Source: Natronolimnobius sp. AArcel1 (lineage in GTDB: Archaea > Halobacteriota > Halobacteria > Halobacteriales > Natrialbaceae). Taken from it: 64,000 nt of DNA. Below are positions 1-64,000 of this stretch, piece by piece; position 1 is the stretch's first letter; each line of letters begins with the position of its first letter. Position numbers and translations under genes: made by a program. The stretch spans positions 1 to 64,000 of the forward strand of contig NZ_JAAKXY010000001.1 of NCBI RefSeq assembly GCF_011043775.1, read 5' to 3'. The notes below the pieces were generated by a model that was not told the origin of the DNA, made no database searches, and saw only the letters and a list, made by a program, of their open reading frames with translations.

Positions 1-116
1 GACAACTCCAAGCCGCTCTCAGCAACCGCTTCTTTGAGTCACTCGACGATCTTACAACGGCGATTGATACAGCTCTTGACCAGCTCTCTGTACCAGAAGT
101 GAGTAATTATTTCTAA
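1..116 (+). CDS. IS630-family-like transposase, C-terminal end only
   Basis: An open frame enters from the left edge (first full codon at base 3) and stops at TAA 114-116, giving about 37 residues that end in LSVPEVSNYF. This ending resembles the C-terminus of haloarchaeal IS630-family transposases. Only the tail is visible, so catalytic DDE residues cannot be checked and the element could be intact to the left. The terminal inverted repeat of the element would lie in the next few dozen bases (AT-rich, about 117-135), but I cannot define it without the other end. Confidence 0.6.
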   Translation, partial: QLQAALSNRFFESLDDLTTAIDTALDQLSVPEVSNYF

Positions 117-140
117 CTCCTACTATAATTCAATCCGCAG

Positions 141-165
141 TTTCACTCTGCAAGCGGTGTCCCCC
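141..165 (+). repeat. ORB-like repeat upstream of orc
   Basis: The stretch starts with TTTCACTCTG, has an A-rich centre and ends in GGTGT followed by a run of five C. A near copy in the same orientation lies just after the orc gene (1588-1613). Origin recognition boxes in haloarchaea flank orc genes and are bound by the adjacent Orc protein. Assignment as an ORB is by position and by the repeat pair, not by a match to a known consensus. Confidence 0.45.
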
Positions 166-270
166 GTTTGACGTACTATGCGCACTCTCCACCGTTGGCC
201 TTCGTCTCGAGTCTTTATCAGTCTGCATTGCATCGATGATATTATAATACACGTCCGCGAGGATGTGGAT

Positions 271-1557
271 ATGTCCGAGCAGGCTGGTGGGGATCCGTTG
301 TTCCAGTCCCACGATCCGATCTTCAATCGGAAAGAACTGCTTCACGTTGGCCACGTTCCCGAGGAAGATCGCATCGTCGGGCGCGACGACGAGATTCAGT
401 CCGTCGCGGCCGAAGTCGGGGCGATTACGCGTGGCGATCCACCGAACAACGTGATGATCTACGGGAAAACTGGGACCGGAAAGAGTCTCATTTCCCGCCA
501 CGTCGCGACGCGAGCACAGGATGCCGCCCGGAGCAACGACATCGATTGTGGCGTCCTCTACGTTGATTGTTCCGAAGCCAACACAGAGACGCGAGCTACC
601 CGTCAACTCGCACTTAGCCTGAAAGAAGAGACTGGCTACGAGGAACACATTCCGCTTCGTGGCGTTGGGACGATGGAATACTACCAGCACATCTGGGGAA
701 TTCTCCAGCAATGTTTCGACGCCATCGTCGTCATCTTAGACGAGATCGACAAACTCGACAACAGTAACATCTTGATGCAACTCTCGCGCGCTCGAGAGGC
801 CCAGAAGACCGACGCCTACATCGGCGTCATTGGAATCAGTAACAAGATTCAATACCGCGAAACCTTAGACGAGCGCATCGACAGCAGTTTTGGCCATCGC
901 GAACTCTTCTTCCATCCCTACGACGCCTCCCAACTGCGTGAGATCATGCGCAACCGTGAGGATGCCTTCCAGCCATCCGTCCTCGAGGACGGAACAATCG
1001 AACTCTGTGCGGCACTCGCCGCGAAGAAACACGGTGACGCCCGCAAGGCAATCGAGATTCTGAAAGAAGCGGGTGAACTTGCGCGACGAACCGATTCCAA
1101 ACTCGTCGCCGAAGATCATATCCAGCAGGCCCAGGAGGTCGCCGAAATCAACCGCATCGAGGAACTCACGAGCGGGGCGACAGTTCATGCAAAACTCGCT
1201 CTCTACGCGCTCGCAAGTCGCATCATCACTGGCGACCGTGAGACGTACAAGACTCGCGAGATCTTCGAGCGCTATGTCAGCATCTGCGAACTGGTCGCAA
1301 ACGATCCGATCACCGAGAACGGGCTCTACCGCCAACTCAAAGAACAGGCCTTCCTCGGCGTCATCGAATCCGAAAAGACCGGCGGCGGCCGCTCGCAGGG
1401 CAGCTATCTCCTGCATCGGCTCGTCACTGATCCAAAACACATCGTCAAAGCCGTTCGCCGAGACTCCTCGCTCGAGGACCTGCCGACGTATGACCACCTC
1501 GTCGAACGGAGTAACGAACTCCAGAATCGCGACGCTGACCTGTCGACGTTCTCCTAA
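271..1557 (+). CDS. Orc1/Cdc6 family replication initiator
   Basis: This is a 428-residue AAA+ initiator of the archaeal Orc1/Cdc6 family, which binds origin repeats and recruits the MCM helicase. The P-loop GKTGTGKS is at residues 65-72, the Walker B VILDEID at about 154-160, and a sensor-1 ISNK at 189-192. The C-terminal third, rich in basic and short helical stretches, fits the winged-helix DNA-binding domain. The open frame extends upstream to 178, but that part is atypical in composition; the acidic start at 271 (MSEQAGGD) places the conserved HVPEEDRIVGRDDEI segment at the usual distance from the N-terminus. Haloarchaea carry many orc paralogues, and only some mark active origins. The flanking repeats at 141-165 and 1588-1613 make this one a candidate origin-linked copy. 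Confidence 0.93.
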   Translation: MSEQAGGDPLFQSHDPIFNRKELLHVGHVPEEDRIVGRDDEIQSVAAEVGAITRGDPPNNVMIYGKTGTGKSLISRHVATRAQDAARSNDIDCGVLYVDCSEANTETRATRQLALSLKEETGYEEHIPLRGVGTMEYYQHIWGILQQCFDAIVVILDEIDKLDNSNILMQLSRAREAQKTDAYIGVIGISNKIQYRETLDERIDSSFGHRELFFHPYDASQLREIMRNREDAFQPSVLEDGTIELCAALAAKKHGDARKAIEILKEAGELARRTDSKLVAEDHIQQAQEVAEINRIEELTSGATVHAKLALYALASRIITGDRETYKTREIFERYVSICELVANDPITENGLYRQLKEQAFLGVIESEKTGGGRSQGSYLLHRLVTDPKHIVKAVRRDSSLEDLPTYDHLVERSNELQNRDADLSTFS

Positions 1558-1587
1558 CGTCTGTCTCCCCCACACGCCGTCGGGCTG

Positions 1588-1613
1588 TTTTCACTCTGAA
1601 CAAGGGGTGTGGG
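1588..1613 (+). repeat. ORB-like repeat downstream of orc
   Basis: This shares TTTCACTCTG and a following GGTGT with the repeat at 141-165, with two extra bases between the blocks. Its GTGTGGG end can pair with CCCACAC about 35 bases upstream (1568-1575), so the site also lies within a loose inverted repeat just after the orc stop codon. Confidence 0.4.
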
Positions 1614-1634
1614 TGGGCTTCGGCGCTGGTTGCG

Positions 1635-2201
1635 TTACGTCATGCCAAGTAACGACACACCCGCGAGTGACGCCGCGACGAGTGCAAGCGTCCACGCGCC
1701 GAGACCAACCGTGAGCCAGCCAATCGTCGTCTTCCGACTCGAGCCGGCGGACACTGCCAACATCGCCGTGAGGTGAATCCCGGCTAAAATCGGACCGGCA
1801 AAGGATAGGCCAACGAGTCCGTATCGCTCCCAGATGCGGCGGGCACGTGCGTATCGCCCACTCGAGTCCTCTCCCTCATTGGCAGTTCGCTGGGACCACC
1901 ACGCAAGCAATCGGTGTTGGGCGAGGACGATCACGCTGACGATTGTGATGCTCCCAGCGAACGCCACCAGCCCGGTGACGACTGGGTCCAGACCAAGGCC
2001 GATTGCGACCGGAATGACGATGAACGGCTCGATTGCGGGAACCATCGTCAGGACGAACACGAGCAGGTACTGCCAGACGCCGCTTGTCTCCTCGAGAAGC
2101 GAGTCTGCTTCGGCCTCGACGAGGGCAGGGACGGGACTAAATGCGGACTCGAGAAGCAGGGGGTTGAACACGGACTCGACGAAGAGAGACTGCAGTGCCA
2201 T
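1635..2201 (-). CDS. Small multidrug export-like membrane protein (COG2426 type)
   Basis: The 188-residue hydrophobic protein has about five membrane segments and an acidic N-terminus. The first membrane segment and its loop (VPAIEPFIVIPVAIGLGL) match the small multi-drug export protein family, whose substrate is not established in archaea. The frame is open for 57 more codons upstream, but that part reads as arginine-rich untypical sequence; the start at 2201 (MALQSLFVES) gives the normal family length. It converges on the orc gene and is divergent from the MaoC gene. Confidence 0.75.
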   Translation of the reverse strand: MALQSLFVESVFNPLLLESAFSPVPALVEAEADSLLEETSGVWQYLLVFVLTMVPAIEPFIVIPVAIGLGLDPVVTGLVAFAGSITIVSVIVLAQHRLLAWWSQRTANEGEDSSGRYARARRIWERYGLVGLSFAGPILAGIHLTAMLAVSAGSSRKTTIGWLTVGLGAWTLALVAASLAGVSLLGMT

Positions 2202-2370
2202 GGGAAGTGCCTCGAGTGTTTGTGTAGTGACACTCACAGACGGGAGGAAAAGTCGTTTCGATTGTCGCCGTCCTTGGGCCCGATTCGGATACCTGGAGAC
2301 GATTCGGACGACGTTTCCAGCCCAGTAGCCCGGCAGTAGCTTTTTGGTTCGGATCTGCGACGACGAACAC

Positions 2371-2850
2371 ATGACCGGACGGTACTACGAAGAATTCACG
2401 GTCGGCGAGACGATTGCCCACGAGCGCCGGCGGACCATCTCCGAGAGCGACAACCAGCGCTTCTGTGATGTGACGATGAACCAGCAGCCGCTGCATCTCG
2501 ATGCGGAGTTCGCCGCCGAGACGCAGTTCGGCGACCGACTCGTCAACGGCCTCTACACGCTATCGCTTGCGGTCGGAATCTCGATCCCCGAGATGACCGA
2601 CGGCACAATCGTCGCGAATCTCTCCTACGATAACGTCGAACACCCCGAGCCTGTCTTTCACGGCGATACGATCCGCGCTGAGTCGACGGTAACGGACAAA
2701 CGCGAAACCAGCGACGGCGAGCGTGGCATCGTCACGATGGCCGTCGAAGTGTTCAATCAGGACGACGACCTCGTCTGCTCGTTCGAGCGCACTGTCCTCT
2801 CACTGAAACGGGAACACGCCGAAACCGGTGGTGAGGGCGATGGCAACTGA
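2371..2850 (+). CDS. MaoC-like hot-dog-fold dehydratase
   Basis: A 159-residue single hot-dog-domain protein of the MaoC/(R)-specific enoyl-CoA hydratase group, which adds water to enoyl-CoA thioesters. The hydratase-2 motif appears as D-x(4)-H-D-like sequence in VTMNQQPLHLDAEFAAET (about residues 33-50), followed by the NGLYTLSLAVG helix. The ATG at 2371 (MTGRYYEEFTVGE) is the usual family start. The substrate is unknown; haloarchaeal relatives include mesaconyl-CoA hydratases. Its end overlaps the start of the next gene by 11 bases, so the two are probably co-transcribed. Confidence 0.8.
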   Translation: MTGRYYEEFTVGETIAHERRRTISESDNQRFCDVTMNQQPLHLDAEFAAETQFGDRLVNGLYTLSLAVGISIPEMTDGTIVANLSYDNVEHPEPVFHGDTIRAESTVTDKRETSDGERGIVTMAVEVFNQDDDLVCSFERTVLSLKREHAETGGEGDGN

Positions 2851-3484
2851 AACGCCTGCGACACTCGAGAGCGACGCGACCGCCGGCGACCTCGAGTGGC
2901 TCTCGCTCGAGGATGGCGAGGAAATCGTCTGGGCCGGCGGGCCAGATCGACGAACGCTCCTGCCAGCGTTTCTGATTGGCATCCCGCTTGCAATCGTCCT
3001 GATCGGGATTCTCATCATCGTCGGCGAGTACCTACGGATTACGAACACGAGCTACGTAGTCACAACCCGCGCAGTATACCGAAAATCCGGTGTACTCTCG
3101 CGTGATGTCAAGCGAATTGAACACGAGAAAGTCCAAGATATCTCCTACACGCAGTCGGCACTTGGGAACCACTTTGGGTATGGCACCGTCGAAGTCAGCA
3201 CGGCGGGTGGCGCTGGCGTCGAAATGGCGTTTTCGTCCGTTCCGGAGCCACGAGACGTCCAGCACCTGATCGGCGAGCAGCGAAAGCGCTCTCGCTCGAG
3301 TGCTGGCTCTCGAGGTGACGACGTTGACCGACCTGCTGACGACGTGCTCGAGGAAATCGTCACCGAACTGCGCGAGATTCGGACGCTGCTCGAGGAGTCA
3401 GAAACACAGCAGCGATCAGGATCACCCGCTGACCCGGATGATTCCACGACGCGAACGTCCTCGAGTGGCCACCGATCACGATGA
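2840..3484 (+). CDS. Bacterial PH-domain (DUF304) membrane protein, first of a pair
   Basis: 214 residues: a short acidic N-terminus (GDLEWLSLEDGEEIVWAG), one or two membrane segments at about 40-65, then a bPH2/DUF304 domain (TNTSYVVTTRAVYRKSGVLS, then HEKVQDISYTQSALGNHFGYGTV). The C-terminal 60 residues are charged, with a predicted helical segment (LEEIVTELREIRTLLEES). These proteins sit in the membrane with the PH-like fold in the cytoplasm; the function is unknown. It overlaps MaoC at its start and the next PH gene by four bases (ATGA type), indicating tight translational coupling. Confidence 0.8.
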   Translation: MATETPATLESDATAGDLEWLSLEDGEEIVWAGGPDRRTLLPAFLIGIPLAIVLIGILIIVGEYLRITNTSYVVTTRAVYRKSGVLSRDVKRIEHEKVQDISYTQSALGNHFGYGTVEVSTAGGAGVEMAFSSVPEPRDVQHLIGEQRKRSRSSAGSRGDDVDRPADDVLEEIVTELREIRTLLEESETQQRSGSPADPDDSTTRTSSSGHRSR

Positions 3485-4095
3485 TAGACGACACCAGCGA
3501 GGGGCGTGGGAACCCCGTCGACGCAGGCGACCTCGAGTGGCTCGTCCTCGAGTCCGATGAGGAGATTCGCGTCCGAACAGGTCCGCGAATCCAGACTGTG
3601 TACCCGTGGCTTGCGATTGCGCTTGTCGGCGTGGCCGTCGTCAGCATCGCCGTCTGGATCGAGGTTATCTCGCTGCTCGGCGCGCTCTGGATTCCGGTGT
3701 TCGTCGCCCCCGCTATCTGGCAGTACGCACAGGTGACGCGGACGGCGTTCCTCGTGACAACGCACCGTGTTGCGGTCCGCAGCGGCGTCTTTGGACGCTC
3801 TGTTCGCGTCGTCGGCCTCGAGCGCGTCCAGAACACGACCCGGAAACAACACGCACTCGGCCGGCTGGCGGGCTACGGCACCGTGACGATTGAAACCGCA
3901 AGTGGCTCGATACTGACGTTCTGGAACGTCGAGGAGCCAGCGTCGGTGCAGGCCTCACTCGAGTCCGTGACCCAGTCTGGCAACGGCGACATCGAGGACC
4001 CGGCTGCCGTTCCGGGCTCGAGCGCACAGTGGCAGGCCGTACTCGAGGAGGTCCGAGGCTGGCGACGAGCACTCGAGCAGACGCGCTCGAACTGA
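3481..4095 (+). CDS. Bacterial PH-domain (DUF304) membrane protein, second of a pair
   Basis: 204 residues, clearly a paralogue of the preceding gene: the same GDLEWLVLESDEEIRVRTG N-terminus, two membrane segments (about 42-80), a PH block (TRTAFLVTTHRVAVRSGVFG, then LERVQNTTRKQHALGRLAGYGTV), and a helical tail with WQAVLEEVRGWRRALEQ. The ATG lies inside the last codons of the first copy. The pair probably arose by duplication and may form a hetero-complex (inference). Confidence 0.8.
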   Translation: MIDDTSEGRGNPVDAGDLEWLVLESDEEIRVRTGPRIQTVYPWLAIALVGVAVVSIAVWIEVISLLGALWIPVFVAPAIWQYAQVTRTAFLVTTHRVAVRSGVFGRSVRVVGLERVQNTTRKQHALGRLAGYGTVTIETASGSILTFWNVEEPASVQASLESVTQSGNGDIEDPAAVPGSSAQWQAVLEEVRGWRRALEQTRSN

Positions 4096-4137
4096 CCGGC
4101 TCGTGGTGTGTAACCGAATAACAAACTACCGACACGA

Positions 4138-4145
4138 TTTTTATA
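4138..4145 (+). promoter_or_regulatory. TATA-like box for the GNAT gene
   Basis: TTTTTATA lies 22-29 bases before the ATG at 4167 in an otherwise GC-rich stretch. This spacing implies a leaderless or nearly leaderless transcript. Confidence 0.6.
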
Positions 4146-4166
4146 CGACCGGCCAACTGGGACGGT

Positions 4167-4796
4167 ATGGGTGACCTGCTTCCCGAAATAATCGAGACGG
4201 ACCGGTTACGATTCGACGCGATCCGTCCCGAGTCGGTCGACGTCTTCGACCTCTATGCGATCTGTTCGTCGGATCCCGGAATCGACGAGATTACCGAGTA
4301 TATGACGTGGGATCCACACGACACGCCAAAGGAGGCCCAGGAGTTCATCGAGCGCGTGAGCGACCAGTACGACGACGGCGACGGTGTCTCGTACCTGATT
4401 CGGCCGCGAACAGATGCCGGCGAAACCGGTGCCGGCGAAATTGCGGGCACCGGCGGCTTCGGCATCGACTGGGAGAAACGCACAATGACGATGGGCGTCT
4501 GGCTCCGCAAACGATTCTGGGGTCGGGGCTACTCCGGCGAACGCGCCGCTGCCTTCCTCGAGCTTGCGTTCGACCGCCTCGATCTCGAGGTCGTCGCAGC
4601 CGCTGCACACGTCGATAACGAGCAATCGAATCGCGCGATTGAGAAGTACGTCGACGCGCACGGCGGCCAACGTGATGGCTGCCTGCGAAACCATATCGTG
4701 ATCGACGGCGAGCCGGTTGATTGCTATCGGTATACAATCTCGAGCGAGGAGTGGGTTGCAAATCGAAGCGATCTGACGGTGCAGTTTCGCGACTGA
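4167..4796 (+). CDS. GNAT acetyltransferase, RimJ/RimL type
   Basis: The 209-residue protein starts in the RimJ/RimL manner (ETDRLRFDAIRPE) and has the acetyl-CoA-binding motif A region at about residues 110-135 (MGVWLRKRFWGRGYSGERAA), then VVAAAAHVDNEQSNRAIEKY. Members acetylate N-terminal or side-chain amines of proteins or small molecules; the substrate cannot be told from sequence. It has its own TATA box and converges on the DUF5658-like gene with a two-base gap. Confidence 0.82.
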   Translation: MGDLLPEIIETDRLRFDAIRPESVDVFDLYAICSSDPGIDEITEYMTWDPHDTPKEAQEFIERVSDQYDDGDGVSYLIRPRTDAGETGAGEIAGTGGFGIDWEKRTMTMGVWLRKRFWGRGYSGERAAAFLELAFDRLDLEVVAAAAHVDNEQSNRAIEKYVDAHGGQRDGCLRNHIVIDGEPVDCYRYTISSEEWVANRSDLTVQFRD

Positions 4797-4798
4797 CC

Positions 4799-5149
4799 TC
4801 AGATGACCAGCGAGATCATGTACATGTTGATAAAGACAGCGAGCAGCCATGGCAGGGCAAGCCCGGCTGGAACGATCGGTCGGTATGCGCGAGGCAGCAG
4901 TGGGCGACAGACAAGCCCAACGCCGATTGCGAACGCCTTCAGGACCAGCATTCCCGCGAGTCCGTAGCCCTCGATTGCACCGCGCGCAATTGGATTCGAT
5001 TCGGCCAGCCCCAGGTGCAAGCCGACGAACGTCGTCACGACGTCGCCGACCAGTGAAATGGCGACGAGCACCCAGAGCGCGCGCTCGAGTTGGACCGGTG
5101 TCACGTCGATTGGCAGTGAGTGGTGTCTGTAGGCACCGTCGGAACTCAT
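4799..5149 (-). CDS. DUF5658-like haloarchaeal membrane protein
   Basis: 116 residues with three to four membrane segments. The segment with DVVTTFVGLHLGLAESNPIARG matches the pattern of DUF5658 proteins (an Asp-x-x-Thr-Thr helix followed by E-x-NP). The start at 5149 (MSSDGAYRHH) is preferred over upstream possibilities because the extension reads like random arginine/serine-rich sequence. Function unknown. Confidence 0.65.
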   Translation of the reverse strand: MSSDGAYRHHSLPIDVTPVQLERALWVLVAISLVGDVVTTFVGLHLGLAESNPIARGAIEGYGLAGMLVLKAFAIGVGLVCRPLLPRAYRPIVPAGLALPWLLAVFINMYMISLVI

Positions 5150-5344
5150 ACGCGCTCGTCCGGAATCGAACCGGACTGCCACGAACAGGTGGCGGGAACC
5201 AACAGAGCGTGCGACAGGGCCGCACGCATCGGTTCCAGTACTGACAGTATTGTTATGGCAGCCGTAGAACGCGAGCGCTCGCAGTAAGGGCTGATAACCG
5301 TCAAGAAGGGAGTGACTTACCACCAGAAATGCGCTGACTCGAGG

Positions 5345-7132
5345 CTACAGCACCGTCCCGTGCTTTTTGTCAGGAAGGGATTTCTCGACGTCTTCATAGA
5401 ACGCAAAGCGAGCGGCCAGTTCACCTCGGAGCCGACTCGGCGGGATGAGTTCGTCGATGACAACTTCACTGGCCATCCGATGGACGTCGATGTCTTCGCG
5501 GTACTCCTCGCGCAGTTCCTGCTCGCGTTTGGCTCGCTCCTCGGGGTCGTCAATTTCTGAAAGCTTGCGCGCGTAGACGGCGTTGATGGCAGCTTCCGGC
5601 CCCATAATCGCAATCTCACCCGACGGGAGTCCGATGACGCTCTCGGGGTCGTAGGCCGGCCCGCCCATCGCGTAAATGCCAGCGCCGTAGGCCTTGCGAA
5701 CGACGACAGTCTGTTGGGGGACAGTTGCAGCCGACGTTGCGTAGATCAATTTCTTGCCCTGCTCGAGGATGCCGTCTTGTTCGACCTGTGAGCCAGCCAT
5801 GAAGCCGGGCGTGTCACAGAGATACAGCAGCGGGATGTTGAACGCGTCCGCCGTCCAAATGAACTGGGCGGCCTTTTCGGCGGCATCGGGGAAGATCGCT
5901 CCCGCCCGCTGTGCTGGCTGGTTCGCGACGATTCCGATTGGTCGGCCGTCGATCCGAGCGAACGCGGTCAGGATCTCTTTCCCGTACTCTGGGCGCAACT
6001 CGAGGACCGAGCCTGAATCGACGAGTCGGTCGATCACGTCAGTCATGTCGTAGCTTTCGTTTGGCCGTTCGGGTACGACCGCGTCGATTCCGTCCGGCGA
6101 GTTTGCGGGTGCTGTACCGGCTTGCTGTGGTGGTTTCTCGTCGGCGTTGTCCGGCAGATACGTCAGCAACTGGGCAGCGAGTTCGCGGGCGTGTTCCTCG
6201 TCTCGTGCGACGAGATCCGCAGAGCCGGACTCTCGAGCGTGGACTTGTGGGCCACCCAACTCCTCGAGTGAGATGTCTTCGCCGGTGACCATCTGGACCA
6301 TTCGGGGGCTTGCAATAGCCATCGCGGACATGTTTTCGACCATAATGGTGAAGTCCGCAAAGACGGGCGTGTAGGCGGCACCGGCGATACACGGGCCGTA
6401 GAGCACACAGATCTGAGGGACGCGACCCGACAACATCGAGTGGTTGTAGTAGTATTTTCCAATCCCCTCGCGATTGGCGAAGAAGCCGGTCTGTTGGTCG
6501 ATTCGCCCGCCCGACGAATCCATCAAATACAGCACTGGCCGGCCGGTTTTCAGCGCGCGCTGTTGCATCCGGAGGAACTTTTCGACGCCCTTGGCGGCCA
6601 TGCTGCCCCGCTTGACCGTGTAGTCGTTGGCCATAAAGTGCAGGTCCCGGCCCTCGAAGGTCGCGCCGCCCGTAATGAGCCCATCCGCCGGCAGGCGGTC
6701 GTCCGTCTCCTCGCCCGCCCCGTCAGGATGCCAGTCATCAAACGCCGCGAACGTTCCATCCTCAAATAGAAACGCATCATCTTCGCCGCCGAACCACAAC
6801 TCGAGGCGGTCGCGGACGAACAGTTTCTCGTCTAACCCCTCGCGGTACTTCTCGGGACCACCCTCGAGAATGTCTTCAATTTCTGCTTCGAGCGCGCGCT
6901 CACGGTCGGTCGGGCCGAGTGGCTCGTCGGTTGCGGCACTTGAGTCGGCTGCTGTGGCGTCGTCTGCTGCACCTGGACGACCATCCGCGTGTCCGTCGTA
7001 CTCGTGACTGGCTGTCGGCTCAGTTGCCGATCCGACGTAGACGTCGACGGAGTCACCAAGGTGTTCGGCCAGCGCGGCTGCGATCGCTGCGGCTTCTTCC
7101 TCGCTTGCCCCCGGTGCGATACGGACTTGCAT
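5345..7132 (-). CDS. Acyl-CoA carboxylase carboxyltransferase subunit with an extra N-terminal domain
   Basis: The 595-residue protein is the carboxyltransferase half of a biotin-dependent acyl-CoA carboxylase (acetyl/propionyl-CoA type), which moves CO2 from carboxybiotin to acyl-CoA. The two crotonase-like halves span about 90-330 and 370-595. Oxyanion-forming segments are SGGRID (207-212), GPCIAGAAYTP (246-256) and CDTPGFMAGS in the second half. Residues 1-35 (RIAPGASEEEAAAIAAALAEHL) resemble the small 'acc operon protein'/PccX that haloarchaea normally encode separately, joined by an Ala/Asp/Gly-rich linker (about 36-75). The longer frame upstream of 7132 is rejected because this start matches the separate small subunit. 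No biotin carboxylase or biotin carrier gene is adjacent, although birA lies at 56632-57570. Confidence 0.88.
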   Translation of the reverse strand: MQVRIAPGASEEEAAAIAAALAEHLGDSVDVYVGSATEPTASHEYDGHADGRPGAADDATAADSSAATDEPLGPTDRERALEAEIEDILEGGPEKYREGLDEKLFVRDRLELWFGGEDDAFLFEDGTFAAFDDWHPDGAGEETDDRLPADGLITGGATFEGRDLHFMANDYTVKRGSMAAKGVEKFLRMQQRALKTGRPVLYLMDSSGGRIDQQTGFFANREGIGKYYYNHSMLSGRVPQICVLYGPCIAGAAYTPVFADFTIMVENMSAMAIASPRMVQMVTGEDISLEELGGPQVHARESGSADLVARDEEHARELAAQLLTYLPDNADEKPPQQAGTAPANSPDGIDAVVPERPNESYDMTDVIDRLVDSGSVLELRPEYGKEILTAFARIDGRPIGIVANQPAQRAGAIFPDAAEKAAQFIWTADAFNIPLLYLCDTPGFMAGSQVEQDGILEQGKKLIYATSAATVPQQTVVVRKAYGAGIYAMGGPAYDPESVIGLPSGEIAIMGPEAAINAVYARKLSEIDDPEERAKREQELREEYREDIDVHRMASEVVIDELIPPSRLRGELAARFAFYEDVEKSLPDKKHGTVL

Positions 7133-7651
7133 ACCACATGGTGTGTGGGGATTGCTCAAAAAGCCAGCGCGCAGTGTGTCGCGTTGAGAGCGTGCGAACG
7201 CACATTTCAGTGGTGCGTATCGAGCAGAGAGGAGAGTGGTTCGCGCCGAGTCGATCACCACGGTTCGGTGGTCGAGGAGTGGACGGATGAGGAGGTTGCG
7301 TGTCGGGGAGATGGCGCGAACCTGTCGGGTGTCACTGCCTCCGTGGTCACCAGCACGGAGACAGATAGTGCTCTGATGGGTGCGGCCACGAACGCTTGCG
7401 TTCACGCGTGGCGTTTTTATATCGGGTCTGTTATCTCGACAACACATTCTCCGGCTGATGGCTCGAGAATCGACCGCCCTCACAGATCGACTGCGGGCGT
7501 GCTACGCTGCTCTTATCTAGCTGGCCCGCACCTGCAAGCAGCACCGCTATACGGCGATTTGTCGTAGGTCTGGTAGCTTTCGACTACCGCGTGTACGTGA
7601 ACATTAGCTTTGTCGTAACGGGGTGGACCAGCACCTAACCCAGTCGAGTGT
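7133..7651. other. 519-base intergenic region between divergent genes
   Basis: I see no convincing gene here. It must hold the promoters for the carboxyltransferase (leftward) and the protease (rightward). It contains a hairpin with a T-run (7385-7418), a short inverted repeat GGTAG/CTACC (about 7571-7587), and generally uneven GC content. Frames crossing it lack haloarchaeal acidic composition. Confidence 0.6.
7385..7412 (+). repeat. Imperfect hairpin followed by T-run
   Basis: GCCACG pairs with CGTGGC and, inside, AACGC pairs with GCGTT, with a small bulge and a two-base loop. It is followed directly by TTTTTATAT at 7414-7422. This could be a factor-independent terminator or a TATA box next to a structured operator. 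No rightward gene ends here, so a terminator role would need an unannotated transcript. Confidence 0.4.
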
Positions 7652-8836
7652 ATGTCAGACACTGAATCCGAGAGTACCGTCAGGCGGCTCGCCTCACTCC
7701 GTGACCGTCTCGAGGCAGGGATGGACCGGCGAGAGTTTTTACGGACCCTCGTCACTGGCGGGTACGCGGTCGGGATGGCCCACTTTCTCGGTGTTGAAGA
7801 CTTTCTCTCGGCTGCCGACGGAGAGGTGCCGGTTGTCACGGCGGTAGTACGCGAGGATCCATCCGATCCGTACTCACTGACAGAGCGCACGCAGACCGTT
7901 CCTGCCGACTGGTACGCGGCCGTCGAGACCGCGACCGAACTGAACGACCGGTTGGCACGACTGGCATTTACTGGCTACCTCGGCAGCGCCGTCGTCCCTG
8001 GGAGCTACGACAGTGCCACGGCATCCGTCTCGATCGGTCTCTCGAGCGATGCTGACTCGATTCCGGAGGCGATTTCGGCGTTCGCTGACGATATCTCGAT
8101 CAACCCCGAGACGTTCATCGAGATAGAGTCGATCGAAGAGGGCCCGGATCCGACGACTGCGGAACCACGATTCGCCAGTCACATCCCCGCCGATGGCCCA
8201 CCGAGCGGCGTCGCCTGTGAAACATCCTCGAGCATGGCAACGCTATCGCCGGCGCTGTACGATCCCACGGATGAACAGGCCTTTTTTGCGACGGCTGAAC
8301 ACGCTTTCGAGGAAGCGGACTCGGCCATCGGTGAGCGCGTGACGCTGCCCGTCGAAGGCGGCGACCTGCTCACACTCGGGGCCGTCGAACAGGCGTTCCC
8401 CGTCGAGGATATCGTTGCAGTCTCTCCAGACGACGGTGACGGCGTTCAGCCCTCGAGTTGGATCGACGCGCCGGAACCGGTTCGTGTCACCGGGCAACTC
8501 ACGAAGTTCGGCCTTGCCGACCTCATTGCCCGCGACGAGGAACTCGAGAAAGTCGGCGCGTTGACCGGACACACGACGGGACGCATACAGGGGATCGATG
8601 CGGTGACCTGTTTTACAGATCATTTCTGTCGGCGTGGCCAGATTCGCTGGGGTGGTGAGATGGATCTCACAGACGGCGATAGCGGCTCCGTGAGTTATTA
8701 TCCGGATCCGGAAGGTGCCGACGACACCGTGCTCGTTGCTGGACTCAACAACGCCCGCACTTGGTGGCCTGGGCAGAGCTACGTCTGGGGTGTGAGTGCG
8801 TACCACCTGACTGAAATGCAGGGCTATCACTTCTAA
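7652..8836 (+). CDS. Tat-exported trypsin-like serine protease (putative)
   Basis: 394 residues. A twin-arginine signal (DRREFLRTLVTGGYAVG, Arg26-Arg27) predicts export of a folded protein. All three trypsin-fold motifs can be placed: His217 in FFATAEHAF, Asp253 in VEDIVAV, and Ser344 in DGDSGS, with the intervening GALTGHTTGRIQGIDAV strand pair typical of this group. Residues 55-200 form an extra N-terminal domain of unknown role. The catalytic assignment is from motif order only; the His motif is TAEH rather than the classic TAAH. A small membrane protein follows two bases downstream and is almost certainly co-transcribed. Confidence 0.7.
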   Translation: MSDTESESTVRRLASLRDRLEAGMDRREFLRTLVTGGYAVGMAHFLGVEDFLSAADGEVPVVTAVVREDPSDPYSLTERTQTVPADWYAAVETATELNDRLARLAFTGYLGSAVVPGSYDSATASVSIGLSSDADSIPEAISAFADDISINPETFIEIESIEEGPDPTTAEPRFASHIPADGPPSGVACETSSSMATLSPALYDPTDEQAFFATAEHAFEEADSAIGERVTLPVEGGDLLTLGAVEQAFPVEDIVAVSPDDGDGVQPSSWIDAPEPVRVTGQLTKFGLADLIARDEELEKVGALTGHTTGRIQGIDAVTCFTDHFCRRGQIRWGGEMDLTDGDSGSVSYYPDPEGADDTVLVAGLNNARTWWPGQSYVWGVSAYHLTEMQGYHF

Positions 8837-8838
8837 CG

Positions 8839-9054
8839 ATGACAACGACAGATTCCACGCGCGACGGTGACCGACTCTCAACTCTGTTCAGCGCCAGCGT
8901 CCGGATCATCGCTGACCTGCTCATCGTCACACTCTGGGTTGTATTCCTCGCGTTGCTGTTTCTCGGAACCGCGTGGCCACGGTGGGCGTTTTATGCCCTG
9001 TTACTGGGCGGCGTTGCCGGCTACGTCATGATCACGGCTGCGTGGAGGCGTTAA
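8839..9054 (+). CDS. Small two-TM membrane protein
   Basis: 71 residues with a short polar N-terminus (MTTTDSTRDGDRLS) and two membrane segments (about 24-45 and 48-66). It starts two bases after the stop of the putative protease, so translation is likely coupled. No family recognised; it may anchor or regulate the exported protease (inference). Confidence 0.6.
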   Translation: MTTTDSTRDGDRLSTLFSASVRIIADLLIVTLWVVFLALLFLGTAWPRWAFYALLLGGVAGYVMITAAWRR

Positions 9055-9082
9055 TGTCTTGTCACAGGCTTCTACAGCCAAC

Positions 9083-9280
9083 TCACACAGCCTCGCCGCG
9101 CTGTTCTCGTTTCCAGAACAGCACGAGTAGCGTGATGCAGACGATTGCGGCGATGAGATAGCCAACTGCGTTCGGCAACCATGACGACGCACGGACGGCG
9201 AGAACGCCGAGCCAGCCCACAATCAGGACGCCTATGACGGTCACGCCAACCGCAAGCAACAGAAAATACGGCCTGATCAT
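9083..9280 (-). CDS. Small two-TM membrane protein
   Basis: 65 residues, starting MIRPYFLLLAVGV, with hydrophobic segments at about 4-27 and 36-55 and a charged tail (WKREQRGEAV). The ATG at 9280 gives the compact two-helix protein; the longer upstream frame has no sensible composition and overlaps fbp. It lies 86 bases downstream of fbp on the same strand. Function unknown. Confidence 0.55.
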   Translation of the reverse strand: MIRPYFLLLAVGVTVIGVLIVGWLGVLAVRASSWLPNAVGYLIAAIVCITLLVLFWKREQRGEAV

Positions 9281-9365
9281 TACTCGAGGTTCGTCTCCGT
9301 CCGGAAAACCATCGTGCCTGTACCCGCAAGGCATTGGTATCCGCGTCTGGACGAGCCCTGCTGTC

Positions 9366-10247
9366 CTACACCGATTCTTCAAGACTCGCCTCGAGGCGCT
9401 CGAGGAGTCCGTCGTTGCCGACAAATACCGGTGTCCGCTGGTGGACGTCAGTTGGCTCAACCGTGAGCAGTGACTGCTCGCCGTCCGAGGAGGCCCCGCC
9501 CGCTTGCTCGACGATGTACCCAATCGGGTTCCCCTCGAACTGCAATCGAAGCTTGCCTTGGGGTGCGGATTCGAGGGCGGGGTATCCGAAGATACCGCCA
9601 TACGTCATGACCTGATTGACGTCACCGATCATTGCGCCACCATAGCGGAGTTTGAGTTCGGACTCGATTTCTCGGGCGTATGCTTCGAACGTGTCGGTCC
9701 AGTTGGGAACGCGTCCGCCAAAACCGTACGCGACGGGGTCTTCGGGAAGCGTCACGTCCTGGTCGATAAGGCGGCGCTCGCCGCCGCTGAGTTCGTACTC
9801 TGAGACGGTCTCGTCGGTTGCGATCACCATCGTCGTGATCGGTCCGTAGAGGACGTACCCCGCTGCGACGAGCGTGTCGCCGCGAGCGGGGAGGGAATCA
9901 GCGTAAATACCGAAGATTGACCCCATCGCGTTGTTCGACGTGAGGTTCGAGGAGCCATCGAGCGGGTCAACGGCGACCGCGTAGGTGTCGGACGATCCCG
10001 GAGCAGCGCCACACTCGAGGACGTCGGATTGTTCTTCGCTTGCATACTGCCCGACGCCGTCGATAGTCGACAGTCGCTCGGCGAGCAACTCATCGGCCCA
10101 GATATCGGCTGCGAACTGGGTCTCACCGCTTGGGTTTTCCTCGTCGTCAACGGTGTTACGGCGGCCGACCAGCCCCTGTCGAATCTCCGTCGCTGAGCGA
10201 GTGACTGTCGCGACGATGGACTCGACAACTGGATCGGAAACCGTCAT
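9366..10247 (-). CDS. fbp: Class I fructose-1,6-bisphosphatase
   Basis: The 293-residue enzyme hydrolyses fructose 1,6-bisphosphate to fructose 6-phosphate in gluconeogenesis. The metal-binding FBPase/inositol monophosphatase motif VDPLDGSSN is at about residues 93-101, the upstream acidic EE at 71-72, and the C-terminal metal/sugar region includes GNPIGYIVEQAGG. Its ATG directly follows the stop codon of the aldolase gene (TAGATG), so the two form an operon encoding consecutive gluconeogenic steps. Confidence 0.93.
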   Translation of the reverse strand: MTVSDPVVESIVATVTRSATEIRQGLVGRRNTVDDEENPSGETQFAADIWADELLAERLSTIDGVGQYASEEQSDVLECGAAPGSSDTYAVAVDPLDGSSNLTSNNAMGSIFGIYADSLPARGDTLVAAGYVLYGPITTMVIATDETVSEYELSGGERRLIDQDVTLPEDPVAYGFGGRVPNWTDTFEAYAREIESELKLRYGGAMIGDVNQVMTYGGIFGYPALESAPQGKLRLQFEGNPIGYIVEQAGGASSDGEQSLLTVEPTDVHQRTPVFVGNDGLLERLEASLEESV

Positions 10248-11042
10248 CTATTCGGCTGCCTCGAGTGCGGCGTCGGCCGTTTCCTCCTCGAAGATGACCT
10301 TCTCGAGGGCGTCGAGGATGTGGGTCGGGTTCTCGCGCTGCCAGACGTTGCGGCCGACGGCGAGGCCAGTACAGCCGGCGTTGACGGCGGCTTCGACGGT
10401 CGAGAGGAAGTCGTAGTCCGAGGTTTTCGAGCCACCGCTCATGACGACGTTCATGTTGCCGGCGGCTTTGCAGGCGTGTTCCATCGCGTCGGGACTGCCC
10501 GGGTACTTGACTTTCGCGATGTCTGCACCGATCTCGAGAGCGATACGAGTCGCATAGGAGATGGTCGAGGGCTTGGTGTCGTTTTTGAGGCCCTGTCCGC
10601 GGGGGTAGGACCACATGACCATCGGCAGGTCGTGGTCGCGGGCAGATTCCTGGGCGTCGCGGAACTCCTCGAACATCTCGACTTCGTGGTTCGAGCCGCT
10701 GTAGACGGTAAAGCCGACGGCGTCAGCGCCGAGTTCGGCGGCGTAATCGACTGTGCAGTTGACCGGCGAGTCGGGTTCGCCCATCCAGAGGTTGGAGGTG
10801 CCGTTGAGTTTCAAGAGGAGGTTGACGTCGTCCTCGTAGCTTGGGTAGTAGCCCTCGGCGATTCCTTTCTGGACGGCCATCGCCGTGACCGCGTCGTGGG
10901 TCGCCGTCTCAAAGACAGTCGCCGGATCGAGCTTTTCCGGGACGTCCTCGAAGTCGACCGGACCGTGTTCCAATCCGTGGTCCATCGCGAGAATCAATGA
11001 CTTGCCGTCGCGAACGATAGGAGAGTCGTCGATGGGTAGCAT
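10248..11042 (-). CDS. Archaeal class I fructose-bisphosphate aldolase (DhnA type)
   Basis: 264 residues of the archaeal-type class I aldolase family, which joins dihydroxyacetone phosphate and glyceraldehyde 3-phosphate through a Schiff base. The expected lysine is K177 or K179 in DIAKVKYPG. The N-terminal AMDHGLEHGP and the late SGGSKT (phosphate binding) and GLAVGRNVWQ motifs are all present. The same fold is used by the aromatic-precursor enzyme ADH synthase, so a role in aromatic biosynthesis is the alternative. The tight linkage to fbp favours gluconeogenesis. A TATA box lies 25-31 bases before the ATG. Confidence 0.9.
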   Translation of the reverse strand: MLPIDDSPIVRDGKSLILAMDHGLEHGPVDFEDVPEKLDPATVFETATHDAVTAMAVQKGIAEGYYPSYEDDVNLLLKLNGTSNLWMGEPDSPVNCTVDYAAELGADAVGFTVYSGSNHEVEMFEEFRDAQESARDHDLPMVMWSYPRGQGLKNDTKPSTISYATRIALEIGADIAKVKYPGSPDAMEHACKAAGNMNVVMSGGSKTSDYDFLSTVEAAVNAGCTGLAVGRNVWQRENPTHILDALEKVIFEEETADAALEAAE

Positions 11043-11066
11043 TCGGTGTTCACTCCAACAGTCGGC

Positions 11067-11073
11067 TATATAT
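11067..11073 (-). promoter_or_regulatory. TATA box of the aldolase-fbp operon
   Basis: TATATAT reads the same way on the minus strand 25-31 bases before the aldolase ATG at 11042. The surrounding bases 11060-11130 are AT-rich against a GC-rich background. The spacing implies a leaderless mRNA. Confidence 0.7.
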
Positions 11074-11213
11074 CTCTGATGATCCTAATTATCGAAATTA
11101 CTTATTTTAGTAGTAATGATCTCGACAGTCGATTTCGTCGTCGATTGGAAGTGAGTGTATACCGTTCGGTAGCGACTGGATTCGAACATCAATAACACGT
11201 CCGCAGTGACACT

Positions 11214-11984
11214 TCACTCGAGCAATTCCCGGGCGTTGTGTCGCCACGACCGGACGTGCAATACGCTCAACTCGAGGACCTTTGCAACGTCGAAGGCGTT
11301 GATCGTCGCTAATCGCTCAGCCGAGATGATGCCGGCGTCGGCGAGTGCTGTTGCATCGTCGGGCCCGACACCGGTCACCGCCTGAACTGGCGTCGGGCGC
11401 GGACACGGCCGCTCGGTTGCTTCGTCGGGTTCGGTCTCGACAGCGCGCGTATGGGCGTACTCGAACGCCTGCCAACTTTCGTCGTCGCTGACTGCGATCC
11501 ATTCTCGCTCGGCGTCGCCCAGGCCGCGTATCTCACTCGAGCGCCGTTCGAGGTCGCCGTCACTGCCACCCTCGAGCGACCACGGAAGGGAGAACCGTCG
11601 CCGTAGTGCATCGGCAAGCGAATCGTCGACCGACGAATCGAGCAGTTCGCGGTACGAGCAGTCCTTCTCGCGGACGGTCTTTGGCTCGATCTCGGCTGCC
11701 TCGAGCGCTGCCTGTTCGTCCTCGGTGATCTCGAGGCGACGGTCGCTATCGGTGTCATGCGCCCGGCCCGCATCCGCCGTTGCTGTGGCACTGTCTGCAT
11801 CGGGAACGTCAGCCTCGTCGAATGAGAAAGTAACGCCGCTGTCAGCGTCCACTTTCGCGTCGGTATTGACGTCAACTTTGATGCCGATATCGATTGTCTC
11901 GAGCCCGCTGTCTCCGTTTTTGCCGTCAGTATGCCCCGTTGTCCGTGCCCCGGTGACGACCTCTTTATTACTCACACGACCCAC
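11214..11984 (-). CDS. Haloarchaeal protein with C-terminal helix-hairpin-helix domain
   Basis: 256 residues. The first 110 are low-complexity acidic (Asp, Thr, Ala-rich), the middle has two Trp-containing helical blocks, and the last 55 form a helix-hairpin-helix unit (VTGVGPDDATALADAGIISA) of the kind found in DNA-binding or protein-protein modules. No enzymatic motif is seen. It stands alone, convergent with nothing and divergent from the hydroxyacyl-CoA dehydrogenase. Confidence 0.7.
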   Translation of the reverse strand: MGRVSNKEVVTGARTTGHTDGKNGDSGLETIDIGIKVDVNTDAKVDADSGVTFSFDEADVPDADSATATADAGRAHDTDSDRRLEITEDEQAALEAAEIEPKTVREKDCSYRELLDSSVDDSLADALRRRFSLPWSLEGGSDGDLERRSSEIRGLGDAEREWIAVSDDESWQAFEYAHTRAVETEPDEATERPCPRPTPVQAVTGVGPDDATALADAGIISAERLATINAFDVAKVLELSVLHVRSWRHNARELLE

Positions 11985-12110
11985 CTGTTATCAGTAGCTC
12001 TCACTGTCCACTCTTGAAACTTGTCCCCTGTTCGTGGCGACACCACCCACTGCGCAGCAGACCGTGTGATCCTCCATCACGTTTACCACGCAACCCGTCG
12101 AATGCGAGCC

Positions 12111-12965
12111 ATGGTTCGCGACCGGATCGACCGAATCGGCGTCGTCGGCGCAGGGACGATGGGCAGCGGCATTGCACAGGTCGCCGCGATAAACGGCTAC
12201 GACGTTCGCCTCCGAGACGTCGACCAGGCGTACGTCGAGGACGGCTTCGAAACCATCGAGCACAGCCTCTCGAGGCTCGAGGCCCGCGATGATCTCGAGG
12301 AGTCTCCCGACACAATCATCGACCGCATCGGGGGGACGACGTCTCTCGAGACGTTCGCAGACTGCGACCTCGTTATCGAAGCGGTTCTCGAGGACCTCGC
12401 AATCAAACAGGACGTCTTCGCCGACCTCGAGCGCGTCTGTGACCAGGACGTAGTGCTCGCGACGAACACGAGCACGCTCTCGATCACCTCGATTGCAAGC
12501 GACCTCGAGCACCCCGAGCGCGTCGTGGGGCTGCACTTCATGAACCCCGTGCCGATCATGGAAGGCGTCGAGGTCGTCGTCGGCGAGAAGACAACCGATG
12601 AGGTGACCGAGTTAGCGCACGACATCGCTGCAGACCTCGAGAAGACGACCTGGGAGGCTGACGACAAGCCGGGCTTCGTCACGAATCGGATTCTAATGCC
12701 CTGGATCAACGAGGGGATTCGCGCCTTCGACGAGGATGTGGCCACGAAGGAGGATATCGACGCGGGAATGGAACTCGGGACGAACGTGCCGATGGGACCG
12801 CTGACACTTGCCGATCACATTGGCCTCGACGTCTGTCTGCACGCCACGGAGACGCTCCATGAGGAACTCGGCGACCGATACCAGCCCGCCTATCTACTCA
12901 AGCGCAAGGTCGAAGCCGGCGACCTGGGTAAGAAGACGGGCGAAGGATTCTACGAGTACGAGTAG
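12111..12965 (+). CDS. 3-hydroxyacyl-CoA dehydrogenase (3-hydroxybutyryl-CoA type)
   Basis: 284 residues of the single-function hydroxyacyl-CoA dehydrogenase family, which oxidises (S)-3-hydroxyacyl-CoA with NAD+. The Rossmann motif VVGAGTMGSGIAQ is at about residues 9-21 and the catalytic His lies in GLHFMNPVP. The C-terminal dimerisation domain ends in LGKKTGEGFYEYE, as in bacterial hbd. A start nine bases upstream (12102, MRAM) is equally possible. The enzyme can serve beta-oxidation or short-chain hydroxyacyl-CoA metabolism such as polyhydroxyalkanoate turnover. Confidence 0.92.
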   Translation: MVRDRIDRIGVVGAGTMGSGIAQVAAINGYDVRLRDVDQAYVEDGFETIEHSLSRLEARDDLEESPDTIIDRIGGTTSLETFADCDLVIEAVLEDLAIKQDVFADLERVCDQDVVLATNTSTLSITSIASDLEHPERVVGLHFMNPVPIMEGVEVVVGEKTTDEVTELAHDIAADLEKTTWEADDKPGFVTNRILMPWINEGIRAFDEDVATKEDIDAGMELGTNVPMGPLTLADHIGLDVCLHATETLHEELGDRYQPAYLLKRKVEAGDLGKKTGEGFYEYE

Positions 12966-13009
12966 TCAAATGCCGCGATTTTGCGGGACTGGGCTCGGCT
13001 GCGTGGCAG

Positions 13010-13016
13010 TTTTATC
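13010..13016 (+). promoter_or_regulatory. TATA-like box for the alpha/beta hydrolase gene
   Basis: TTTTATC lies 24-30 bases before the ATG at 13040, giving the leaderless arrangement common in this genome. Confidence 0.55.
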
Positions 13017-13039
13017 ATCATCGCTGTGGTTCGATACCC

Positions 13040-14254
13040 ATGACTCACCGCGTCTTCGACAGCGACGAGTTTCAGGGCCAACTCGAGCGCGCGCTCGGAA
13101 AAGTGTACTACGGCTGTGCCGAGGTCGGCGAATGTTTCGCAACTGCTGACCGAATCATGGATGGCGATTACGACAGCTGGTACGATGAGTGGTTCGCGAC
13201 GGCCGAGCGCCTCGAGCAGGTCGGCGCGTCTGCGCAGTCGAGTGGCCACCCCGTCAGCGCTCGCGAGGCGTTTTCCAGAGCATGTGAATACTACCGGTCG
13301 GCGTACTACTTTCGCCGGCACGATCTCGAAGATCCCGATCTGCTCGAGGCCTGGCGTCGCCAACGTGAGTGTTTTCGCGCAGCCATGGAACTGTTCGACC
13401 ACCACAGCGAGATCATCGAGATTCCGTTCGAGGAGACGACGCTCGATGGGTATCTGTTCGCCCCGGACGCATCCGGACAGCCCCGACCGACCGTGATCGG
13501 CTTTCCCGGCTACGATTCGCCAGTCGAGGAGTCGTACCCGATGCTCGCCAGCGCCGCCCTCGAGCGTGGCTACACCTGTGTGTTGTTCGAAGGGCCGGGC
13601 CAAGGAGGGGCACTCTATGAAACACGCCAGTTCTTCCGACCAGACTACGAGACCGTCCTCGAGTCCGTCGTCGACTACGCCGCTCGCCAACCTGCTGTCG
13701 ACGCCGCCCGCCTCACGCTGATCGGCCGGAGCTTCGGCGGCTACCTCGCGCCGCGAGCAGCCACCGGCGAGCACCGCTTAGCCGCGCTCGTCGCTGATCC
13801 CGGCCTGTACGATCTTGGCAGCCTCGTCGCTGCACTCGTTCCCGAGGAGCTACGCGAGGGCGTGCTCGCCGGCGATAGCGACGCCGATGCCGCCCTCGAG
13901 AGCCAACTCGAGGACCCACACGCCCTCGAGTATTTCGGGTCGCGGATGGCCGCCCACGGCGTCGATTCGCTCGGCGAGTACGTCCGCGAACTTCAAGAGT
14001 ATACGCTCGCGGACCGCCTCGAGTCGATCACGTGCCCGACGCTCGTCACCGGCAACGAATCGGATCGCCTCGCTGTCCAGTCGGCAGACTTCGCCAACGC
14101 ACTCACTGCGCCGTCGCAGTACATCGAGTTTACCGACGCGGAAGGGGCTGGCGGCCACTGCGAGGGAATGGGGCAGGCGGTGTTCCACCAGCGCCTGTTC
14201 GACTGGCTCGACGAGACGCTCGAGCGAGTCGACTCGAGCGCGGAGGCGCAGTAA
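13040..14254 (+). CDS. Alpha/beta hydrolase, FrsA/DUF1100-like
   Basis: 404 residues. The first 125 are a helical cap-like domain with several Tyr and Phe residues; the hydrolase core follows, with the oxyanion loop FPGYDSP (about 155-161), the EGPGQGG turn (184-190) and the nucleophile elbow GRSFGG (Ser231). Asp and His candidates lie in TCPTLVTGNESDRL and GGHCEGMG near the end. The architecture matches esterases related to 2,6-dihydropseudooxynicotine hydrolase and FrsA. The substrate is unknown. The aminotransferase follows 55 bases downstream on the same strand. Confidence 0.8.
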   Translation: MTHRVFDSDEFQGQLERALGKVYYGCAEVGECFATADRIMDGDYDSWYDEWFATAERLEQVGASAQSSGHPVSAREAFSRACEYYRSAYYFRRHDLEDPDLLEAWRRQRECFRAAMELFDHHSEIIEIPFEETTLDGYLFAPDASGQPRPTVIGFPGYDSPVEESYPMLASAALERGYTCVLFEGPGQGGALYETRQFFRPDYETVLESVVDYAARQPAVDAARLTLIGRSFGGYLAPRAATGEHRLAALVADPGLYDLGSLVAALVPEELREGVLAGDSDADAALESQLEDPHALEYFGSRMAAHGVDSLGEYVRELQEYTLADRLESITCPTLVTGNESDRLAVQSADFANALTAPSQYIEFTDAEGAGGHCEGMGQAVFHQRLFDWLDETLERVDSSAEAQ

Positions 14255-14309
14255 GCCTCGAGCACCTCACTCCAAATCTTCTTGGCGCTCACAGCCGAGG
14301 ACTCGAGCA

Positions 14310-15554
14310 ATGGAACACTCGTCCGATGCTGGGACGGATCGCGGCCAACCGGAAGCCAACTCGCGCGTGTCCGCCCGGGTCCAGAAGATCCAACCCCAGC
14401 AGATTCGCGTCATGTTCGAACTCGCCAGCGCGGTCGAATCCGAAGCTGACGGCGACGCCGATCTCGTCCACCTCGAGTTCGGCGAACCCGACTTCGAGAC
14501 GCCCGAAAACGTCGTCGCAGCCGCGTTCGAGGCAGCACGCGAGGGCGAGACGAAGTACACCTCGAACGCGGGACTCCCGGTACTCAGGGAGGCCATCGCA
14601 GAGCGCTGCAGCGCCGGCCGAGATCGTCCGGTCGATCCCGATTCGGAGGTCATCGTCACGAACGGCGGCGTCGAGGCGTTACATCTCGCGATTCACACAG
14701 TTGCCAATCTCGGCGACGAGGTCGTGATTCCGACACCCGCGTGGCCGAATCCCATCTCGCAGGCGAAACTTGCTGATGCCGTCCCTGTCGAGGTTCCCAT
14801 GCCCGCTGAGACTGGATTTGAGCCCGACCCGGATCGCATTATCGACGCTATTGGCCCGGAGACAGCCGCCGTCATGTTAACCTCGCCGTCGAACCCAACT
14901 GGGCGCGTGTTCTCCGAACCTGCCATCGAGCGCGTCATCGAAGCCGCCGTTTCCCACGAGGCCTACGTCATCGCCGACGAGGTGTACCGAGAGCTGACCT
15001 ACGAGGAGAGTCCGCCTCGAGCCGTTGCCCTCACTGACCACGACGAGTGGGTGCTCTCGGTCAACTCGACCTCAAAAACGTACGCGATGACCGGCTGGCG
15101 CGTCGGCTGGCTCACCGGCCCCGACGACGTGGTCACCGAAATGACAAAGATCCATGAGAGTACAACCTCCTGTGTCAACACGCCCGCGCAGTACGCCGCA
15201 CTCGAGGCCCTGACCGGTCCCCAAGAACCGTTCGAGAAGATGCACGCTGCCTTTCGCGAGCGACGGGAGTTCGTTATCAGCCGCCTCGAGTCGATTCCCC
15301 ACATCTCGGTCGCCGACCCCGAAGGCGCGTTCTACGCATTCGTCGACGTGAGCGCGCTTTCGGGCTCGAGTACGGAGATTGCGAAGCGTCTGTTGTACGA
15401 CTACGGTGTCGTCGCTGCGCCCGGAGCGGCGTTCGGCGCTGGCGGCGAGGGCCACCTGCGACTGAGTTTCGCGAACGACCACACACGGCTCGAGTTGGGA
15501 CTGGATCGACTCGAGACGATGGTTCGGGACGAACTCGGCGAGAAACGCGAGTAA
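14310..15554 (+). CDS. PLP-dependent class I/II aminotransferase
   Basis: 414 residues of the AspC-like fold-type I family. The Schiff-base lysine is K256 in STSKTYAMTGWRVGW. The substrate region LEFGEPDFETP near the N-terminus, TSPSNPTGRV in the middle and the C-terminal LRLSFAND with its carboxylate-binding Arg are present. The frame continues upstream through the hydrolase gene without reason; the ATG at 14310 (MEHSSDAGTD) is the sensible start. Substrate could be aspartate, an aromatic or an alanine-type amino acid. Confidence 0.9.
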   Translation: MEHSSDAGTDRGQPEANSRVSARVQKIQPQQIRVMFELASAVESEADGDADLVHLEFGEPDFETPENVVAAAFEAAREGETKYTSNAGLPVLREAIAERCSAGRDRPVDPDSEVIVTNGGVEALHLAIHTVANLGDEVVIPTPAWPNPISQAKLADAVPVEVPMPAETGFEPDPDRIIDAIGPETAAVMLTSPSNPTGRVFSEPAIERVIEAAVSHEAYVIADEVYRELTYEESPPRAVALTDHDEWVLSVNSTSKTYAMTGWRVGWLTGPDDVVTEMTKIHESTTSCVNTPAQYAALEALTGPQEPFEKMHAAFRERREFVISRLESIPHISVADPEGAFYAFVDVSALSGSSTEIAKRLLYDYGVVAAPGAAFGAGGEGHLRLSFANDHTRLELGLDRLETMVRDELGEKRE

Positions 15555-15558
15555 TCGC

Positions 15559-16605
15559 TTACTGGTGGAGCGGCTGTTCGGCCATAATCTGGCGTAACTC
15601 CTCGAGTCGGGCGCGTGAGACGCCCTCTTCGAACTGCTGGATCAGGGTATAGACCTCGGCGCGTGGGACCTTCACGTCACCCTCTTCGACGACATCCTCG
15701 GGTCGTTCCTGGAGTTCGCGCATCGTTCCAACCGCGAGCAGGTACGGAATAGCCCACGCCGAGAGGCGATTACCGTGACGTTCCGGCACGACCTCGAGAT
15801 AGCGATGGGCGTCGTCGAGGTACGTCTCCGCGCGATTGGTCACGCGCTGGATGACGTTCGTGACGCCAGTGTGGTGCGATTCGTCCGTGACGGCCTCGAC
15901 GTCGACGTTTTCTTCTTCGAGCCACTCGGCGGGGAGATAGACGTTGTTCTCCTCGTGATAATCGTCCTCGACGTCTTTGGCGATGTTAACCAGCTGTAGC
16001 AAGAGCGCAAACGAGCGAGCGTTCGCCTGCATCTCTGCGGCTCGCTCCTCGGAGGCTCCCCGGGCGACCAACCCCGTAATCAGCGTGCCGACCGTGCCAG
16101 CAGCGTACCAGCAGTACTCCTCGAGTTCCTCGAGTGTCTGCAGGCGCAGCCCGCCTTCGTCGGCGTAGCGGTCGGTGAACATCGCCATCCCGTCGACGAG
16201 TTCGCGTACCGGTTCGCGCATGATCTCGCGTGGCTCTTCCTCGAGTGATTCGAACGTTCGAAGGACGCGTGGCGTCTGGGCGACGACTTCCCAGTCTGGG
16301 CTTCGGTCGTCTGGAATCCACGGTTTGACATCGTCCATGAACGTCTCGACAGACTGGTCGGTCTCGGGATCGAGTAATTGATCGTACGTCGAGAGCAGTT
16401 CGGTCTGTTCAGATGGGGGAATATGTCCCGCATCCTCAATCGTATCTGCAATCCTACATAGGAGATAGCCGAGACAGATGTGTCTCGCCATCGGCTCCTC
16501 GAGGCGATCGATCGTGATCGAGAAAGTCCGCGAAACGCCGTGTACCGCGTCGTAACACCACTCGAGATCGGCGTCGGTTGTGAGTTCGGGCTGGCCGGTG
16601 GTCAT
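15559..16605 (-). CDS. Squalene/phytoene synthase family, probably squalene synthase
   Basis: 348 residues that join two prenyl diphosphates head to head. The two aspartate-rich metal sites are DTIED (54-58) and DVEDD (211-215), with the active-site RTFS near residue 26-29. The length and the second site DVEDD fit squalene synthase (farnesyl diphosphate farnesyltransferase) rather than CrtB phytoene synthase, which is shorter in haloarchaea. The product would feed squalene and menaquinone-rich haloarchaeal membranes. It converges on the aminotransferase with a four-base gap. Confidence 0.87.
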   Translation of the reverse strand: MTTGQPELTTDADLEWCYDAVHGVSRTFSITIDRLEEPMARHICLGYLLCRIADTIEDAGHIPPSEQTELLSTYDQLLDPETDQSVETFMDDVKPWIPDDRSPDWEVVAQTPRVLRTFESLEEEPREIMREPVRELVDGMAMFTDRYADEGGLRLQTLEELEEYCWYAAGTVGTLITGLVARGASEERAAEMQANARSFALLLQLVNIAKDVEDDYHEENNVYLPAEWLEEENVDVEAVTDESHHTGVTNVIQRVTNRAETYLDDAHRYLEVVPERHGNRLSAWAIPYLLAVGTMRELQERPEDVVEEGDVKVPRAEVYTLIQQFEEGVSRARLEELRQIMAEQPLHQ

Positions 16606-16770
16606 CTACTCGCTCTTACTTAGGGGTCATCCCGGAAAAATATCGTGGTCGCGGCGTGATACACTGTCTGTCCTCCTCGAGAGGTCAAATTTGGTCCCCA
16701 GTAGCTCGATGAGGGTGCCCCGGCACCACCCAGGCCAACGGCTTTTCTTGTCGGCGGCGAATGGTGTTCC

Positions 16771-17421
16771 ATGACGGAGACACTTCTCGTCGCAGGCGCA
16801 CACGGCGCAACAGGACAGCACGTCACGGAGCGGCTTGCAGCACGTGACGAGTACGAGGTGCGTGCGATGATCCGCGACGACGACCAGGCCGACGAACTGG
16901 AATCGCTCGGCGGCGATCCGGTCGTGGCTAATCTCACCGAACCCGACTCGCTCGAGTCCGTTGTGGAGGGCTGCGATGGCATCGTGTTCGCTGCGGGATC
17001 GAACGGCAACGACGTCTACGGCGTCGACCGCGACGGGGCGATCAACCTGATCGACGCCGCCGAAGACGCAGGCGTCGACCGATTCGTCATGCTCAGTTCG
17101 ATGGGCACCGACGATCCCGAAGCCGCCCCCGACGCACTCGAAGACTACCTCATCGCGAAAGCCGAAGCCGACGAGTACCTCCGGCAGAGCGGCCTCAGCT
17201 ACACCATCGTCCGCCCCGGTGAACTAACGACTGACGCCGGCACCGGCGACATTCGAGCAGCCGACAGCCTCGAGATGGACGCCGGTGACATTCCGCACGA
17301 AGACGTCGCCGCAGTGCTCGTTACCGCCCTCGAGTTCGATCCTGTCTTCGGCGAAACGGTCGAGATACTGGGTGGTAAGACGGCGATTGAAGACGCACTC
17401 GAGGAGATCGGATCGTCGTAA
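16771..17421 (+). CDS. NAD(P)-binding atypical short-chain dehydrogenase (NmrA/SDR_a5-like)
   Basis: 216 residues with an N-terminal dinucleotide-binding motif VAGAHGATGQHV (about 7-18) and the SDR_a5 features MLSSMGTD and YTIVRPGELT. These proteins often bind NAD(P)H without a full catalytic Tyr-x3-Lys and act as redox sensors or flavin/quinone reductase-like enzymes. The substrate is unknown. TTTTCT sits about 25 bases before the ATG as a possible TATA element. Confidence 0.82.
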   Translation: MTETLLVAGAHGATGQHVTERLAARDEYEVRAMIRDDDQADELESLGGDPVVANLTEPDSLESVVEGCDGIVFAAGSNGNDVYGVDRDGAINLIDAAEDAGVDRFVMLSSMGTDDPEAAPDALEDYLIAKAEADEYLRQSGLSYTIVRPGELTTDAGTGDIRAADSLEMDAGDIPHEDVAAVLVTALEFDPVFGETVEILGGKTAIEDALEEIGSS

Positions 17422-17446
17422 CCCGCGCTCGATTTACGCGACAAAA

Positions 17447-17830
17447 TTAGGATTCTGGCTCGTACTCTTCGATAGCGATACGCTCGTCTATGACCGCATC
17501 GAACGCGTTGTCCGAGGAAATGACCGAATCCTCATCCGCGTAGGCAATATGATAGGAGTCAAACGCAGTGAGTCCGTTCTGATCCATTAAATCCGCTGCT
17601 TGGAACAGTACGTCAGTTTCTTCGGGAACCGTTGCAATCTCGAGAATATACGCGAGCGCCTCCATCCGATCAAATTCAAATCGGTCTGAAATCATAAGCA
17701 ACTCGAGCAGCGTCGCTCGCGAGGTGTAAATCTCACCCTGATTTTCGAGTGCGATAGTAGCGGCACGCTCTTGGAGCCAGTCGTCGTCTTTCACTAATGC
17801 GAGAAAAAAGTCGGTATCTGCGTACATCAT
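17447..17830 (-). CDS. vapC: PIN-domain toxin (VapC family)
   Basis: 127 residues of the PIN nuclease fold. The acidic metal ligands are recognisable: D5 (and D7) in MMYADTDFF, a Glu in TLLELLM, and late Asp residues in TAFDSYHIAYA and SSDNAFD. VapC toxins cleave tRNA or rRNA when their antitoxin is degraded. The start could also be three bases later (17827). It begins seven bases after the antitoxin stop, the standard VapB-VapC arrangement. Confidence 0.85.
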   Translation of the reverse strand: MMYADTDFFLALVKDDDWLQERAATIALENQGEIYTSRATLLELLMISDRFEFDRMEALAYILEIATVPEETDVLFQAADLMDQNGLTAFDSYHIAYADEDSVISSDNAFDAVIDERIAIEEYEPES

Positions 17831-17837
17831 CGATAGG

Positions 17838-18089
17838 TCACGGTTCCATGCTATCGACTGCATCTTCTCGAGCGGCCGTTCGCGCTTCGCGCTTGATTTC
17901 TGCGATGGATTTATCGTTGAAGGCATCACCGACAGCCTCACGAAGGCCGTCGATTGGATCGTCAGCAAGTGGGATTAGTTCGACTCGATCCTCGAGTTCA
18001 ACGACTCGGTATCGATCACCGTGTTTCTCTCGAATCTCGTGCGGGATGACGATTCGACCACGATCATCAGCCTCTGCTGTTTTGCTCAT
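17838..18089 (-). CDS. vapB: AbrB/SpoVT-type antitoxin (VapB family)
   Basis: 83 residues with an N-terminal swapped-hairpin AbrB domain (DDRGRIVIPHEIREKHG) and a C-terminal helical segment (IAEIKREARTAARED) that would wrap the PIN toxin. Such proteins bind their own promoter with the toxin as co-repressor. Upstream on the minus strand an AT-rich ATATTTTTG (about 18123-18131) is the likely TATA element. Confidence 0.85.
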   Translation of the reverse strand: MSKTAEADDRGRIVIPHEIREKHGDRYRVVELEDRVELIPLADDPIDGLREAVGDAFNDKSIAEIKREARTAAREDAVDSMEP

Positions 18090-18344
18090 GTGATAGTGGT
18101 CTTATGTGGGGATCAAACAAAAATATTCCCACTGTTATTCTAGCGTTCCCCATCACTCATCCGATAAACGCAGGAGTCTCGGCCAGTAACATGGCCATAT
18201 AATAACCGTCAATATCACCGATCTATTCTGGCTACGAACAGGTACACGTCATTCGTTATGCATTCTTCAAACGGAAGTAAACTGGCTTGAGGTGGTCGTT
18301 TTCGGGCGCGAACAGTAAAGGAGGGCCCGCACGTTAGCCCGTAT

Positions 18345-19490
18345 ATGGACTTTGCACTCTCGGCCGAACAGGAACAGATTCGCGAGATGGTCGCCGAGTT
18401 CGTCGACGAGGAAATCGTCCCCGTTGCGAGCGAAATCGACCACGACGACGAGTTCCCCGCGGAGCTCGTCAGCGAGATGGCCGACCTCGGGCTGCTGGGA
18501 ATGCCCTTCCCCGAGGAGTACGGCGGTGCAGGCCTGGATTATCACTCCTATGCGATTGGGTTAGAAGAAATCTCTCGAGGTTCCGGTGGACTCGGGACGG
18601 TCGTCGCCGCCCACACCTCGCTTGCGGGCAACATGCTCTACGAGTTCGGCGACGAGTCCCAGAAAGAGGAATTCTTGACGCCGCTTGCGGAGGGACGCGA
18701 CATCGGCGCGTTTGCGCTCTCGGAGGCCGGTGCAGGGAGTGACGTGCCGGCGATGGAGACCACCGCAGAGAAAGACGCCAACGAGTACGTCGTCAACGGC
18801 GGCAAGCTCTGGATCTCGAACGGCTCCGTCGCGGACACGGTCACGGTCTTTGCGAAGACAGACCCCGAGGCAGGCAATAAGGGCATTTCGTCGTTCGTCG
18901 TCCGCCCCGAAGAAGACGACGGCTTCATCGTCGAAGGGACGGAGGAGAAACTCGGCGATAAGGGCTGTCCGACCGCCGAACTCCGGTTCGATGAGCTTCG
19001 ACTATCCGAGGACCGCTTGCTCGGCGAGGAAGGCGATGGATTCGTTCACGCGCTGAAGACCCTCAATGGCGGCCGGATAACCATCGCCGCTCGCGGTGTC
19101 GGCATCGCCCGTGCAGCCTTTGAGGAGGCCCGCGACTACGCCAACGAGCGCGAGCAGTTCGGCCAGCCAATCGGCGAGTTCCAGTCGATCAAGCACAAAC
19201 TGGCCGATATGGACACGAAGATTCAGGCCGCGAAGCTGCTCATGCACAAGGCCGCAGACAAGAAAATCCGCGGCGAGAACTACATCAAAGACGCCGCCCA
19301 GGCCAAACTCTACGCCTCCGAGGTGAGCCGCGAGGTCGCCAACGAAGGCATCCAGATCCACGGCGGCTACGGCTACACGAAGGACTTCCCCGCCGAGCGA
19401 TTCTACCGCGACGCCAAACTCAACGAAATCTACGAGGGCACGAGCGAAGTGCTGCGGAATACGATTGGGGATCAGTTGCTCGAGGAGTGA
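18345..19490 (+). CDS. Acyl-CoA dehydrogenase (copy 1)
   Basis: 381 residues of the FAD-dependent acyl-CoA dehydrogenase family, catalysing the first step of beta-oxidation. The FAD/substrate signature ALSEAGAGSDVPAM is at about 124-137, the second signature QIHGGYGYTKDFPAERFYRD near 340-360, and the catalytic Glu is in YEGTSEVLRN. Short- or branched-chain specificity cannot be separated by eye. Two other copies lie at 44765-45916 and 55390-56541. No electron-transfer flavoprotein gene is nearby. Confidence 0.93.
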   Translation: MDFALSAEQEQIREMVAEFVDEEIVPVASEIDHDDEFPAELVSEMADLGLLGMPFPEEYGGAGLDYHSYAIGLEEISRGSGGLGTVVAAHTSLAGNMLYEFGDESQKEEFLTPLAEGRDIGAFALSEAGAGSDVPAMETTAEKDANEYVVNGGKLWISNGSVADTVTVFAKTDPEAGNKGISSFVVRPEEDDGFIVEGTEEKLGDKGCPTAELRFDELRLSEDRLLGEEGDGFVHALKTLNGGRITIAARGVGIARAAFEEARDYANEREQFGQPIGEFQSIKHKLADMDTKIQAAKLLMHKAADKKIRGENYIKDAAQAKLYASEVSREVANEGIQIHGGYGYTKDFPAERFYRDAKLNEIYEGTSEVLRNTIGDQLLEE

Positions 19491-19530
19491 GCCACGAGTA
19501 CTGACGACCCGTCTGACCACATCTTGATTT

Positions 19531-20055
19531 TCACGTTCTCGAGTGTGCCCGTTCGTGATGCCAACCGCCGAAGACACCAAGCGGGAGAATCAGCCACCCG
19601 GCAGCCATCGCTGCGAAAAGGAGGCCGGCAGGAAACATGATGAATCCGAAGATGATCGCCTCGAGAACGGCCATCTCGCCGGTTGTAACGTTCGAAATGG
19701 CGAGAACGACGGCGGGGCCGAGCGCCCCTGCGATGAGACTGCCCATTGCCGTGACGGCCCCGAGGATCGCACCGTGGAACGGGCGGCGCGTCTCGGACGA
19801 GATCGTTCGCCAACAGAGCGTCCCGATGAGAAACGCACTCACAATCGAAACTGGGAACGCGAACATGCCGCCGACGAGGACGAATCCGAGCATATCGGAC
19901 TCGAGTCCTGCGAGCAAGAGCGTCCACGTTCCGCCGAACCAGAGCACGGCTGCGAGCAGTCCCGTCGCGGCCATCGCAATCCCACCGCCAATATCGCGTC
20001 GACTCGCATACGGAAGCCGACCCGGCCCATACCGATGGCAAAGTCGTCGTCCCAT
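19531..20055 (-). CDS. Haloarchaeal multi-TM membrane protein
   Basis: 174 residues with about five hydrophobic segments and Gly/Ala-rich helices. The start at 20055 (MGRRLCHRYGPG) follows an AT-rich stretch. It lies downstream of the padR-like and DUF3267 genes on the same strand and may belong to the same unit, although the 65-base gap could hold a separate promoter. Not recognised as any transporter family. Confidence 0.6.
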   Translation of the reverse strand: MGRRLCHRYGPGRLPYASRRDIGGGIAMAATGLLAAVLWFGGTWTLLLAGLESDMLGFVLVGGMFAFPVSIVSAFLIGTLCWRTISSETRRPFHGAILGAVTAMGSLIAGALGPAVVLAISNVTTGEMAVLEAIIFGFIMFPAGLLFAAMAAGWLILPLGVFGGWHHERAHSRT

Positions 20056-20120
20056 ACCGAATACTATTGTCGAGCCAACATAAACTCTTGTTCCAGAAAT
20101 TGCTGTTCGAGTCGTCCTCG

Positions 20121-20405
20121 CTACTCCTCGAGACACTCACAAACCCATTCATAATGCTCCCGAACGCGCCGTTCGCCGCCGTCCGTTAGCGCGTAAACAT
20201 CGTGCAGTCCCGCGGTCCGTTTCTCGACGAAGCCCGAATCCTCGAGCGCCGAGAGCGTCCCGTAGAACGATTTCGGTTCGATATGCTCGTCGTAGTGGGC
20301 CTCGAGTTGCGATTTCAACTGCTGGCTACGCAGTTCACCGTCCTCGCTTGCGACGAGCAGGAAACAGATGTCTCGTCGTCGCCCGCTCTGAAGCCACTTG
20401 GTCAT
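20121..20405 (-). CDS. PadR-family transcriptional regulator
   Basis: 94 residues forming a winged-helix PadR domain: RRRDICFLLVASEDGELRSQ for the first helices, then FYGTLSALEDSGFVEKRTAG and LTDGGERRVREHYEWV for the recognition helix and wing. It lacks the C-terminal dimerisation domain of long PadR proteins, as is usual for the short subfamily. It starts 32 bases downstream of the DUF3267 protease-like gene, so it probably controls this membrane operon. Confidence 0.82.
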   Translation of the reverse strand: MTKWLQSGRRRDICFLLVASEDGELRSQQLKSQLEAHYDEHIEPKSFYGTLSALEDSGFVEKRTAGLHDVYALTDGGERRVREHYEWVCECLEE

Positions 20406-20437
20406 ACGGCTCTCTCGAGTGGGCAGGCGCTCGAGCG

Positions 20438-21382
20438 TTACGGTTTCGTTGCTGTGATGCTGTCTCGAGTCGCCCCCACGAGCGCCCACAATATGCCGCC
20501 AGCCATTGCGAGCGCGAGGATGAGTGAGGTTCCAACCTCGAGTGAGGCACTCGAGCCGTGGCGTTCGTGGCGAAAGAGCAGCCAGAACCCCTCAGACGCG
20601 CCGAAAATCACGTCGCCAGAGCCGACGGCGAGCGAGCCGAGTACGGCGACGATGCCGACAGCGATGAGGCCAGCGAGCGTCCCAACTGCACCGATGACGA
20701 CGCGAGCGAGGGCGACCGAGCCGCGCCGTCGGGTAATTGTGTCGGTGCTCGAGTCGCTATCTGCAGGCGGGTAGATCGAGAGCCCCTGCACGTCACTCGG
20801 CGGATCACTCACACGGACGTTCGTGGGGTACTGCAACAGGGTGCCGGCCATCCAGAGGTCGCCAACGGAGCCGGCGACGTTCGCAGCGAGCGGGATGATC
20901 AGGATGCTCGAGGGGACCACAGCCAGCGCGAGCAGGCCAACGGCCGTGATAACGACCAGCGGCGCAAGCAAGATGACGAGCAACTGTGTGCGCGTGAAAC
21001 TCGCGTCGGTCTCGGCGTAGGCATAGGGTAGGACGAAGTAGGAGACGCCAAGACCGTACGTCGTTTCCCCGCCGTAGACGGCCATGCAGACGCCGTGGAG
21101 TAACTCGTGGAGGACGACGACCAGCGCGATCAACACCAACGAGATGACGAGTACGCGATTGATGCCAGTCGGCGTGGCCGCGATGACGATTGGCTCGAGA
21201 GGCCGTCCACGAATCATCGCCTGCACGGCGGCGAAGGCGTACGCAGAAACGAAAAACGCGGCTGTTGCGCCGGCGAGCCACTGCCAGGCGACGCGGCGCG
21301 TGAGTCGGACCGTCGCAACCGGTTCGGTGGCGTCGCTTCCGGGTCGATCCGCACCACCGTTATCCGCTGGGTCCGAAGCCAT
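20438..21382 (-). CDS. DUF3267 putative membrane zinc metalloprotease
   Basis: 314 residues with about six membrane segments. HELLH (His92, Glu93, His96) inside a membrane helix is the zinc-binding motif of M50-like intramembrane proteases and DUF3267 proteins. The N-terminus is acidic and cytoplasmic. A third zinc ligand was not identified. Upstream frame to 21559 is rejected as arginine-rich. First gene of a leftward cluster with the PadR regulator. Confidence 0.75.
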   Translation of the reverse strand: MASDPADNGGADRPGSDATEPVATVRLTRRVAWQWLAGATAAFFVSAYAFAAVQAMIRGRPLEPIVIAATPTGINRVLVISLVLIALVVVLHELLHGVCMAVYGGETTYGLGVSYFVLPYAYAETDASFTRTQLLVILLAPLVVITAVGLLALAVVPSSILIIPLAANVAGSVGDLWMAGTLLQYPTNVRVSDPPSDVQGLSIYPPADSDSSTDTITRRRGSVALARVVIGAVGTLAGLIAVGIVAVLGSLAVGSGDVIFGASEGFWLLFRHERHGSSASLEVGTSLILALAMAGGILWALVGATRDSITATKP

Positions 21383-21495
21383 GCGACACACGACAGCCAG
21401 TCCCGGCGGGGATACAAAATTGGTGTCGGTCTGTCCCCACATCGACGGTCGTCCGAAACCGACACCTTCCCGGTACTGGACTCCCGAACGTGCGT

Positions 21496-21837
21496 ATGAC
21501 CGATCCGACGCACGAGCCGGATACCGAGACATCCTCCGAAAGCGAGCAAACCGCCACACAGGATGGCATTACGGCGACCTACGACGAAACCGAGTCCGAA
21601 CGCATCCTCAAGTTCGTTGTAACCGGCGATTCGGAAACGGCCCGCGCCAGCGCCACTGCAGCAATCGCCCAGAACATCGACGGCTACGCCATGCTAAAGG
21701 TACGTCCAACCGCCGAGGGCGATGAACTCGAGCGCTACTACGGCTTCGACATGGCTCTCGATCACGTGGGAGAACTACTCGGCGTGTCACCGCACGACCT
21801 GCCGGTGCCGGACGCTGCTGCGGACATGGGAATGTGA
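21496..21837 (+). CDS. Conserved haloarchaeal protein of unknown function
   Basis: 113 residues with an acidic disordered start (Thr/Glu/Ser-rich, about 1-22) and a compact alpha/beta domain with LKFVVTGDSETARASATAA and LERYYGFDMALDHVGELLGV. It ends in VPDAAADMGM. ATG at 21496 is preferred to the GTG two codons upstream. No motif suggests an activity. It precedes the heme synthase gene by 94 bases on the same strand. Confidence 0.65.
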   Translation: MTDPTHEPDTETSSESEQTATQDGITATYDETESERILKFVVTGDSETARASATAAIAQNIDGYAMLKVRPTAEGDELERYYGFDMALDHVGELLGVSPHDLPVPDAAADMGM

Positions 21838-21931
21838 CAGATCGAAGAGGACTCGAGCCAGCGTTCCCAGCAGGGGGTCAAAAGCGGGAATCATAAATAC
21901 ACAGAGTCGAACCTTCCAGACAAGACTAGCC

Positions 21932-23362
21932 GTGGCAACTGATCCGTTCCCCCGGCCGATCCGGACTCATCGACGCTTTTCTGCACTGCTTGCAGCGACT
22001 GCACTCGGCGTCTATCTCTTATTGATCATCGGGGCGACGACCTCGATCACAAACGCCGCGTCGGCCTGCTCGACGTGGCCAGTCTGTCACGCACCGACTG
22101 ACCCAGTCAGTCAGACCGAACTCGCAATCGCCTGGGGCCACCGCCTCACCGCTGTCGTCGTCGGCCTGCTCGTCGCTGCAACCGCCGTCGTTGGCGCTCT
22201 TGGCGACGCCTCGAGTCGCGTGCGCCGAACACTGTTCGCCTCGAGCGCGCTCTACGTCGTCCAGATTGGCGTCGGCGCGGCAACCGCGACGCTCGGCCCG
22301 GCCGCAGTCACGCCGGGACTGCATCTCGGACTCGGCGTCGCCATCTTCACCGGCATCGTCCTCGCACTCGCCTGGGATCTCGAACGTGCAACCGGCGACG
22401 AGAACGATACCATCGACATGCGCGGTGAACCCGAGCCGATCGAAGCCACTCCCGACGCAGCGGGCAAGCGCCCTCTCCCCGCCGGTGGCATCGCTCGAGC
22501 GCGCCTCACCGCCTTTGCGTATTTCAAGATGATGAAGCCGCGGCTGATGTGGCTGCTCTGTCTCGTCGCCGCCGCAGGAATGGCACTCGCTGCCGGCCCC
22601 ACACTCGATCGCTACACCATCGTCGCGACGCTCGGCGGCGGCGTCCTCGCAATCGGTGCGAGCGGAACGTTCAACCACGTCCTCGAGCGCGATGTCGACC
22701 AGAAGATGTCTCGGACTGCGGACCGGCCGCTAGCGAACGACCTGATCCCGGTCTCGCATGCACTCGCGTTCGGCGGCCTGCTGACGGTTGCCTCGCTCGG
22801 CGCGTTCGCGACGATCAACATGCTGGCAGCAGCACTCGGACTCGCCGCCATCCTGTTTTACAGCGTTGTCTACACACTCCTGCTGAAACCGAATACGGTC
22901 CAGAACACGGTTCTCGGTGGACTTGCGGGTGCGCTGCCAGCGCTGATCGGCTGGGCTGCAGTCACGAACGAAATCGGCATGCCCGCGCTCGCGCTCGCGG
23001 GCGTCATTTTCCTCTGGACACCAGCGCACTTTTACAACCTCGCACTGGCGTACAAGGACGACTACGCCCGTGGCGGCTTCCCGATGATGCCGGTTGTTCG
23101 CGGCGAAACCGAAACCCGCAAACACATCATCTACTATCTCGCCGCGACGCTCGTCTCTACGGTCGCACTCGCCTGGCTCACCGATCTCGGCGCGCTCTAC
23201 GCCGCGACAGTCGCCATCTTTGGCGGCATCTTCCTCTGGGCCGCTGTTGTGCTCCACTTCGAGCAAACCGAAGCCGCTGCGTTCCGATCGTTCCACGCCT
23301 CGAACGCCTTCCTCGGAGCCGTTCTCGTGGCCGTCCTCGTCGACGCACTCGTCCTCGTCTAA
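21932..23362 (+). CDS. ctaB: Heme O synthase with N-terminal CtaA-like half (fusion)
   Basis: 476 residues, starting at GTG 21932. Residues about 15-145 have four membrane segments and a CtaA-like pattern: Cys46 and Cys52 in ACSTWPVC, His70 in WGHRLTA and His131 in GLHLGLGV, mirroring one heme-binding half of heme A synthase. After an acidic linker (about 150-185), the UbiA/CtaB domain follows, with the prenyl-diphosphate site FNHVLERDVDQKMSRTADRP (about 248-267) and a second YKDDYARGG. CtaB farnesylates heme B to heme O for terminal oxidases. The DsbA-like gene follows 68 bases downstream. Confidence 0.85.
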   Translation: MATDPFPRPIRTHRRFSALLAATALGVYLLLIIGATTSITNAASACSTWPVCHAPTDPVSQTELAIAWGHRLTAVVVGLLVAATAVVGALGDASSRVRRTLFASSALYVVQIGVGAATATLGPAAVTPGLHLGLGVAIFTGIVLALAWDLERATGDENDTIDMRGEPEPIEATPDAAGKRPLPAGGIARARLTAFAYFKMMKPRLMWLLCLVAAAGMALAAGPTLDRYTIVATLGGGVLAIGASGTFNHVLERDVDQKMSRTADRPLANDLIPVSHALAFGGLLTVASLGAFATINMLAAALGLAAILFYSVVYTLLLKPNTVQNTVLGGLAGALPALIGWAAVTNEIGMPALALAGVIFLWTPAHFYNLALAYKDDYARGGFPMMPVVRGETETRKHIIYYLAATLVSTVALAWLTDLGALYAATVAIFGGIFLWAAVVLHFEQTEAAAFRSFHASNAFLGAVLVAVLVDALVLV

Positions 23363-23430
23363 CGCTCGAGTATTACTCAGTCATCGCCGTCATCGATATT
23401 CCTAACCGCCCGCAATCCCTAGCACCGCCA

Positions 23431-24069
23431 ATGAATCGCCGTTCGTTTCTCGCGACGACCGTTGGCACCGTCACCGTCGCCACAGCGGGCTGTACCTCGC
23501 TGCTCGAGGCCTCGATACCTGACGAACTCGAGGATGTTGACCCAGACCAGCAGCTGCCAACGCCGACGCGTGGCGATGGGGCGGTAACGGTCGAGGTCTA
23601 CGAAGATATGGGCTGTCCGCACTGTCAAGACTTTCAGGCGGACGTGTTTCCGGTGCTCGAGGACGAGTACATTGACCAGGACGAAATCGAGTATCGCCAC
23701 CACGACTTCGTTGTGATGGCATCAGACGCGTCGCTCGCCATGGCAAACGCCGCGCGTGCAATTCAAGACGAGACGGGGACCGACGACGATCCGAACGGAG
23801 AGTTTTTCGCGTACAAAGCAGCGGTAATGGCGGCAGACCCCGACAGCGGCGACGAAATCGCCGCGCTTGCAGATGAGGTCGATGTCGACCCAGAGGTCGT
23901 GACTAACGCACTCGAGAACGAGACCTACTACCCAACACTCGCGGCGGACTGGGAGCACGGCGACGAGGAGGGTGTCGAGGGGACGCCGACAGTTATCGTC
24001 GACGGCGAGGTGGTCGACGAGCCGACGGACCCGGATGCAGTCGTCGACGCGATTGCGGAAGCGCAGTGA
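23431..24069 (+). CDS. DsbA/thioredoxin-like exported lipoprotein
   Basis: 212 residues. The N-terminus has NRRSFL, a hydrophobic stretch and a lipobox TAGC (Cys21), so it is probably exported by Tat and lipid-anchored. The thioredoxin fold carries CPHC (62-65) in VYEDMGCPHCQDFQ and a cis-Pro turn EGTPTVIVDG near 190. This is the DsbA-type oxidoreductase set-up. Its position after ctaB suggests a role in cytochrome oxidase or other exported thiol-protein maturation (inference). Confidence 0.85.
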   Translation: MNRRSFLATTVGTVTVATAGCTSLLEASIPDELEDVDPDQQLPTPTRGDGAVTVEVYEDMGCPHCQDFQADVFPVLEDEYIDQDEIEYRHHDFVVMASDASLAMANAARAIQDETGTDDDPNGEFFAYKAAVMAADPDSGDEIAALADEVDVDPEVVTNALENETYYPTLAADWEHGDEEGVEGTPTVIVDGEVVDEPTDPDAVVDAIAEAQ

Positions 24070-24088
24070 ACTCGAGGGCCGCTCGAGA

Positions 24089-25417
24089 TTAGCGGTAGGC
24101 CTCGAACTCCTGGCCGAAGATGGCGAAGTAGACGACGCCGATGAGTCCGATAACTGATGCGGCCGTGAACGCGATTTCTGGGGTCGCGTACGCCCAGAGC
24201 AGGCCGCCGATGAACCCGCTTGGAATCACGATTGCACCGCGAACGAAGTAGTACGAGCCGGTTACCCGACCGCCAGCGCCCCGTTCTGCGGGACCGACGA
24301 TCAGCGCCTTGTGAGCAGGTAATCCAGCGAATCGGAGGCCGGAGAAGGCGAATACGGCGATCAGGACCCAGACGTTTGCGGGCGAGAAGATCAACAGTAC
24401 GGGGAACGCAGCGTAGACGAAAAAGCCGAAGTTGACGACCGGTTTGAGCCCAATCGACTCCGCGAGTTTCGCAGCCGGTGCCATGGTGAGCAACGCGACG
24501 AACATCTCGACACCGAGCAGGAGGCCGAAGAAGGCAGCGGGTGCGAGATCAACCGCGCCGACTGCGGGGAGCGTGACCGCGAGCCCGATGTCGAGTTCCT
24601 GCGTGATCACCCAGATGAAGAAGATGTAGACCATCCCGTTGGCGAAGCGAACGAACGTATCCGCGACCAACAGAGGTCGCAGCGGGCCCGGAAGCGCCCG
24701 TAAGTCGTCCGCAATCTGGCCAAACCCTTCGAACTCCTTGCCGACGCTATCCTCGTCGGCCTCGTACATGACGTGCTGGATGAGCGTCCCCAGAAACGCG
24801 AAGACGATCCCGATGACGAGCACCCAGAGGAAGCCGGGCAGGAACTGGTCTGCAACCAGTACGGTGACGATCAGCGGCGCGATCAGAAACGCGGTTCGAC
24901 GGAACGTTTCCGTGCTGGCGAATCCTTGCGCAAGCCGGCTCGGGTCCGTGGATTGCTTGACGATTGCGTAGTGACCGCCGATGCCGAAGGATTTCCAGCA
25001 CTGAGCCAGCAACAGGCCGACGAAAATCCAGACCCACGGCTCGAGGACGATAATCCCGAGGTCAATTGAGCCGATGTAGTAGGCGGCCAGCCAGATGCCA
25101 AACCCAATCGTCGAAAGAAAGCCGAAGACGGTCAATGCGTACCGAGAGCCGACCCGGTCGGAGACGATGCCGCCGTAGTAGGGATAAACAGCGCCGATGA
25201 TATTCCCGAGTGCGGCGAACGTACCGACGATGAGTGCGCCTGCGCCGAGTAACTCGAGGTACTCCGCGAGGAATCGGTTGGTCATCTGGAAGCCCAAGCT
25301 GAACGCGAACATGGCCAGCGACAGGATGAGAACGTCCCGCTGGAGCGAGAAGAACTGCTTGAACGTATCTAGCGGGCTCGTCTCCTCTGTGTCGACCGTG
25401 ACTTCTTCGTTTGACAT
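24089..25417 (-). CDS. MFS transporter
   Basis: 442 residues with 12 predicted membrane segments split by a central acidic loop (about 200-230, EADEDSVGKEFEGF). The cytoplasmic loop 2-3 GGIVSDRVGSRYAL matches the MFS motif A pattern. It follows the ArsC-like phosphatase gene by 21 bases, so the two are likely co-transcribed. An efflux role is plausible, but substrate assignment from this linkage alone is weak. Confidence 0.82.
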   Translation of the reverse strand: MSNEEVTVDTEETSPLDTFKQFFSLQRDVLILSLAMFAFSLGFQMTNRFLAEYLELLGAGALIVGTFAALGNIIGAVYPYYGGIVSDRVGSRYALTVFGFLSTIGFGIWLAAYYIGSIDLGIIVLEPWVWIFVGLLLAQCWKSFGIGGHYAIVKQSTDPSRLAQGFASTETFRRTAFLIAPLIVTVLVADQFLPGFLWVLVIGIVFAFLGTLIQHVMYEADEDSVGKEFEGFGQIADDLRALPGPLRPLLVADTFVRFANGMVYIFFIWVITQELDIGLAVTLPAVGAVDLAPAAFFGLLLGVEMFVALLTMAPAAKLAESIGLKPVVNFGFFVYAAFPVLLIFSPANVWVLIAVFAFSGLRFAGLPAHKALIVGPAERGAGGRVTGSYYFVRGAIVIPSGFIGGLLWAYATPEIAFTAASVIGLIGVVYFAIFGQEFEAYR

Positions 25418-25438
25418 TGATAGTCCTGATTTAGATGG

Positions 25439-25861
25439 TTACTCGTGTGTGGTCTCGAGGTGATCGAACAGGGCGCGTACGCGGCGCTGAATCTCGTCGC
25501 GTTGTGCTCGAGTCGCGTCCAGATCGTCGCCGCCGGGATGCTCGAGGTCCCAGGTCTCCGTCTCCCCGTCCCAATCGTCGGGGACGAACTCGGCGGGCGC
25601 ACAGCCCATTGTGATGACGTATTCGGCGTCGACGACGTCTGCCGACGTTATTTGACGCGGTTCGCGGTCGCCGATGTCGATTCCCTCTTCCTCGAGTACT
25701 GTACGCACGTCATCGTGGACATGGTCTCGCGGATCGACACCGCCGGTGACGATCTCAACGGCGTGTTCGAGGCCCCGGTTTGCCCGTTCCTGTTCGGCGA
25801 ACGCGGTCGCGAGCTGACTGCGACCGGCGTTTCCGACGCAGACGAACGCCAGTTTGGTCAT
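25439..25861 (-). CDS. Low-molecular-weight phosphatase / ArsC-like protein
   Basis: 140 residues with the P-loop CVGNAGRSQ (Cys8, Arg14) of low-molecular-weight tyrosine phosphatases and thioredoxin-dependent arsenate reductases. A second cysteine, Cys87 in ITMGCAPAEFVP, matches the ArsC intermediate cysteine, but the third (resolving) cysteine expected in a MGC-x(n)-CP pattern is absent. It could be a phosphatase or an arsenate reductase with altered redox coupling. The start at 25861 is chosen over one two codons upstream. Confidence 0.8.
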   Translation of the reverse strand: MTKLAFVCVGNAGRSQLATAFAEQERANRGLEHAVEIVTGGVDPRDHVHDDVRTVLEEEGIDIGDREPRQITSADVVDAEYVITMGCAPAEFVPDDWDGETETWDLEHPGGDDLDATRAQRDEIQRRVRALFDHLETTHE

Positions 25862-25956
25862 ACGCACATATCATGGGTCGAAGGTATATACATTACCCAA
25901 TACAGTCAACCGGTATCGATTTACCTCGCGGCCTCGACCTCAAAGTATAGGGAACT

Positions 25957-26529
25957 ATGACCGGCCGGAAGAACGCGATGCTCACGACGGAAGACCGGCG
26001 GTGGTTGACTGGTGAGAAACGCTACGACGGCGAGCACGCGAAGCAGCAGCGCTACCAGCGCCGGCGGGATATCCGCGAACGCGTCTCGAACTCGCTGCTT
26101 GATTTCTCGGTACTGTTCGAGCATATAGAAGAGGACGAACTCGAGAAACTGTTCGGCACGCCGGGGACGGACCAGACAGAGGTAACTGACGACAGTGCAC
26201 TTGCTGATGGCATCTGCGATGCGCTCGCGTTCGTGCTTCGGAGTACGGGAATCAACGCCATGCACGATGGCGCGGCCACCGATTCGAACCCGCTCGCAGA
26301 GCGCTTGCTCACCGAAGCGCTCTATCGCGCAGGCCGGAAAGACGGCTATCTGGTCCAAAATGTCGATCTCGAGGTCGACGCGATGGCGTTCTCCCGCAAA
26401 TCGCTGCTCGCGGATTTAGAGGCCGGCAACGACCTCTCGCCGTCCGAACTCAGGGTGTTACTCGAGATCGAGGACGTCGACACGAGCGCGGTGCAAGAAC
26501 ACATTCGGCGGCAACTGCTCGAGGAGTGA
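25957..26529 (+). CDS. Haloarchaeal protein of unknown function
   Basis: 190 residues, very polar. The N-terminal third contains LTTEDRRWLTGEKRYDGEHA followed by an arginine-rich helix (RYQRRRDIRERV), a pattern seen in many haloarchaeal hypothetical proteins. The rest is acidic and helical with no membrane segment. An internal ATG at 25978 (MLTTEDRRWL) is an alternative start. It may be a DNA- or protein-binding regulator; no function is claimed. Confidence 0.65.
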   Translation: MTGRKNAMLTTEDRRWLTGEKRYDGEHAKQQRYQRRRDIRERVSNSLLDFSVLFEHIEEDELEKLFGTPGTDQTEVTDDSALADGICDALAFVLRSTGINAMHDGAATDSNPLAERLLTEALYRAGRKDGYLVQNVDLEVDAMAFSRKSLLADLEAGNDLSPSELRVLLEIEDVDTSAVQEHIRRQLLEE

Positions 26530-26632
26530 TGACGCTATTCAGACGCCACCGCCTCGTTTGGGCCGCTAGCAATTCTGGGACAGCATTGCGAAGACGACCC
26601 CGATCACGACACACGATACAGGAGCTACTTCA

Positions 26633-27121
26633 ATGACGACCACGACACCCACCGAGATGTTCGAACGCGAACTGCAGAAGCTCTATCACGCCGAACTCGA
26701 GATTCTCGACTTGCACGCGGATCTCGCGGCGGCCGCGGCGACCGACGATGTCGCGGCGCTGTTTACGGATCACGAAGCGGATACGGTCGAGCAGATTCAC
26801 CGGATCGAACGGATATTCGAGGAGTTAGACGAACCGCCGGAAGCCGAGGGGAGTCCGGTCATGGAAGGTATCCTCACCGAAAAGGACGAAATCGTCTCCA
26901 CGGACGTCCCGCCGGAGCTTCGGGATCTGGATGTTCTCAGTACGGGGATGATGAACGAGCGATTCGAGATCACAGTGCTTGATCGCCTCCTGTTGTTGGC
27001 GACGGATCTGGATCTTCCTGACGAGATTACGACCGAACTCGCGACGAACCGTCAGGAGGCGAAGGCTGCACTCACTGCCATGGAAGCAATTGTCGAACGA
27101 CGGCGTCTCGAGGACGGATGA
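26633..27121 (+). CDS. DUF892 ferritin-like protein (YciE/YciF family)
   Basis: 162 residues forming a four-helix bundle. The family pattern EMFERELQKLYHAELEILDL at the start, then TDHEADTVEQIHRIERIFEE and the later EGILTEKDEI, follows the YciE/YciF layout, including Glu and His residues that could bind a di-metal centre. A GGAG is present 10 bases before the ATG. Its TGA overlaps the ATG of the next gene (ATGA), which is unusual for a stress-type DUF892 gene and implies a functional link. Confidence 0.8.
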   Translation: MTTTTPTEMFERELQKLYHAELEILDLHADLAAAAATDDVAALFTDHEADTVEQIHRIERIFEELDEPPEAEGSPVMEGILTEKDEIVSTDVPPELRDLDVLSTGMMNERFEITVLDRLLLLATDLDLPDEITTELATNRQEAKAALTAMEAIVERRRLEDG

Positions 27122-28395
27122 CGGAGTACTGGCGACCCGAGGAACACACGAAGCGACTGCAGACCCAGATCGCGTATACCGCGGAGCAGATTCACTTCCG
27201 ATTTCAGTGGAACCAGCCAAATCCCGGCGGCTGGATTCACGACATGCTGGTCTACCACAACGGCGAATGGACCCAGTTCGGCGATCCCTCCCCGTGGATG
27301 GCCGCCGGTGACGACCACGACCACACTGGATTTTACGAAGATCGCGTGAGCTTCCTGCTCGATGACGGCTCCGTGCGCGGCTTCGAGGAGTTCGGCGGCT
27401 GGCTCACCGTTCACACCGGCATGCGGTCATTGCCGAGTGAGGTCTCCGAACAGGCCGTTCGAGCCCACGACCACTTCGGAGACGACGGCCTCGAGAAGAC
27501 CGATATCCGAAAGTACATTCCACAAGCCTGCGGCGGCGAGTGGTGGGAAAACGACTGGCGCGACGTGCGCTCGGGGGCGGAACTCGAGGCGCTCAAGGCC
27601 GACGGGGTCTTTCTCGATCTGCCGATGTGGCGCGCTCACCGCAGCCAGCCAAAGGGCTACGGCACGGACCACCACGTACTGGACTACCGCCATGGCGACC
27701 AGGGGCGAAACACGTACACGACGCAGGCGTGGGACCCCGAGGACGGCCCCGAGTACATGTGGGATCCCGAGGTGCTCGAGGGTGGGGCGCTCGATTATGC
27801 CGAAATTCGAACCGGCGAATTCCCGGATCAACAGGACGGCACCTATGCTCTCGAACTCGAGGATGCGGTCCCGTTCGATCCCGAGGTCGCCGAGTGGGAG
27901 GGCGCGATGATCCCGCGCCGGCCCCTGCAGGAACCCCACGGGAGCGCCGCTGACTGGCAGGCGGATGGGGTCTACGACAAGGATGCCGGAACGTGGACCG
28001 TCGAGATGTGGCGGGACTTAGAAACTGACTACCCCACAGACACGACACAACTCGAGCCCGGCGGCGTCTACACGTGGTCGCCAGCGATCCACCACGGCGC
28101 GGGCAAGCGCTGGCACTGGGTGGCCTACCCGTACAAACTCGGGCTGGGCGTCAAGCCAACGTATCAGGGCGAGGAGCACGCCAGCGGGACGACCGAACTC
28201 ATCGCTCAGGAGGTCATCAGCGAGACTCCCGACTGGGATGAGCTTCCGACGTACACGATTCCGCTCATTTTCCCCGGTGTACTCGAGTGGAGCGACCTGA
28301 CGAGTGACGACCACCCGCGCGCGGATGAGATCCGAAATGCCGAGGTGACGATGTGGGAACTGTACGAGACGGATCCTGAATCGTTCCTCGAGTAA
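27118..28395 (+). CDS. Ethylbenzene-dehydrogenase-gamma-like heme-binding domain protein
   Basis: 425 residues rich in Trp and Tyr, resembling the heme-binding gamma subunits (EB_dh family) of DMSO-reductase-type molybdoenzymes. Matching features are IHFRFQWNQPNPGGWIHD and the FYEDRVSFLLDDG block near the N-terminus, and WTVEMWRDLETDYPTD towards the C-terminal part. No CxxCH motif, signal peptide or membrane anchor is seen, and no molybdopterin or iron-sulphur subunit lies nearby. It is translationally coupled to the DUF892 gene. Confidence 0.7.
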   Translation: MTEYWRPEEHTKRLQTQIAYTAEQIHFRFQWNQPNPGGWIHDMLVYHNGEWTQFGDPSPWMAAGDDHDHTGFYEDRVSFLLDDGSVRGFEEFGGWLTVHTGMRSLPSEVSEQAVRAHDHFGDDGLEKTDIRKYIPQACGGEWWENDWRDVRSGAELEALKADGVFLDLPMWRAHRSQPKGYGTDHHVLDYRHGDQGRNTYTTQAWDPEDGPEYMWDPEVLEGGALDYAEIRTGEFPDQQDGTYALELEDAVPFDPEVAEWEGAMIPRRPLQEPHGSAADWQADGVYDKDAGTWTVEMWRDLETDYPTDTTQLEPGGVYTWSPAIHHGAGKRWHWVAYPYKLGLGVKPTYQGEEHASGTTELIAQEVISETPDWDELPTYTIPLIFPGVLEWSDLTSDDHPRADEIRNAEVTMWELYETDPESFLE

Positions 28396-28475
28396 TGGGG
28401 GCGGTAACGGTGCCGATACCGTACAGGTTACAGCGACGGTGACGGCCCGCTCGAGGAACGAACCTGAAAGATTTG

Positions 28476-28703
28476 CTACATTTTCTCCGCGATCCGCTCA
28501 ATCGCCTGCACCAGTCGATAGAGCAGATAGACGAAGGCGAGTACGGCACCGACCAGTATTCCATCCAGTACGAGTCCTGCGGTGACGAGGAAATTGATCC
28601 CATATAACAACCCGAAGAGGATCACGAAACCCACGAAAACGAGGACGAGGATCCCGTATCGGTAGAGATCGACTGCAGTCGGCTGCGGTGGAGACATAGC
28701 CAA
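28476..28703 (-). CDS. Small two-TM membrane protein
   Basis: 75 residues with a short N-terminus (MAMSPPQPTAVDLY), two long hydrophobic helices (about 15-40 and 42-62) and a charged tail (RLVQAIERIAEKM). The methionine two codons later is an alternative start. Upstream AT-rich DNA (28704-28735) could carry a promoter. Function unknown. Confidence 0.6.
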   Translation of the reverse strand: MAMSPPQPTAVDLYRYGILVLVFVGFVILFGLLYGINFLVTAGLVLDGILVGAVLAFVYLLYRLVQAIERIAEKM

Positions 28704-28813
28704 ACGATCAAATCACAGAAATAAATATGTTCATGATCAGGGGGCAGTCCGCCTTCGGGATGGTCGCGACATTCGTACCGAAACGGCCGATTTCACCCAC
28801 TCCCCACTGACGC

Positions 28814-29812
28814 TTACTCCTCGAGCGCTCGAGCCGCCGCGATGCGCTCGAACTGGTCGTTGCTCAGGTCGAGTTCGACCGCGCCGACGTTCTCCTCGAG
28901 TTGGGTTGGTTTTCGCGCGCCGACGATTGGGACGCACGTATAGTCCGGCTGGTCCATCAGCCAGCGCAGCGACACCTGTGCCGGTGAGGCGTCGAGTTCG
29001 TCGGCGACGCTCTCGACTGCCTCGAGCACGTCCCACGCCTGGTCCGAGACGTACCAGTCGTCGAACATCTCGTCGAGACTGCCCCGCGAACCGTTCGGCG
29101 CTTTGACGCCGCCGCCGTCAGTGCGCTCGTACTTGCCGGTGAGGAAGCCACCCGCAAGCGGCGAGTAGGGACAGACGGCGAGGTCCTGATCGGCACAGAC
29201 CTCGAGGTAGTCGTTGACCTCGTCGTACTGGACTGCGTTGACCATCGGCTGGGTCACGTCGAAGCGCTCGAGGCCGTTCACGTCGCTTTGCCAGAGCGCC
29301 TTCGTCAGCTGCCAGGCAGCCATCGTGGACGCACCGAGGTAGCGAACTTTGCCCTCGCGGACGAGTTGGGTAAGTTCCGAGAGCGTTTCGCGAATCGGCG
29401 TGTTCTCGTCCCAGCGGTGGATGTAATAGACATCGAGATAGTCGGTGCCGAGGCGTTCTAAGGTGCCCTCGATCTGGGCGCGGATGTGCTTACGTCCGAG
29501 GCCGGAGTCGTTCGGCCCGGGCTCACCCCAGCCGTCAAAGGGGAAGTAGACCTTCGAGGCGATGACGAAGTCCTCGCGGTCGTGGTCCTCGAGCCACTCA
29601 CCGATCCACTCCTCGCTGGTGCCGTTTGGATTGCCGTAGACGTTCGCGGTGTCGATGAAGTTGACACCGTTCTCCCAGGCGGTATCGAGCAAGTCGTGAG
29701 CCGCCGTCCGGTCCGTCTCGACGACGCCGCCACTTTCCATCGCGAATCGCCAGGTGCCGAAACAGAGTTTCGAGACCGTTGTCCCCGTGTTGCCGAGTGT
29801 CGTGTACTCCAT
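28814..29812 (-). CDS. Aldo/keto reductase (copy 1)
   Basis: 332 residues of a TIM-barrel NADPH-dependent reductase. The N-terminal MEYTTLGNTGTTVSKLCFG, FIDTANVYG (catalytic Asp and Tyr), DFVIASKV (Lys) and DVYYIHRWD (His) give the catalytic tetrad in order. The C-terminal PIVGARKPTQLEENV binds the cofactor phosphate. The start at 29812 is the usual family start. It is related to the aldo/keto reductase at 38686-39675 but clearly not a recent duplicate. Confidence 0.88.
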   Translation of the reverse strand: MEYTTLGNTGTTVSKLCFGTWRFAMESGGVVETDRTAAHDLLDTAWENGVNFIDTANVYGNPNGTSEEWIGEWLEDHDREDFVIASKVYFPFDGWGEPGPNDSGLGRKHIRAQIEGTLERLGTDYLDVYYIHRWDENTPIRETLSELTQLVREGKVRYLGASTMAAWQLTKALWQSDVNGLERFDVTQPMVNAVQYDEVNDYLEVCADQDLAVCPYSPLAGGFLTGKYERTDGGGVKAPNGSRGSLDEMFDDWYVSDQAWDVLEAVESVADELDASPAQVSLRWLMDQPDYTCVPIVGARKPTQLEENVGAVELDLSNDQFERIAAARALEE

Positions 29813-29881
29813 ACTCCCTCGAGGATTGGCAAGCAACGGGTAAAACAAATCGGGAAGCGGCGAGTGGAAGGGGGTAGGAAT

Positions 29882-31543
29882 TCACTCGAGTCGGTACCAG
29901 TCGAACCGTTCGACGGCGTAGCGGTAAGCGACCGGTGGCGCGATCAGCCCGATGACGAGAATCGTCCACGAGAGCGTCGTGACGGTGCTTGCTTCGAACG
30001 TCGCTTCGACCTGCGGGATGATCGTCGCCGTCATCGTGGCGATCTCGGCGATCAACGCCGCCGAGTCGGTATAGAGGACGGTCGCCGCACCAGCAGGCAG
30101 CATGATCGCGACTGTGTAGACGAGAAAGGCCATCTTGCTCGGCATGACTGCCTCGCTGTTGTTCGTCACCTTGACGGTCCCGAAGCGGGGAAACACGGAG
30201 CCGATGCCGGCCGCGAGTCCTGGGGTGACGAGCGCGCCGACGGCGGAACCAACGACCAGCGCGCCCGTCGCCTCGAGTGAGAGCGGACTCACAAGTCCCA
30301 TCGCGATTGCGACGATGATGGCGACGGGGACGCCGACGAGCGAACCGGCGATCATCCGCCCTCTGATTGCATCCGTGCCGGAGAGCGTCGACGTGAGGAC
30401 GGCTGACAACGCCTGGCCGAGGTCGCCGAGCGGGTTGAGCGTGAACAGCACGCCCGCGCCCCAAACGACGTACAGACAGAGCAGGACAGCGAGATACGTC
30501 GGGACCGTCCCGGTCTGGATGATCTCCTGGGCGAAAAACAGCGTGCCGAACAGGGGATAGGCAACGTATGCCAGTCGGATCGGCGCGCGTTTTGTCCGGC
30601 GAATCGCCGTCACTGCGACGGTCCGCGTCGGCTGGGCGAGCCCGTATGAGAGTAGTTCTGCGAGGCGGTTCGACGAGTCCGCGTCCGAAACAGTCTCGTC
30701 ACCCGTTCGTGCCGGGTCCGCATACCAGTGGACGCGAGCGACGGCCTCACCAGCGAAAATGGCAAGCGGGGCGACGACCGCCGTGGCGACGAGCGCGCCG
30801 ATTGCAGCCGTACTCGAGGGAGAGATTCCCGGAATGGCAACCAACAACAGGTGGCCGGGCCAACCGAGCGGGCCATCACCGAGCAAATCAAAGAGGACGG
30901 CCGTGATCTCATTGAACCAGCCGGTTGCAATCGAGCCGAAGTACGCAAGAGCAAGCAGGGCAAGCAGCGGGGTGCGATAGCGGGCAATCGGTTCGTAGAC
31001 GGTGATCAGGTGCCGGAAGCAGACGCCGATGACGAAGCCGACCGGGACTGCGGTTACGAGAAGCAGGACCACCACGAGCGGGGCGATGACGACGGGGAGG
31101 ATCGTCCCAGTGCCGGAGGCGAAAGCTGACGACAGGACCACCGCGGGCGGGACGACCCACAGTGAAAAGAGCACGATTTCCGCGCCAACCACGCCGACGA
31201 CGACGTTCCGGAGCCGCGTCGAAATGAGCAGACAGGCGGGCTTGTCGATCTTCGCCGCCGTCGTCACCGTCCGAATCGCAGCCATGAGAACCGCAAAAAG
31301 CCAGACTACGGCAACGACGCCTGGGACGATCTCGAGGATCATCGACGCCATCTCCGAATCGACGGCCCCCGCTGCGACCTCCTCGCCGAGTTCCGGGAGC
31401 AACAGCAGCGCAACGACCGTCAACGGTCCGAACGCGAAGACGCCGATGGCAGCCATGACGAGAATCTTCGTCCGGTCGCCGGTGACCGCACGAATCGTCC
31501 GGCGACACTCCATCCCGGCGATGCTGAGAGCCGCGTTCGTCAC
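29882..31543 (-). CDS. ABC-2-type membrane permease
   Basis: 553 residues with about 12 hydrophobic segments, alternating in two halves around a central polar loop (about 275-315). The C-terminal half has the small-residue-rich helices and GRMIAGSLVGVPVAII pattern of haloarchaeal ABC-type permeases. It starts at GTG (31543) and overlaps the stop of a short upstream frame in GTGA. Its ATPase may be the one at 33170-34000 on the opposite strand, from which it is separated by the PQQ lipoprotein gene. Confidence 0.65.
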   Translation of the reverse strand: MTNAALSIAGMECRRTIRAVTGDRTKILVMAAIGVFAFGPLTVVALLLLPELGEEVAAGAVDSEMASMILEIVPGVVAVVWLFAVLMAAIRTVTTAAKIDKPACLLISTRLRNVVVGVVGAEIVLFSLWVVPPAVVLSSAFASGTGTILPVVIAPLVVVLLLVTAVPVGFVIGVCFRHLITVYEPIARYRTPLLALLALAYFGSIATGWFNEITAVLFDLLGDGPLGWPGHLLLVAIPGISPSSTAAIGALVATAVVAPLAIFAGEAVARVHWYADPARTGDETVSDADSSNRLAELLSYGLAQPTRTVAVTAIRRTKRAPIRLAYVAYPLFGTLFFAQEIIQTGTVPTYLAVLLCLYVVWGAGVLFTLNPLGDLGQALSAVLTSTLSGTDAIRGRMIAGSLVGVPVAIIVAIAMGLVSPLSLEATGALVVGSAVGALVTPGLAAGIGSVFPRFGTVKVTNNSEAVMPSKMAFLVYTVAIMLPAGAATVLYTDSAALIAEIATMTATIIPQVEATFEASTVTTLSWTILVIGLIAPPVAYRYAVERFDWYRLE

Positions 31544-31588
31544 TGGGTCTCACCGCCACGAACAACGTTCTCTCCCGGCATTTTCATA

Positions 31589-31600
31589 TCTGATATCAGA
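31589..31600. promoter_or_regulatory. Perfect 12-bp palindrome upstream of the ABC permease
   Basis: TCTGATATCAGA reads identically on both strands and lies 46 bases before the GTG of the permease, in the divergent region between it and the PQQ lipoprotein. It is a candidate operator for one or both genes. Confidence 0.4.
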
Positions 31601-31792
31601 CCGCCTGCTACGTAAACCGTTTGGACCGTTGTCACACTCAGAACCTGCGATTCATCTGCTGGCGTGTGCTCAAGGCAGCGTGGTTCTGACTGGATCCCTT
31701 CGACCTGCGTGGACGAACAGGGCTGCGGACACTGATTCAGGGCAGAGAAACAGAATAAAACGCTTATGTGTCACTGTGAATTATACAATAAA

Positions 31793-33070
31793 ATGAAACT
31801 TAGGACGGTCTTGGGTACAGGATCGATGGTATTATTTGCCGGCTGTAGCCTTCCGGTCGTCGATTCTGAGACTACTAGCAGCGATGGTACAACGTCCACT
31901 GACGCCGAAGGGACTGTACTCGAGAACTGCCCTCTCGAGTCCACAGCGTGGCCGTGCTATCGAGGGAATATGGCACAGACGGGGCGCAATCACGTCTCAG
32001 TTGAGCCGCCATATGACGACACAACCATTTTTGAGTTTTCTGAGCCGCTGTCGATTCCGCAACGGTCAACACGAGTAACGCCCGGTGTTGCGGTTACTGA
32101 AGACGCTGTCTGTCTGACGACTCTTGATTGGGACCACGAACCACTCGCTGTCGATCCAACTGACGGACGGTTGCTCTGGCGATTTAACCACGTCCTTCGA
32201 GAGCAGGACGAACCGATTCGAACGAGCGAGTTCCAGCACACGTCGACGCCGCTCGCTGTCTGTGATTCTGTGATTCTCCAAACGAAGGACCGTCGTTGTC
32301 GTATTGACATTCTCGATGGATCGACAGTGTGGGAAGACACAACGTCGATACGTGGTGGTGCCCTGATCGGCAACCGAGACACGATCTACCACCCGGATAG
32401 TCTCTGTCGGATTGATCCACAGACCGGTTCTTTAGATGGATGCGTTCACGACAGTGAGTCCGGTATCCTGTACGGATTTGCCGTTTCTGATGACTATATC
32501 GTCGCTAGTTCCGGCTATGGGGCCGGCCGTGTCATTGCCTACAATACAGCTGATTGGTCTCTCGAGTGGAAAGAACCGACGCCAAGCGGTATTCGCGGTG
32601 GCCCCACAATCCACAACGGGCGTGCGTTCGTTTCCATTAGTCAGGGGACCAAAGCGCTGTCAATTCGGGAGGCCCAACTGAGAGCGTACGACCTCGAGAC
32701 GGGTACAGAACGCTGGCAAACGAGCGTCCCCGATACGGTCGGTGCGCCATCGCACGACGAAGACGGGACAGTGTATCTCCCACACACTGATGACGTGGTA
32801 CACGGCTACGACGAAACCGACGGCGAACAGGTCTGGTCCGCAAATATCGAGGACTCACTCGAGGACTTCGTCGGCGACCCGTCGACGTGCTACCCGCCGC
32901 TGATCACCGACGAGACGATGATCCTCGCCGGTCGTGACGGTATCGTGATCGTCGACCGAGACGACGGCTCTCATCGCTGGTCGGCAGCACAGACGATTGT
33001 TGGCGCACCCGCGGTGACCGCTGACGGGCTGTTTCTTGCGACTCGCGACGGCGTGACCGTCGTTCGCTAA
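31793..33070 (+). CDS. PQQ-propeller lipoprotein (BamB-like)
   Basis: 425 residues. The N-terminus is a lipoprotein signal with lipobox LFAGC (Cys18), followed by a Ser/Thr/Asp-rich linker and a beta-propeller of PQQ-like repeats, seen as recurring DP-TDGRLLWRF, DILDGSTVWED, AYDLETGTERW, GYDETDGEQVWS and DRDDGSHRWS turns. Such proteins bind or scaffold exported partners, and no enzymatic activity is implied. The AT-rich DNA before the ATG gives several TATA-like sequences (CGCTTATG about 30 bases away). Codon use is less GC-rich than the flanks, suggesting later insertion between the ABC genes. Confidence 0.8.
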   Translation: MKLRTVLGTGSMVLFAGCSLPVVDSETTSSDGTTSTDAEGTVLENCPLESTAWPCYRGNMAQTGRNHVSVEPPYDDTTIFEFSEPLSIPQRSTRVTPGVAVTEDAVCLTTLDWDHEPLAVDPTDGRLLWRFNHVLREQDEPIRTSEFQHTSTPLAVCDSVILQTKDRRCRIDILDGSTVWEDTTSIRGGALIGNRDTIYHPDSLCRIDPQTGSLDGCVHDSESGILYGFAVSDDYIVASSGYGAGRVIAYNTADWSLEWKEPTPSGIRGGPTIHNGRAFVSISQGTKALSIREAQLRAYDLETGTERWQTSVPDTVGAPSHDEDGTVYLPHTDDVVHGYDETDGEQVWSANIEDSLEDFVGDPSTCYPPLITDETMILAGRDGIVIVDRDDGSHRWSAAQTIVGAPAVTADGLFLATRDGVTVVR

Positions 33071-33169
33071 TCGCTTTCGTTTGGGGTCCCAGACTGTCCG
33101 CACTCGAGGCTGCATCCGAGCCTGACAACGGTGTCATGGATTTAACTGGATGCGAGCGCAACGGAGGGT

Positions 33170-34000
33170 ATGGTTCCGTCTCCGTCGTCGCCTGCAGCGC
33201 CGTCAGGACCGCCGTCCAGCGCTGGGACAACCGTGATCGAGACTGCCGACCTCACGAAGCAATACGGCGAGACCACTGCCGTTTCTGGACTCTCACTCGA
33301 GGTCGACCGTGGAACCGTCTACGGCTTTCTCGGCCCGAACGGCGCAGGAAAGACGACGACGATGCGGATGCTGACGACGCTCACCCAGCCCACTTCGGGG
33401 ACGGCCCGCGTCGCCGGCCACCCGATCACTGACCGCGAGGCTGTCACGCCCCACATTGGCTATCTCCCTGAGGAGCCGCCGATCTACGACGAACTCTCCG
33501 GGCGCGAGCAACTCGAGTACGTCGCCGGACTGCGTGATCTGCCAGCCGAGGATGCAAGCGAGCGCATCGAGTCGCTGCTCGAGCGCTTTGGCCTGCTCGA
33601 GGATGCGGACAAGCGCATCGGCGACTACTCGAAGGGGATGCGCCAGAAAGTCGGCGTGATTCAGGCGGTGTTGCACGAGCCGGCCGTTGCCTTCCTCGAC
33701 GAGCCGACGAGCGGACTCGACCCGCGTGCGGCACGGACGATGCGCGAGACAATCGCCGATTTGGCCGACCGGGAGATGACCATCTTCCTCTCGACGCACA
33801 TCCTCCCCGTGGTCGACGAACTGGCGGATGAAATCGGCGTCCTCCACGGCGGCGAACTCGTCGCACAGGGCGACCCCGAAACCCTCAAATCCCGCGCTGA
33901 AACCGGCGAAGCCCGCAGTCTCGAGGATGCCTTCCTCGAAGTCACGCAGGAACACGGCGAGGAAGCCTCGAGGCGGTCGGCGGAAGCGTCGCCTGAGTAA
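33170..34000 (+). CDS. ABC transporter ATP-binding protein
   Basis: 276 residues with Walker A GPNGAGKT, Q-loop in GYLPEEPP, signature YSKGMRQK, Walker B VAFLDEPT and H-loop STHILP, all in the normal order. The type matches ABC-2 exporters. A start a few codons downstream is possible because the first 20 residues are Pro/Ser-rich. No permease follows on this strand; the membrane protein at 34072 has only a different topology. The ABC-2 permease at 29882-31543 is the nearest candidate partner. Confidence 0.88.
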   Translation: MVPSPSSPAAPSGPPSSAGTTVIETADLTKQYGETTAVSGLSLEVDRGTVYGFLGPNGAGKTTTMRMLTTLTQPTSGTARVAGHPITDREAVTPHIGYLPEEPPIYDELSGREQLEYVAGLRDLPAEDASERIESLLERFGLLEDADKRIGDYSKGMRQKVGVIQAVLHEPAVAFLDEPTSGLDPRAARTMRETIADLADREMTIFLSTHILPVVDELADEIGVLHGGELVAQGDPETLKSRAETGEARSLEDAFLEVTQEHGEEASRRSAEASPE

Positions 34001-34042
34001 GGCCGCGTACTATCAATTCTGTTTCTATTTTTGGAGGTATGC

Positions 34043-34049
34043 ATAAATA
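34043..34049 (+). promoter_or_regulatory. TATA box for the 34072 gene
   Basis: ATAAATA lies 23-29 bases before the ATG at 34072 in an AT-rich stretch, which is the leaderless layout. Confidence 0.6.
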
Positions 34050-34071
34050 GTGGTGTGCTGTCATATTTACT

Positions 34072-34896
34072 ATGTACTGGTCTCGGCCCACCGCGACGAC
34101 GCTCGCGCTCGCCGCCGTCGGCGGGCTCGTAAACGTCGCCGTCGTGTTCACGCTCTACGTCCGCGCGGCGTACCCCATCCTCGAGTCGACTGGCGATATC
34201 GCCGTCCTCGCGGTGGCGCTGTTCGCAGTCGGCGCGACTGCGGTGTTCGCTTCGGCGTACACGCGATTGCTTACGCCCGCACTCGGCTGGATCGCGGCAC
34301 TGGCGGGCACCGCGTACTACGAACTGACGACGCCGATGCCTGACTGGGGCGAACTGGATGGGCACGTCATCGTCGAGGGTCCGACTCACGTTGCCAGCTA
34401 CGCCAACACGTGGTACGTCTGGCTCGCGCTCGCGTTGTTCGTCGGCGTCCTCGAGTTTGGCATTCGACGCGGCTACGGGCTCGGCGAGCAGTCTCTCCGA
34501 AACCTTCCCGACCTGCCGCTGTCGCGAGCGGACCTCGCACGCACCGTCGTCGGTTTCGGTGCACTGGTCGGCGTCGCAACGATGCTGTTGACGATTCGAT
34601 CCGGTTTGCCACACCTCGAAACGGCGCTGGCCATCGCCGTTCTCGCGACCGCTGTCGCCGCAGTCCCCCTCGCAGCGTTGCTCGCTCGAGGCATGGTCCT
34701 CCCAACCATGCTGTTCGTACCCGTTCCATATCTGCTGATCTACGAGGTGTTCGTCACCACCGACAGCCCGGTCCACATCCTCCTGTTCGGACCCTACGCA
34801 GTCGTCCTCGCTCTCGCGTGGGCGCTCGAGGCTCTGCTCCGGTCGCGGCTGCGAGGCTGGGACGGTGGCCGGTTCACTGACCACAACGCCGCATAG
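34072..34896 (+). CDS. Multi-TM haloarchaeal membrane protein
   Basis: 274 residues with about seven hydrophobic segments and a polar stretch at about 160-185 (YGLGEQSLRNLPDLPLSRAD). No transporter motif is recognised. The short distance to folCP (63 bases) allows co-transcription. Function unknown. Confidence 0.65.
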   Translation: MYWSRPTATTLALAAVGGLVNVAVVFTLYVRAAYPILESTGDIAVLAVALFAVGATAVFASAYTRLLTPALGWIAALAGTAYYELTTPMPDWGELDGHVIVEGPTHVASYANTWYVWLALALFVGVLEFGIRRGYGLGEQSLRNLPDLPLSRADLARTVVGFGALVGVATMLLTIRSGLPHLETALAIAVLATAVAAVPLAALLARGMVLPTMLFVPVPYLLIYEVFVTTDSPVHILLFGPYAVVLALAWALEALLRSRLRGWDGGRFTDHNAA

Positions 34897-34959
34897 GGGA
34901 GACAGTGCGGGCGGACTCGAGTCCGACATCCCTAAGCGCGCGGACTCTGTGGTTCGGAT

Positions 34960-37446
34960 ATGGAGTATCACGAGGCGGCGGACGCGCTCTTCGGGCTACG
35001 GCGGTTCGGTCCGAAACCGGGCACGGAGTCGACGGCCCGACTTCTCGCCCACCTCGAGGACCCCCACGATGGCGTCGATTTCGTGCAGGTTGCCGGCTCG
35101 AACGGGAAGGGAAGTACGGCACGGATGCTCGAGCGAACGCTTCGCGAGGCGGGGCTCTCGGTGGGACTGTACACCTCGCCGCATCTCGAGGATCTACGCG
35201 AGCGGGTACGGGTTGATGGACGCAAAATTCCACGTTCGGCTGTTTGTGCGTACGTCACAGCCATTCAGGAGTATTTGACGGAGCGGGCTGCCGATGGCGA
35301 GTCACCGACTTTCTTCGAGGCGATGACAGCCATGGCGCTGTGGCACTTCGACCGCGAGAACGTCGACGTAGCCGTCCTCGAGGTCGGTATCGGCGGCAAG
35401 TTCGACGCCACGAGTGTCGTCGATCCGATTGCGAGCGCAGTGACGAGCGTTACCTTAGAACACACAGGAATTCTGGGTGAGACAGTCGAGGAAATCGCGC
35501 GGGATAAGGCCCACGTTGCCCCCGCAGACGCGCCGTTGGTGACCGGCGTCACGGGGTCCCCACTCGAGGCAATTCGCGACGTGGCTGGCGAGGTGGTAAC
35601 GGTCGGTTCTGCAAGCGAGGGAACCGAAGCGAACGACCGAACACGACCCGACGTTTGCGTCACCTACGACGGGTTGGCGAATCACGCCGAAGCGGGAGTC
35701 TCGATCACGGCCGATGACTGGGACCTCGAGACGCAGATTCCGCTACCGGGCGCACACCAGGCCGAAAACGCCGGCATCGCCGCAGCACTCGCCCGACAGG
35801 TCGCAGCTGCCTCGAGCGCCGAAATCGCCCGTGGACTGCGAAATGCCCACTGGCCCGGCCGGTTCGAAGTGATGGGGACCGACCCGCTGGTCGTCCTCGA
35901 TGGCGCACACAATCCGGGTGCCTGCGAACAACTCAGTGCGACGCTCGAGCAGTATGAATACGAAAATCTCACGCTCGTCTTTGGCGCGATGCACGACAAA
36001 GACCACCGGGCGATGGCCGACGCCCTGCCAACGCCAGACAGCGTTATCGCAGCAGCGCCGTCTCTCGAGCGCGCCGAAAACCCGGCCGTTCTCGCTGACG
36101 TGTTCGACGACGCGGGCGTTTCGACCGTCCAAACGGAATCGGCCGTTGTCGACGCGCTCGAGACCGCGCTCTCGGACGCCGGGGCGGCTGACTGCGTGCT
36201 CGTCACTGGGTCGTTGTTTGCGGTCGCCGAAGCCCGCTCGCGCTGGACGCGAACGGACGTGTCGAAACGCATTCGCGACCGCTCGGAGGCTCGCGAGACG
36301 CTCGAGGACGCGGATGTGACGCCAGCGACCGCCCGGCGACTCGAGGGCGACGGCGTCCACCGTGTTGTGAAAACGACGCTGCAGCCCCGACAGGCAGACC
36401 GATTGCAGGAGGAACTGCTGCGTGTCGGCGGCGACTGTGCCATTGCCGACCACCAGTACGATGGCGAGCGCGTCGAAGCTGTCCTGATGGGCACGCTCAC
36501 ACAGTTCGACCGCCTCGTCGACACACTCGAGTCGGCCTCGGATGGTCTCGATGAGGTCGCACGAGAGTTGCAGCGAACGCTCGCGTTCGATACCGGCCAG
36601 CCCGGTGTCGGTGCGTCGACGAGCCACCCCGAGTACCCCTGGACCGACCGTACCGCCGTCATGGGCATTCTAAACGTCACGCCCGACAGTTTCCACGACG
36701 GCGGCGAGTACGACGCCCTCGAGGCTGCACTCTCGCAAGCCGAATCGATGGTCGAGGCCGGCGTGGACGTGATCGATGTCGGCGGCGAATCCACGCGTCC
36801 CGGCGCAGACCCCGTCTCGACGCAGGACGAAATCGACCGCGTCGTCCCCGTCATCGAACGCATTCGCGACCTCGAGAGCCACATCTCGATTGACACCCGC
36901 AAAGCCGCCGTCGCCGAGGCCGCACTCGAGGCTGGCGCGGATATCATCAACGACGTCTCCGGACTCGAGGACCCCGAAATGCGCTTTGTCGCGGCCGAGT
37001 ACGACGCCGGCCTGATCGTCATGCACAGCATCAACGCGCCCGTCGTGCCGGACCAGGACGTGACCTACGATGACGTCGTCGAGGACGTCATCGACCAACT
37101 CTCAGAGCGCGTGTTGCTGGCCGAGAAGGCTGGCGTCGACCGCGACCGACTCATCATCGACCCCGGTATTGGCTTTGGCAAGTCCGCTCGCGAGAGCTTC
37201 GAAATGCTCGACCGACTCGGCGAGTTTCGCGCACTCGGCTGTCCCATCCTCGTTGGACACTCCCATAAGTCGATGTTCAGATACGTCGGCGGCGAGGCTG
37301 GTGACTGCCTTGCAGAAACCGTCGCGGCGAGCGCACTGGCAGCGGACCGCGGCGCAGATATCGTTCGCGTACACGACGTGCCCGAGAATGTCGCTGCGGT
37401 ACGGACGGCGCTCGCGACACGCGATCCGGACCAGTTCGAGTGGTAA
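34960..37446 (+). CDS. folCP: Fused dihydrofolate synthase / dihydropteroate synthase (FolC-FolP)
   Basis: 828 residues. The N-terminal part (about 1-430) is the Mur-ligase-like FolC domain: P-loop GSNGKGSTARM near 45, then LYTSPHLEDLRERVRVDG and VLDGAHNPGACEQL. A linker of about 120 residues follows. The C-terminal part (about 565-828) is dihydropteroate synthase: MGILNVTPDSFHDGG, DVGGESTRPGA and VGHSHKSMFRYVGG. FolP joins the pterin to p-aminobenzoate and FolC adds glutamate, the consecutive steps of folate synthesis. This fusion is known in Haloferax. The order here (FolC first) and the absence of other folate genes nearby match that case. Confidence 0.95.
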   Translation: MEYHEAADALFGLRRFGPKPGTESTARLLAHLEDPHDGVDFVQVAGSNGKGSTARMLERTLREAGLSVGLYTSPHLEDLRERVRVDGRKIPRSAVCAYVTAIQEYLTERAADGESPTFFEAMTAMALWHFDRENVDVAVLEVGIGGKFDATSVVDPIASAVTSVTLEHTGILGETVEEIARDKAHVAPADAPLVTGVTGSPLEAIRDVAGEVVTVGSASEGTEANDRTRPDVCVTYDGLANHAEAGVSITADDWDLETQIPLPGAHQAENAGIAAALARQVAAASSAEIARGLRNAHWPGRFEVMGTDPLVVLDGAHNPGACEQLSATLEQYEYENLTLVFGAMHDKDHRAMADALPTPDSVIAAAPSLERAENPAVLADVFDDAGVSTVQTESAVVDALETALSDAGAADCVLVTGSLFAVAEARSRWTRTDVSKRIRDRSEARETLEDADVTPATARRLEGDGVHRVVKTTLQPRQADRLQEELLRVGGDCAIADHQYDGERVEAVLMGTLTQFDRLVDTLESASDGLDEVARELQRTLAFDTGQPGVGASTSHPEYPWTDRTAVMGILNVTPDSFHDGGEYDALEAALSQAESMVEAGVDVIDVGGESTRPGADPVSTQDEIDRVVPVIERIRDLESHISIDTRKAAVAEAALEAGADIINDVSGLEDPEMRFVAAEYDAGLIVMHSINAPVVPDQDVTYDDVVEDVIDQLSERVLLAEKAGVDRDRLIIDPGIGFGKSARESFEMLDRLGEFRALGCPILVGHSHKSMFRYVGGEAGDCLAETVAASALAADRGADIVRVHDVPENVAAVRTALATRDPDQFEW

Positions 37447-37447
37447 T

Positions 37448-37837
37448 TTAGGACGTGTTCGGACGGGTTCTCAGAGTCACCTCGAGCAGCCCGTTCTCCA
37501 TTGGGGCTGTAATCGACAGTCGCTCGAGCAGTGGCGTGAGCGTAACCTGTTCTGCGTGACGATCCCACTGGATGACGCCAGTATCGGCGAGCAGCGGGAG
37601 ATGAGCGTGAGTCAATAAAAGCTCCACGTCGTTTTGCCGATCGACAGTCACGTGCGCCGGGTTGAGACCGTCTTCAGCGGCCGCAAGTTCGGCTGCTAAC
37701 CGCGTGACGGACACCGACTTGCGGTGTTGCAACAGGAACTGCAATACGTCCCGCCGCCGTGAATCGGCCAACAGCTCATAGAGCGTGTCGAGAAACGCAG
37801 GTGTCCCTGCCTGCTCGAGTCGGAGTTGTTCAACCAT
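37448..37837 (-). CDS. Winged-helix regulator, DUF7344-like
   Basis: 129 residues. The middle matches the haloarchaeal ArsR-like wHTH group: LYELLADSRRRDVLQFLLQH then VSVTRLAAELAAA and a late ADTGVIQWDRHAEQVTLTP wing. The start at 37837 (MVEQLRLEQ) is the sensible one; upstream codons read as a His/Arg-rich non-coding stretch. It converges on folCP, ending one base from its stop. Target unknown. Confidence 0.72.
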   Translation of the reverse strand: MVEQLRLEQAGTPAFLDTLYELLADSRRRDVLQFLLQHRKSVSVTRLAAELAAAEDGLNPAHVTVDRQNDVELLLTHAHLPLLADTGVIQWDRHAEQVTLTPLLERLSITAPMENGLLEVTLRTRPNTS

Positions 37838-37928
37838 GGCCGTCCACTCACAGGTGAGCACGAAAGCTCGACCGCCGGGCTGCTCATGGCCTTTATGTCG
37901 ATTATACTGGTCTCGATGAATATCCGTG

Positions 37929-38588
37929 TTAAGTGTTTCGGGAATTGGGGTGATCGAAAGCACTCTGAAGCACTTTGTCGGCCCCGCGCCGAACCCGTTC
38001 TGAGAGCGCCTGTACCGAAACGTCGAGTTCTGTCGCCAGTTCCTCGAACGTCACCTCACGCGGGACTTTGAAGTAGCCTTGTTCGACGGCGAGCGAGAGT
38101 GCGTCGTACTGTGGGTCGGTCAGATCGTACTTGTGGCCGTCTCGATTCGTGTCGCTCAGTGATGAGACGCGATTGAGTTGATACGAAATGCCGTGAGCGT
38201 TACAGTACTGGTTGAACTGGGCGAGCCCAGAGTGGTCGTCGAATCGAATTCGAAACAGCCACTCGTCATCGCTGTGAGCCTCGAGAATCGATGCCTCTGA
38301 ATCCGTGATTCCGGTAATGAGCTGTTCGGCGGGATCCTCCCATTCGATCTTATACAGCGCGCGGTCGTCGTACGCGTCAAGGACGGTAATCGACCGCACG
38401 TTTGGACTGTCGGACATCGTATTCTCGAAGGCCTGCAAGTCGGAGCCATACCCCCAGATGTAGGGCATGATCCGCTTTTCGGCGGGGACGACGCGCTCGA
38501 GTTCGACGGAGATGCCGGGGTGTTCAGCGATGATCTGCCCGAGCAGAAACTCGTCGGCTTGAATCGAAATTTCGGCGATGACGGTCAT
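37929..38588 (-). CDS. Bacterio-opsin-activator-type HTH_10 regulator
   Basis: 219 residues: an N-terminal sensor-like alpha/beta domain (MTVIAEISIQADEFLLGQ through LFRIRFDDHSGL) and a C-terminal HTH_10 domain (TDPQYDALSLAVEQGYFKVP, TFEELATELDVSVQALSERV). This is the standard layout of haloarchaeal Bat-like regulators, which sense unknown signals. It lies 91 bases upstream of the DUF7344-like gene on the same strand, so both may be co-transcribed. Confidence 0.85.
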   Translation of the reverse strand: MTVIAEISIQADEFLLGQIIAEHPGISVELERVVPAEKRIMPYIWGYGSDLQAFENTMSDSPNVRSITVLDAYDDRALYKIEWEDPAEQLITGITDSEASILEAHSDDEWLFRIRFDDHSGLAQFNQYCNAHGISYQLNRVSSLSDTNRDGHKYDLTDPQYDALSLAVEQGYFKVPREVTFEELATELDVSVQALSERVRRGADKVLQSAFDHPNSRNT

Positions 38589-38685
38589 ACTGACACGACG
38601 TGGTCGGCCGTATTAGACCGCCACCTTGGTGATTCATTGCCTAACCGCTGCAGATGGACGACGAAGACGTTTCCAGCGGACCGAG

Positions 38686-39675
38686 CTACCAGCGGTGGTG
38701 GACGTGCTCTGCGACGTATTCTTCGTAGACATCCTGGGTCGCGCCGTGGGCCTGACTCGAAAGCGACTCGAGGTCCGATACTGCCGCGTTCGAACGGACG
38801 TGCTCGGGCGAGGTCGTTCCCGGAATCACGCTCGAGACCGCCTCGTGGTCGAGAATCCAGCACAGCGTGAACTCGGCGGTTGTGAGGTTTTCGGGAACGT
38901 GTGCCTCGAGTGCGTCGACAGCGTCGTGGCCAGTCTCGTAGGGGACGCCCGCGAACGTCTCGCCCACGTCGAAGGCCTCCCCCTCGCGGTTGAAGTTGCG
39001 GTGGTCGTCTTCGGCGAACTCCTGGTCGCGCTCGAGTGCGCCCGTCAGCAAGCCGGAGGCGTAGGGAACGCGGACGATAACGCCGATATCATTCTTTCGG
39101 GCCTGCTCGAAGAACAGTTCGTTCGGACGCTGGCGGAACGGATTGAAGATGATCTGAACCGTCTCGACGACATCGTACTCGATGGCTTTCAGCGCCTCTT
39201 CGACCTTCTCGACACTGACGCCCGCGTGGGCGATTTTGCCGTCTGTTTTGAGTTGCTCGAGCGCCTCGAACGTCTCTGGCTGGTAGTACGCCTCGGTCGG
39301 CGGACAGTGCAGTTGCAGGAGATCGAGCGTCTCCATCCCGAGGTAGTCGCGGCTCCGGTCGACGAATCCCTCGAGGTTCTCGTGGGTGTAGCGCTCCGCT
39401 TCGTGGGGGTCGAGACGTCGCCCTGCTTTGGTCGCGACGAACACGTCGTCATAAGCGTCTTCTTCCTCGAGGACGTGGCCGATGTGGCGTTCGCTGCGCC
39501 CATCGCCGTAAACGTCTGCGGTGTCGATGAAGTCGATATCTGCCTCGAGGGCGGTGCGGACGACTTCGCGGCCGGTTTCGTCGCTCACATCGCCCCAACT
39601 GCCGCCGATGTTCCAGGTGCCGAGGCCGACTTCCGAGACGGTGTGACCGGTCGAACCGAGTCGTCGATGGTTCAT
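38686..39675 (-). CDS. Aldo/keto reductase (copy 2)
   Basis: 329 residues of the AKR TIM-barrel family. FIDTADVYGDGRSERH carries the Asp/Tyr pair, VFVATKAGRR the Lys and LDLLQLHCPP the His. The C-terminal SSVIPGTTSPEHVRSN binds the cofactor. It is distinct from the copy at 28814-29812. Reduces aldehydes, ketones or sugars with NAD(P)H; substrate unknown. Confidence 0.87.
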   Translation of the reverse strand: MNHRRLGSTGHTVSEVGLGTWNIGGSWGDVSDETGREVVRTALEADIDFIDTADVYGDGRSERHIGHVLEEEDAYDDVFVATKAGRRLDPHEAERYTHENLEGFVDRSRDYLGMETLDLLQLHCPPTEAYYQPETFEALEQLKTDGKIAHAGVSVEKVEEALKAIEYDVVETVQIIFNPFRQRPNELFFEQARKNDIGVIVRVPYASGLLTGALERDQEFAEDDHRNFNREGEAFDVGETFAGVPYETGHDAVDALEAHVPENLTTAEFTLCWILDHEAVSSVIPGTTSPEHVRSNAAVSDLESLSSQAHGATQDVYEEYVAEHVHHRW

Positions 39676-39749
39676 ACGTGGTTAGTTGGGCTGGTGGCGG
39701 GTATGGGTTTGCCTCGTGGCAATCGCTTCGGCCAGCCTCGAGGGGACAA

Positions 39750-39989
39750 CTAATCGGGCGACTGTGATTGCGTGGGTCCATCGGAGCGCGGGCGTTTTCG
39801 TCGGTAGAAGACCAAAACGGCAACACCACCGATCACCGGCACGAGAACGAAGCCAGCGAAGAACGCCATCGCCCAGATATCGGCGCTTTCGATGCCACGA
39901 CTCCGAGCGTCCTGATAGACCCAGGTGACGCCGGCCATTCCCACCACCACCCCCACTGCGAGGAGAATCTGCACGTCGAGTTGCACCAT
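39750..39989 (-). CDS. Small two-TM membrane protein
   Basis: 79 residues with two hydrophobic helices (about 7-25 and 37-60) around QDARSRGIESADIW and a basic/polar tail (YRRKRPRSDG). It resembles short haloarchaeal membrane proteins without known function. It ends 74 bases before the start of the AKR gene. Confidence 0.6.
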   Translation of the reverse strand: MVQLDVQILLAVGVVVGMAGVTWVYQDARSRGIESADIWAMAFFAGFVLVPVIGGVAVLVFYRRKRPRSDGPTQSQSPD

Positions 39990-40086
39990 TGGACGACTCT
40001 CTCGCGTAGATGACTAAATAACCCAGTGCGACGCTGACGAAATCCGATGAGTGAGTGCCAGGTGTTCTTCAACGAGTCTCAAACGG

Positions 40087-41139
40087 TTAGTCGTCCGCGG
40101 GGTCAGGAACCTCAGTCTCTGTTGAGGTTGTCAGTCCCTCGAGCGGGACAGCTTCAGTGCCGGTCGTTTCCCGGGTGATCTTCTCGATGCGCTCTTCGGT
40201 CGATTCAGGATCGGTCACCCAGTCTTCATAGAAGTCAAACGGACACGCCGATTCCCCATCACCGAGTCCCGCGTCCTCAGTCGCAGTGTAGCCCCGGTGG
40301 AGGAGTTTATAGAGGTGATTCTGGCTCTGCCAGTTCTCTCGAGCGTCGCGAATAGCTGAGACGGAAAGTTCCGCGTACTGCCAGACGCCGGGTTCGGAGC
40401 CGCACTCGCCTAAGACACGGCCATCGAAGCCGACGATGTTTGACTTCCCAAAGAACGAGTACACTTCGTCCTGACCCGCCATGTTCGCGACAGCGACGTA
40501 GGCGTTATTCGCCCATGCGGAGTGGCGAGCGACGATCTCCTGTTGTTCAGCAGCAGGGTACATGTATCCCTGACAGCGAACGATCAGTTCGGCTCCCTTG
40601 TAGGCGCAATCACGCCAGATTTCAGGATAGTTACCATCGTCACAGATAATCAGACTAATCTGTAGTCCCTTTGGCCCCTCCGTGACATACGTCTGGTCTC
40701 CTGCGGTCCAGCCCTCGATCGGACACCAAGGGATGATTTTGCGATATTTTTGTCGGATCTCTCCTTCGTCGTCGATAAGCAACAGTGTGTTGTAGGGGTT
40801 TTTGTCAGGATGTTCCTCATGCTTCTCGCCGGTTAGCGAGAAGACACCCCACACATCGTTCTTACGGCAGGCTTCCGAGAAAATCTCCGTTTCAGGACCC
40901 GGTACCTCCGTCGCAAGATCCATCATCTGTTCCTCGTCGTAATTGATCCCTTGCGTGCTGTATTCGGGAAATATAACGAGATCAACGCCAGGTGCGCCCG
41001 CTTTGATCCCCTCTATTTTGTCTGCAAGGGCGTGACACTGCTCAAGAACTTCTTCTTTCGTCTCTGGACTCGGTGCATCCGTCTGGTGGACTGCGACGCC
41101 GACGGTATCCGGGGATGATGAAATATCTCCGTGCCTCAT
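40087..41139 (-). CDS. Aliphatic amidase (AmiE/AmiF type, nitrilase superfamily)
   Basis: 350 residues that hydrolyse short aliphatic amides or formamide to ammonia and the acid. The catalytic triad keeps the same residue numbers as Pseudomonas AmiE: Glu59 in [10 protein letters not shown], Lys134 in KYRKIIPW and Cys166 in [14 protein letters not shown]. The N-terminal MRHGDISSS and [13 protein letters not shown] are near-copies of the bacterial enzyme, which is unusual for a haloarchaeon. The C-terminus has a short acidic Thr/Pro tail ([14 protein letters not shown]). Upstream DNA (41140-41290) is very AT-rich, suggesting a strong promoter or an island boundary. Probable horizontal transfer from bacteria. 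Confidence 0.92.
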
Positions 41140-41370
41140 TAGTACCGTCTGTCAATCAATAACGGAGTTAAAAAAGACTTCTTCTTATATTGTATTACCA
41201 GTTGGGAGGATATTAGCTTGTTATTTTAGATTACTATCGTCCAATTATGCACCCATAAAATGGAAAATATCTTATTATAGACTTCCCTCGATTAAGTGCA
41301 TTTGGGCGAGTTGTGGCTAGTTAATTTGACGTTCGTAGGAATATGGGGGAGAACAACAAGGTCGATGTAG

Positions 41371-42327
41371 TCACCGCAGCGACGGCAGCACTTCTTCCTC
41401 GTAAAACTCGAGTGCGGGCCCCTGCTCCGGGCCGATCTGGTGGAAGTAGACGTGGTCGTAGCCAGTGTCGATGGCCTGCTCGAAGCTATCGATGTGGGCC
41501 TGTGGGTCAGGGCTGGTAATTGTCGCGGATTCTTCGATATCGTCTTTATCGACCAGCTGGGCGGCCTGATCGAAGTGTGCCGGTGTCGGAAGTTCCTGGG
41601 CAAGTTCGCCCGGAATCGAGCCGTTCGGCCAGTACTCGTACACGGTGTCGACGGCTTCTGCCTCGGTTTCGGCGTAGCACCCATGTAGTTGCGTATACGC
41701 CGGCCCGTCGCCGCCGGCGTCCTCGTAGGCCTCGACTGGCGCTTCTTTCGGGCCGGAACACCAGAGCCCGTCAGTTTCCTCGGCGACCCACTCGGCAGTT
41801 TGGGGGCCGAAGGCGCTCCCGATCACCGTCGGCTGCTCGTCGGGACAGGTGTAGAGGCGCGCGTTCTCGAGCGTGTAGTGCTCGCCGTGGTGACTGACCG
41901 TTTCGCCAGTCCACAGTTTCCGCATGGCCTCGAGTGATTCGTCGAGCATCTCGAGGCGAACGTCGTGTTCGGGCCAGCGGTCGCCGGTGACGTGCTCGTT
42001 TAAGTTCTCGCCGGTTCCGATGCCGAACGTGAATCGGTCACCGAACATCTCATCGACTGTGGCGACTGCGTGGGCGACGTTGACCGGATGGATACGAATC
42101 GTCGGGCAGGTAACGCCGACGCCAACCTCGATATCGTCGGTCGCCTCGGCGATTGCACCAAGTGTGGACCAGACGAACGGCGATTCGCCCTGTGCTGAGA
42201 CCCACGGATGGAAGTGATCCGAAATTGAGAGAAAGTCAAAGCCAGCCGCTTCGGCTCGTTTAGCCATTTCAACCAATTCCATCGGTTTGTGCTCCTCGCT
42301 CGAGAGGGTGTATCCGAGTTGTGTCAT
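41371..42327 (-). CDS. LLM-class F420-dependent oxidoreductase
   Basis: 318 residues of the luciferase-like (beta/alpha)8 family that uses coenzyme F420. LGYTLSSEEHKPMELVEMAK, FDFLSISDHFHPWVSAQGES and FGIGTGENLNEHVTGDRWPE match the TIGR03557 subgroup near F420-dependent glucose-6-phosphate dehydrogenase. The start at 42327 (MTQLGYTLSS) is preferred to the 44-codon upstream extension, which runs through the non-coding repeat region. Substrate unknown. It lies 231 bases downstream of the amidase start, and the two genes read the same way. Confidence 0.87.
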   Translation of the reverse strand: MTQLGYTLSSEEHKPMELVEMAKRAEAAGFDFLSISDHFHPWVSAQGESPFVWSTLGAIAEATDDIEVGVGVTCPTIRIHPVNVAHAVATVDEMFGDRFTFGIGTGENLNEHVTGDRWPEHDVRLEMLDESLEAMRKLWTGETVSHHGEHYTLENARLYTCPDEQPTVIGSAFGPQTAEWVAEETDGLWCSGPKEAPVEAYEDAGGDGPAYTQLHGCYAETEAEAVDTVYEYWPNGSIPGELAQELPTPAHFDQAAQLVDKDDIEESATITSPDPQAHIDSFEQAIDTGYDHVYFHQIGPEQGPALEFYEEEVLPSLR

Positions 42328-42680
42328 TCCTGACTCGCTACCACGGATTTTGGGGTAATGGTTGAGCCTGCGAGTACGCGGTTCGAGCGAGTGAAACGAG
42401 TGAGAACCGCGGCAAAGCGAACGGGGAGCGAAGCGACCCGTGAGCCGCGACCCAAGCAAGAAGTATGTCCACTTGGACAGTAAACGGAGTGAACCGTGCG
42501 CCGCGGAGTGAGAACCGCATTACTGCGAATAGTGCGGGATCAGCGACCTCACGAACCGTGCGAACGGGCGCGAAGTTCCCGTGAGCCACAACCCATACGA
42601 GAGCTGTGCTACCTCGAGCACCAACCAACAAAACCCCACGAAAACAAGCACGAAACGCGAGCCGCGAAAACGTTCCTTCG
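42328..42680. repeat. Intergenic region with degenerate GAGCGAGTGA-type repeats
   Basis: 353 bases without a gene. Imperfect units of the form CGAGTGAAACGAGTGAGAACCGCG, GAGCGAAGCGACCCGTGAGCC and GGAGTGAGAACCGC recur, which is the typical haloarchaeal degenerate repeat tail found between genes. An open frame of 124 codons crosses it, but the translation reads as Val/Ala/Leu-Arg repeats and is rejected. Confidence 0.65.
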
Positions 42681-44648
42681 TTACTTCCCTTCGAATTCAG
42701 GCTCGCCGTCACCCATGAACGCCGTCATGCCCTCCATGAGGTCCTCCGTGCCCATGAGGTGTCCGAACGCGGAGGCTTCGTACTCGAGGCCGGCATCCGT
42801 GTCGTCGCGGCCGGCGAGCATCGCGCGCTTGGTGAACTTCTGGGCGATTGGCGGCCCACCGGCCAGGTCGGTCGCAAGCTCGAGGGCTGCATCGAGAAGG
42901 TCGTCGTTGTCGACGACGTCGTTGACGAAGCCGTAGTCGGCCATGGTCTCGGCCTCGAAGCGCTCTGCGGTGAGGATAATCTCCTTCGCGCGGCCCTCAC
43001 CGACGATGTGTTTCAAGCGCTGGGTGCCGCCCCAGCCGGGCAGCAAGCCGAGATCGAGTTCGGGCTGGCCGAACTCCGAGCGCTCGCTGGCGACGCGCAG
43101 GTCAGCACAGGTCGCAAGCTCCATGCCGCCGCCGAGACAGTAGCCGTCGATTCCCGCGACAACAGGCAGGTCGCAGGCCTCGAGTTTGCCGAAGGTCTGT
43201 TGGCCCTCCCGGGAGAGTTCCTGGCCCTGTATCGGATCCGCACCGCTTGCCATGCTCTGGACGTCAGCACCGGCCGAGAACGCGCGGTCGCCCTCGCCCG
43301 TAAGCAGGATCGAGCGGACCTCGTCGTCTTCCTCGAGCAGGTCAATCGCCTCGGATAACTCGGCGAGCAGTTCGTTGCTGATGGTGTTCATCCGGTGTGG
43401 ACGGTCGATGACGATGTGGCCGACCATGTCGCCGGGGTACTCGACGCGGATTGCCTCGAACTCGACGCCGTCGTCGCTCTCGTCGCTTTCGTAGAAGCCG
43501 CCTTCGTCGGCGCGCTCGGTGAGATACTCTGCGGGTGCGTAGCGCTCGTGACCCGTTTCCTCGTAGGCCTCCTCGAGCGTGTCGTGAAGCTCCTCGAGGC
43601 CGTAGTCGTCGACGAGTTTCACGGGACCATCGGGGAAGCCGGCACCGAGCTGGACGGCCTCGTCGATGGAGTTCGGTGGCGCAACGTCGCCGCCGACGAG
43701 TTTCGCAACCTCGTTCGCCATGGCCGCGAGCAGGCGCTTTTCGACGAGGTCGGACTGCTCGTCGGTCGGAATGTCGACACCGCCGTTGTCGTAGTCGTAG
43801 AACCCTTTGCCAGTCTTTTTGCCCAGTTCCTCACTCTCGACTTTCGACTCGAACAGCGGGCTTGGCTCGTAGGCCTCGCCGAGGACCTCGTTCATATACT
43901 CGAGGACGTGATAGCCCACGTCGATACCGGTGAGGTCGGCGAGTTCGAAACTGCCCATCGGCAGGCCCATGCCGTACTTCGTTGTGGAGTCGACCTCGGC
44001 GATGGAGGCTTCGTCCTCGCTGACGAGCCAGCAGGCCTCGTTCATCAGCGGCACGAGAATCCGGTTGACGATGAAGCCCGGTTCGTCTTTGTGTACGCGT
44101 ACAGGCGACTTGTCGAACGCCTCGGCCAATTCCTCAACGGCCTCGAGCGTCTCCTCGGCCGTGTCAGCGCCCGAAATCACTTCAACGAGATCCATCCGAA
44201 CTGGCGGGTTGAAAAAGTGCATGCCACAGAACTGCGCTGGGCGCTCTGTGACTCCCGCAAGTTCCGTAATCGAGAGACTCGAGGTGTTCGTCGCAAACAG
44301 CGCGCGGTCTGGGGCGTACTCCTCGACCTCCCCGTAGACGTCTTTCTTAATGTCCATCTGTTCGGGGACGGCCTCGATGATGACGTCGGCGTCGCCGACG
44401 GCTTCTTCCATGTCGACCAGCGGCGTGACGCGCGCTAAGGCGGCGTCGGCTTCGTCTTCCGAGAGGCGGTCTTTTTCGGCGAGTTTGCCGAGTGACCACT
44501 CGATTTGCTCGTAGCCGTTCTGGACGAACTCCTCTTTGATGTCACGCATCGCCACGTCATAGCCAGCAATCGCGGCAACTTCCGCGATTCCATGACCCAT
44601 ATTTCCGGCACCGAGAACTGCGACGGTGTTGATATCTTCGACGTCCAT
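42681..44648 (-). CDS. Fused 3-hydroxyacyl-CoA dehydrogenase / enoyl-CoA hydratase
   Basis: 655 residues. Residues 1-180 are the NAD-binding domain (VAVLGAGNMGHGIAEVAA), 185-380 the C-terminal dehydrogenase domains (MHFFNPPVRM holds the catalytic His), and about 400-655 an enoyl-CoA hydratase/isomerase domain with the oxyanion glycines in AFSAGADVQSM and ATCADLRVASERSEFGQPEL. The order dehydrogenase then hydratase is the reverse of bacterial FadB and matches the archaeal crotonyl-CoA hydratase/(S)-3-hydroxybutyryl-CoA dehydrogenase group. It is divergent from an acyl-CoA dehydrogenase with 116 bases between. Confidence 0.93.
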   Translation of the reverse strand: MDVEDINTVAVLGAGNMGHGIAEVAAIAGYDVAMRDIKEEFVQNGYEQIEWSLGKLAEKDRLSEDEADAALARVTPLVDMEEAVGDADVIIEAVPEQMDIKKDVYGEVEEYAPDRALFATNTSSLSITELAGVTERPAQFCGMHFFNPPVRMDLVEVISGADTAEETLEAVEELAEAFDKSPVRVHKDEPGFIVNRILVPLMNEACWLVSEDEASIAEVDSTTKYGMGLPMGSFELADLTGIDVGYHVLEYMNEVLGEAYEPSPLFESKVESEELGKKTGKGFYDYDNGGVDIPTDEQSDLVEKRLLAAMANEVAKLVGGDVAPPNSIDEAVQLGAGFPDGPVKLVDDYGLEELHDTLEEAYEETGHERYAPAEYLTERADEGGFYESDESDDGVEFEAIRVEYPGDMVGHIVIDRPHRMNTISNELLAELSEAIDLLEEDDEVRSILLTGEGDRAFSAGADVQSMASGADPIQGQELSREGQQTFGKLEACDLPVVAGIDGYCLGGGMELATCADLRVASERSEFGQPELDLGLLPGWGGTQRLKHIVGEGRAKEIILTAERFEAETMADYGFVNDVVDNDDLLDAALELATDLAGGPPIAQKFTKRAMLAGRDDTDAGLEYEASAFGHLMGTEDLMEGMTAFMGDGEPEFEGK

Positions 44649-44735
44649 ACGTCGTAATGCGATGGGGAGCTGTTTGAACGTTTCCCCATTCCCTTGGAAA
44701 AACTATGTTTAGGTTTATGTCTGGTTACAAAGGTC

Positions 44736-44742
44736 TTTATCA
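44736..44742 (+). promoter_or_regulatory. TATA-like box of the acyl-CoA dehydrogenase at 44765
   Basis: TTTATCA lies 23-29 bases before the ATG, in a 116-base divergent region that also feeds the fused dehydrogenase/hydratase leftward. Confidence 0.55.
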
Positions 44743-44764
44743 ATAGCCATAGTTAGAGTCCCAC

Positions 44765-45916
44765 ATGGACTTTGGCCTTTCTGACGAACAAGAACAGATC
44801 CGCGACGAAATTCAGCGCTTCGCAGAGAACGAAATCGTTCCCGTCGCCGCCGAATACGACGAGGAAGAGAAGTATCCACACGAGATTATCGACAAGGCAG
44901 CCGAGATGGGCCTGACCGGCGCGTACATCCCAATCGAGTACGGCGGCGCTGGCTACTCCATCCTCGATACAGCGATCATCACCGAGGAACTGTTCGCGTA
45001 CGACCCTGGCATTGCGCTCTCGATCGTCTCGACTTCCTTCGGCTGTGAGGCAATCATGAACTTCGGCACTGAAGAACAAAAAGAGCGCTTCTTAGAGCCC
45101 GTTGCAATGGGCGAGAAGATTTCGGGCGCAGCAATCTCTGAGCCAGATACCGGCTCCGACGTCTCCTCCGTCTCCACGCGTGCCGAAAAGGACGGTGACG
45201 AGTGGGTCATCAACGGCAACAAGATGTGGATCACGAACGGCTCTATCGGGGACTTCTTCGTCGTCCTGTGTGAGACCAATCCCGACGCCGAGGGTCGCTA
45301 CAACGGCTTCAGCCAGATCGTCGTCGAATCCGACCGCGACGGCTTCAGTGCCGAGAAGATCACCGGCAAACTGGGCATCCGCGCCTCCGACACCGCCGAA
45401 CTCGTCTTCGACGACGTTCGCGTTCCCGAGGAGAACCTCATCGGCACCAAAGACGCCGCCTTCATGCAACAGATGCAGTTCTTCGACGAAACCCGAACCG
45501 CCGTCGCCGCACAGGGCGTCGGCATCGCAAAAGGCGCACTTCGGGCCGCCCTCGAGTACGCCCAAGACCGCGAACAGTTTGGCAAGTCGATCTCGGAGTT
45601 CCAGGCCATCCAGCACAAACTCGCCGAGATGGCAACTGACACCGAGGCCGCCCGCAACTTGACGTATAAGGCTGCCTGGAACGTCGATCAGGGCGGTGAC
45701 GTGACCAAACTCGCCTCGATGGCCAAAGAGCAAGCGTCCCGCGTCGCCGTCGAGGTCGCAGACGAAGCGGTCCAGATCCACGGCGGCGCTGGCTACGTTA
45801 ACGACTTCCCCGTCGAGCGATTCTACCGCGACGCCAAGATCACCCAGATCTACGAGGGCACGACCGAAATCCAGAAAAACATCATCGCTCGAGAGTTGCT
45901 CGGCAAAGGGTTCTAA
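44765..45916 (+). CDS. Acyl-CoA dehydrogenase (copy 2)
   Basis: 383 residues. FAD/substrate signature [14 protein letters not shown] at about 120-133, second signature [19 protein letters not shown] near the C-terminus, catalytic Glu in [10 protein letters not shown]. It is closer to bacterial short-chain acyl-CoA dehydrogenases than the copy at 18345. It pairs by divergence with the fused hydratase/dehydrogenase, and together they supply three of the four beta-oxidation activities (no thiolase here). Confidence 0.93.
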
Positions 45917-45973
45917 CGAGAACCCGTTCAATCCGGTCCTGAACGTCACCAATCCTGAAATACGTTTGCGAAT

Positions 45974-46015
45974 TGGTGTACACAAATGAGTGTGCTCCGG
46001 ACGGTGTGGTGTACA
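45974..46015 (+). repeat. Direct repeat TGGTGTACA, 33-base period
   Basis: The nine bases TGGTGTACA occur at 45974-45982 and 46007-46015, about three helical turns apart, between the acyl-CoA dehydrogenase end and the 46142 gene. The phased layout fits a regulator binding two sites on one DNA face, but chance is not excluded. Confidence 0.35.
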
Positions 46016-46112
46016 GATATTTATTTCTGGATCAGTTATTCCAACTACTCACGCTATTTTATACACTCTGTGGGTAATTCGACCAATCTAACCGTTTGCT
46101 GAGCAAGAAAGC

Positions 46113-46118
46113 TTATAC
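46113..46118 (+). promoter_or_regulatory. TATA box for the 46142 gene
   Basis: TTATAC lies 24-29 bases before the ATG at 46142, giving a leaderless transcript. Confidence 0.6.
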
Positions 46119-46141
46119 CGGACGGTTCAACTCTTGCAATT

Positions 46142-46477
46142 ATGGCACGCGATAATCCGGTCCAACGTCGGAGCCAAACAGCATCAACAGACGACTCACA
46201 CCTCCCGAATCTCGTGACCATCGTTGGTCGCGGCGTTCCCTCGAACTTCGAGATCGCCGTCGACGGTGAAATCGAGATGCTCGCAGACGACCCCGTTGCG
46301 GAAGCGACGGTCGTCTCCGAGAACGTTGCCGAAGGGGCAATCGACGTCGGTGTGCAACGATTCCGGTTCTCAGGCGACATGGCAAACGTCCGCGTCGTCG
46401 ACTGGAACGGTGTCCCCGCACCAGAATCGTCGAGTACACCGAACGTTCACGTCGATTACAACGTTTCTGGCCGATAA
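46142..46477 (+). CDS. Haloarchaeal beta-rich protein of unknown function
   Basis: 111 residues. After a polar N-terminus (about 1-20), it has a beta-rich core starting VTIVGRGVPSNFEIAVDGEI, a phrase found in many haloarchaeal surface proteins, but here there is no signal peptide or anchor. It has a clear own promoter. A cytoplasmic or non-classically handled beta-sandwich is likely; no function is assigned. Confidence 0.65.
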   Translation: MARDNPVQRRSQTASTDDSHLPNLVTIVGRGVPSNFEIAVDGEIEMLADDPVAEATVVSENVAEGAIDVGVQRFRFSGDMANVRVVDWNGVPAPESSSTPNVHVDYNVSGR

Positions 46478-46572
46478 TACCGACTTCGGGTAGGGGTTTT
46501 ACGGAGTATCCATCTCCTTGAGTACAATCGCTACAAGAATTTGTTTGATTACTAGTACATGTTGGCTACCTC

Positions 46573-46680
46573 ATGGGAGTTACAACAGATGGATGCCCAG
46601 AATCAACAGACAGCGCCCTGCTTCGACTCACCTTCGATATCGAAGGTCATCTGAATGTATCTGTCAACCTGGGTAGTTGA
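46573..46680 (+). CDS. Possible 35-residue ORF
   Basis: ATG 46573 to TGA 46678-46680 encodes MGVTTDGCPESTDSALLRLT and 15 more residues ending NVSVNLGS. The codons are fairly GC-poor, and the frame overlaps the 18-bp palindrome at 46630-46647. It could equally be non-coding leader DNA for the HalOD1 gene. Confidence 0.2.
   Translation: MGVTTDGCPESTDSALLRLTFDIEGHLNVSVNLGS
46630..46647. promoter_or_regulatory. Perfect 18-bp palindrome upstream of the HalOD1 gene
   Basis: ACCTTCGATATCGAAGGT reads identically on both strands and sits 43-60 bases upstream of the TATA box at 46690. This is a typical position for a transcription activator or an operator of a homodimeric regulator. Confidence 0.5.
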
Positions 46681-46689
46681 TATGAGTAG

Positions 46690-46696
46690 TTTTATT
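46690..46696 (+). promoter_or_regulatory. TATA box for the HalOD1 gene
   Basis: TTTTATT lies 27-33 bases before the ATG at 46723. Confidence 0.55.
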
Positions 46697-46722
46697 CGAT
46701 ACGGTTTGGAAGTATGTGGTGT

Positions 46723-47013
46723 ATGGAGAGTGGTGGCGATAGCGTCGATGGGGCAGTTCGAAAACCACCGAGTCGAGCCGTTATCGAAGCGGTTGCAGAT
46801 GCAGAAGGCGTCTCTCCGGTCGATTTACGACCGCCAGAGTATGAACCCTTACATGCGGCCATTGATCCCGAATCGCTCGATGGATTGTTCGACAGCCAGG
46901 CTGATGGAACGCCTCGAGTTGGTGGTTCTGTCTCGTTTCACTACTGCGATTATCACGTCATCGTGACGGCAGACGCCAACGTCACTCTCGAGTCGGATAC
47001 GGACGAAGAATAA
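46723..47013 (+). CDS. HalOD1 (halobacterial output domain 1) protein
   Basis: 96 residues. VIEAVADAEGVSPVDLRPPEYEPL in the N-terminal half and LFDSQADGTPRVGGSVSFHYCDYHVIV in the C-terminal half follow the HalOD1 domain pattern, a short alpha/beta module used as an output unit in haloarchaeal signalling. It stands alone here, without a receiver domain. The leaderless start at 46723 (MESGGD) is favoured over an ATG three codons earlier. Confidence 0.78.
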   Translation: MESGGDSVDGAVRKPPSRAVIEAVADAEGVSPVDLRPPEYEPLHAAIDPESLDGLFDSQADGTPRVGGSVSFHYCDYHVIVTADANVTLESDTDEE

Positions 47014-47147
47014 GTTGGCAGGGCCTGACCAACAGCGACTCGAGTCAATAGCCGGTGAGACCGACGGGGGCGCTGTGGCGAACGTGTTCGGAGACGGGCA
47101 ACCGCAGAACAAGAAGACAAATACGCCATCGCTCCAACGGTTCGATA

Positions 47148-47747
47148 ATGGCAACCGTGGACGCGAAACGGCAGCTTCGAGAGCGCCCTGTCGGCATCAC
47201 ACTGCTGTTGACGGTGGTCGGTTACACACTCGTCATCGGCACGTTCGTCCTGGATGTTCCGCTGTATCCTGATCTGACGAACGCACAGGTGAATCTCTTT
47301 ACGCACGCGATTGCGGTGATCAACGCGGTGACAACGGTATTGTTACTCTGTGGCTGGTACTGGATTCGTGCCGGCGAAACGGAAAAACATCGCGCGGCAA
47401 TGTTGGGGAGTTTTGCGACGATTTTACTCTTTCTGGTCGTCTATCTCATTCGGGTTGGTGGCGGCGGAACGAAGGAGTTCGTCGGCGACGAACTCGTGCG
47501 AAACGCCTACCTCATCATGCTGGCGATCCACATCATCCTCTCGATCGTCGCCGTTCCAGTCGTCCTCTACGCACTCATCCTTGGGCTGACCCACACGCCC
47601 GCAGAACTGCGCGAGACCGCCCACGCTCGAGTTGGTCGAATTGCGGCCGGATCGTGGATTCTGAGTCTCGTTCTCGGCATTGTCACGTACCTCATGCTCA
47701 ATCACATCTACGACTACGAGTTCGCGATGATCGTGGGACTGCCCTAA
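47148..47747 (+). CDS. DUF420-family membrane protein (CtaM-like)
   Basis: 199 residues with about six membrane segments. Membrane-embedded histidines (in FTHAIAVINAV, AIHIILSIVAV and later TAHARVGRI) and the general layout match DUF420/CtaM, a family linked in bacteria to heme-copper oxidase assembly. No oxidase genes are adjacent, though ctaB is on this contig. The function is therefore tentative. Confidence 0.72.
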   Translation: MATVDAKRQLRERPVGITLLLTVVGYTLVIGTFVLDVPLYPDLTNAQVNLFTHAIAVINAVTTVLLLCGWYWIRAGETEKHRAAMLGSFATILLFLVVYLIRVGGGGTKEFVGDELVRNAYLIMLAIHIILSIVAVPVVLYALILGLTHTPAELRETAHARVGRIAAGSWILSLVLGIVTYLMLNHIYDYEFAMIVGLP

Positions 47748-47828
47748 CATGAATAACGTATAGCGTTCTCTACTTGTCAGCAGCTTTGGAATGACCTTTA
47801 CCCCTGCGAAGGCGGTACTAGCGGTGAG

Positions 47829-49835
47829 ATGGGGCCGTCGAACCACCGATCGACCGACGAACCCGAGCAGTATCTCCACCAGCAACAGGTTCTCGCCGAT
47901 CTGGGGAGTCGCGCCCTTGAGACGGAGTCCCTTGAAAACCTCTTTCAAGACGCCACAGAGACGGTGCTCGACATACTGCCGGTGGATCGGTGTGCGATTC
48001 TCGAGTATCGGGCGGGTAGTGACGGCCACGACAACGATAGCCAGGTTATTCTGCGAACGGTCGCTGGAACGGATGCAACGGATACGCCACAGACGACAAG
48101 CCCAATAGAAACGGAAACACAAGCCGGCTACGCACTCGAGGCTGACGGCCCTGTCGTTGTCGAGGATCTCCGAACTGACCCGCAGTTTCGGGCAGCGGAT
48201 CCGTTTTTTGACGGTGAGGCAATCGCAGGTGTGGCTGTCAGCATCGGGCCCACAACAGAGCCGTGGGGCGTTCTCTGTGCACATTCGACGACGAGTGAAC
48301 CGGCTGTCACCGCTGGCGTCCCCGTGTTGCAAAACGTCGCAAATATCCTCGCATCGACGCTCCAGCGCGAATGCACGGCACGACAACACGACGAAGAGGC
48401 AGCGTTCAGACGGACGGTTCTCGAGACCTGCCCACTCGGAATCACGCTGATCGACGCCGATGGGATGAACGAGTTTGCCAATGAGCGTGCCGAAGCGTTG
48501 CTTGGACGGTCGAATCCAGAGTTACAGACATACGCACACGATGACGATCGGTGGAGTCTCATCGACGAACACGGTGAGGAACTCGCTGAAGCGGACCTGC
48601 CGTTCGCAACGGTCCGCGAAACGGGTGAGCCAGTGTACGACGAAACCGTCGGTATCGAACATCCCGATGGCGAGCGGGTCTGGCTCTCAGCACACTGTGG
48701 GCCAGTCATCCACGGTAGTGAGTTCGAAGGTGCCGTCTACGCCCTTCGGGACATCACCGAGCGACGACGTCTCGAGAGCAAACTCGAGGAAATTCTCGGC
48801 CGCGTCGACGATGCGATCTGTGCGCTCGATACGGACCTGCGATATACACACGTTAACGAACGCGCCGAGGAACTCCTTCAGCAGTCCGAATCGGAACTGC
48901 TTGGCGAACGACTCTGGGAGCGGTTTCCCGAGGCGACCGAAGACGAAGCCGTCCAGCAGAGTTTCGAAGAGGCACTCGAGACCCTCGAGCAGACCAGTTA
49001 CGAACATTACTACGAACCTGTCGACGCCTGGTTCGAAGTGACTCTGTACCCGTCTGAAACTGGCATTTCGGTCTACTTCCGTGATATCACTGAGCGCAAA
49101 GAGTCCCAGCGCCAACTCGAGGAGTCAAACGAGCGACTCGAGCAGTTCGCCTATGCGGCCAGTCACGATTTACAGGAGCCCCTGCGGATGGTGACGAGCT
49201 ATCTGCAGTTGATTGAGGGCCGCTACAGCGATGAGTTAGACGACGACGCACAGGAGTTCATTGACTTCGCGGTCGACGGTGCCGAGCGGATGCGTGAGAT
49301 GATCGATGGGTTGCTTGCGTTCTCGCGAGTCGAAACGCAGGGAGCACCGTTCGAACCAGTCGATCTGAACGATGTACTTGCAGATGTGAGACGCGACTTG
49401 CGTGTCCAGATCGACGAGCAAGAGGCGACGATTACAGCCGACTCGCTGCCGACTGTCTACGGCGACGGCAATCAGTTGCGACAGGTCATCCAGAACCTGC
49501 TTTCGAATGCGATTACCTACGCCGGTGACGAGCCGCCGGAAATCGAAATCTCGAGCGAGCGCCACAGCCGAAACTGGTGGCGGATCGACGTCAGTGACGC
49601 CGGTATCGGGATCGAGCCCGAAGACGCAGCGCGCGTCTTTGGCGTCTTTCAGCGGCTACACGCGGACGATGAGGGTTCTGGGAGCGGCATTGGGCTGGCG
49701 CTGTGTGAGCGAATCGTCGAACGCCACGGTGGCGACATCTGGGTTGACTCCGAACCGGGCGAGGGATCGACATTTTCGCTGACGCTTCCCACACTCGAGG
49801 GCAATGCACCGGCGGAATCCATCGACTCCGCCTAG
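47829..49835 (+). CDS. Sensor histidine kinase GAF-PAS-PAS-HisKA-HATPase
   Basis: 668 residues, without membrane segments. An N-terminal GAF domain (about 18-190, QVLADLGSRALETESLENLF), two PAS domains (about 195-315 and 320-430), a HisKA helix with the phospho-His446 in YAASHDLQEPLRMV and a HATPase domain with GSGIGLALCERI. It would sense a small cytoplasmic ligand or redox state. No response regulator follows directly, but the HalX regulator at 51874 is the nearest. A start at ATG 47829 is assumed. Confidence 0.92.
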   Translation: MGPSNHRSTDEPEQYLHQQQVLADLGSRALETESLENLFQDATETVLDILPVDRCAILEYRAGSDGHDNDSQVILRTVAGTDATDTPQTTSPIETETQAGYALEADGPVVVEDLRTDPQFRAADPFFDGEAIAGVAVSIGPTTEPWGVLCAHSTTSEPAVTAGVPVLQNVANILASTLQRECTARQHDEEAAFRRTVLETCPLGITLIDADGMNEFANERAEALLGRSNPELQTYAHDDDRWSLIDEHGEELAEADLPFATVRETGEPVYDETVGIEHPDGERVWLSAHCGPVIHGSEFEGAVYALRDITERRRLESKLEEILGRVDDAICALDTDLRYTHVNERAEELLQQSESELLGERLWERFPEATEDEAVQQSFEEALETLEQTSYEHYYEPVDAWFEVTLYPSETGISVYFRDITERKESQRQLEESNERLEQFAYAASHDLQEPLRMVTSYLQLIEGRYSDELDDDAQEFIDFAVDGAERMREMIDGLLAFSRVETQGAPFEPVDLNDVLADVRRDLRVQIDEQEATITADSLPTVYGDGNQLRQVIQNLLSNAITYAGDEPPEIEISSERHSRNWWRIDVSDAGIGIEPEDAARVFGVFQRLHADDEGSGSGIGLALCERIVERHGGDIWVDSEPGEGSTFSLTLPTLEGNAPAESIDSA

Positions 49836-49868
49836 TCGACACAACTCCACCGATACCGCGTCCTCCAC

Positions 49869-50645
49869 TCAATCCGTCTGCGGAATCGAGCGCGCACCGA
49901 GTGCGAACGCAACGAGAGCGATTGCAAGCAGTATCCCGAGATTCGAAATGGCGGGGTCAATGCCGGCGATTGACGCTGTTTCTGCTGTCTCCGGGGCCGT
50001 CGCCGCACGCACGCCACGCGAAAAGTACGTCAATGGCGAGAGGTTCACCAGCGGCTCGAACCAGCCGGGTAGTTGCTCGAGCGAGATGAACGTCTCAGAC
50101 AGAAAGAGCAACGGTAGTCCAATCGCGTTACTGGCAGTGACTGCACCGTCTCGAGAGTCGGTGTAGCTGCCAAGCATCGAGCCGATGCCACAGAAGGCAA
50201 CGACGCCGACAAAGACGTAGATGACCAACAGCGGCGAGTACGCAATCTCCGCGCCCGTCAGCAGAACGACGAGTGCGAGAATCAACACGCAGGCAATAGC
50301 GATGATGACGGCGTTGACGAGCGTCTGGGCGAGCAGCCACTCCGGTCGTGATAGTGGTGTCGTCGCGAGTTTTTCGAATCGACTCCCTTCACGGTGGCGC
50401 GCAACCTCACTTCCCATCCTCGAGAACGGTGTAAAGAGGACGACGACGGCGAGATAGCCAGGCACGTAGTAGGCAGCGGGTTCTGCGAAGAGGCCGCCGT
50501 CGCCGGGGTCCGTCCGAACCAGCGCGCCGAAGATGACAATCAAGATTACGGGGAAGAAAAAGGTAAAGAAGACGGCTGTCCGCCGGCGGATAAACGAGCG
50601 CCAGCCAGCCCCGGTTTCCGCACGGATGCGTGACAGCCGGCTCAT
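49869..50645 (-). CDS. ABC-2-type efflux permease
   Basis: 258 residues with six membrane segments in the ABC-2 pattern and the motif region NAIGLPLLFLSETFISLEQL followed by PLTYFSRGVR. Its ATG lies in the stop region of the ATPase gene (four-base overlap), forming an operon. Typical substrates are drugs or antibiotics; not known here. Confidence 0.9.
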   Translation of the reverse strand: MSRLSRIRAETGAGWRSFIRRRTAVFFTFFFPVILIVIFGALVRTDPGDGGLFAEPAAYYVPGYLAVVVLFTPFSRMGSEVARHREGSRFEKLATTPLSRPEWLLAQTLVNAVIIAIACVLILALVVLLTGAEIAYSPLLVIYVFVGVVAFCGIGSMLGSYTDSRDGAVTASNAIGLPLLFLSETFISLEQLPGWFEPLVNLSPLTYFSRGVRAATAPETAETASIAGIDPAISNLGILLAIALVAFALGARSIPQTD

Positions 50646-51631
50646 GCCGTTTCACCCGTCTGTGTGGCATTGGCATCCTGCGTATCTGTATCCGTCTCCG
50701 TTTCGGCGGCCGTCCGTTCGCGCTCAGTCGCATCCGCCAGTGTGAGATAGACGTCCTCGAGGTCGGGTTCGGCCCACGCTAGCCCCGAGTACGTGAGGTT
50801 GTTCGTCTCGAGATAGGTGACGACTGTGGCAATTTCGGCGGGTTCGATATCGCGGACGACAACGCCGTTGGCTTGGCTTTGGCGGCCGGTCCCGGTTGAT
50901 TCCGTGACGGGAAATGCAAGGTCGTCGAACGCACTCATTGGCGCTGGCGTTTCGATCGTCAGCTGACTCGAGCCGGCGTGATCGGCGATGAGGGCTGCGG
51001 GCGTGCCCTGTGCGACAAGCGAGCCGTTAGCGAGGAGGCCAACGCGGTCTGCGAGGCGCTCGGCTTCGGCCATATCGTGGGTCGTCAACAGGACGGTCGT
51101 TCCTGCCGCAGTAAGGTTTTCGATGAGTCGCCAGATCGTTCGTCGCCCGGCGGGGTCGATACCGGTCGTGGGCTCATCAAGGACGAGCACGTCTGGATCG
51201 TTGACCAGCGTCGCTCCGACGCAGGCGCGTCGTTGTTGGCCGCCCGAGAGGTTCTCATACCACGTTTCGCCGGCATCGACAAGACCCACGTCAGCCAACA
51301 CGTCCGCCGGATCACGAGGGTCATCATAGAGTCCAGCGTAGTACGTCAGCAGTTCCTGTGCGGTCAGTCGATCCGGCGGCGAAAAGTCCTGTGGCAACAC
51401 CCCAAGTCGATCCCGATCGATTTCGGTCGGCGACTGCTCGAGGATGCGAACAGCGCCGGAATCGGGGTCAAGCGTCCCGGTCAGTGCGCGCACGAGCGTG
51501 GTCTTTCCGGCACCGTTTGGGCCGATGAGGGCGTAGACCTCGCCGGATTCGACGGACAGCGACGCGTCCGACAACGCCACTGTCTCGCCGTAGGCCTTCG
51601 CTACATTTGTCGCTTCGACGACGGCGGTCAT
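50642..51631 (-). CDS. ABC-2-type transporter ATP-binding protein
   Basis: 329 residues: Walker A GPNGAGKT, signature LSGGQQRR, Walker B VLVLDEPT and H-loop TTHDMAEA are complete. A C-terminal extension after about 215 (to SGLAWAEPDLEDVYLTLADA) is typical for DrrA-type efflux ATPases, ending in a Thr/Glu/Asp-rich tail. The start at 51631 (MTAVVEATNV) is the family start; the longer upstream frame is rejected. Confidence 0.92.
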   Translation of the reverse strand: MTAVVEATNVAKAYGETVALSDASLSVESGEVYALIGPNGAGKTTLVRALTGTLDPDSGAVRILEQSPTEIDRDRLGVLPQDFSPPDRLTAQELLTYYAGLYDDPRDPADVLADVGLVDAGETWYENLSGGQQRRACVGATLVNDPDVLVLDEPTTGIDPAGRRTIWRLIENLTAAGTTVLLTTHDMAEAERLADRVGLLANGSLVAQGTPAALIADHAGSSQLTIETPAPMSAFDDLAFPVTESTGTGRQSQANGVVVRDIEPAEIATVVTYLETNNLTYSGLAWAEPDLEDVYLTLADATERERTAAETETDTDTQDANATQTGETA

Positions 51632-51873
51632 ACTGGTGGCTAGCAACGCATCGTGGGTAAGGCGTTCGTTTCTCGTGGGCGTTCCGTGTGTGTTTCGTGC
51701 GTCTTGCTGCATTCGATGTCGGCGAGTAATCTCGATGGCCCGGTCGGCGACAGCGACTGTACTGCCCCGAAACGAATGTTGAATAGATGACATATGGTCG
51801 CGAGGTTTATGAACCAGAGGTGCGACTACACACGCGTGGCTGTAATCGACGAAGGGTATGGAGGGGTCAGCCA

Positions 51874-52434
51874 ATGAGTGATGAGGGGCACGTTCTCGTT
51901 GTCGATGACGAATCCCGACTCGCAGACCTGTTCGCCGCATGGCTCCAGAGCGATTGGACCGTCGAAACGGCGTACGATGGCGACTCGGCCCTCGAGACGA
52001 TCTCCAACGACGTCGATGTCGTCCTTCTCGACCGTCGAATGCCGGGACTGTCCGGCGACGAGGTTCTTTCAGAGATCCGCGACAGGGGCTATGATTGCCG
52101 GGTCGTAATGGTGACGGCAGTCGACCCCGACTTTGATATTATCGAGATGGGCTTTGACGACTACCTCGTCAAGCCGGTCTCCAGAGACGAACTGATCACA
52201 ATGGTCGAAAACGTCTCAACGCGCTCTGCGTACGCTGCGACGATCCAGGACTACTACGCGTTGGTCTCGAAGAAGGCACTTCTCGAGAGTGAGAAAGCTG
52301 ATCGCGAACTCGAGGACCACGGCGAGTACCAAGAACTCTGTTCCCGTGTCGCCGAACTCGAGACGGAAGTCGACGACACTGTCGCCGGCATGTCCTCACA
52401 CGACGATTTCGTCGGTGCCTTCCAGGACCTCTAG
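51874..52434 (+). CDS. Response regulator with HalX output domain
   Basis: 186 residues. A receiver domain (phospho-Asp53 in VVLLDRRMPG, Asp11-Asp12 in LVVDDESR, Lys in DDYLVKPVSR) is followed by the HalX coiled-coil output domain (about 120-186, QDYYALVSKKALLESEKADR). HalX regulators are common in haloarchaea and their DNA targets are mostly unknown. It is convergent with the large kinase at 52459, which could be its partner. Confidence 0.92.
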   Translation: MSDEGHVLVVDDESRLADLFAAWLQSDWTVETAYDGDSALETISNDVDVVLLDRRMPGLSGDEVLSEIRDRGYDCRVVMVTAVDPDFDIIEMGFDDYLVKPVSRDELITMVENVSTRSAYAATIQDYYALVSKKALLESEKADRELEDHGEYQELCSRVAELETEVDDTVAGMSSHDDFVGAFQDL

Positions 52435-52458
52435 ACGGAAAACTGACTACTGAACCGA

Positions 52459-54621
52459 TTACCGCAGTCGCCGCTTTGCATCGGTTGTCTCGAACTCGAA
52501 TCTGGCTCCACCCGCCTCGCTCTCCCCCGCAGTGACCGACCAGCCGTGTCCGGTAGCGACTTCTCTGACGACCCAGAGCCCGATTCCTAACCCGGTTGAT
52601 GACGTCGACACCGACGGGTCGAAAATTTCGTCGCGAATCTCTTCGGGCAATCCACAGCCATCGTCTGCGACGTAGAATCCCTGAGCGTTCTCGAGCGTAC
52701 CGATCTGAATCGTTATGGACTCAGCGGTTTCGACGCCGGTTTCACCATCTGCGTCAGCGGTAGCCTTGGCCGTGGTCCGTGAGCGGTCGTCCGGAACGCC
52801 GTGTTCGACGCTATTTCGGAAACAGTTCTCGAGTAATCGCAGGAGACGGGACCGGTCGGCTGCGACGGTCGTCGATGTCGTCACGGACAGGGTTGCAGTC
52901 GGCGTTTCGACGTGGTCCCAGGCGTCGGTTGCAACAGCCTCGAGGTCAACCGGCTCGGTGTCTGCTGCCCACTCACCGCCACGGGCAATCGCGAGCACGT
53001 CGTCGATGATTGACTCCATCCGATCGAGTCCATCACGAACATTGGAAATGTGATCAGGCGTGTCTGTCTGATCCATCAACTCGAGATAGCCCTGTGCGAC
53101 ACCCAGTGGGTTTCGCAGGTCGTGGCTGACGATCTGAGCGAACGCGTCGAGGCGTTCGTTTCGCTCGCGAAGTTTGCGTTCGCGTCGCTTTCGGTCGGTG
53201 ATATCCCGGACGACACCGACCGTCCCGTGGAACGTTCCGCCGTGAGTGAGCACGGCGATCTGGATCTCACAGGGGATTGTCTCTCCGTCTTTCGTCTCGA
53301 GGATAACCTCAACGGTGTCAGTGCCGCGGTCGGACCGGAGTAATGACTTGATTGTGTCTTCGCCCGCTTCGACGTCGGCGTCACTTAGCAGGACGGTCGC
53401 GGGTTCGCCGAGCAGTCCCTCGCGGCTGTAGCCGGTCATCTCGACGAGCGCGTCGTTGACCGTCATGAAGTTGCCGTCCTCATCGAAGACGTACATCCCG
53501 TCACCGGCCGTTTCGACGAGTCGCTCGTATCGGTGGAGTGCGCGTGCTTGCTGTTCGAGTTGCCCACTGGCCGCAATCGTCTCGAGAACGTGCGACGCGA
53601 CGGCGGCGCTCGAGCGGATGACACGTCGATCAGCAGGCGATAGGCCACGGCGTGCATAGATGACGAACACGCCGTACAGTTCGTCGTCGCTCGCGAGCGG
53701 CATTGCAGCGACCGTCCCAACATTGCGCTCGCGTGCGTGCTCAGCAAACGGAACGAGCGCCGAATTGCCCGTCGATAGATCGAGTATACGGAGCGTTCGG
53801 TCGTGAAGTGCCTGCTCGAGAAGCGAACTCGAGTCGTCGTCGGTGCCGACAGAGAAGGTCCGTTGCATTGGCCACTCCGTCGCGTCTGGATCGGTGAGCC
53901 ACGGGACGATTTCACGTTCACCGCGGTCGTACTCGCCGACCCAGGCAAAGACGAACCGGTCGCTGGCGACGAACTCCTCGCGAAGCACGTGCTCGACGAC
54001 GGCGGGCGAGGTTGCATCTGCCAGTCGCCGCCGAACGCTCTCTTCGATCCAGGCGAGATCCGGCGGGAGTTCACACTCGGCGGTGTCACTGTCTGCGTTT
54101 GCATCCCCGTCTACATCGGCGTCAGCGGGTGTGCCAGCCAGACTCGCTCGCTGAACGGAGCCGGCACCGGTTGCATCACTGCTTGTCGCTGCAATTCCGT
54201 CGGTATCCACTCGAGCGTTCGCAATAATTCGGCCGGCAACTGCCTCGTTGCCGATTCCGGCGTTTAGCTGATCGGTGATCGTATCGGCCAGGCGATTCGA
54301 TCGCTGCTTGTCGGTGCTTCGGGCAACGACCTGACTCAAGACCGCCATCGACTCGTCTGCGGATTCCTTCGGAGTCTCCCAGTAGACGAACGTCGGGAGC
54401 TTCGGTGTCTTGGCCTCAGCCGCCGCGATCACCCGCGGTACGTCTGTGACTGTACTCGCATCGATAACGATTGCATCGATCGACTCGCACTCGAGTCGGT
54501 TGCCGGCGTCGTCGGCCTGCTGTGCGAAGACGACGTTTACGGGTTCGTCCGTCAGAGCGAGCGTCAGCGATGCTCGCGTCGCTCGATCGTCACTGACACA
54601 GAGAACGCGTGGACGACTCAT
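52459..54621 (-). CDS. Sensor histidine kinase: receiver-like, GAF, PAS, HisKA, HATPase
   Basis: 720 residues. Residues 1-130 form a receiver-like fold (Asp11-Asp12 in CVSDDRATR, Asp55 in AIVIDAS), which may act as an input or as a pseudo-receiver. Then come a GAF domain (about 205-355), a PAS domain (about 370-495), a HisKA helix with His500 in VSHDLRNPLG, and a HATPase with DDGCGLPEEIRDEIF and TGLGIGLWVVREV. No membrane segments. Lies next to the HalX regulator in convergent arrangement. Confidence 0.9.
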   Translation of the reverse strand: MSRPRVLCVSDDRATRASLTLALTDEPVNVVFAQQADDAGNRLECESIDAIVIDASTVTDVPRVIAAAEAKTPKLPTFVYWETPKESADESMAVLSQVVARSTDKQRSNRLADTITDQLNAGIGNEAVAGRIIANARVDTDGIAATSSDATGAGSVQRASLAGTPADADVDGDANADSDTAECELPPDLAWIEESVRRRLADATSPAVVEHVLREEFVASDRFVFAWVGEYDRGEREIVPWLTDPDATEWPMQRTFSVGTDDDSSSLLEQALHDRTLRILDLSTGNSALVPFAEHARERNVGTVAAMPLASDDELYGVFVIYARRGLSPADRRVIRSSAAVASHVLETIAASGQLEQQARALHRYERLVETAGDGMYVFDEDGNFMTVNDALVEMTGYSREGLLGEPATVLLSDADVEAGEDTIKSLLRSDRGTDTVEVILETKDGETIPCEIQIAVLTHGGTFHGTVGVVRDITDRKRRERKLRERNERLDAFAQIVSHDLRNPLGVAQGYLELMDQTDTPDHISNVRDGLDRMESIIDDVLAIARGGEWAADTEPVDLEAVATDAWDHVETPTATLSVTTSTTVAADRSRLLRLLENCFRNSVEHGVPDDRSRTTAKATADADGETGVETAESITIQIGTLENAQGFYVADDGCGLPEEIRDEIFDPSVSTSSTGLGIGLWVVREVATGHGWSVTAGESEAGGARFEFETTDAKRRLR

Positions 54622-54877
54622 GGCTCGGTTTGGATCTCGATTAGCGATTCGACGGGGGGCTGCGTCTTGCACATACCGTTCGCGCCAACAGGGTTGATTC
54701 TTTCGACCGCGAACTATTGATATGGGGTCGCGTATCTGTAATCAGTTATGTTGCGAGCAAAACCGACGAGAGGCGCTCTATCGCGCCCGACTGTTCGGTT
54801 ACGTAGGGTTTTGTTATCATAGCGACAATTGCAGGCACCGCCGTTTTACTCGCCCATCGACTACCGCGCTCGAGAGC

Positions 54878-55309
54878 ATGAGTGATACCACAGTAAACAC
54901 CGAGACGAACCAGGACCGTGAGACAATGAATACGGACGCCATGCAATGGCTGAGTGCGCTCGTCGCACTGATCGGCCTCTATCTCGTGGCCTCGCCGTTC
55001 CTCTTCGAGGCGACAGATGCAGCGTACTGGAATGATACGCTCGTCGGGACAGCGATCTTCCTGCTCGCAGGATACAACTTCTACCTGCTCTCGAAGAACC
55101 GATTGGCGAACGTCAGTATCGCGTCGCTTGCAGCCCTGCTCGGTCTCTGGGCGCTCGTTTCGCCAGCGGTCATCGAGATGGGTAGCAACGAACTTGCGAC
55201 CGGAACCGCGATCTCCGGGCTCCTCGTTGCCATCCTCTCGGCGTACAACGCCTACGCGAACAGCAAGGCCGACACGCCGGATCGCGCCGGTGCTGGCGCT
55301 CGAGGATAA
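54878..55309 (+). CDS. SPW-repeat membrane protein
   Basis: 143 residues with four membrane segments. The two SPW-like repeats are LVASPFLFEATDAAYWNDTLVG and LWALVSPAVIEMGSNELATG. These short proteins are found in bacteria and archaea, and their function is unknown. An AT-rich TTTTACT at about 54844-54850 gives a leaderless-type promoter. Confidence 0.8.
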   Translation: MSDTTVNTETNQDRETMNTDAMQWLSALVALIGLYLVASPFLFEATDAAYWNDTLVGTAIFLLAGYNFYLLSKNRLANVSIASLAALLGLWALVSPAVIEMGSNELATGTAISGLLVAILSAYNAYANSKADTPDRAGAGARG

Positions 55310-55389
55310 CGCAATAGATTCGGTCGACAGTCGTCTGTGAGTCGCTCGAGGGAGCGAACGACGGCTATGTGGCTACGGCGGCCACGCGG

Positions 55390-56541
55390 CTACGGGGCCT
55401 GCCGGTAGATGAGATTACGCTGAATCTCGTTTGCGCCCTCGTAGATAACCGGAATGCGGGCGTCGCGATAGACTCGAGCGATCCGGCGCTCGTTGAGCAC
55501 GGAGCGGCCGCCGTGGAACTGCATGCCCTGTTCAGCGATGTCGACCGCGGCTTCCGTTGCGCTCGTCTTCGCCAGTGCCGCCCAGTAGCCGGCGTTGTCG
55601 TCGGTTGCAACTTTTTCGCAGGCGCGCCAAGTGAGTGCGCGTGCGCTCTCGAAGTCCATCAGCATGTCTGCGAGACCGTGCTGGACGGCCTGGAACTCGT
55701 TGATCGAGCGGCCGAACTGCTCGCGGTCGTGGGTGAACGACCAAGCTTCCTCAATAGCGGCCGCGGCCATGCCGAGGCCGTGTCCGGCGACGGCGATGCG
55801 GCCGTGGTTGAAGAAGTCCGCGAGCATCCAGAAGCCTGCGCCCTCGGCACCGATCAGGTTCTCCTCGGGAATCCGGCAGTCGTCGAACTCAATGTGGGCC
55901 TGTTTCGAGGCGCGCATGGCCATCTTTTCGGGGATGTGTTCGGCGTCGTAGCCCTCGGTGTCGGTCGGCACGATGAACATCGAGTGGTTGCCGTAGCGGT
56001 TGGTCTCATCGTCGCCGGTTCGGGCGTAGAGAGTGATCCAGTCGGCCTCGACACCGTTGCCGATCCAGTACTTTTCCCCGTTGATGACCCACTCATCGCC
56101 GTCTTTCTCTGCGCGCGTCTGAACGCCCGCGAGGTCGCTGCCGGTTTCGGGTTCGGAGACGGCAAGTCCCGATAGCTGTTCGCCCTCCGCGACGGGTCGA
56201 ATGTACTCCTCGCACTGCTCGTCGGTGCCGTACTCGTAGGTGATTTCACAGCCGAAACTTGCGAGTTGGAGCGTGAGCGCAATGCCTGCATCCGCACGAT
56301 AGAACTCCTCAGTCAGCGCGAGCAGTTGTGGCAGATCAAAGCCACGGCCACCCCACTCCTCGGGGATGTCCTGAGCGACCAGTCCCGCTTCCTGGCCCGC
56401 CTCGAGAATGTCGTGGGGGTACTCGCCGGCGTCGAAGTACTCCTGGGCGTTGGGTGCGATGTACTCGTCGGCGAACTCGCGGGCTTCCTGCTTGATGTCG
56501 TGTGCGTGCTCGGGCACGATGGAGTCATCGAGTACGTCCAT
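55390..56541 (-). CDS. Acyl-CoA dehydrogenase (copy 3)
   Basis: 383 residues. The FAD signature SGLAVSEPETGSDLAGVQ is near residue 125, the C-terminal FHGGRSVLNERRIARVYRD replaces the usual HGGxGY motif, and the Glu of YEGANEIQRN is the catalytic base candidate. It diverges from copies 1 and 2 in this region, so it may act on a different acyl-CoA or be a non-classical member. A single gene; birA is next upstream. Confidence 0.9.
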   Translation of the reverse strand: MDVLDDSIVPEHAHDIKQEAREFADEYIAPNAQEYFDAGEYPHDILEAGQEAGLVAQDIPEEWGGRGFDLPQLLALTEEFYRADAGIALTLQLASFGCEITYEYGTDEQCEEYIRPVAEGEQLSGLAVSEPETGSDLAGVQTRAEKDGDEWVINGEKYWIGNGVEADWITLYARTGDDETNRYGNHSMFIVPTDTEGYDAEHIPEKMAMRASKQAHIEFDDCRIPEENLIGAEGAGFWMLADFFNHGRIAVAGHGLGMAAAAIEEAWSFTHDREQFGRSINEFQAVQHGLADMLMDFESARALTWRACEKVATDDNAGYWAALAKTSATEAAVDIAEQGMQFHGGRSVLNERRIARVYRDARIPVIYEGANEIQRNLIYRQAP

Positions 56542-56631
56542 AGATCGCTAGACGGGAGCGACCCGAATATAGCCGCGGGTTTCGACTCAGTGACCGACAC
56601 GTTCCGCGAGTTGCGACCGGCGATCACACAC

Positions 56632-57570
56632 TCACACTGGCCGCAAGTGCTCGCAGTCGCCCGCCGCAACCGTTTCCCGTCCATCGTCGGTCTCGAGAAC
56701 GAGCGCTCCCGTTTCGGTGATGTCGATAGCGTCACCAACGACCTCGCCTACGGGTCGATCAACGCGGACGCGCTGGCCAAGCGTCAACGCCAGCTCGCGC
56801 CAGTCGGGAACGACCGACTCGAGGTCAGCACGGTACGCGTCGAACTCCTCGAGCAGGCACTGGACGAATCGTCGCCGGTCGACGTCGCCTGCTTCCTCGC
56901 GGATGCTCGTGGCTCCCTCTGGGAGGTCCTCAACGTCGATATTCGCGTTGATTCCGAGGCCAACGATCAGCCACTCCACGCGATCCATCTCGGCTTCCAT
57001 CTCCGTCAAAATTCCCGAGAGCTTGCGGTAGTCGCCATCATCGCCGACGGGAACGACCACATCGTTTGGCCACTTGATCTGTGCGTCGACGCCCGCCTCA
57101 CGCGCCGCTCGTGCCGTCGCCACCGCGGCCGCAAGCGTGTATAGAGTGGCCTGCGAGGGCGCGATTTCTGGTCGGTCGACGATGCTTATCCAGACACCAC
57201 CCGCGGGAGCCGTCCACTCGCGCTCGAGACGGCCTCGCCCGCCCGTCTGCTCATCGGCGAGGACCGCAACGTCCGTCGCGCCGTCGACTGCCACCTCGCG
57301 CGCTCGAGCGTTCGTACTCCCAATTGAGTCGTGGTACTCGAGTGAAAACGGTGCCTCGAGACCAAACTCGACGGCATCGCTGCCGTAGGCGGCAACCTCG
57401 AGCAGTTCGTACCCTGCTGGCCCGCTTTCGATCTCGAAGCCAGCCTCCCGAAGTTCCTCGACGTGCTTCCAGACCGCAGCGCGGGACACCTCGAGTGACT
57501 CGGCCAGGTCGGGACCCGAGACCGGCCCGTCGTCGAGCGCCTCGAGGATGGCTCGTCGCGTCTCGTTCAT
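56632..57570 (-). CDS. birA: Bifunctional biotin ligase / regulator (BirA)
   Basis: 312 residues. An N-terminal winged-helix domain (about 1-65, MNETRRAILEALDDGPVSGP) is followed by the ligase: QTGGRGRLEREW is the biotin-adenylate loop, WPNDVVV and KLSGILTEM surround the biotin site, and VGLGINANI ends the core. It biotinylates carrier proteins, as required by the carboxylase at 5345-7132. The start at 57570 is the normal one. The two small upstream genes are likely transcribed with it. Confidence 0.93.
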   Translation of the reverse strand: MNETRRAILEALDDGPVSGPDLAESLEVSRAAVWKHVEELREAGFEIESGPAGYELLEVAAYGSDAVEFGLEAPFSLEYHDSIGSTNARAREVAVDGATDVAVLADEQTGGRGRLEREWTAPAGGVWISIVDRPEIAPSQATLYTLAAAVATARAAREAGVDAQIKWPNDVVVPVGDDGDYRKLSGILTEMEAEMDRVEWLIVGLGINANIDVEDLPEGATSIREEAGDVDRRRFVQCLLEEFDAYRADLESVVPDWRELALTLGQRVRVDRPVGEVVGDAIDITETGALVLETDDGRETVAAGDCEHLRPV

Positions 57571-57596
57571 AGCAACACGAGGGGAGCGCGCGCACT

Positions 57597-57773
57597 TCAA
57601 TCGGAAGGATTGCTATGACTCTGATTCAGGTCCTGATTGGAGTCGTTAGTGTCTAAAGGGATGTGATCGGGCTCTGTGAACTTCCTTGGTAGGTCATGTA
57701 TTTCAGTAGCCATGCTGGATACAGAGTGCGAGTCTTGCACGACGGCCTGGTTTGTTGAATGATTATTTACCAT
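57597..57773 (-). CDS. 58-residue polar small protein
   Basis: The frame from ATG 57773 to TGA 57597 encodes 58 residues beginning MVNNHSTNQAVVQDSHSVSS and ending NQSHSNPSD. It is rich in Asn, Ser, Asp, His and Gln, with no membrane segment. It starts 24 bases after the stop of the 63-residue membrane protein and ends 26 bases before birA, so it fits into a three-gene leftward unit. It uses more A/T codons than neighbours. Nothing comparable is recognised, and it could be non-functional. Confidence 0.4.
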   Translation of the reverse strand: MVNNHSTNQAVVQDSHSVSSMATEIHDLPRKFTEPDHIPLDTNDSNQDLNQSHSNPSD

Positions 57774-57797
57774 CCAACTAATGATATAAAATGGGTG

Positions 57798-57989
57798 CTA
57801 ATGATCGGAACGTACTCTAAAAATTCCGTAAAGCGTGATGAAAATACTGAGCCACATCAGAGCAGCAAATACTGCCCCATCACCCGTGAACAATTCTTGA
57901 GGTTTCATCAGATCAATGAGTGCCGATAATCCGGTAACAAGAGTAATTTGTAACCCAAGAATACCTAAGAGAATTTTATCTGAGTTCAT
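57798..57989 (-). CDS. Small two-TM membrane protein
   Basis: 63 residues with two hydrophobic helices (about 5-25 and 40-57), in AT-richer DNA than average. Upstream, CTTTTATT on the minus strand (58011-58018) lies 22-29 bases before the ATG as a TATA box. First gene in a possible leftward unit with the 58-residue ORF and birA. Confidence 0.5.
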   Translation of the reverse strand: MNSDKILLGILGLQITLVTGLSALIDLMKPQELFTGDGAVFAALMWLSIFITLYGIFRVRSDH

Positions 57990-58010
57990 ATAAATAAAAA
58001 TATCGGGCAG

Positions 58011-58018
58011 AATAAAAG
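58011..58018 (-). promoter_or_regulatory. TATA-like box upstream of the small-gene/birA unit
   Basis: On the minus strand CTTTTATT lies 22-29 bases before the ATG at 57989, in AT-rich DNA. Confidence 0.5.
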
Positions 58019-58194
58019 TCTTCTGCGACCAGGGGTCTCACACAACCACTGACTGTTTGGTTTACGTGAACCGGTACGGAAGTAACGATGACTAAGTGCT
58101 GCACTCACCCTCTGTATTTAACAGACGGTTTGTACTAGTCGCTGAGGATTCAACAGAGTCACGAATCAATAGTGAAACGTCCTGACTGCTCGAG

Positions 58195-59175
58195 TCAGTC
58201 CCGAATCTCGAGTAGCTTTTCGCGCCCCGGTGCGATCAGTTCGTCGAGGTAACTCGCAAGCGTCCCCTTCGCGTCGGCGGGGTGAAGCTCACCGGACTCG
58301 AGATCGGCCGCGAGCGTCTCGTAGTCGTCGTAGGTCAGGTCGCCGCCGTACTCCTCGGGGCGCTCGACGACGATTTCGTCGAATCGCGGGAAGACGTGGT
58401 ACTCGAACAGTTCGAGGACGGGGTTCTCGAGGTCGCCCTCAGGATCACGCGTCGGCGGACAGAACGCCGAGTTGACCTTTTCCTCGAGTTCCTCGGTGGA
58501 GTCTTCCATCGATATGGTGACGCCCTCGCTCGAGGACATCTTGCCCTCGCCGCTGGTGAGGTCGGCGACGATAGGGGTGTGCAGTGCAGGACGCACGTCG
58601 TAGCCCAGCCCTGGGAGTTCCTCGCGGGCGAGCATATGGACCTTGCGCTGATCCAGACCGCCGACGGCGAGATCGAGGTCGAGGTACTCGATATCGAGCG
58701 TCTGCATCAGCGGGTAGACGACATGGCTCACTTTTGCGGTCTCGCCGCCCTGAATCTCGGCCATCGCGCGCTGGGCGCGATTGAGCGTCGTCGCGAGTTC
58801 GAGTTCGTGCAGATCGAGGGTGTAGTCTTCCTCGAGTTGGAACTCGGAGCCGTAGACGAACTCGGTGTTCTCTTCATCGAGGCCGTAGGCGATGAACTGG
58901 GCTTTCATCTGCTCTGCGGTCTCGCGGATCTCCTCGAAGGTGCCCTTGCCGTTCAGGTAGGCGTGGACATCTGCGAGGAGGACGACGACCTCCATCCCCG
59001 CATCCTGCAGGTCGATGAGTTTGTTCGCGGTCAGGAGGTGGCCGAGGTGGAGCACGCCAGAGGGCTCGTAGCCGACGTACGCGCGCTTGCCGTCGGCGTC
59101 GGCGGCGAGATCGCGCACTTCCTCGTCGGTCACGACCTCCTCGGCGTTTCGCATGATCAGGTCGTAGGTATCCAT
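58195..59175 (-). CDS. tyrS: Tyrosyl-tRNA synthetase
   Basis: 326 residues, archaeal-type class I tyrosyl-tRNA synthetase that charges tRNA-Tyr. The HIGH-type motif HLGH is at 43-46 and KMSSS at 212-216. The short length without a C-terminal tRNA-binding extension is normal for archaea. TATA-like GTTTATG lies at 59202-59208, reversed, 27-33 bases before the ATG. Confidence 0.96.
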   Translation of the reverse strand: MDTYDLIMRNAEEVVTDEEVRDLAADADGKRAYVGYEPSGVLHLGHLLTANKLIDLQDAGMEVVVLLADVHAYLNGKGTFEEIRETAEQMKAQFIAYGLDEENTEFVYGSEFQLEEDYTLDLHELELATTLNRAQRAMAEIQGGETAKVSHVVYPLMQTLDIEYLDLDLAVGGLDQRKVHMLAREELPGLGYDVRPALHTPIVADLTSGEGKMSSSEGVTISMEDSTEELEEKVNSAFCPPTRDPEGDLENPVLELFEYHVFPRFDEIVVERPEEYGGDLTYDDYETLAADLESGELHPADAKGTLASYLDELIAPGREKLLEIRD

Positions 59176-59201
59176 TGGTATCCGAGTGAAATCAGCGGAC
59201 G

Positions 59202-59208
59202 GGTTTAT
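59202..59208 (-). promoter_or_regulatory. TATA-like box of tyrS
   Basis: On the minus strand CATAAAC sits 27-33 bases before the tyrS ATG at 59175, consistent with a leaderless mRNA. Confidence 0.55.
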
Positions 59209-59241
59209 GTGTTCTTGAACTGTGTGACCGTGTCGGTCAGC

Positions 59242-59424
59242 TCAAAACGGCAGTTTGTCTCGGGCCGATCCCGCGAGATAGCCGGTCGCTGCGCCGACGC
59301 CCGCTCCGACAGCACCGCCAGCTGGACCGGCGACGCCGCCGACTTTGCCGCCGACTTTCGCGCCCTTCGCTGCGCCTTCGGAGGCATGTTTTGACCGCAG
59401 ACACGGTGGCTCGAGTGATGGCAT
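59242..59424 (-). CDS. Glycine-zipper small protein (putative)
   Basis: 60 residues, starting MPSLEPPCLRSKH, with a glycine-zipper-like hydrophobic stretch (GGKVGGVAGPAGGAVGAGVG, about 26-45) and ending GSARDKLPF. Similar Gly/Ala-rich membrane-associating proteins occur in haloarchaea. The start is uncertain; a longer frame begins at 59484. It is immediately upstream of the tyrS promoter region. Confidence 0.45.
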   Translation of the reverse strand: MPSLEPPCLRSKHASEGAAKGAKVGGKVGGVAGPAGGAVGAGVGAATGYLAGSARDKLPF

Positions 59425-59546
59425 AGCCCTCGCTTCGTTCGGGACCGAAATAATCGTTCGGCTCCGCTCGAGAGACAGCCCCATGACAGATCGGGACCTG
59501 CCTGCCGTACACTCATCCGGTTTGGGGCCGTATCCTTCGGGCGTCT

Positions 59547-60197
59547 ATGGGGTACACGGAGGATTTCATCAACGCAGTCCGGCGAAGCTTCGTTCCGCAA
59601 ATCCATTACCTACTTCGGGGCACCTTCGGCGGCTACGCCGTCAGCCACACCACAGCAGAGGAGTACGCGCTGACGGCACGCTGTTCCGAAGACCAACTCG
59701 AGGATATCCTCGAAAAACTGGGATTTTCGCGGAATCCAATCGCCTCGCTGAAGGTGCGCATGGACGGCAACACCTCGGAGGGGTCGTGGGTCTGGCGAGC
59801 GTCACCGCTTGCAGATAACCAGTTGCATATCGTCCTCCACGAACTCGAGGACGAGTCGGGCGTCGACGTCTACGCCCACTGGGAGTGTTCGTGGATTCGC
59901 CACCCCTACAAACACTACGTCGCGCGGGGCTACGACGCCGATCTTGGCGTGGAACTGGCTCGACGGTGGCTCACCGACTACGGCGGCGACGAACTCGAGG
60001 GAACTGCTGTCGAGTACGAAATCGATAGCTCTGCGAGTCGTCGTCTGAGCGAGTACCTCTCGCTGTCGTACTACCAGCTCGAGGACGTGTTCGCGGCGAT
60101 CCGTTCGCGGGTGCCACAACTGGATGACGAGGAGGACCTCGATATCGACCGCGATGGGGAACGCGATAGCGTGTCACCGCGGATCGCCGACCGCTGA
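59547..60197 (+). CDS. Conserved haloarchaeal protein of unknown function
   Basis: 216 residues, soluble, with no recognised domain. Notable segments are HYLLRGTFGGYAVSHTTAEE, ECSWIRHPYKHYVARGYDAD and a strongly acidic C-terminus. The length and regular acidic/aromatic mix argue for a real gene. It is followed 125 bases later by the HTH-TM gene on the same strand. Confidence 0.7.
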   Translation: MGYTEDFINAVRRSFVPQIHYLLRGTFGGYAVSHTTAEEYALTARCSEDQLEDILEKLGFSRNPIASLKVRMDGNTSEGSWVWRASPLADNQLHIVLHELEDESGVDVYAHWECSWIRHPYKHYVARGYDADLGVELARRWLTDYGGDELEGTAVEYEIDSSASRRLSEYLSLSYYQLEDVFAAIRSRVPQLDDEEDLDIDRDGERDSVSPRIADR

Positions 60198-60286
60198 TCG
60201 GGTTTCCAACGACACCGGAACACGGCTGAAATCCCCTCTAATAAACTGTTTCGTGCTGTTTGGCGGCCGCCAAATTCGAATGTGGG

Positions 60287-60293
60287 TTTAACA
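60287..60293 (+). promoter_or_regulatory. TATA-like box for the HTH-TM gene
   Basis: TTTAACA lies 30-36 bases before the ATG at 60323. Confidence 0.45.
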
Positions 60294-60322
60294 CCCCTCC
60301 CCGAAATGAGTCCACTAACGCG

Positions 60323-60925
60323 ATGGCTTCGCTCCCTCCCTGGATCGACACCCGCATCGACGACGGCCTGAACAAGAAGTTGACACAGCGACACGTCGTC
60401 GAAACGATGCTCGAGGCAGACCGGCCGTACTTCTCGGCAGAACAGATCCGCGCACGGGTCCGCCCGGACGTGAGCAAAGAGACCGTCCGACTTCGACTCA
60501 ACGAACTCCTCGAGATCGACGTCATCGCAGCCGATACGTACCCGGAGTCGATCACACTGTACTACATCAACCACCCCGACTCACACTGGCCGCTGAGCCC
60601 CGAAGGAAAAGACGCACTGGTACACGAAACACCGCTCGAGACGCTTTCGGTCGGTGACTTTCTCCGCCTGCGGAACCCGGCAGGGATCAGAACGCTGGTG
60701 CTCGCGGGCTTTCAGTTGGGTCTCGTACTCTTCGCGCTCGGAATCGTTGCCGCGCCGATTGCGGGCGATCCGGTCGTCCAGAGTTCGAACGCCTACTGGG
60801 AAGCCGCAGGGAACCTGTTCGTCCTCTGTGTTGTCCTGTTGGTCCTTGAGCGAGTCGCCCGAAAAATCCGGACGGACGGCGTGCTGGCGGGTGGCCTTCG
60901 CCCCAGTACGCCGGAGTCGAAGTGA
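60323..60925 (+). CDS. HTH domain protein with C-terminal membrane anchor
   Basis: 200 residues. The N-terminal 70 form a winged helix (RHVVETMLEADRPYFSAEQI, then VSKETVRLRLNELLEIDVIA), and two membrane segments lie at about 130-150 and 165-185. This is a membrane-tethered transcription-factor layout. The DUF4870 protein follows 60 bases later and may be co-transcribed. Confidence 0.72.
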   Translation: MASLPPWIDTRIDDGLNKKLTQRHVVETMLEADRPYFSAEQIRARVRPDVSKETVRLRLNELLEIDVIAADTYPESITLYYINHPDSHWPLSPEGKDALVHETPLETLSVGDFLRLRNPAGIRTLVLAGFQLGLVLFALGIVAAPIAGDPVVQSSNAYWEAAGNLFVLCVVLLVLERVARKIRTDGVLAGGLRPSTPESK

Positions 60926-60985
60926 GCCAGCGCCAAACAATCAGTCGTGACACCAGCGAACACCGCCTCCCACGCTACCCAACAT

Positions 60986-61849
60986 ATGTCCAACGAACAC
61001 GACCATCCGACGGCATCGACGACACAACCAGGACCGCGCATTCTCGAGGAGCGGACGCTTTCGGGAATCTTCGTCCATTTTCTCGGACTCGGGACTGGAG
61101 TCGTACTCCCCGCACTCGTCTATCTGGTCGCCGAGAACGAGTTCACGCGCGAGAACGCCCGGAACGCATTCAACTGGCAGGTGATCGTCACGGGCGTCTT
61201 CACGCTCATGTTCGGCCTTCTCGGCGGTGCAATCGCGATTGATTCTACGTTTCCTGAAGAGTCGGCCGTTCAGTATCTCGGACTGGCATTGATCGTCGGC
61301 GCGGCCATCGTCATGTTCGGATCGTCGCTGTTCTTTTTTGTCAACGTCGCCTTCGGGCTGATTGCGATGGGGAAAGCAATCTTTGGAACGGCGTGGTCAT
61401 ACCCGCTTGCACCAGATTTCGTTGGCTGGCTCGCAGCGAGAACTGGCGACGATGTTCGCTGGTGGCGACTCCTCGTTCCACACTTGCTTATTACACCGCT
61501 ACTGGGAGCGTTTTTCGCCGGGGAAATTCTCGAGTCATGGATGGAAAACGACTCGATGTTTTTCGGTGGCTTTGGCCTCGTGCTGGCGGTCCTTCTCACG
61601 TCGGTACTTACACCGGGCGTGCTCGTCCGCGATATGCGGGCCGTCGCGGCGAGGACGTCGTGGCAGCCACAGTGGCTGTGGTACATTGGCGGCCCAGCAG
61701 GCGTTGCGCTCCTCACCTACGTTGTTGCAGCCGCCCAGTTCACCTCCGAAAATCCGGCCGGAGATGCGATCTATGCCTTCGCGGGCGCACTCTGGCTCGC
61801 CGTGCTCGTCTACCTGCTCAGACGCTATCGGCAGGTCGATGCGTCGTAG
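60986..61849 (+). CDS. DUF4870-like membrane protein
   Basis: 287 residues. The first 125 carry the DUF4870 pattern (ERTLSGIFVHFLGLGTGVVL, ENEFTRENARNAFNWQVIV, and a late FFVNVAFGLIAMGKA), and the rest adds about four more hydrophobic segments. DUF4870 proteins are membrane-embedded with unknown function. The long C-terminal addition is unusual for the family. Confidence 0.72.
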   Translation: MSNEHDHPTASTTQPGPRILEERTLSGIFVHFLGLGTGVVLPALVYLVAENEFTRENARNAFNWQVIVTGVFTLMFGLLGGAIAIDSTFPEESAVQYLGLALIVGAAIVMFGSSLFFFVNVAFGLIAMGKAIFGTAWSYPLAPDFVGWLAARTGDDVRWWRLLVPHLLITPLLGAFFAGEILESWMENDSMFFGGFGLVLAVLLTSVLTPGVLVRDMRAVAARTSWQPQWLWYIGGPAGVALLTYVVAAAQFTSENPAGDAIYAFAGALWLAVLVYLLRRYRQVDAS

Positions 61850-61863
61850 AATCAGGGTCCCTG

Positions 61864-62640
61864 TTATAGGCCGCTTCGAATCCGATTCTCTGCGTCCTCG
61901 AGCGCGTCTTCCCGGTCAAAGTCTTCGATAATTTCCTCGAGTTCGTCTGCCGACGCGTCCGCTAACTCCCGCGCGTGCGCTGTCATATTCGGCACGGCGC
62001 GGATGATGTTATCGACGATTGGCACCTCGGCAACCTGTGGCGAGCGCGAGAGCGGGTTCAGGTCGATTACGAGTTCTGTCTTGCCCATTGCCTCGAGTGC
62101 CTCGGCACGGTCGCCGTCCTCGAGTGGCACGAGCACCACATCAGCCGTGTAAATGCCGTCTTCGTCGACCTTTGCGCGCTGGTGGTCGAGGTTCGGGATC
62201 CTTGCGTCGGCCTCGAGTCCCTTGACGTCCTCGGCACCGTGCTCTCGAAGATGGTCGGCGATGGCCGCGATACGCTCGTCAGTCCGGTTAAAGAGGTTGA
62301 TCTCGAGGGCTGCGTCGACGGCGTCGGCCAGGGCGACCATCTCGCCGGGGACGAGGGCGGCGACGTTGCCGTTGATCGAGAGCACGGGGTGGTCAGCACG
62401 CAGGAGATGAGCCGCTGCGGCACGTTCTGCGGCATCGGCGCTTGGAATCGTCTCCTCGCCCAGCAGGTAATCGAAGGCGCTGCCCCGGCCTTCGGCGTGC
62501 ATCCCCTGGAGGTGCGTGATCCCCTTCTCGACGCCCGTCTCGATCCGATGGCGCGTGAGCAGATCCTGATAGCGCGGGTGGTCTTCGGGAATCTCCTCCT
62601 CGTGTGCCACGTCGGCCGGAACGGTCTCGTCCTCGTTCAC
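61864..62640 (-). CDS. 4-phosphopantoate-beta-alanine ligase (archaeal CoA biosynthesis)
   Basis: 258 residues. This is the archaeal replacement for bacterial PanC, joining 4-phosphopantoate with beta-alanine using ATP. The family features are the early HPRYQDLLTRHRIETGVEKG, the SINGNVAALVPGEMV core, EINLFNRTDERI, and the late ELVIDLNPLSRSPQVAEV. It supplies the CoA used by the many acyl-CoA enzymes in this region, although there is no operon link. Confidence 0.9.
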   Translation of the reverse strand: MNEDETVPADVAHEEEIPEDHPRYQDLLTRHRIETGVEKGITHLQGMHAEGRGSAFDYLLGEETIPSADAAERAAAAHLLRADHPVLSINGNVAALVPGEMVALADAVDAALEINLFNRTDERIAAIADHLREHGAEDVKGLEADARIPNLDHQRAKVDEDGIYTADVVLVPLEDGDRAEALEAMGKTELVIDLNPLSRSPQVAEVPIVDNIIRAVPNMTAHARELADASADELEEIIEDFDREDALEDAENRIRSGL

Positions 62641-62847
62641 GCTCGAGCGATAGCGTGGGGCGATAAAAAGACGACCGATCCGTCACTCGAGGTGTGATCT
62701 CTCATAACTTCTCAGTCCCGACACTGCTCTCGAGACAGTATCTATCAGTGAACAGTCCCTTCGAACTGGTTCTCTGGCAGACAGTTATATCAAGAAAACA
62801 GGCGGTACGGTCGGGTTTAATGGATGAATCTGGCGTAGGAGAGTACT

Positions 62848-64000
62848 ATGACATCTGTCCGCATGGAGAATGTTAGCAAATACTTCGATGCGGGAAACAC
62901 CGTTGCGAACTATCAGCTAAACCTCGAGGTCGAAGACGGCGAGTTTCTCGTCTTTCTCGGCCCGTCCGGCTGTGGGAAAACCACGGCGCTCAGGCTCATC
63001 GCAGGCCTCGAGCAGCCCTCGGAGGGAGCGATTTACTTCGGCGACGAACGCGTCGATGGGCGCTCCTCGAGTGATCGTAACGTCGCGATGGTGTTCCAGA
63101 ACTACGCGCTGTACCCGCATATGACGGTCGCAGAAAACATCGGCTATCCGCTGAAAGTCCGCGGGATGACGCCCGACGACCGTGATACGAAGGTCGAAGA
63201 GGTAACTGAGTTGCTCCACATTGAAGGCCAAGTCGAGAAGAAACCGGGTGCGCTGTCAGGTGGCCAGCGCCAGCGGGTTGCACTCGCCCGCGCAATCGTT
63301 CGCGAACCGACCGTCTTCTTGCTCGACGAGCCGCTGTCGAATCTCGACGCCAAACTCCGCCAGGAGATGCGAGTCGAACTCAAACGCCTGCAGAACGAAC
63401 TCGAGATCACGACGGTCTACGTCACGCACAATCAGGAAGAGGCGATGAGCATGGCCGACAGGGTCGTCGTGATGAACCGGGGAACGATCCAGCAGATTGC
63501 CCCGCCGGGCGAACTGTACGAGCGCCCGCGGACGGCCTGGGTGGCCCGCTTTATCGGCTCGCCGCCGATGAATCTCTTTCAGGGACAGCGCCGAAACGGC
63601 TCGCTCGAGGTCGGGTCAGCGGGAGCCGTCGACCTGACTAGCATTGCACCGACAGCAGAGTCCAGCCCACAACCGGGTGAGGAAGCCGTCGTCGAAGCCG
63701 GCCAACCCGATGCAGGCGCGGCGGGCATGGTCACGGACGCATCTCAGGCGACGGGCGACCTCTCGCTCGGTGTTCGGCCGGAGGATCTAACGGTGACGAC
63801 GTCGCCGCCATCCACTGGTCACGCGCTCGAGGGCACCGTCGACACCATCGAACCCTTCGGCGAGTACGACCTGATCAACGTCACCGTCAACGACCAACTG
63901 GTCAACGCGAAAATGGCGTCTGCAACGGTCAGTCGCGGCGACAGGGTCTATCTGACGTTCGAGGACGACGATGCATACCTGTACGACGAAACCGGCGAAC
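62848..64000 (+). CDS. Sugar-type ABC transporter ATP-binding protein (MalK/UgpC), incomplete at right edge
   Basis: The open frame starts at ATG 62848 and runs off the window at 64000 (384 full codons). Walker A GPSGCGKT (about 38-45), signature LSGGQRQR, Walker B TVFLLDEPLS and H-loop VTHNQEEAMS are complete. After residue about 235 the regulatory OB-fold domain begins (PPGELYERPRTAWVARFIGS) as in MalK-type carbohydrate importers. A Glu/Ala/Gly-rich insert (about 265-305) precedes VRPEDLTVTT. The permease and binding protein genes are not visible and may lie beyond the edge. Confidence 0.9.
   Translation, partial: MTSVRMENVSKYFDAGNTVANYQLNLEVEDGEFLVFLGPSGCGKTTALRLIAGLEQPSEGAIYFGDERVDGRSSSDRNVAMVFQNYALYPHMTVAENIGYPLKVRGMTPDDRDTKVEEVTELLHIEGQVEKKPGALSGGQRQRVALARAIVREPTVFLLDEPLSNLDAKLRQEMRVELKRLQNELEITTVYVTHNQEEAMSMADRVVVMNRGTIQQIAPPGELYERPRTAWVARFIGSPPMNLFQGQRRNGSLEVGSAGAVDLTSIAPTAESSPQPGEEAVVEAGQPDAGAAGMVTDASQATGDLSLGVRPEDLTVTTSPPSTGHALEGTVDTIEPFGEYDLINVTVNDQLVNAKMASATVSRGDRVYLTFEDDDAYLYDETGE

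Follow-up and report, generated by a model that had tools for sequence, protein, structure and literature searches.

Families of Orc/Cdc6 initiator proteins and types of ORB were found to be linked in a published survey of haloarchaeal origins (PMC3528665). Some of the origins predicted in these organisms are dormant (PMC3528665, PMC3936714), and at Haloarcula hispanica oriC3-cdc6D a transposase insertion has been linked to loss of function (PMC4441112). ORBs can also lie behind an initiator gene: 11 of them, proposed to titrate the initiator, form oriC2D behind H. hispanica cdc6E, and the counterpart of oriC2D in Halorubrum lacusprofundi has 3 (PMC3936714).

Here we describe a locus at the start of a 64-kb stretch (the window) of the draft genome of Natronolimnobius sp. 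AArcel1, in which an orc1/cdc6 gene stands between ORB-like repeats. We consider it highly probable, from sequence comparison, that this is the initiator end of a family of orc-adjacent chromosomal origins found mainly in Natrialbaceae, the core of the origin lying on a second contig, C11, beyond an insertion sequence (IS). The origin would be of a known kind. Feedback through a half-ORB in the initiator's promoter, which the same comparison points to, is apparently unreported in haloarchaea, at least in those parts of the published accounts that we could draw on.

Results

The orc1/cdc6 initiator gene occupies positions 271..1557 on the + strand and encodes a protein of 428 aa with intact AAA+, lid and winged-helix domains. 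The product matches TIGR02928 (385.9 bits), Cdc6_lid and Cdc6_C, as well as PDB entries 2qby and 2v1u, and orthologs in the same family are 84–94% identical. A start codon at 178 was ruled out by homology, the real start being at 271. A TATA box recognised by its sequence, TATTATAATA, is found at 240..249 (+), approximately 27 bp 5' of the start codon, which is the distance expected for a leaderless transcript. Within 1635–2850, convergent with orc and 77 bp away from it, lies a small multidrug-export-like gene (PF06695). Many relatives have a second, distant glutamate dehydrogenase gene behind orc; it is absent here.

The first-pass annotation had drawn attention to a pair of repeats, at 141–165 and 1588–1613, each with a GGTGT block as its second part. 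Both repeats exist: exact copies of TTTCACTCTG are found at 141–150 and 1589–1598, on the + strand in each case, and they are the sole perfect matches in 64 kb. However, the two are unequal and the spacing of the block differs between them. We built a 22-bp ORB matrix on 130 sites upstream of the gene in relatives (consensus TTTCACTCTGAACGAGGGGTGG, 33.5 bits). Under this matrix, the copy at 1589 scores 38.9 bits and the copy at 141 scores 16.5 bits; no other site exceeded 2 bits in the 72 kb of the same genome that were scanned. The G-string is intact in the copy at 1589 but broken (CAAGCGGTGT) in the copy at 141. The latter ORB, TTTCACTCTGCAAGCGGTGTCC (141..162, +), lies at −130 from the orc start; corresponding sites are found at −123 in L169 and L170, which are the closest relatives, and at −132 to −135 in L030, L036 and L037. 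By its score and position, the left repeat is a weak, gene-proximal accessory ORB of a larger array. The motif TCA[CG]TCTG occurs in the window at 143, 218 and 1591 only, on one strand and always at the orc locus. The repeats had also been placed in AT-containing intergenic DNA, a description that does not fit the downstream gap (1558–1634), which is 65% GC.

The genome-wide tests for the ORB were pattern searches. With zero mismatches allowed, TCACTCTGNANNNGGGGTG has four copies in the 4.56-Mb genome, one at C1:1591, on the window's own contig, and three on C11 (206−, 512+ and 675+). Matches to the ORB in this genome are confined to these two contigs. An inverted pair of ORBs with G-string is absent from the window taken alone.

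The first base of the window is a contig end and lies inside an IS630-family element. Positions 1..127 (+) represent the right end of this ISNpe3-like element and include the C-terminus of the transposase (SVPEVSNYF followed by a stop, frame 3 translation), a terminal inverted repeat and, at 126–127, the TA target duplication. Haloarchaeal plasmids carry IS630-family copies that are 83–93% identical to this sequence, and several of these copies are annotated as IS630 transposase. Transposase similarity, terminal inverted repeats and TA duplication all place the element in this family; its middle is missing from the assembly here. The length of the insertion, ~1.05 kb, is taken from the element's relatives, for which both ends can be found in one record (e.g., Halostagnicola larsenii 178088–179142); a partial IS match at C3:108551 provided no full-length copy to measure.

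At its start, contig C11 has a left end of this IS type. In all, the genome contains three left ends (C11, C6 and C7) and three right ends (C1, C9 and C16), with common CTATAGTA termini and a TA target. Joining the C6 and C9 flanks without the IS restores a single continuous reading frame, the product being judged one gene by eye and not by family search; hence, the partner of C11 is either C1 or C16. This second copy of the IS, at the C6–C9 junction (G000), interrupts an apparent conserved haloarchaeal gene of the winged-helix type. The core on C11 is neighboured by a glutamate dehydrogenase gene and a citE-like lyase gene, and in approximately 23 relatives these two genes are found directly upstream of the orthologous orc. 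What are neighbours in the relatives are separated in this strain by the IS and the contig break. A BLAST search with the joined empty site returned no alignment across the junction owing to intergenic divergence, and ORB spacing was used instead. From the TA duplication, the gene order in the ~23 relatives, an ORB spacing within 3 bp of that in Halopiger djelfimassiliensis (L030) and the exclusion of one rival pairing, we infer that C11 joins C1 via one IS copy, with the strong proximal ORB on one side of it and the weak ORB at 141 on the other.

C11 carries five ORBs of the window's type in an inverted arrangement (205−, 510+, 602−, 673+ and 753+), three of which score 33.9–40.4 bits. Between the inverted ORBs sits an AT-rich stretch: C11:351–450 is 30% GC and the best 100-bp window 28%, the overall figure for C11 being 59.5%. 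Measured from the orc start in the joined layout without the IS, the order is −793(−), −713(−), −642(+), −550(−), AT-rich stretch, −245(+), −130(+, weak), orc and +1318(+). In L030, the corresponding positions are −918(−), −727(−), −664(+), −588(−), −242(+) and −132(+, weak). L169 and L170, whose Orc proteins are the closest (94% and 93% identical), share this six-ORB pattern (−−+−++) and lack an insertion at that place, and the upstream strand patterns −−+−+ and −+−+ are found in 28 of 38 relatives. Several features of a haloarchaeal origin are thus present: an intact orc, inverted ORBs with G-string (on C11), an AT-rich element (on C11) and an ORB type linked to the Orc. The window would hold the initiator gene and the edge of an otherwise ordinary haloarchaeal origin, the core of which was split off onto C11 by an assembly break that the IS presumably caused.

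GC skew shows no organised change in C11, in C1:1–400000 or in 60 windows of the Natronorubrum bangense chromosome, and is uninformative either way. In N. bangense, 13.3 kb around the origin are 100% identical on the chromosome and on an 828-kb plasmid, in inverted orientation (L040, NZ_CP031305.1; L041, NZ_CP031306.1), and twin weak matches occur at C1:56060 and C2:301743. This suggests a duplicated block of at least ~238 kb, be it real or an assembly artefact.

An ortholog of the Orc protein was found in 44 of the 101 Natrialbaceae genomes sampled. All 44 contain the ORB, as opposed to only 3 of the 57 genomes that have no ortholog, and in two of these 3 the match has the GGACGAG form that belongs to a sister Orc family. 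Of the 101 genomes, 47 contain the close pattern TTTCASTCTGNANNNGGGGTG and none a reversed-pattern control. The sister family is ~53% identical and has its own ORB, TTACACTCTGGACGAGGGGTGT. Judging from these distributions, the ORB type travels with its Orc family, in agreement with the published survey (PMC3528665); a literature text search for the ORB sequence itself found no paper. The idea of an origin with its own ORB type, originally assigned to positions 141–1613, therefore holds for the ORB, which is unique to the locus within the genome and associated with the Orc (44/44 versus 3/57), but not for the place, the core being on C11. The patchy presence of the ortholog speaks against orthology to the universal Cdc6-1/Cdc6A of oriC1, and the entire Orc family is missing from G021, the only other congener in the sample. 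Genome G077 has a lone perfect ORB (C1:425963) and no ortholog, and G062 has an ortholog match over residues 1–286 only (C31:14372–15229); one could envision these as stages of origin loss.

A third site, overlooked in the first reading, immediately precedes the TATA box at 216..225 (+), 55 bp 5' of the orc start. It is a half-ORB, TATCAGTCTG, with no G-string. The TTTAT(A/T)A motif of the TATA box is conserved in relatives at the same spacing from this half-ORB. TATCAGTCTG is present in 35 of the 38 family loci, every time at −55 or −56, and has no further copy in 490 kb. The sister family has a version of its own, TACACTCT, which adjoins the TATA box at 16 of 16 loci. Since the box in each family's promoter matches the ORB type of that family's initiator, Orc probably autoregulates via the half-ORB. 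We would give about even chances to the broader proposal that at least two haloarchaeal Orc families autoregulate through a half-ORB without G-string at the TATA box, with an oriented downstream ORB as a third tier of control in the present family.

The downstream ORB, TTTCACTCTGAACAAGGGGTGTGGG (1589..1613, +), begins 31 bp 3' of the orc stop, in the 77-bp gap between the convergent genes. An ORB on the + strand follows orc in the window and in all 38 relatives, usually at less than 400 bp; insertions have displaced it by 1.3–2.6 kb in L042, L051 and L059. Up to 3 kb downstream there are 45 matches on the + strand and 0 on the − strand, a count that does not translate into a probability because the relatives share ancestry; none was found in 234 kb elsewhere. 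In an alignment anchored on the ORB, the flanks are 28–29% identical, i.e., at background, versus 89% for the ORB itself, a value inflated by the selection of rows by score, which leaves the strand and position counts unaffected. The sister family mostly has no downstream ORB. This accessory site would titrate Orc or help hold it; titration is uncertain, as a single ORB is a weaker titrator than the 11-ORB oriC2D. In Halogeometricum pallidum (L080), three + ORBs are found 63–200 bp after the orc stop and none was found upstream. At ORB position 6 (L025–L061), C and G variants are often split between the gene-proximal + ORB and the downstream + ORB: Natrinema has mostly G upstream and C downstream, and in Natrialba and Natronorubrum the order is mostly reversed.

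Discussion

The best reading of these data is that the origin is functional or was so until recently. It is probably still usable, since neither the inverted ORB pair nor the unwinding element nor the orc promoter is disrupted by the insertion. Orc would bind the inverted full ORBs, with its winged helix on TTTCACTCTG and its AAA+ domain on the G-string, open the AT-rich stretch and load MCM. By occupying the half-ORB that abuts its own TATA box, it would also limit its own expression, and the lone ORB behind the gene would be bound as an accessory site. The IS might have altered the communication between origin and promoter; its transposase gene reads toward orc, and read-through from the one into the other is possible. 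Approximately a dozen other orc/cdc6-like genes are present in the genome. For this Orc family, we found no reports of binding, replication profiles or autonomous replication in the literature.

Dormancy is a real alternative, given the reported link between insertion and loss of function at oriC3-cdc6D (PMC4441112). The H. hispanica cdc6 gene in question has one ORB on either side and a transposase insertion, and the locus was classed as a deficient, non-functional origin (PMC3528665, PMC4441112). By analogy, the IS would have inactivated the AArcel1 origin, leaving the genome to use others; an IS sits in the locus here too, and congener G021 does without this Orc family. We nevertheless consider a former origin the unlikelier case, given that the insertion spared the inverted ORB pair, the AT-rich element, the orc frame and the promoter with its half-ORB, and that the core shows no visible decay, with three of the five C11 ORBs at 33.9–40.4 bits. 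A second alternative is that recombination between IS copies separated C1 from C11, leaving the initiator to act on a distant origin. The draft does contain three IS copies with common ends, and the pairing of C11 with C16 remains as an alternative; yet the gene order in relatives and the match to L030 within 3 bp fit adjacency with one insertion, and the flanking TA is equally the trace of a single insertion event, so that we regard such a separation as quite improbable. We can practically dismiss the idea that the repeats at 141 and 1589 arose by chance or relate to transcription and have no tie to replication: 10-mers with one mismatch are not rare in the window (4 seen versus 2.5 expected) and the 141 site is degenerate, but the two score 16.5 and 38.9 bits where no other site in 72 kb exceeds 2 bits, and the genome-wide exclusivity of the ORB and its conserved position and strand in relatives already contradict this explanation.

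The comparison offers a testable rule: full ORBs with G-string belong to the origin, a half-ORB without G-string to the TATA box of the initiator gene, and a single oriented ORB to the region behind that gene. The control of initiator levels in archaea is largely an open question, and these sites can be mutated individually in tractable haloarchaea. Should autoregulation prove true of at least two Orc families, a feedback circuit resembling that of dnaA would be a general feature of haloarchaeal origins. The case also illustrates how an origin that is intact can appear deficient when a draft assembly breaks at an IS.

Several described systems share parts of this organisation. The predicted oriC5/6 and oriC11/12 pairs of Natrinema sp. 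J7 likewise have several ORBs on one side of cdc6 and a single ORB on the other (PMC5350488); the published J7 ARS primers do not match the locus in five Natrinema relatives, including N. gari, and so no J7-tested vector can be assigned to it. As first seen, with one ORB-like element per flank and a transposase insertion at a cdc6 origin, the locus resembled H. hispanica oriC3-cdc6D (PMC3528665, PMC4441112), from which it differs in that the remainder of the array is intact on the far side of the insertion. With H. hispanica oriC2-cdc6E and oriC2D (PMC3936714) it has in common cognate ORBs directly behind the initiator gene. In contrast to the several clustered downstream ORBs of oriC2D, the window, like most relatives, has one strong ORB there, always in one orientation.

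The putative feedback loop recalls the autoregulation of bacterial DnaA, in which the initiator has a site in its own promoter. Sulfolobus islandicus Orc1-2, an initiator-type protein, also has a binding site in its own promoter (PMC9738581); it is, however, a non-initiator damage regulator that uses another motif, whereas autoregulation of the present Orc is suggested by conservation only. The promoter half-ORB distinguishes the present family, as it is not mentioned for published haloarchaeal origins in the portions of the survey at hand (PMC3528665). Overall, the locus resembles the haloarchaeal origins adjacent to orc/cdc6 genes (Wu et al. 2012, PMC3528665). The present strain departs from them in having an IS630 element between core and gene, and conforms to them in its inverted, G-string-bearing ORBs around an AT-rich stretch beside orc and in an ORB type specific to its Orc.
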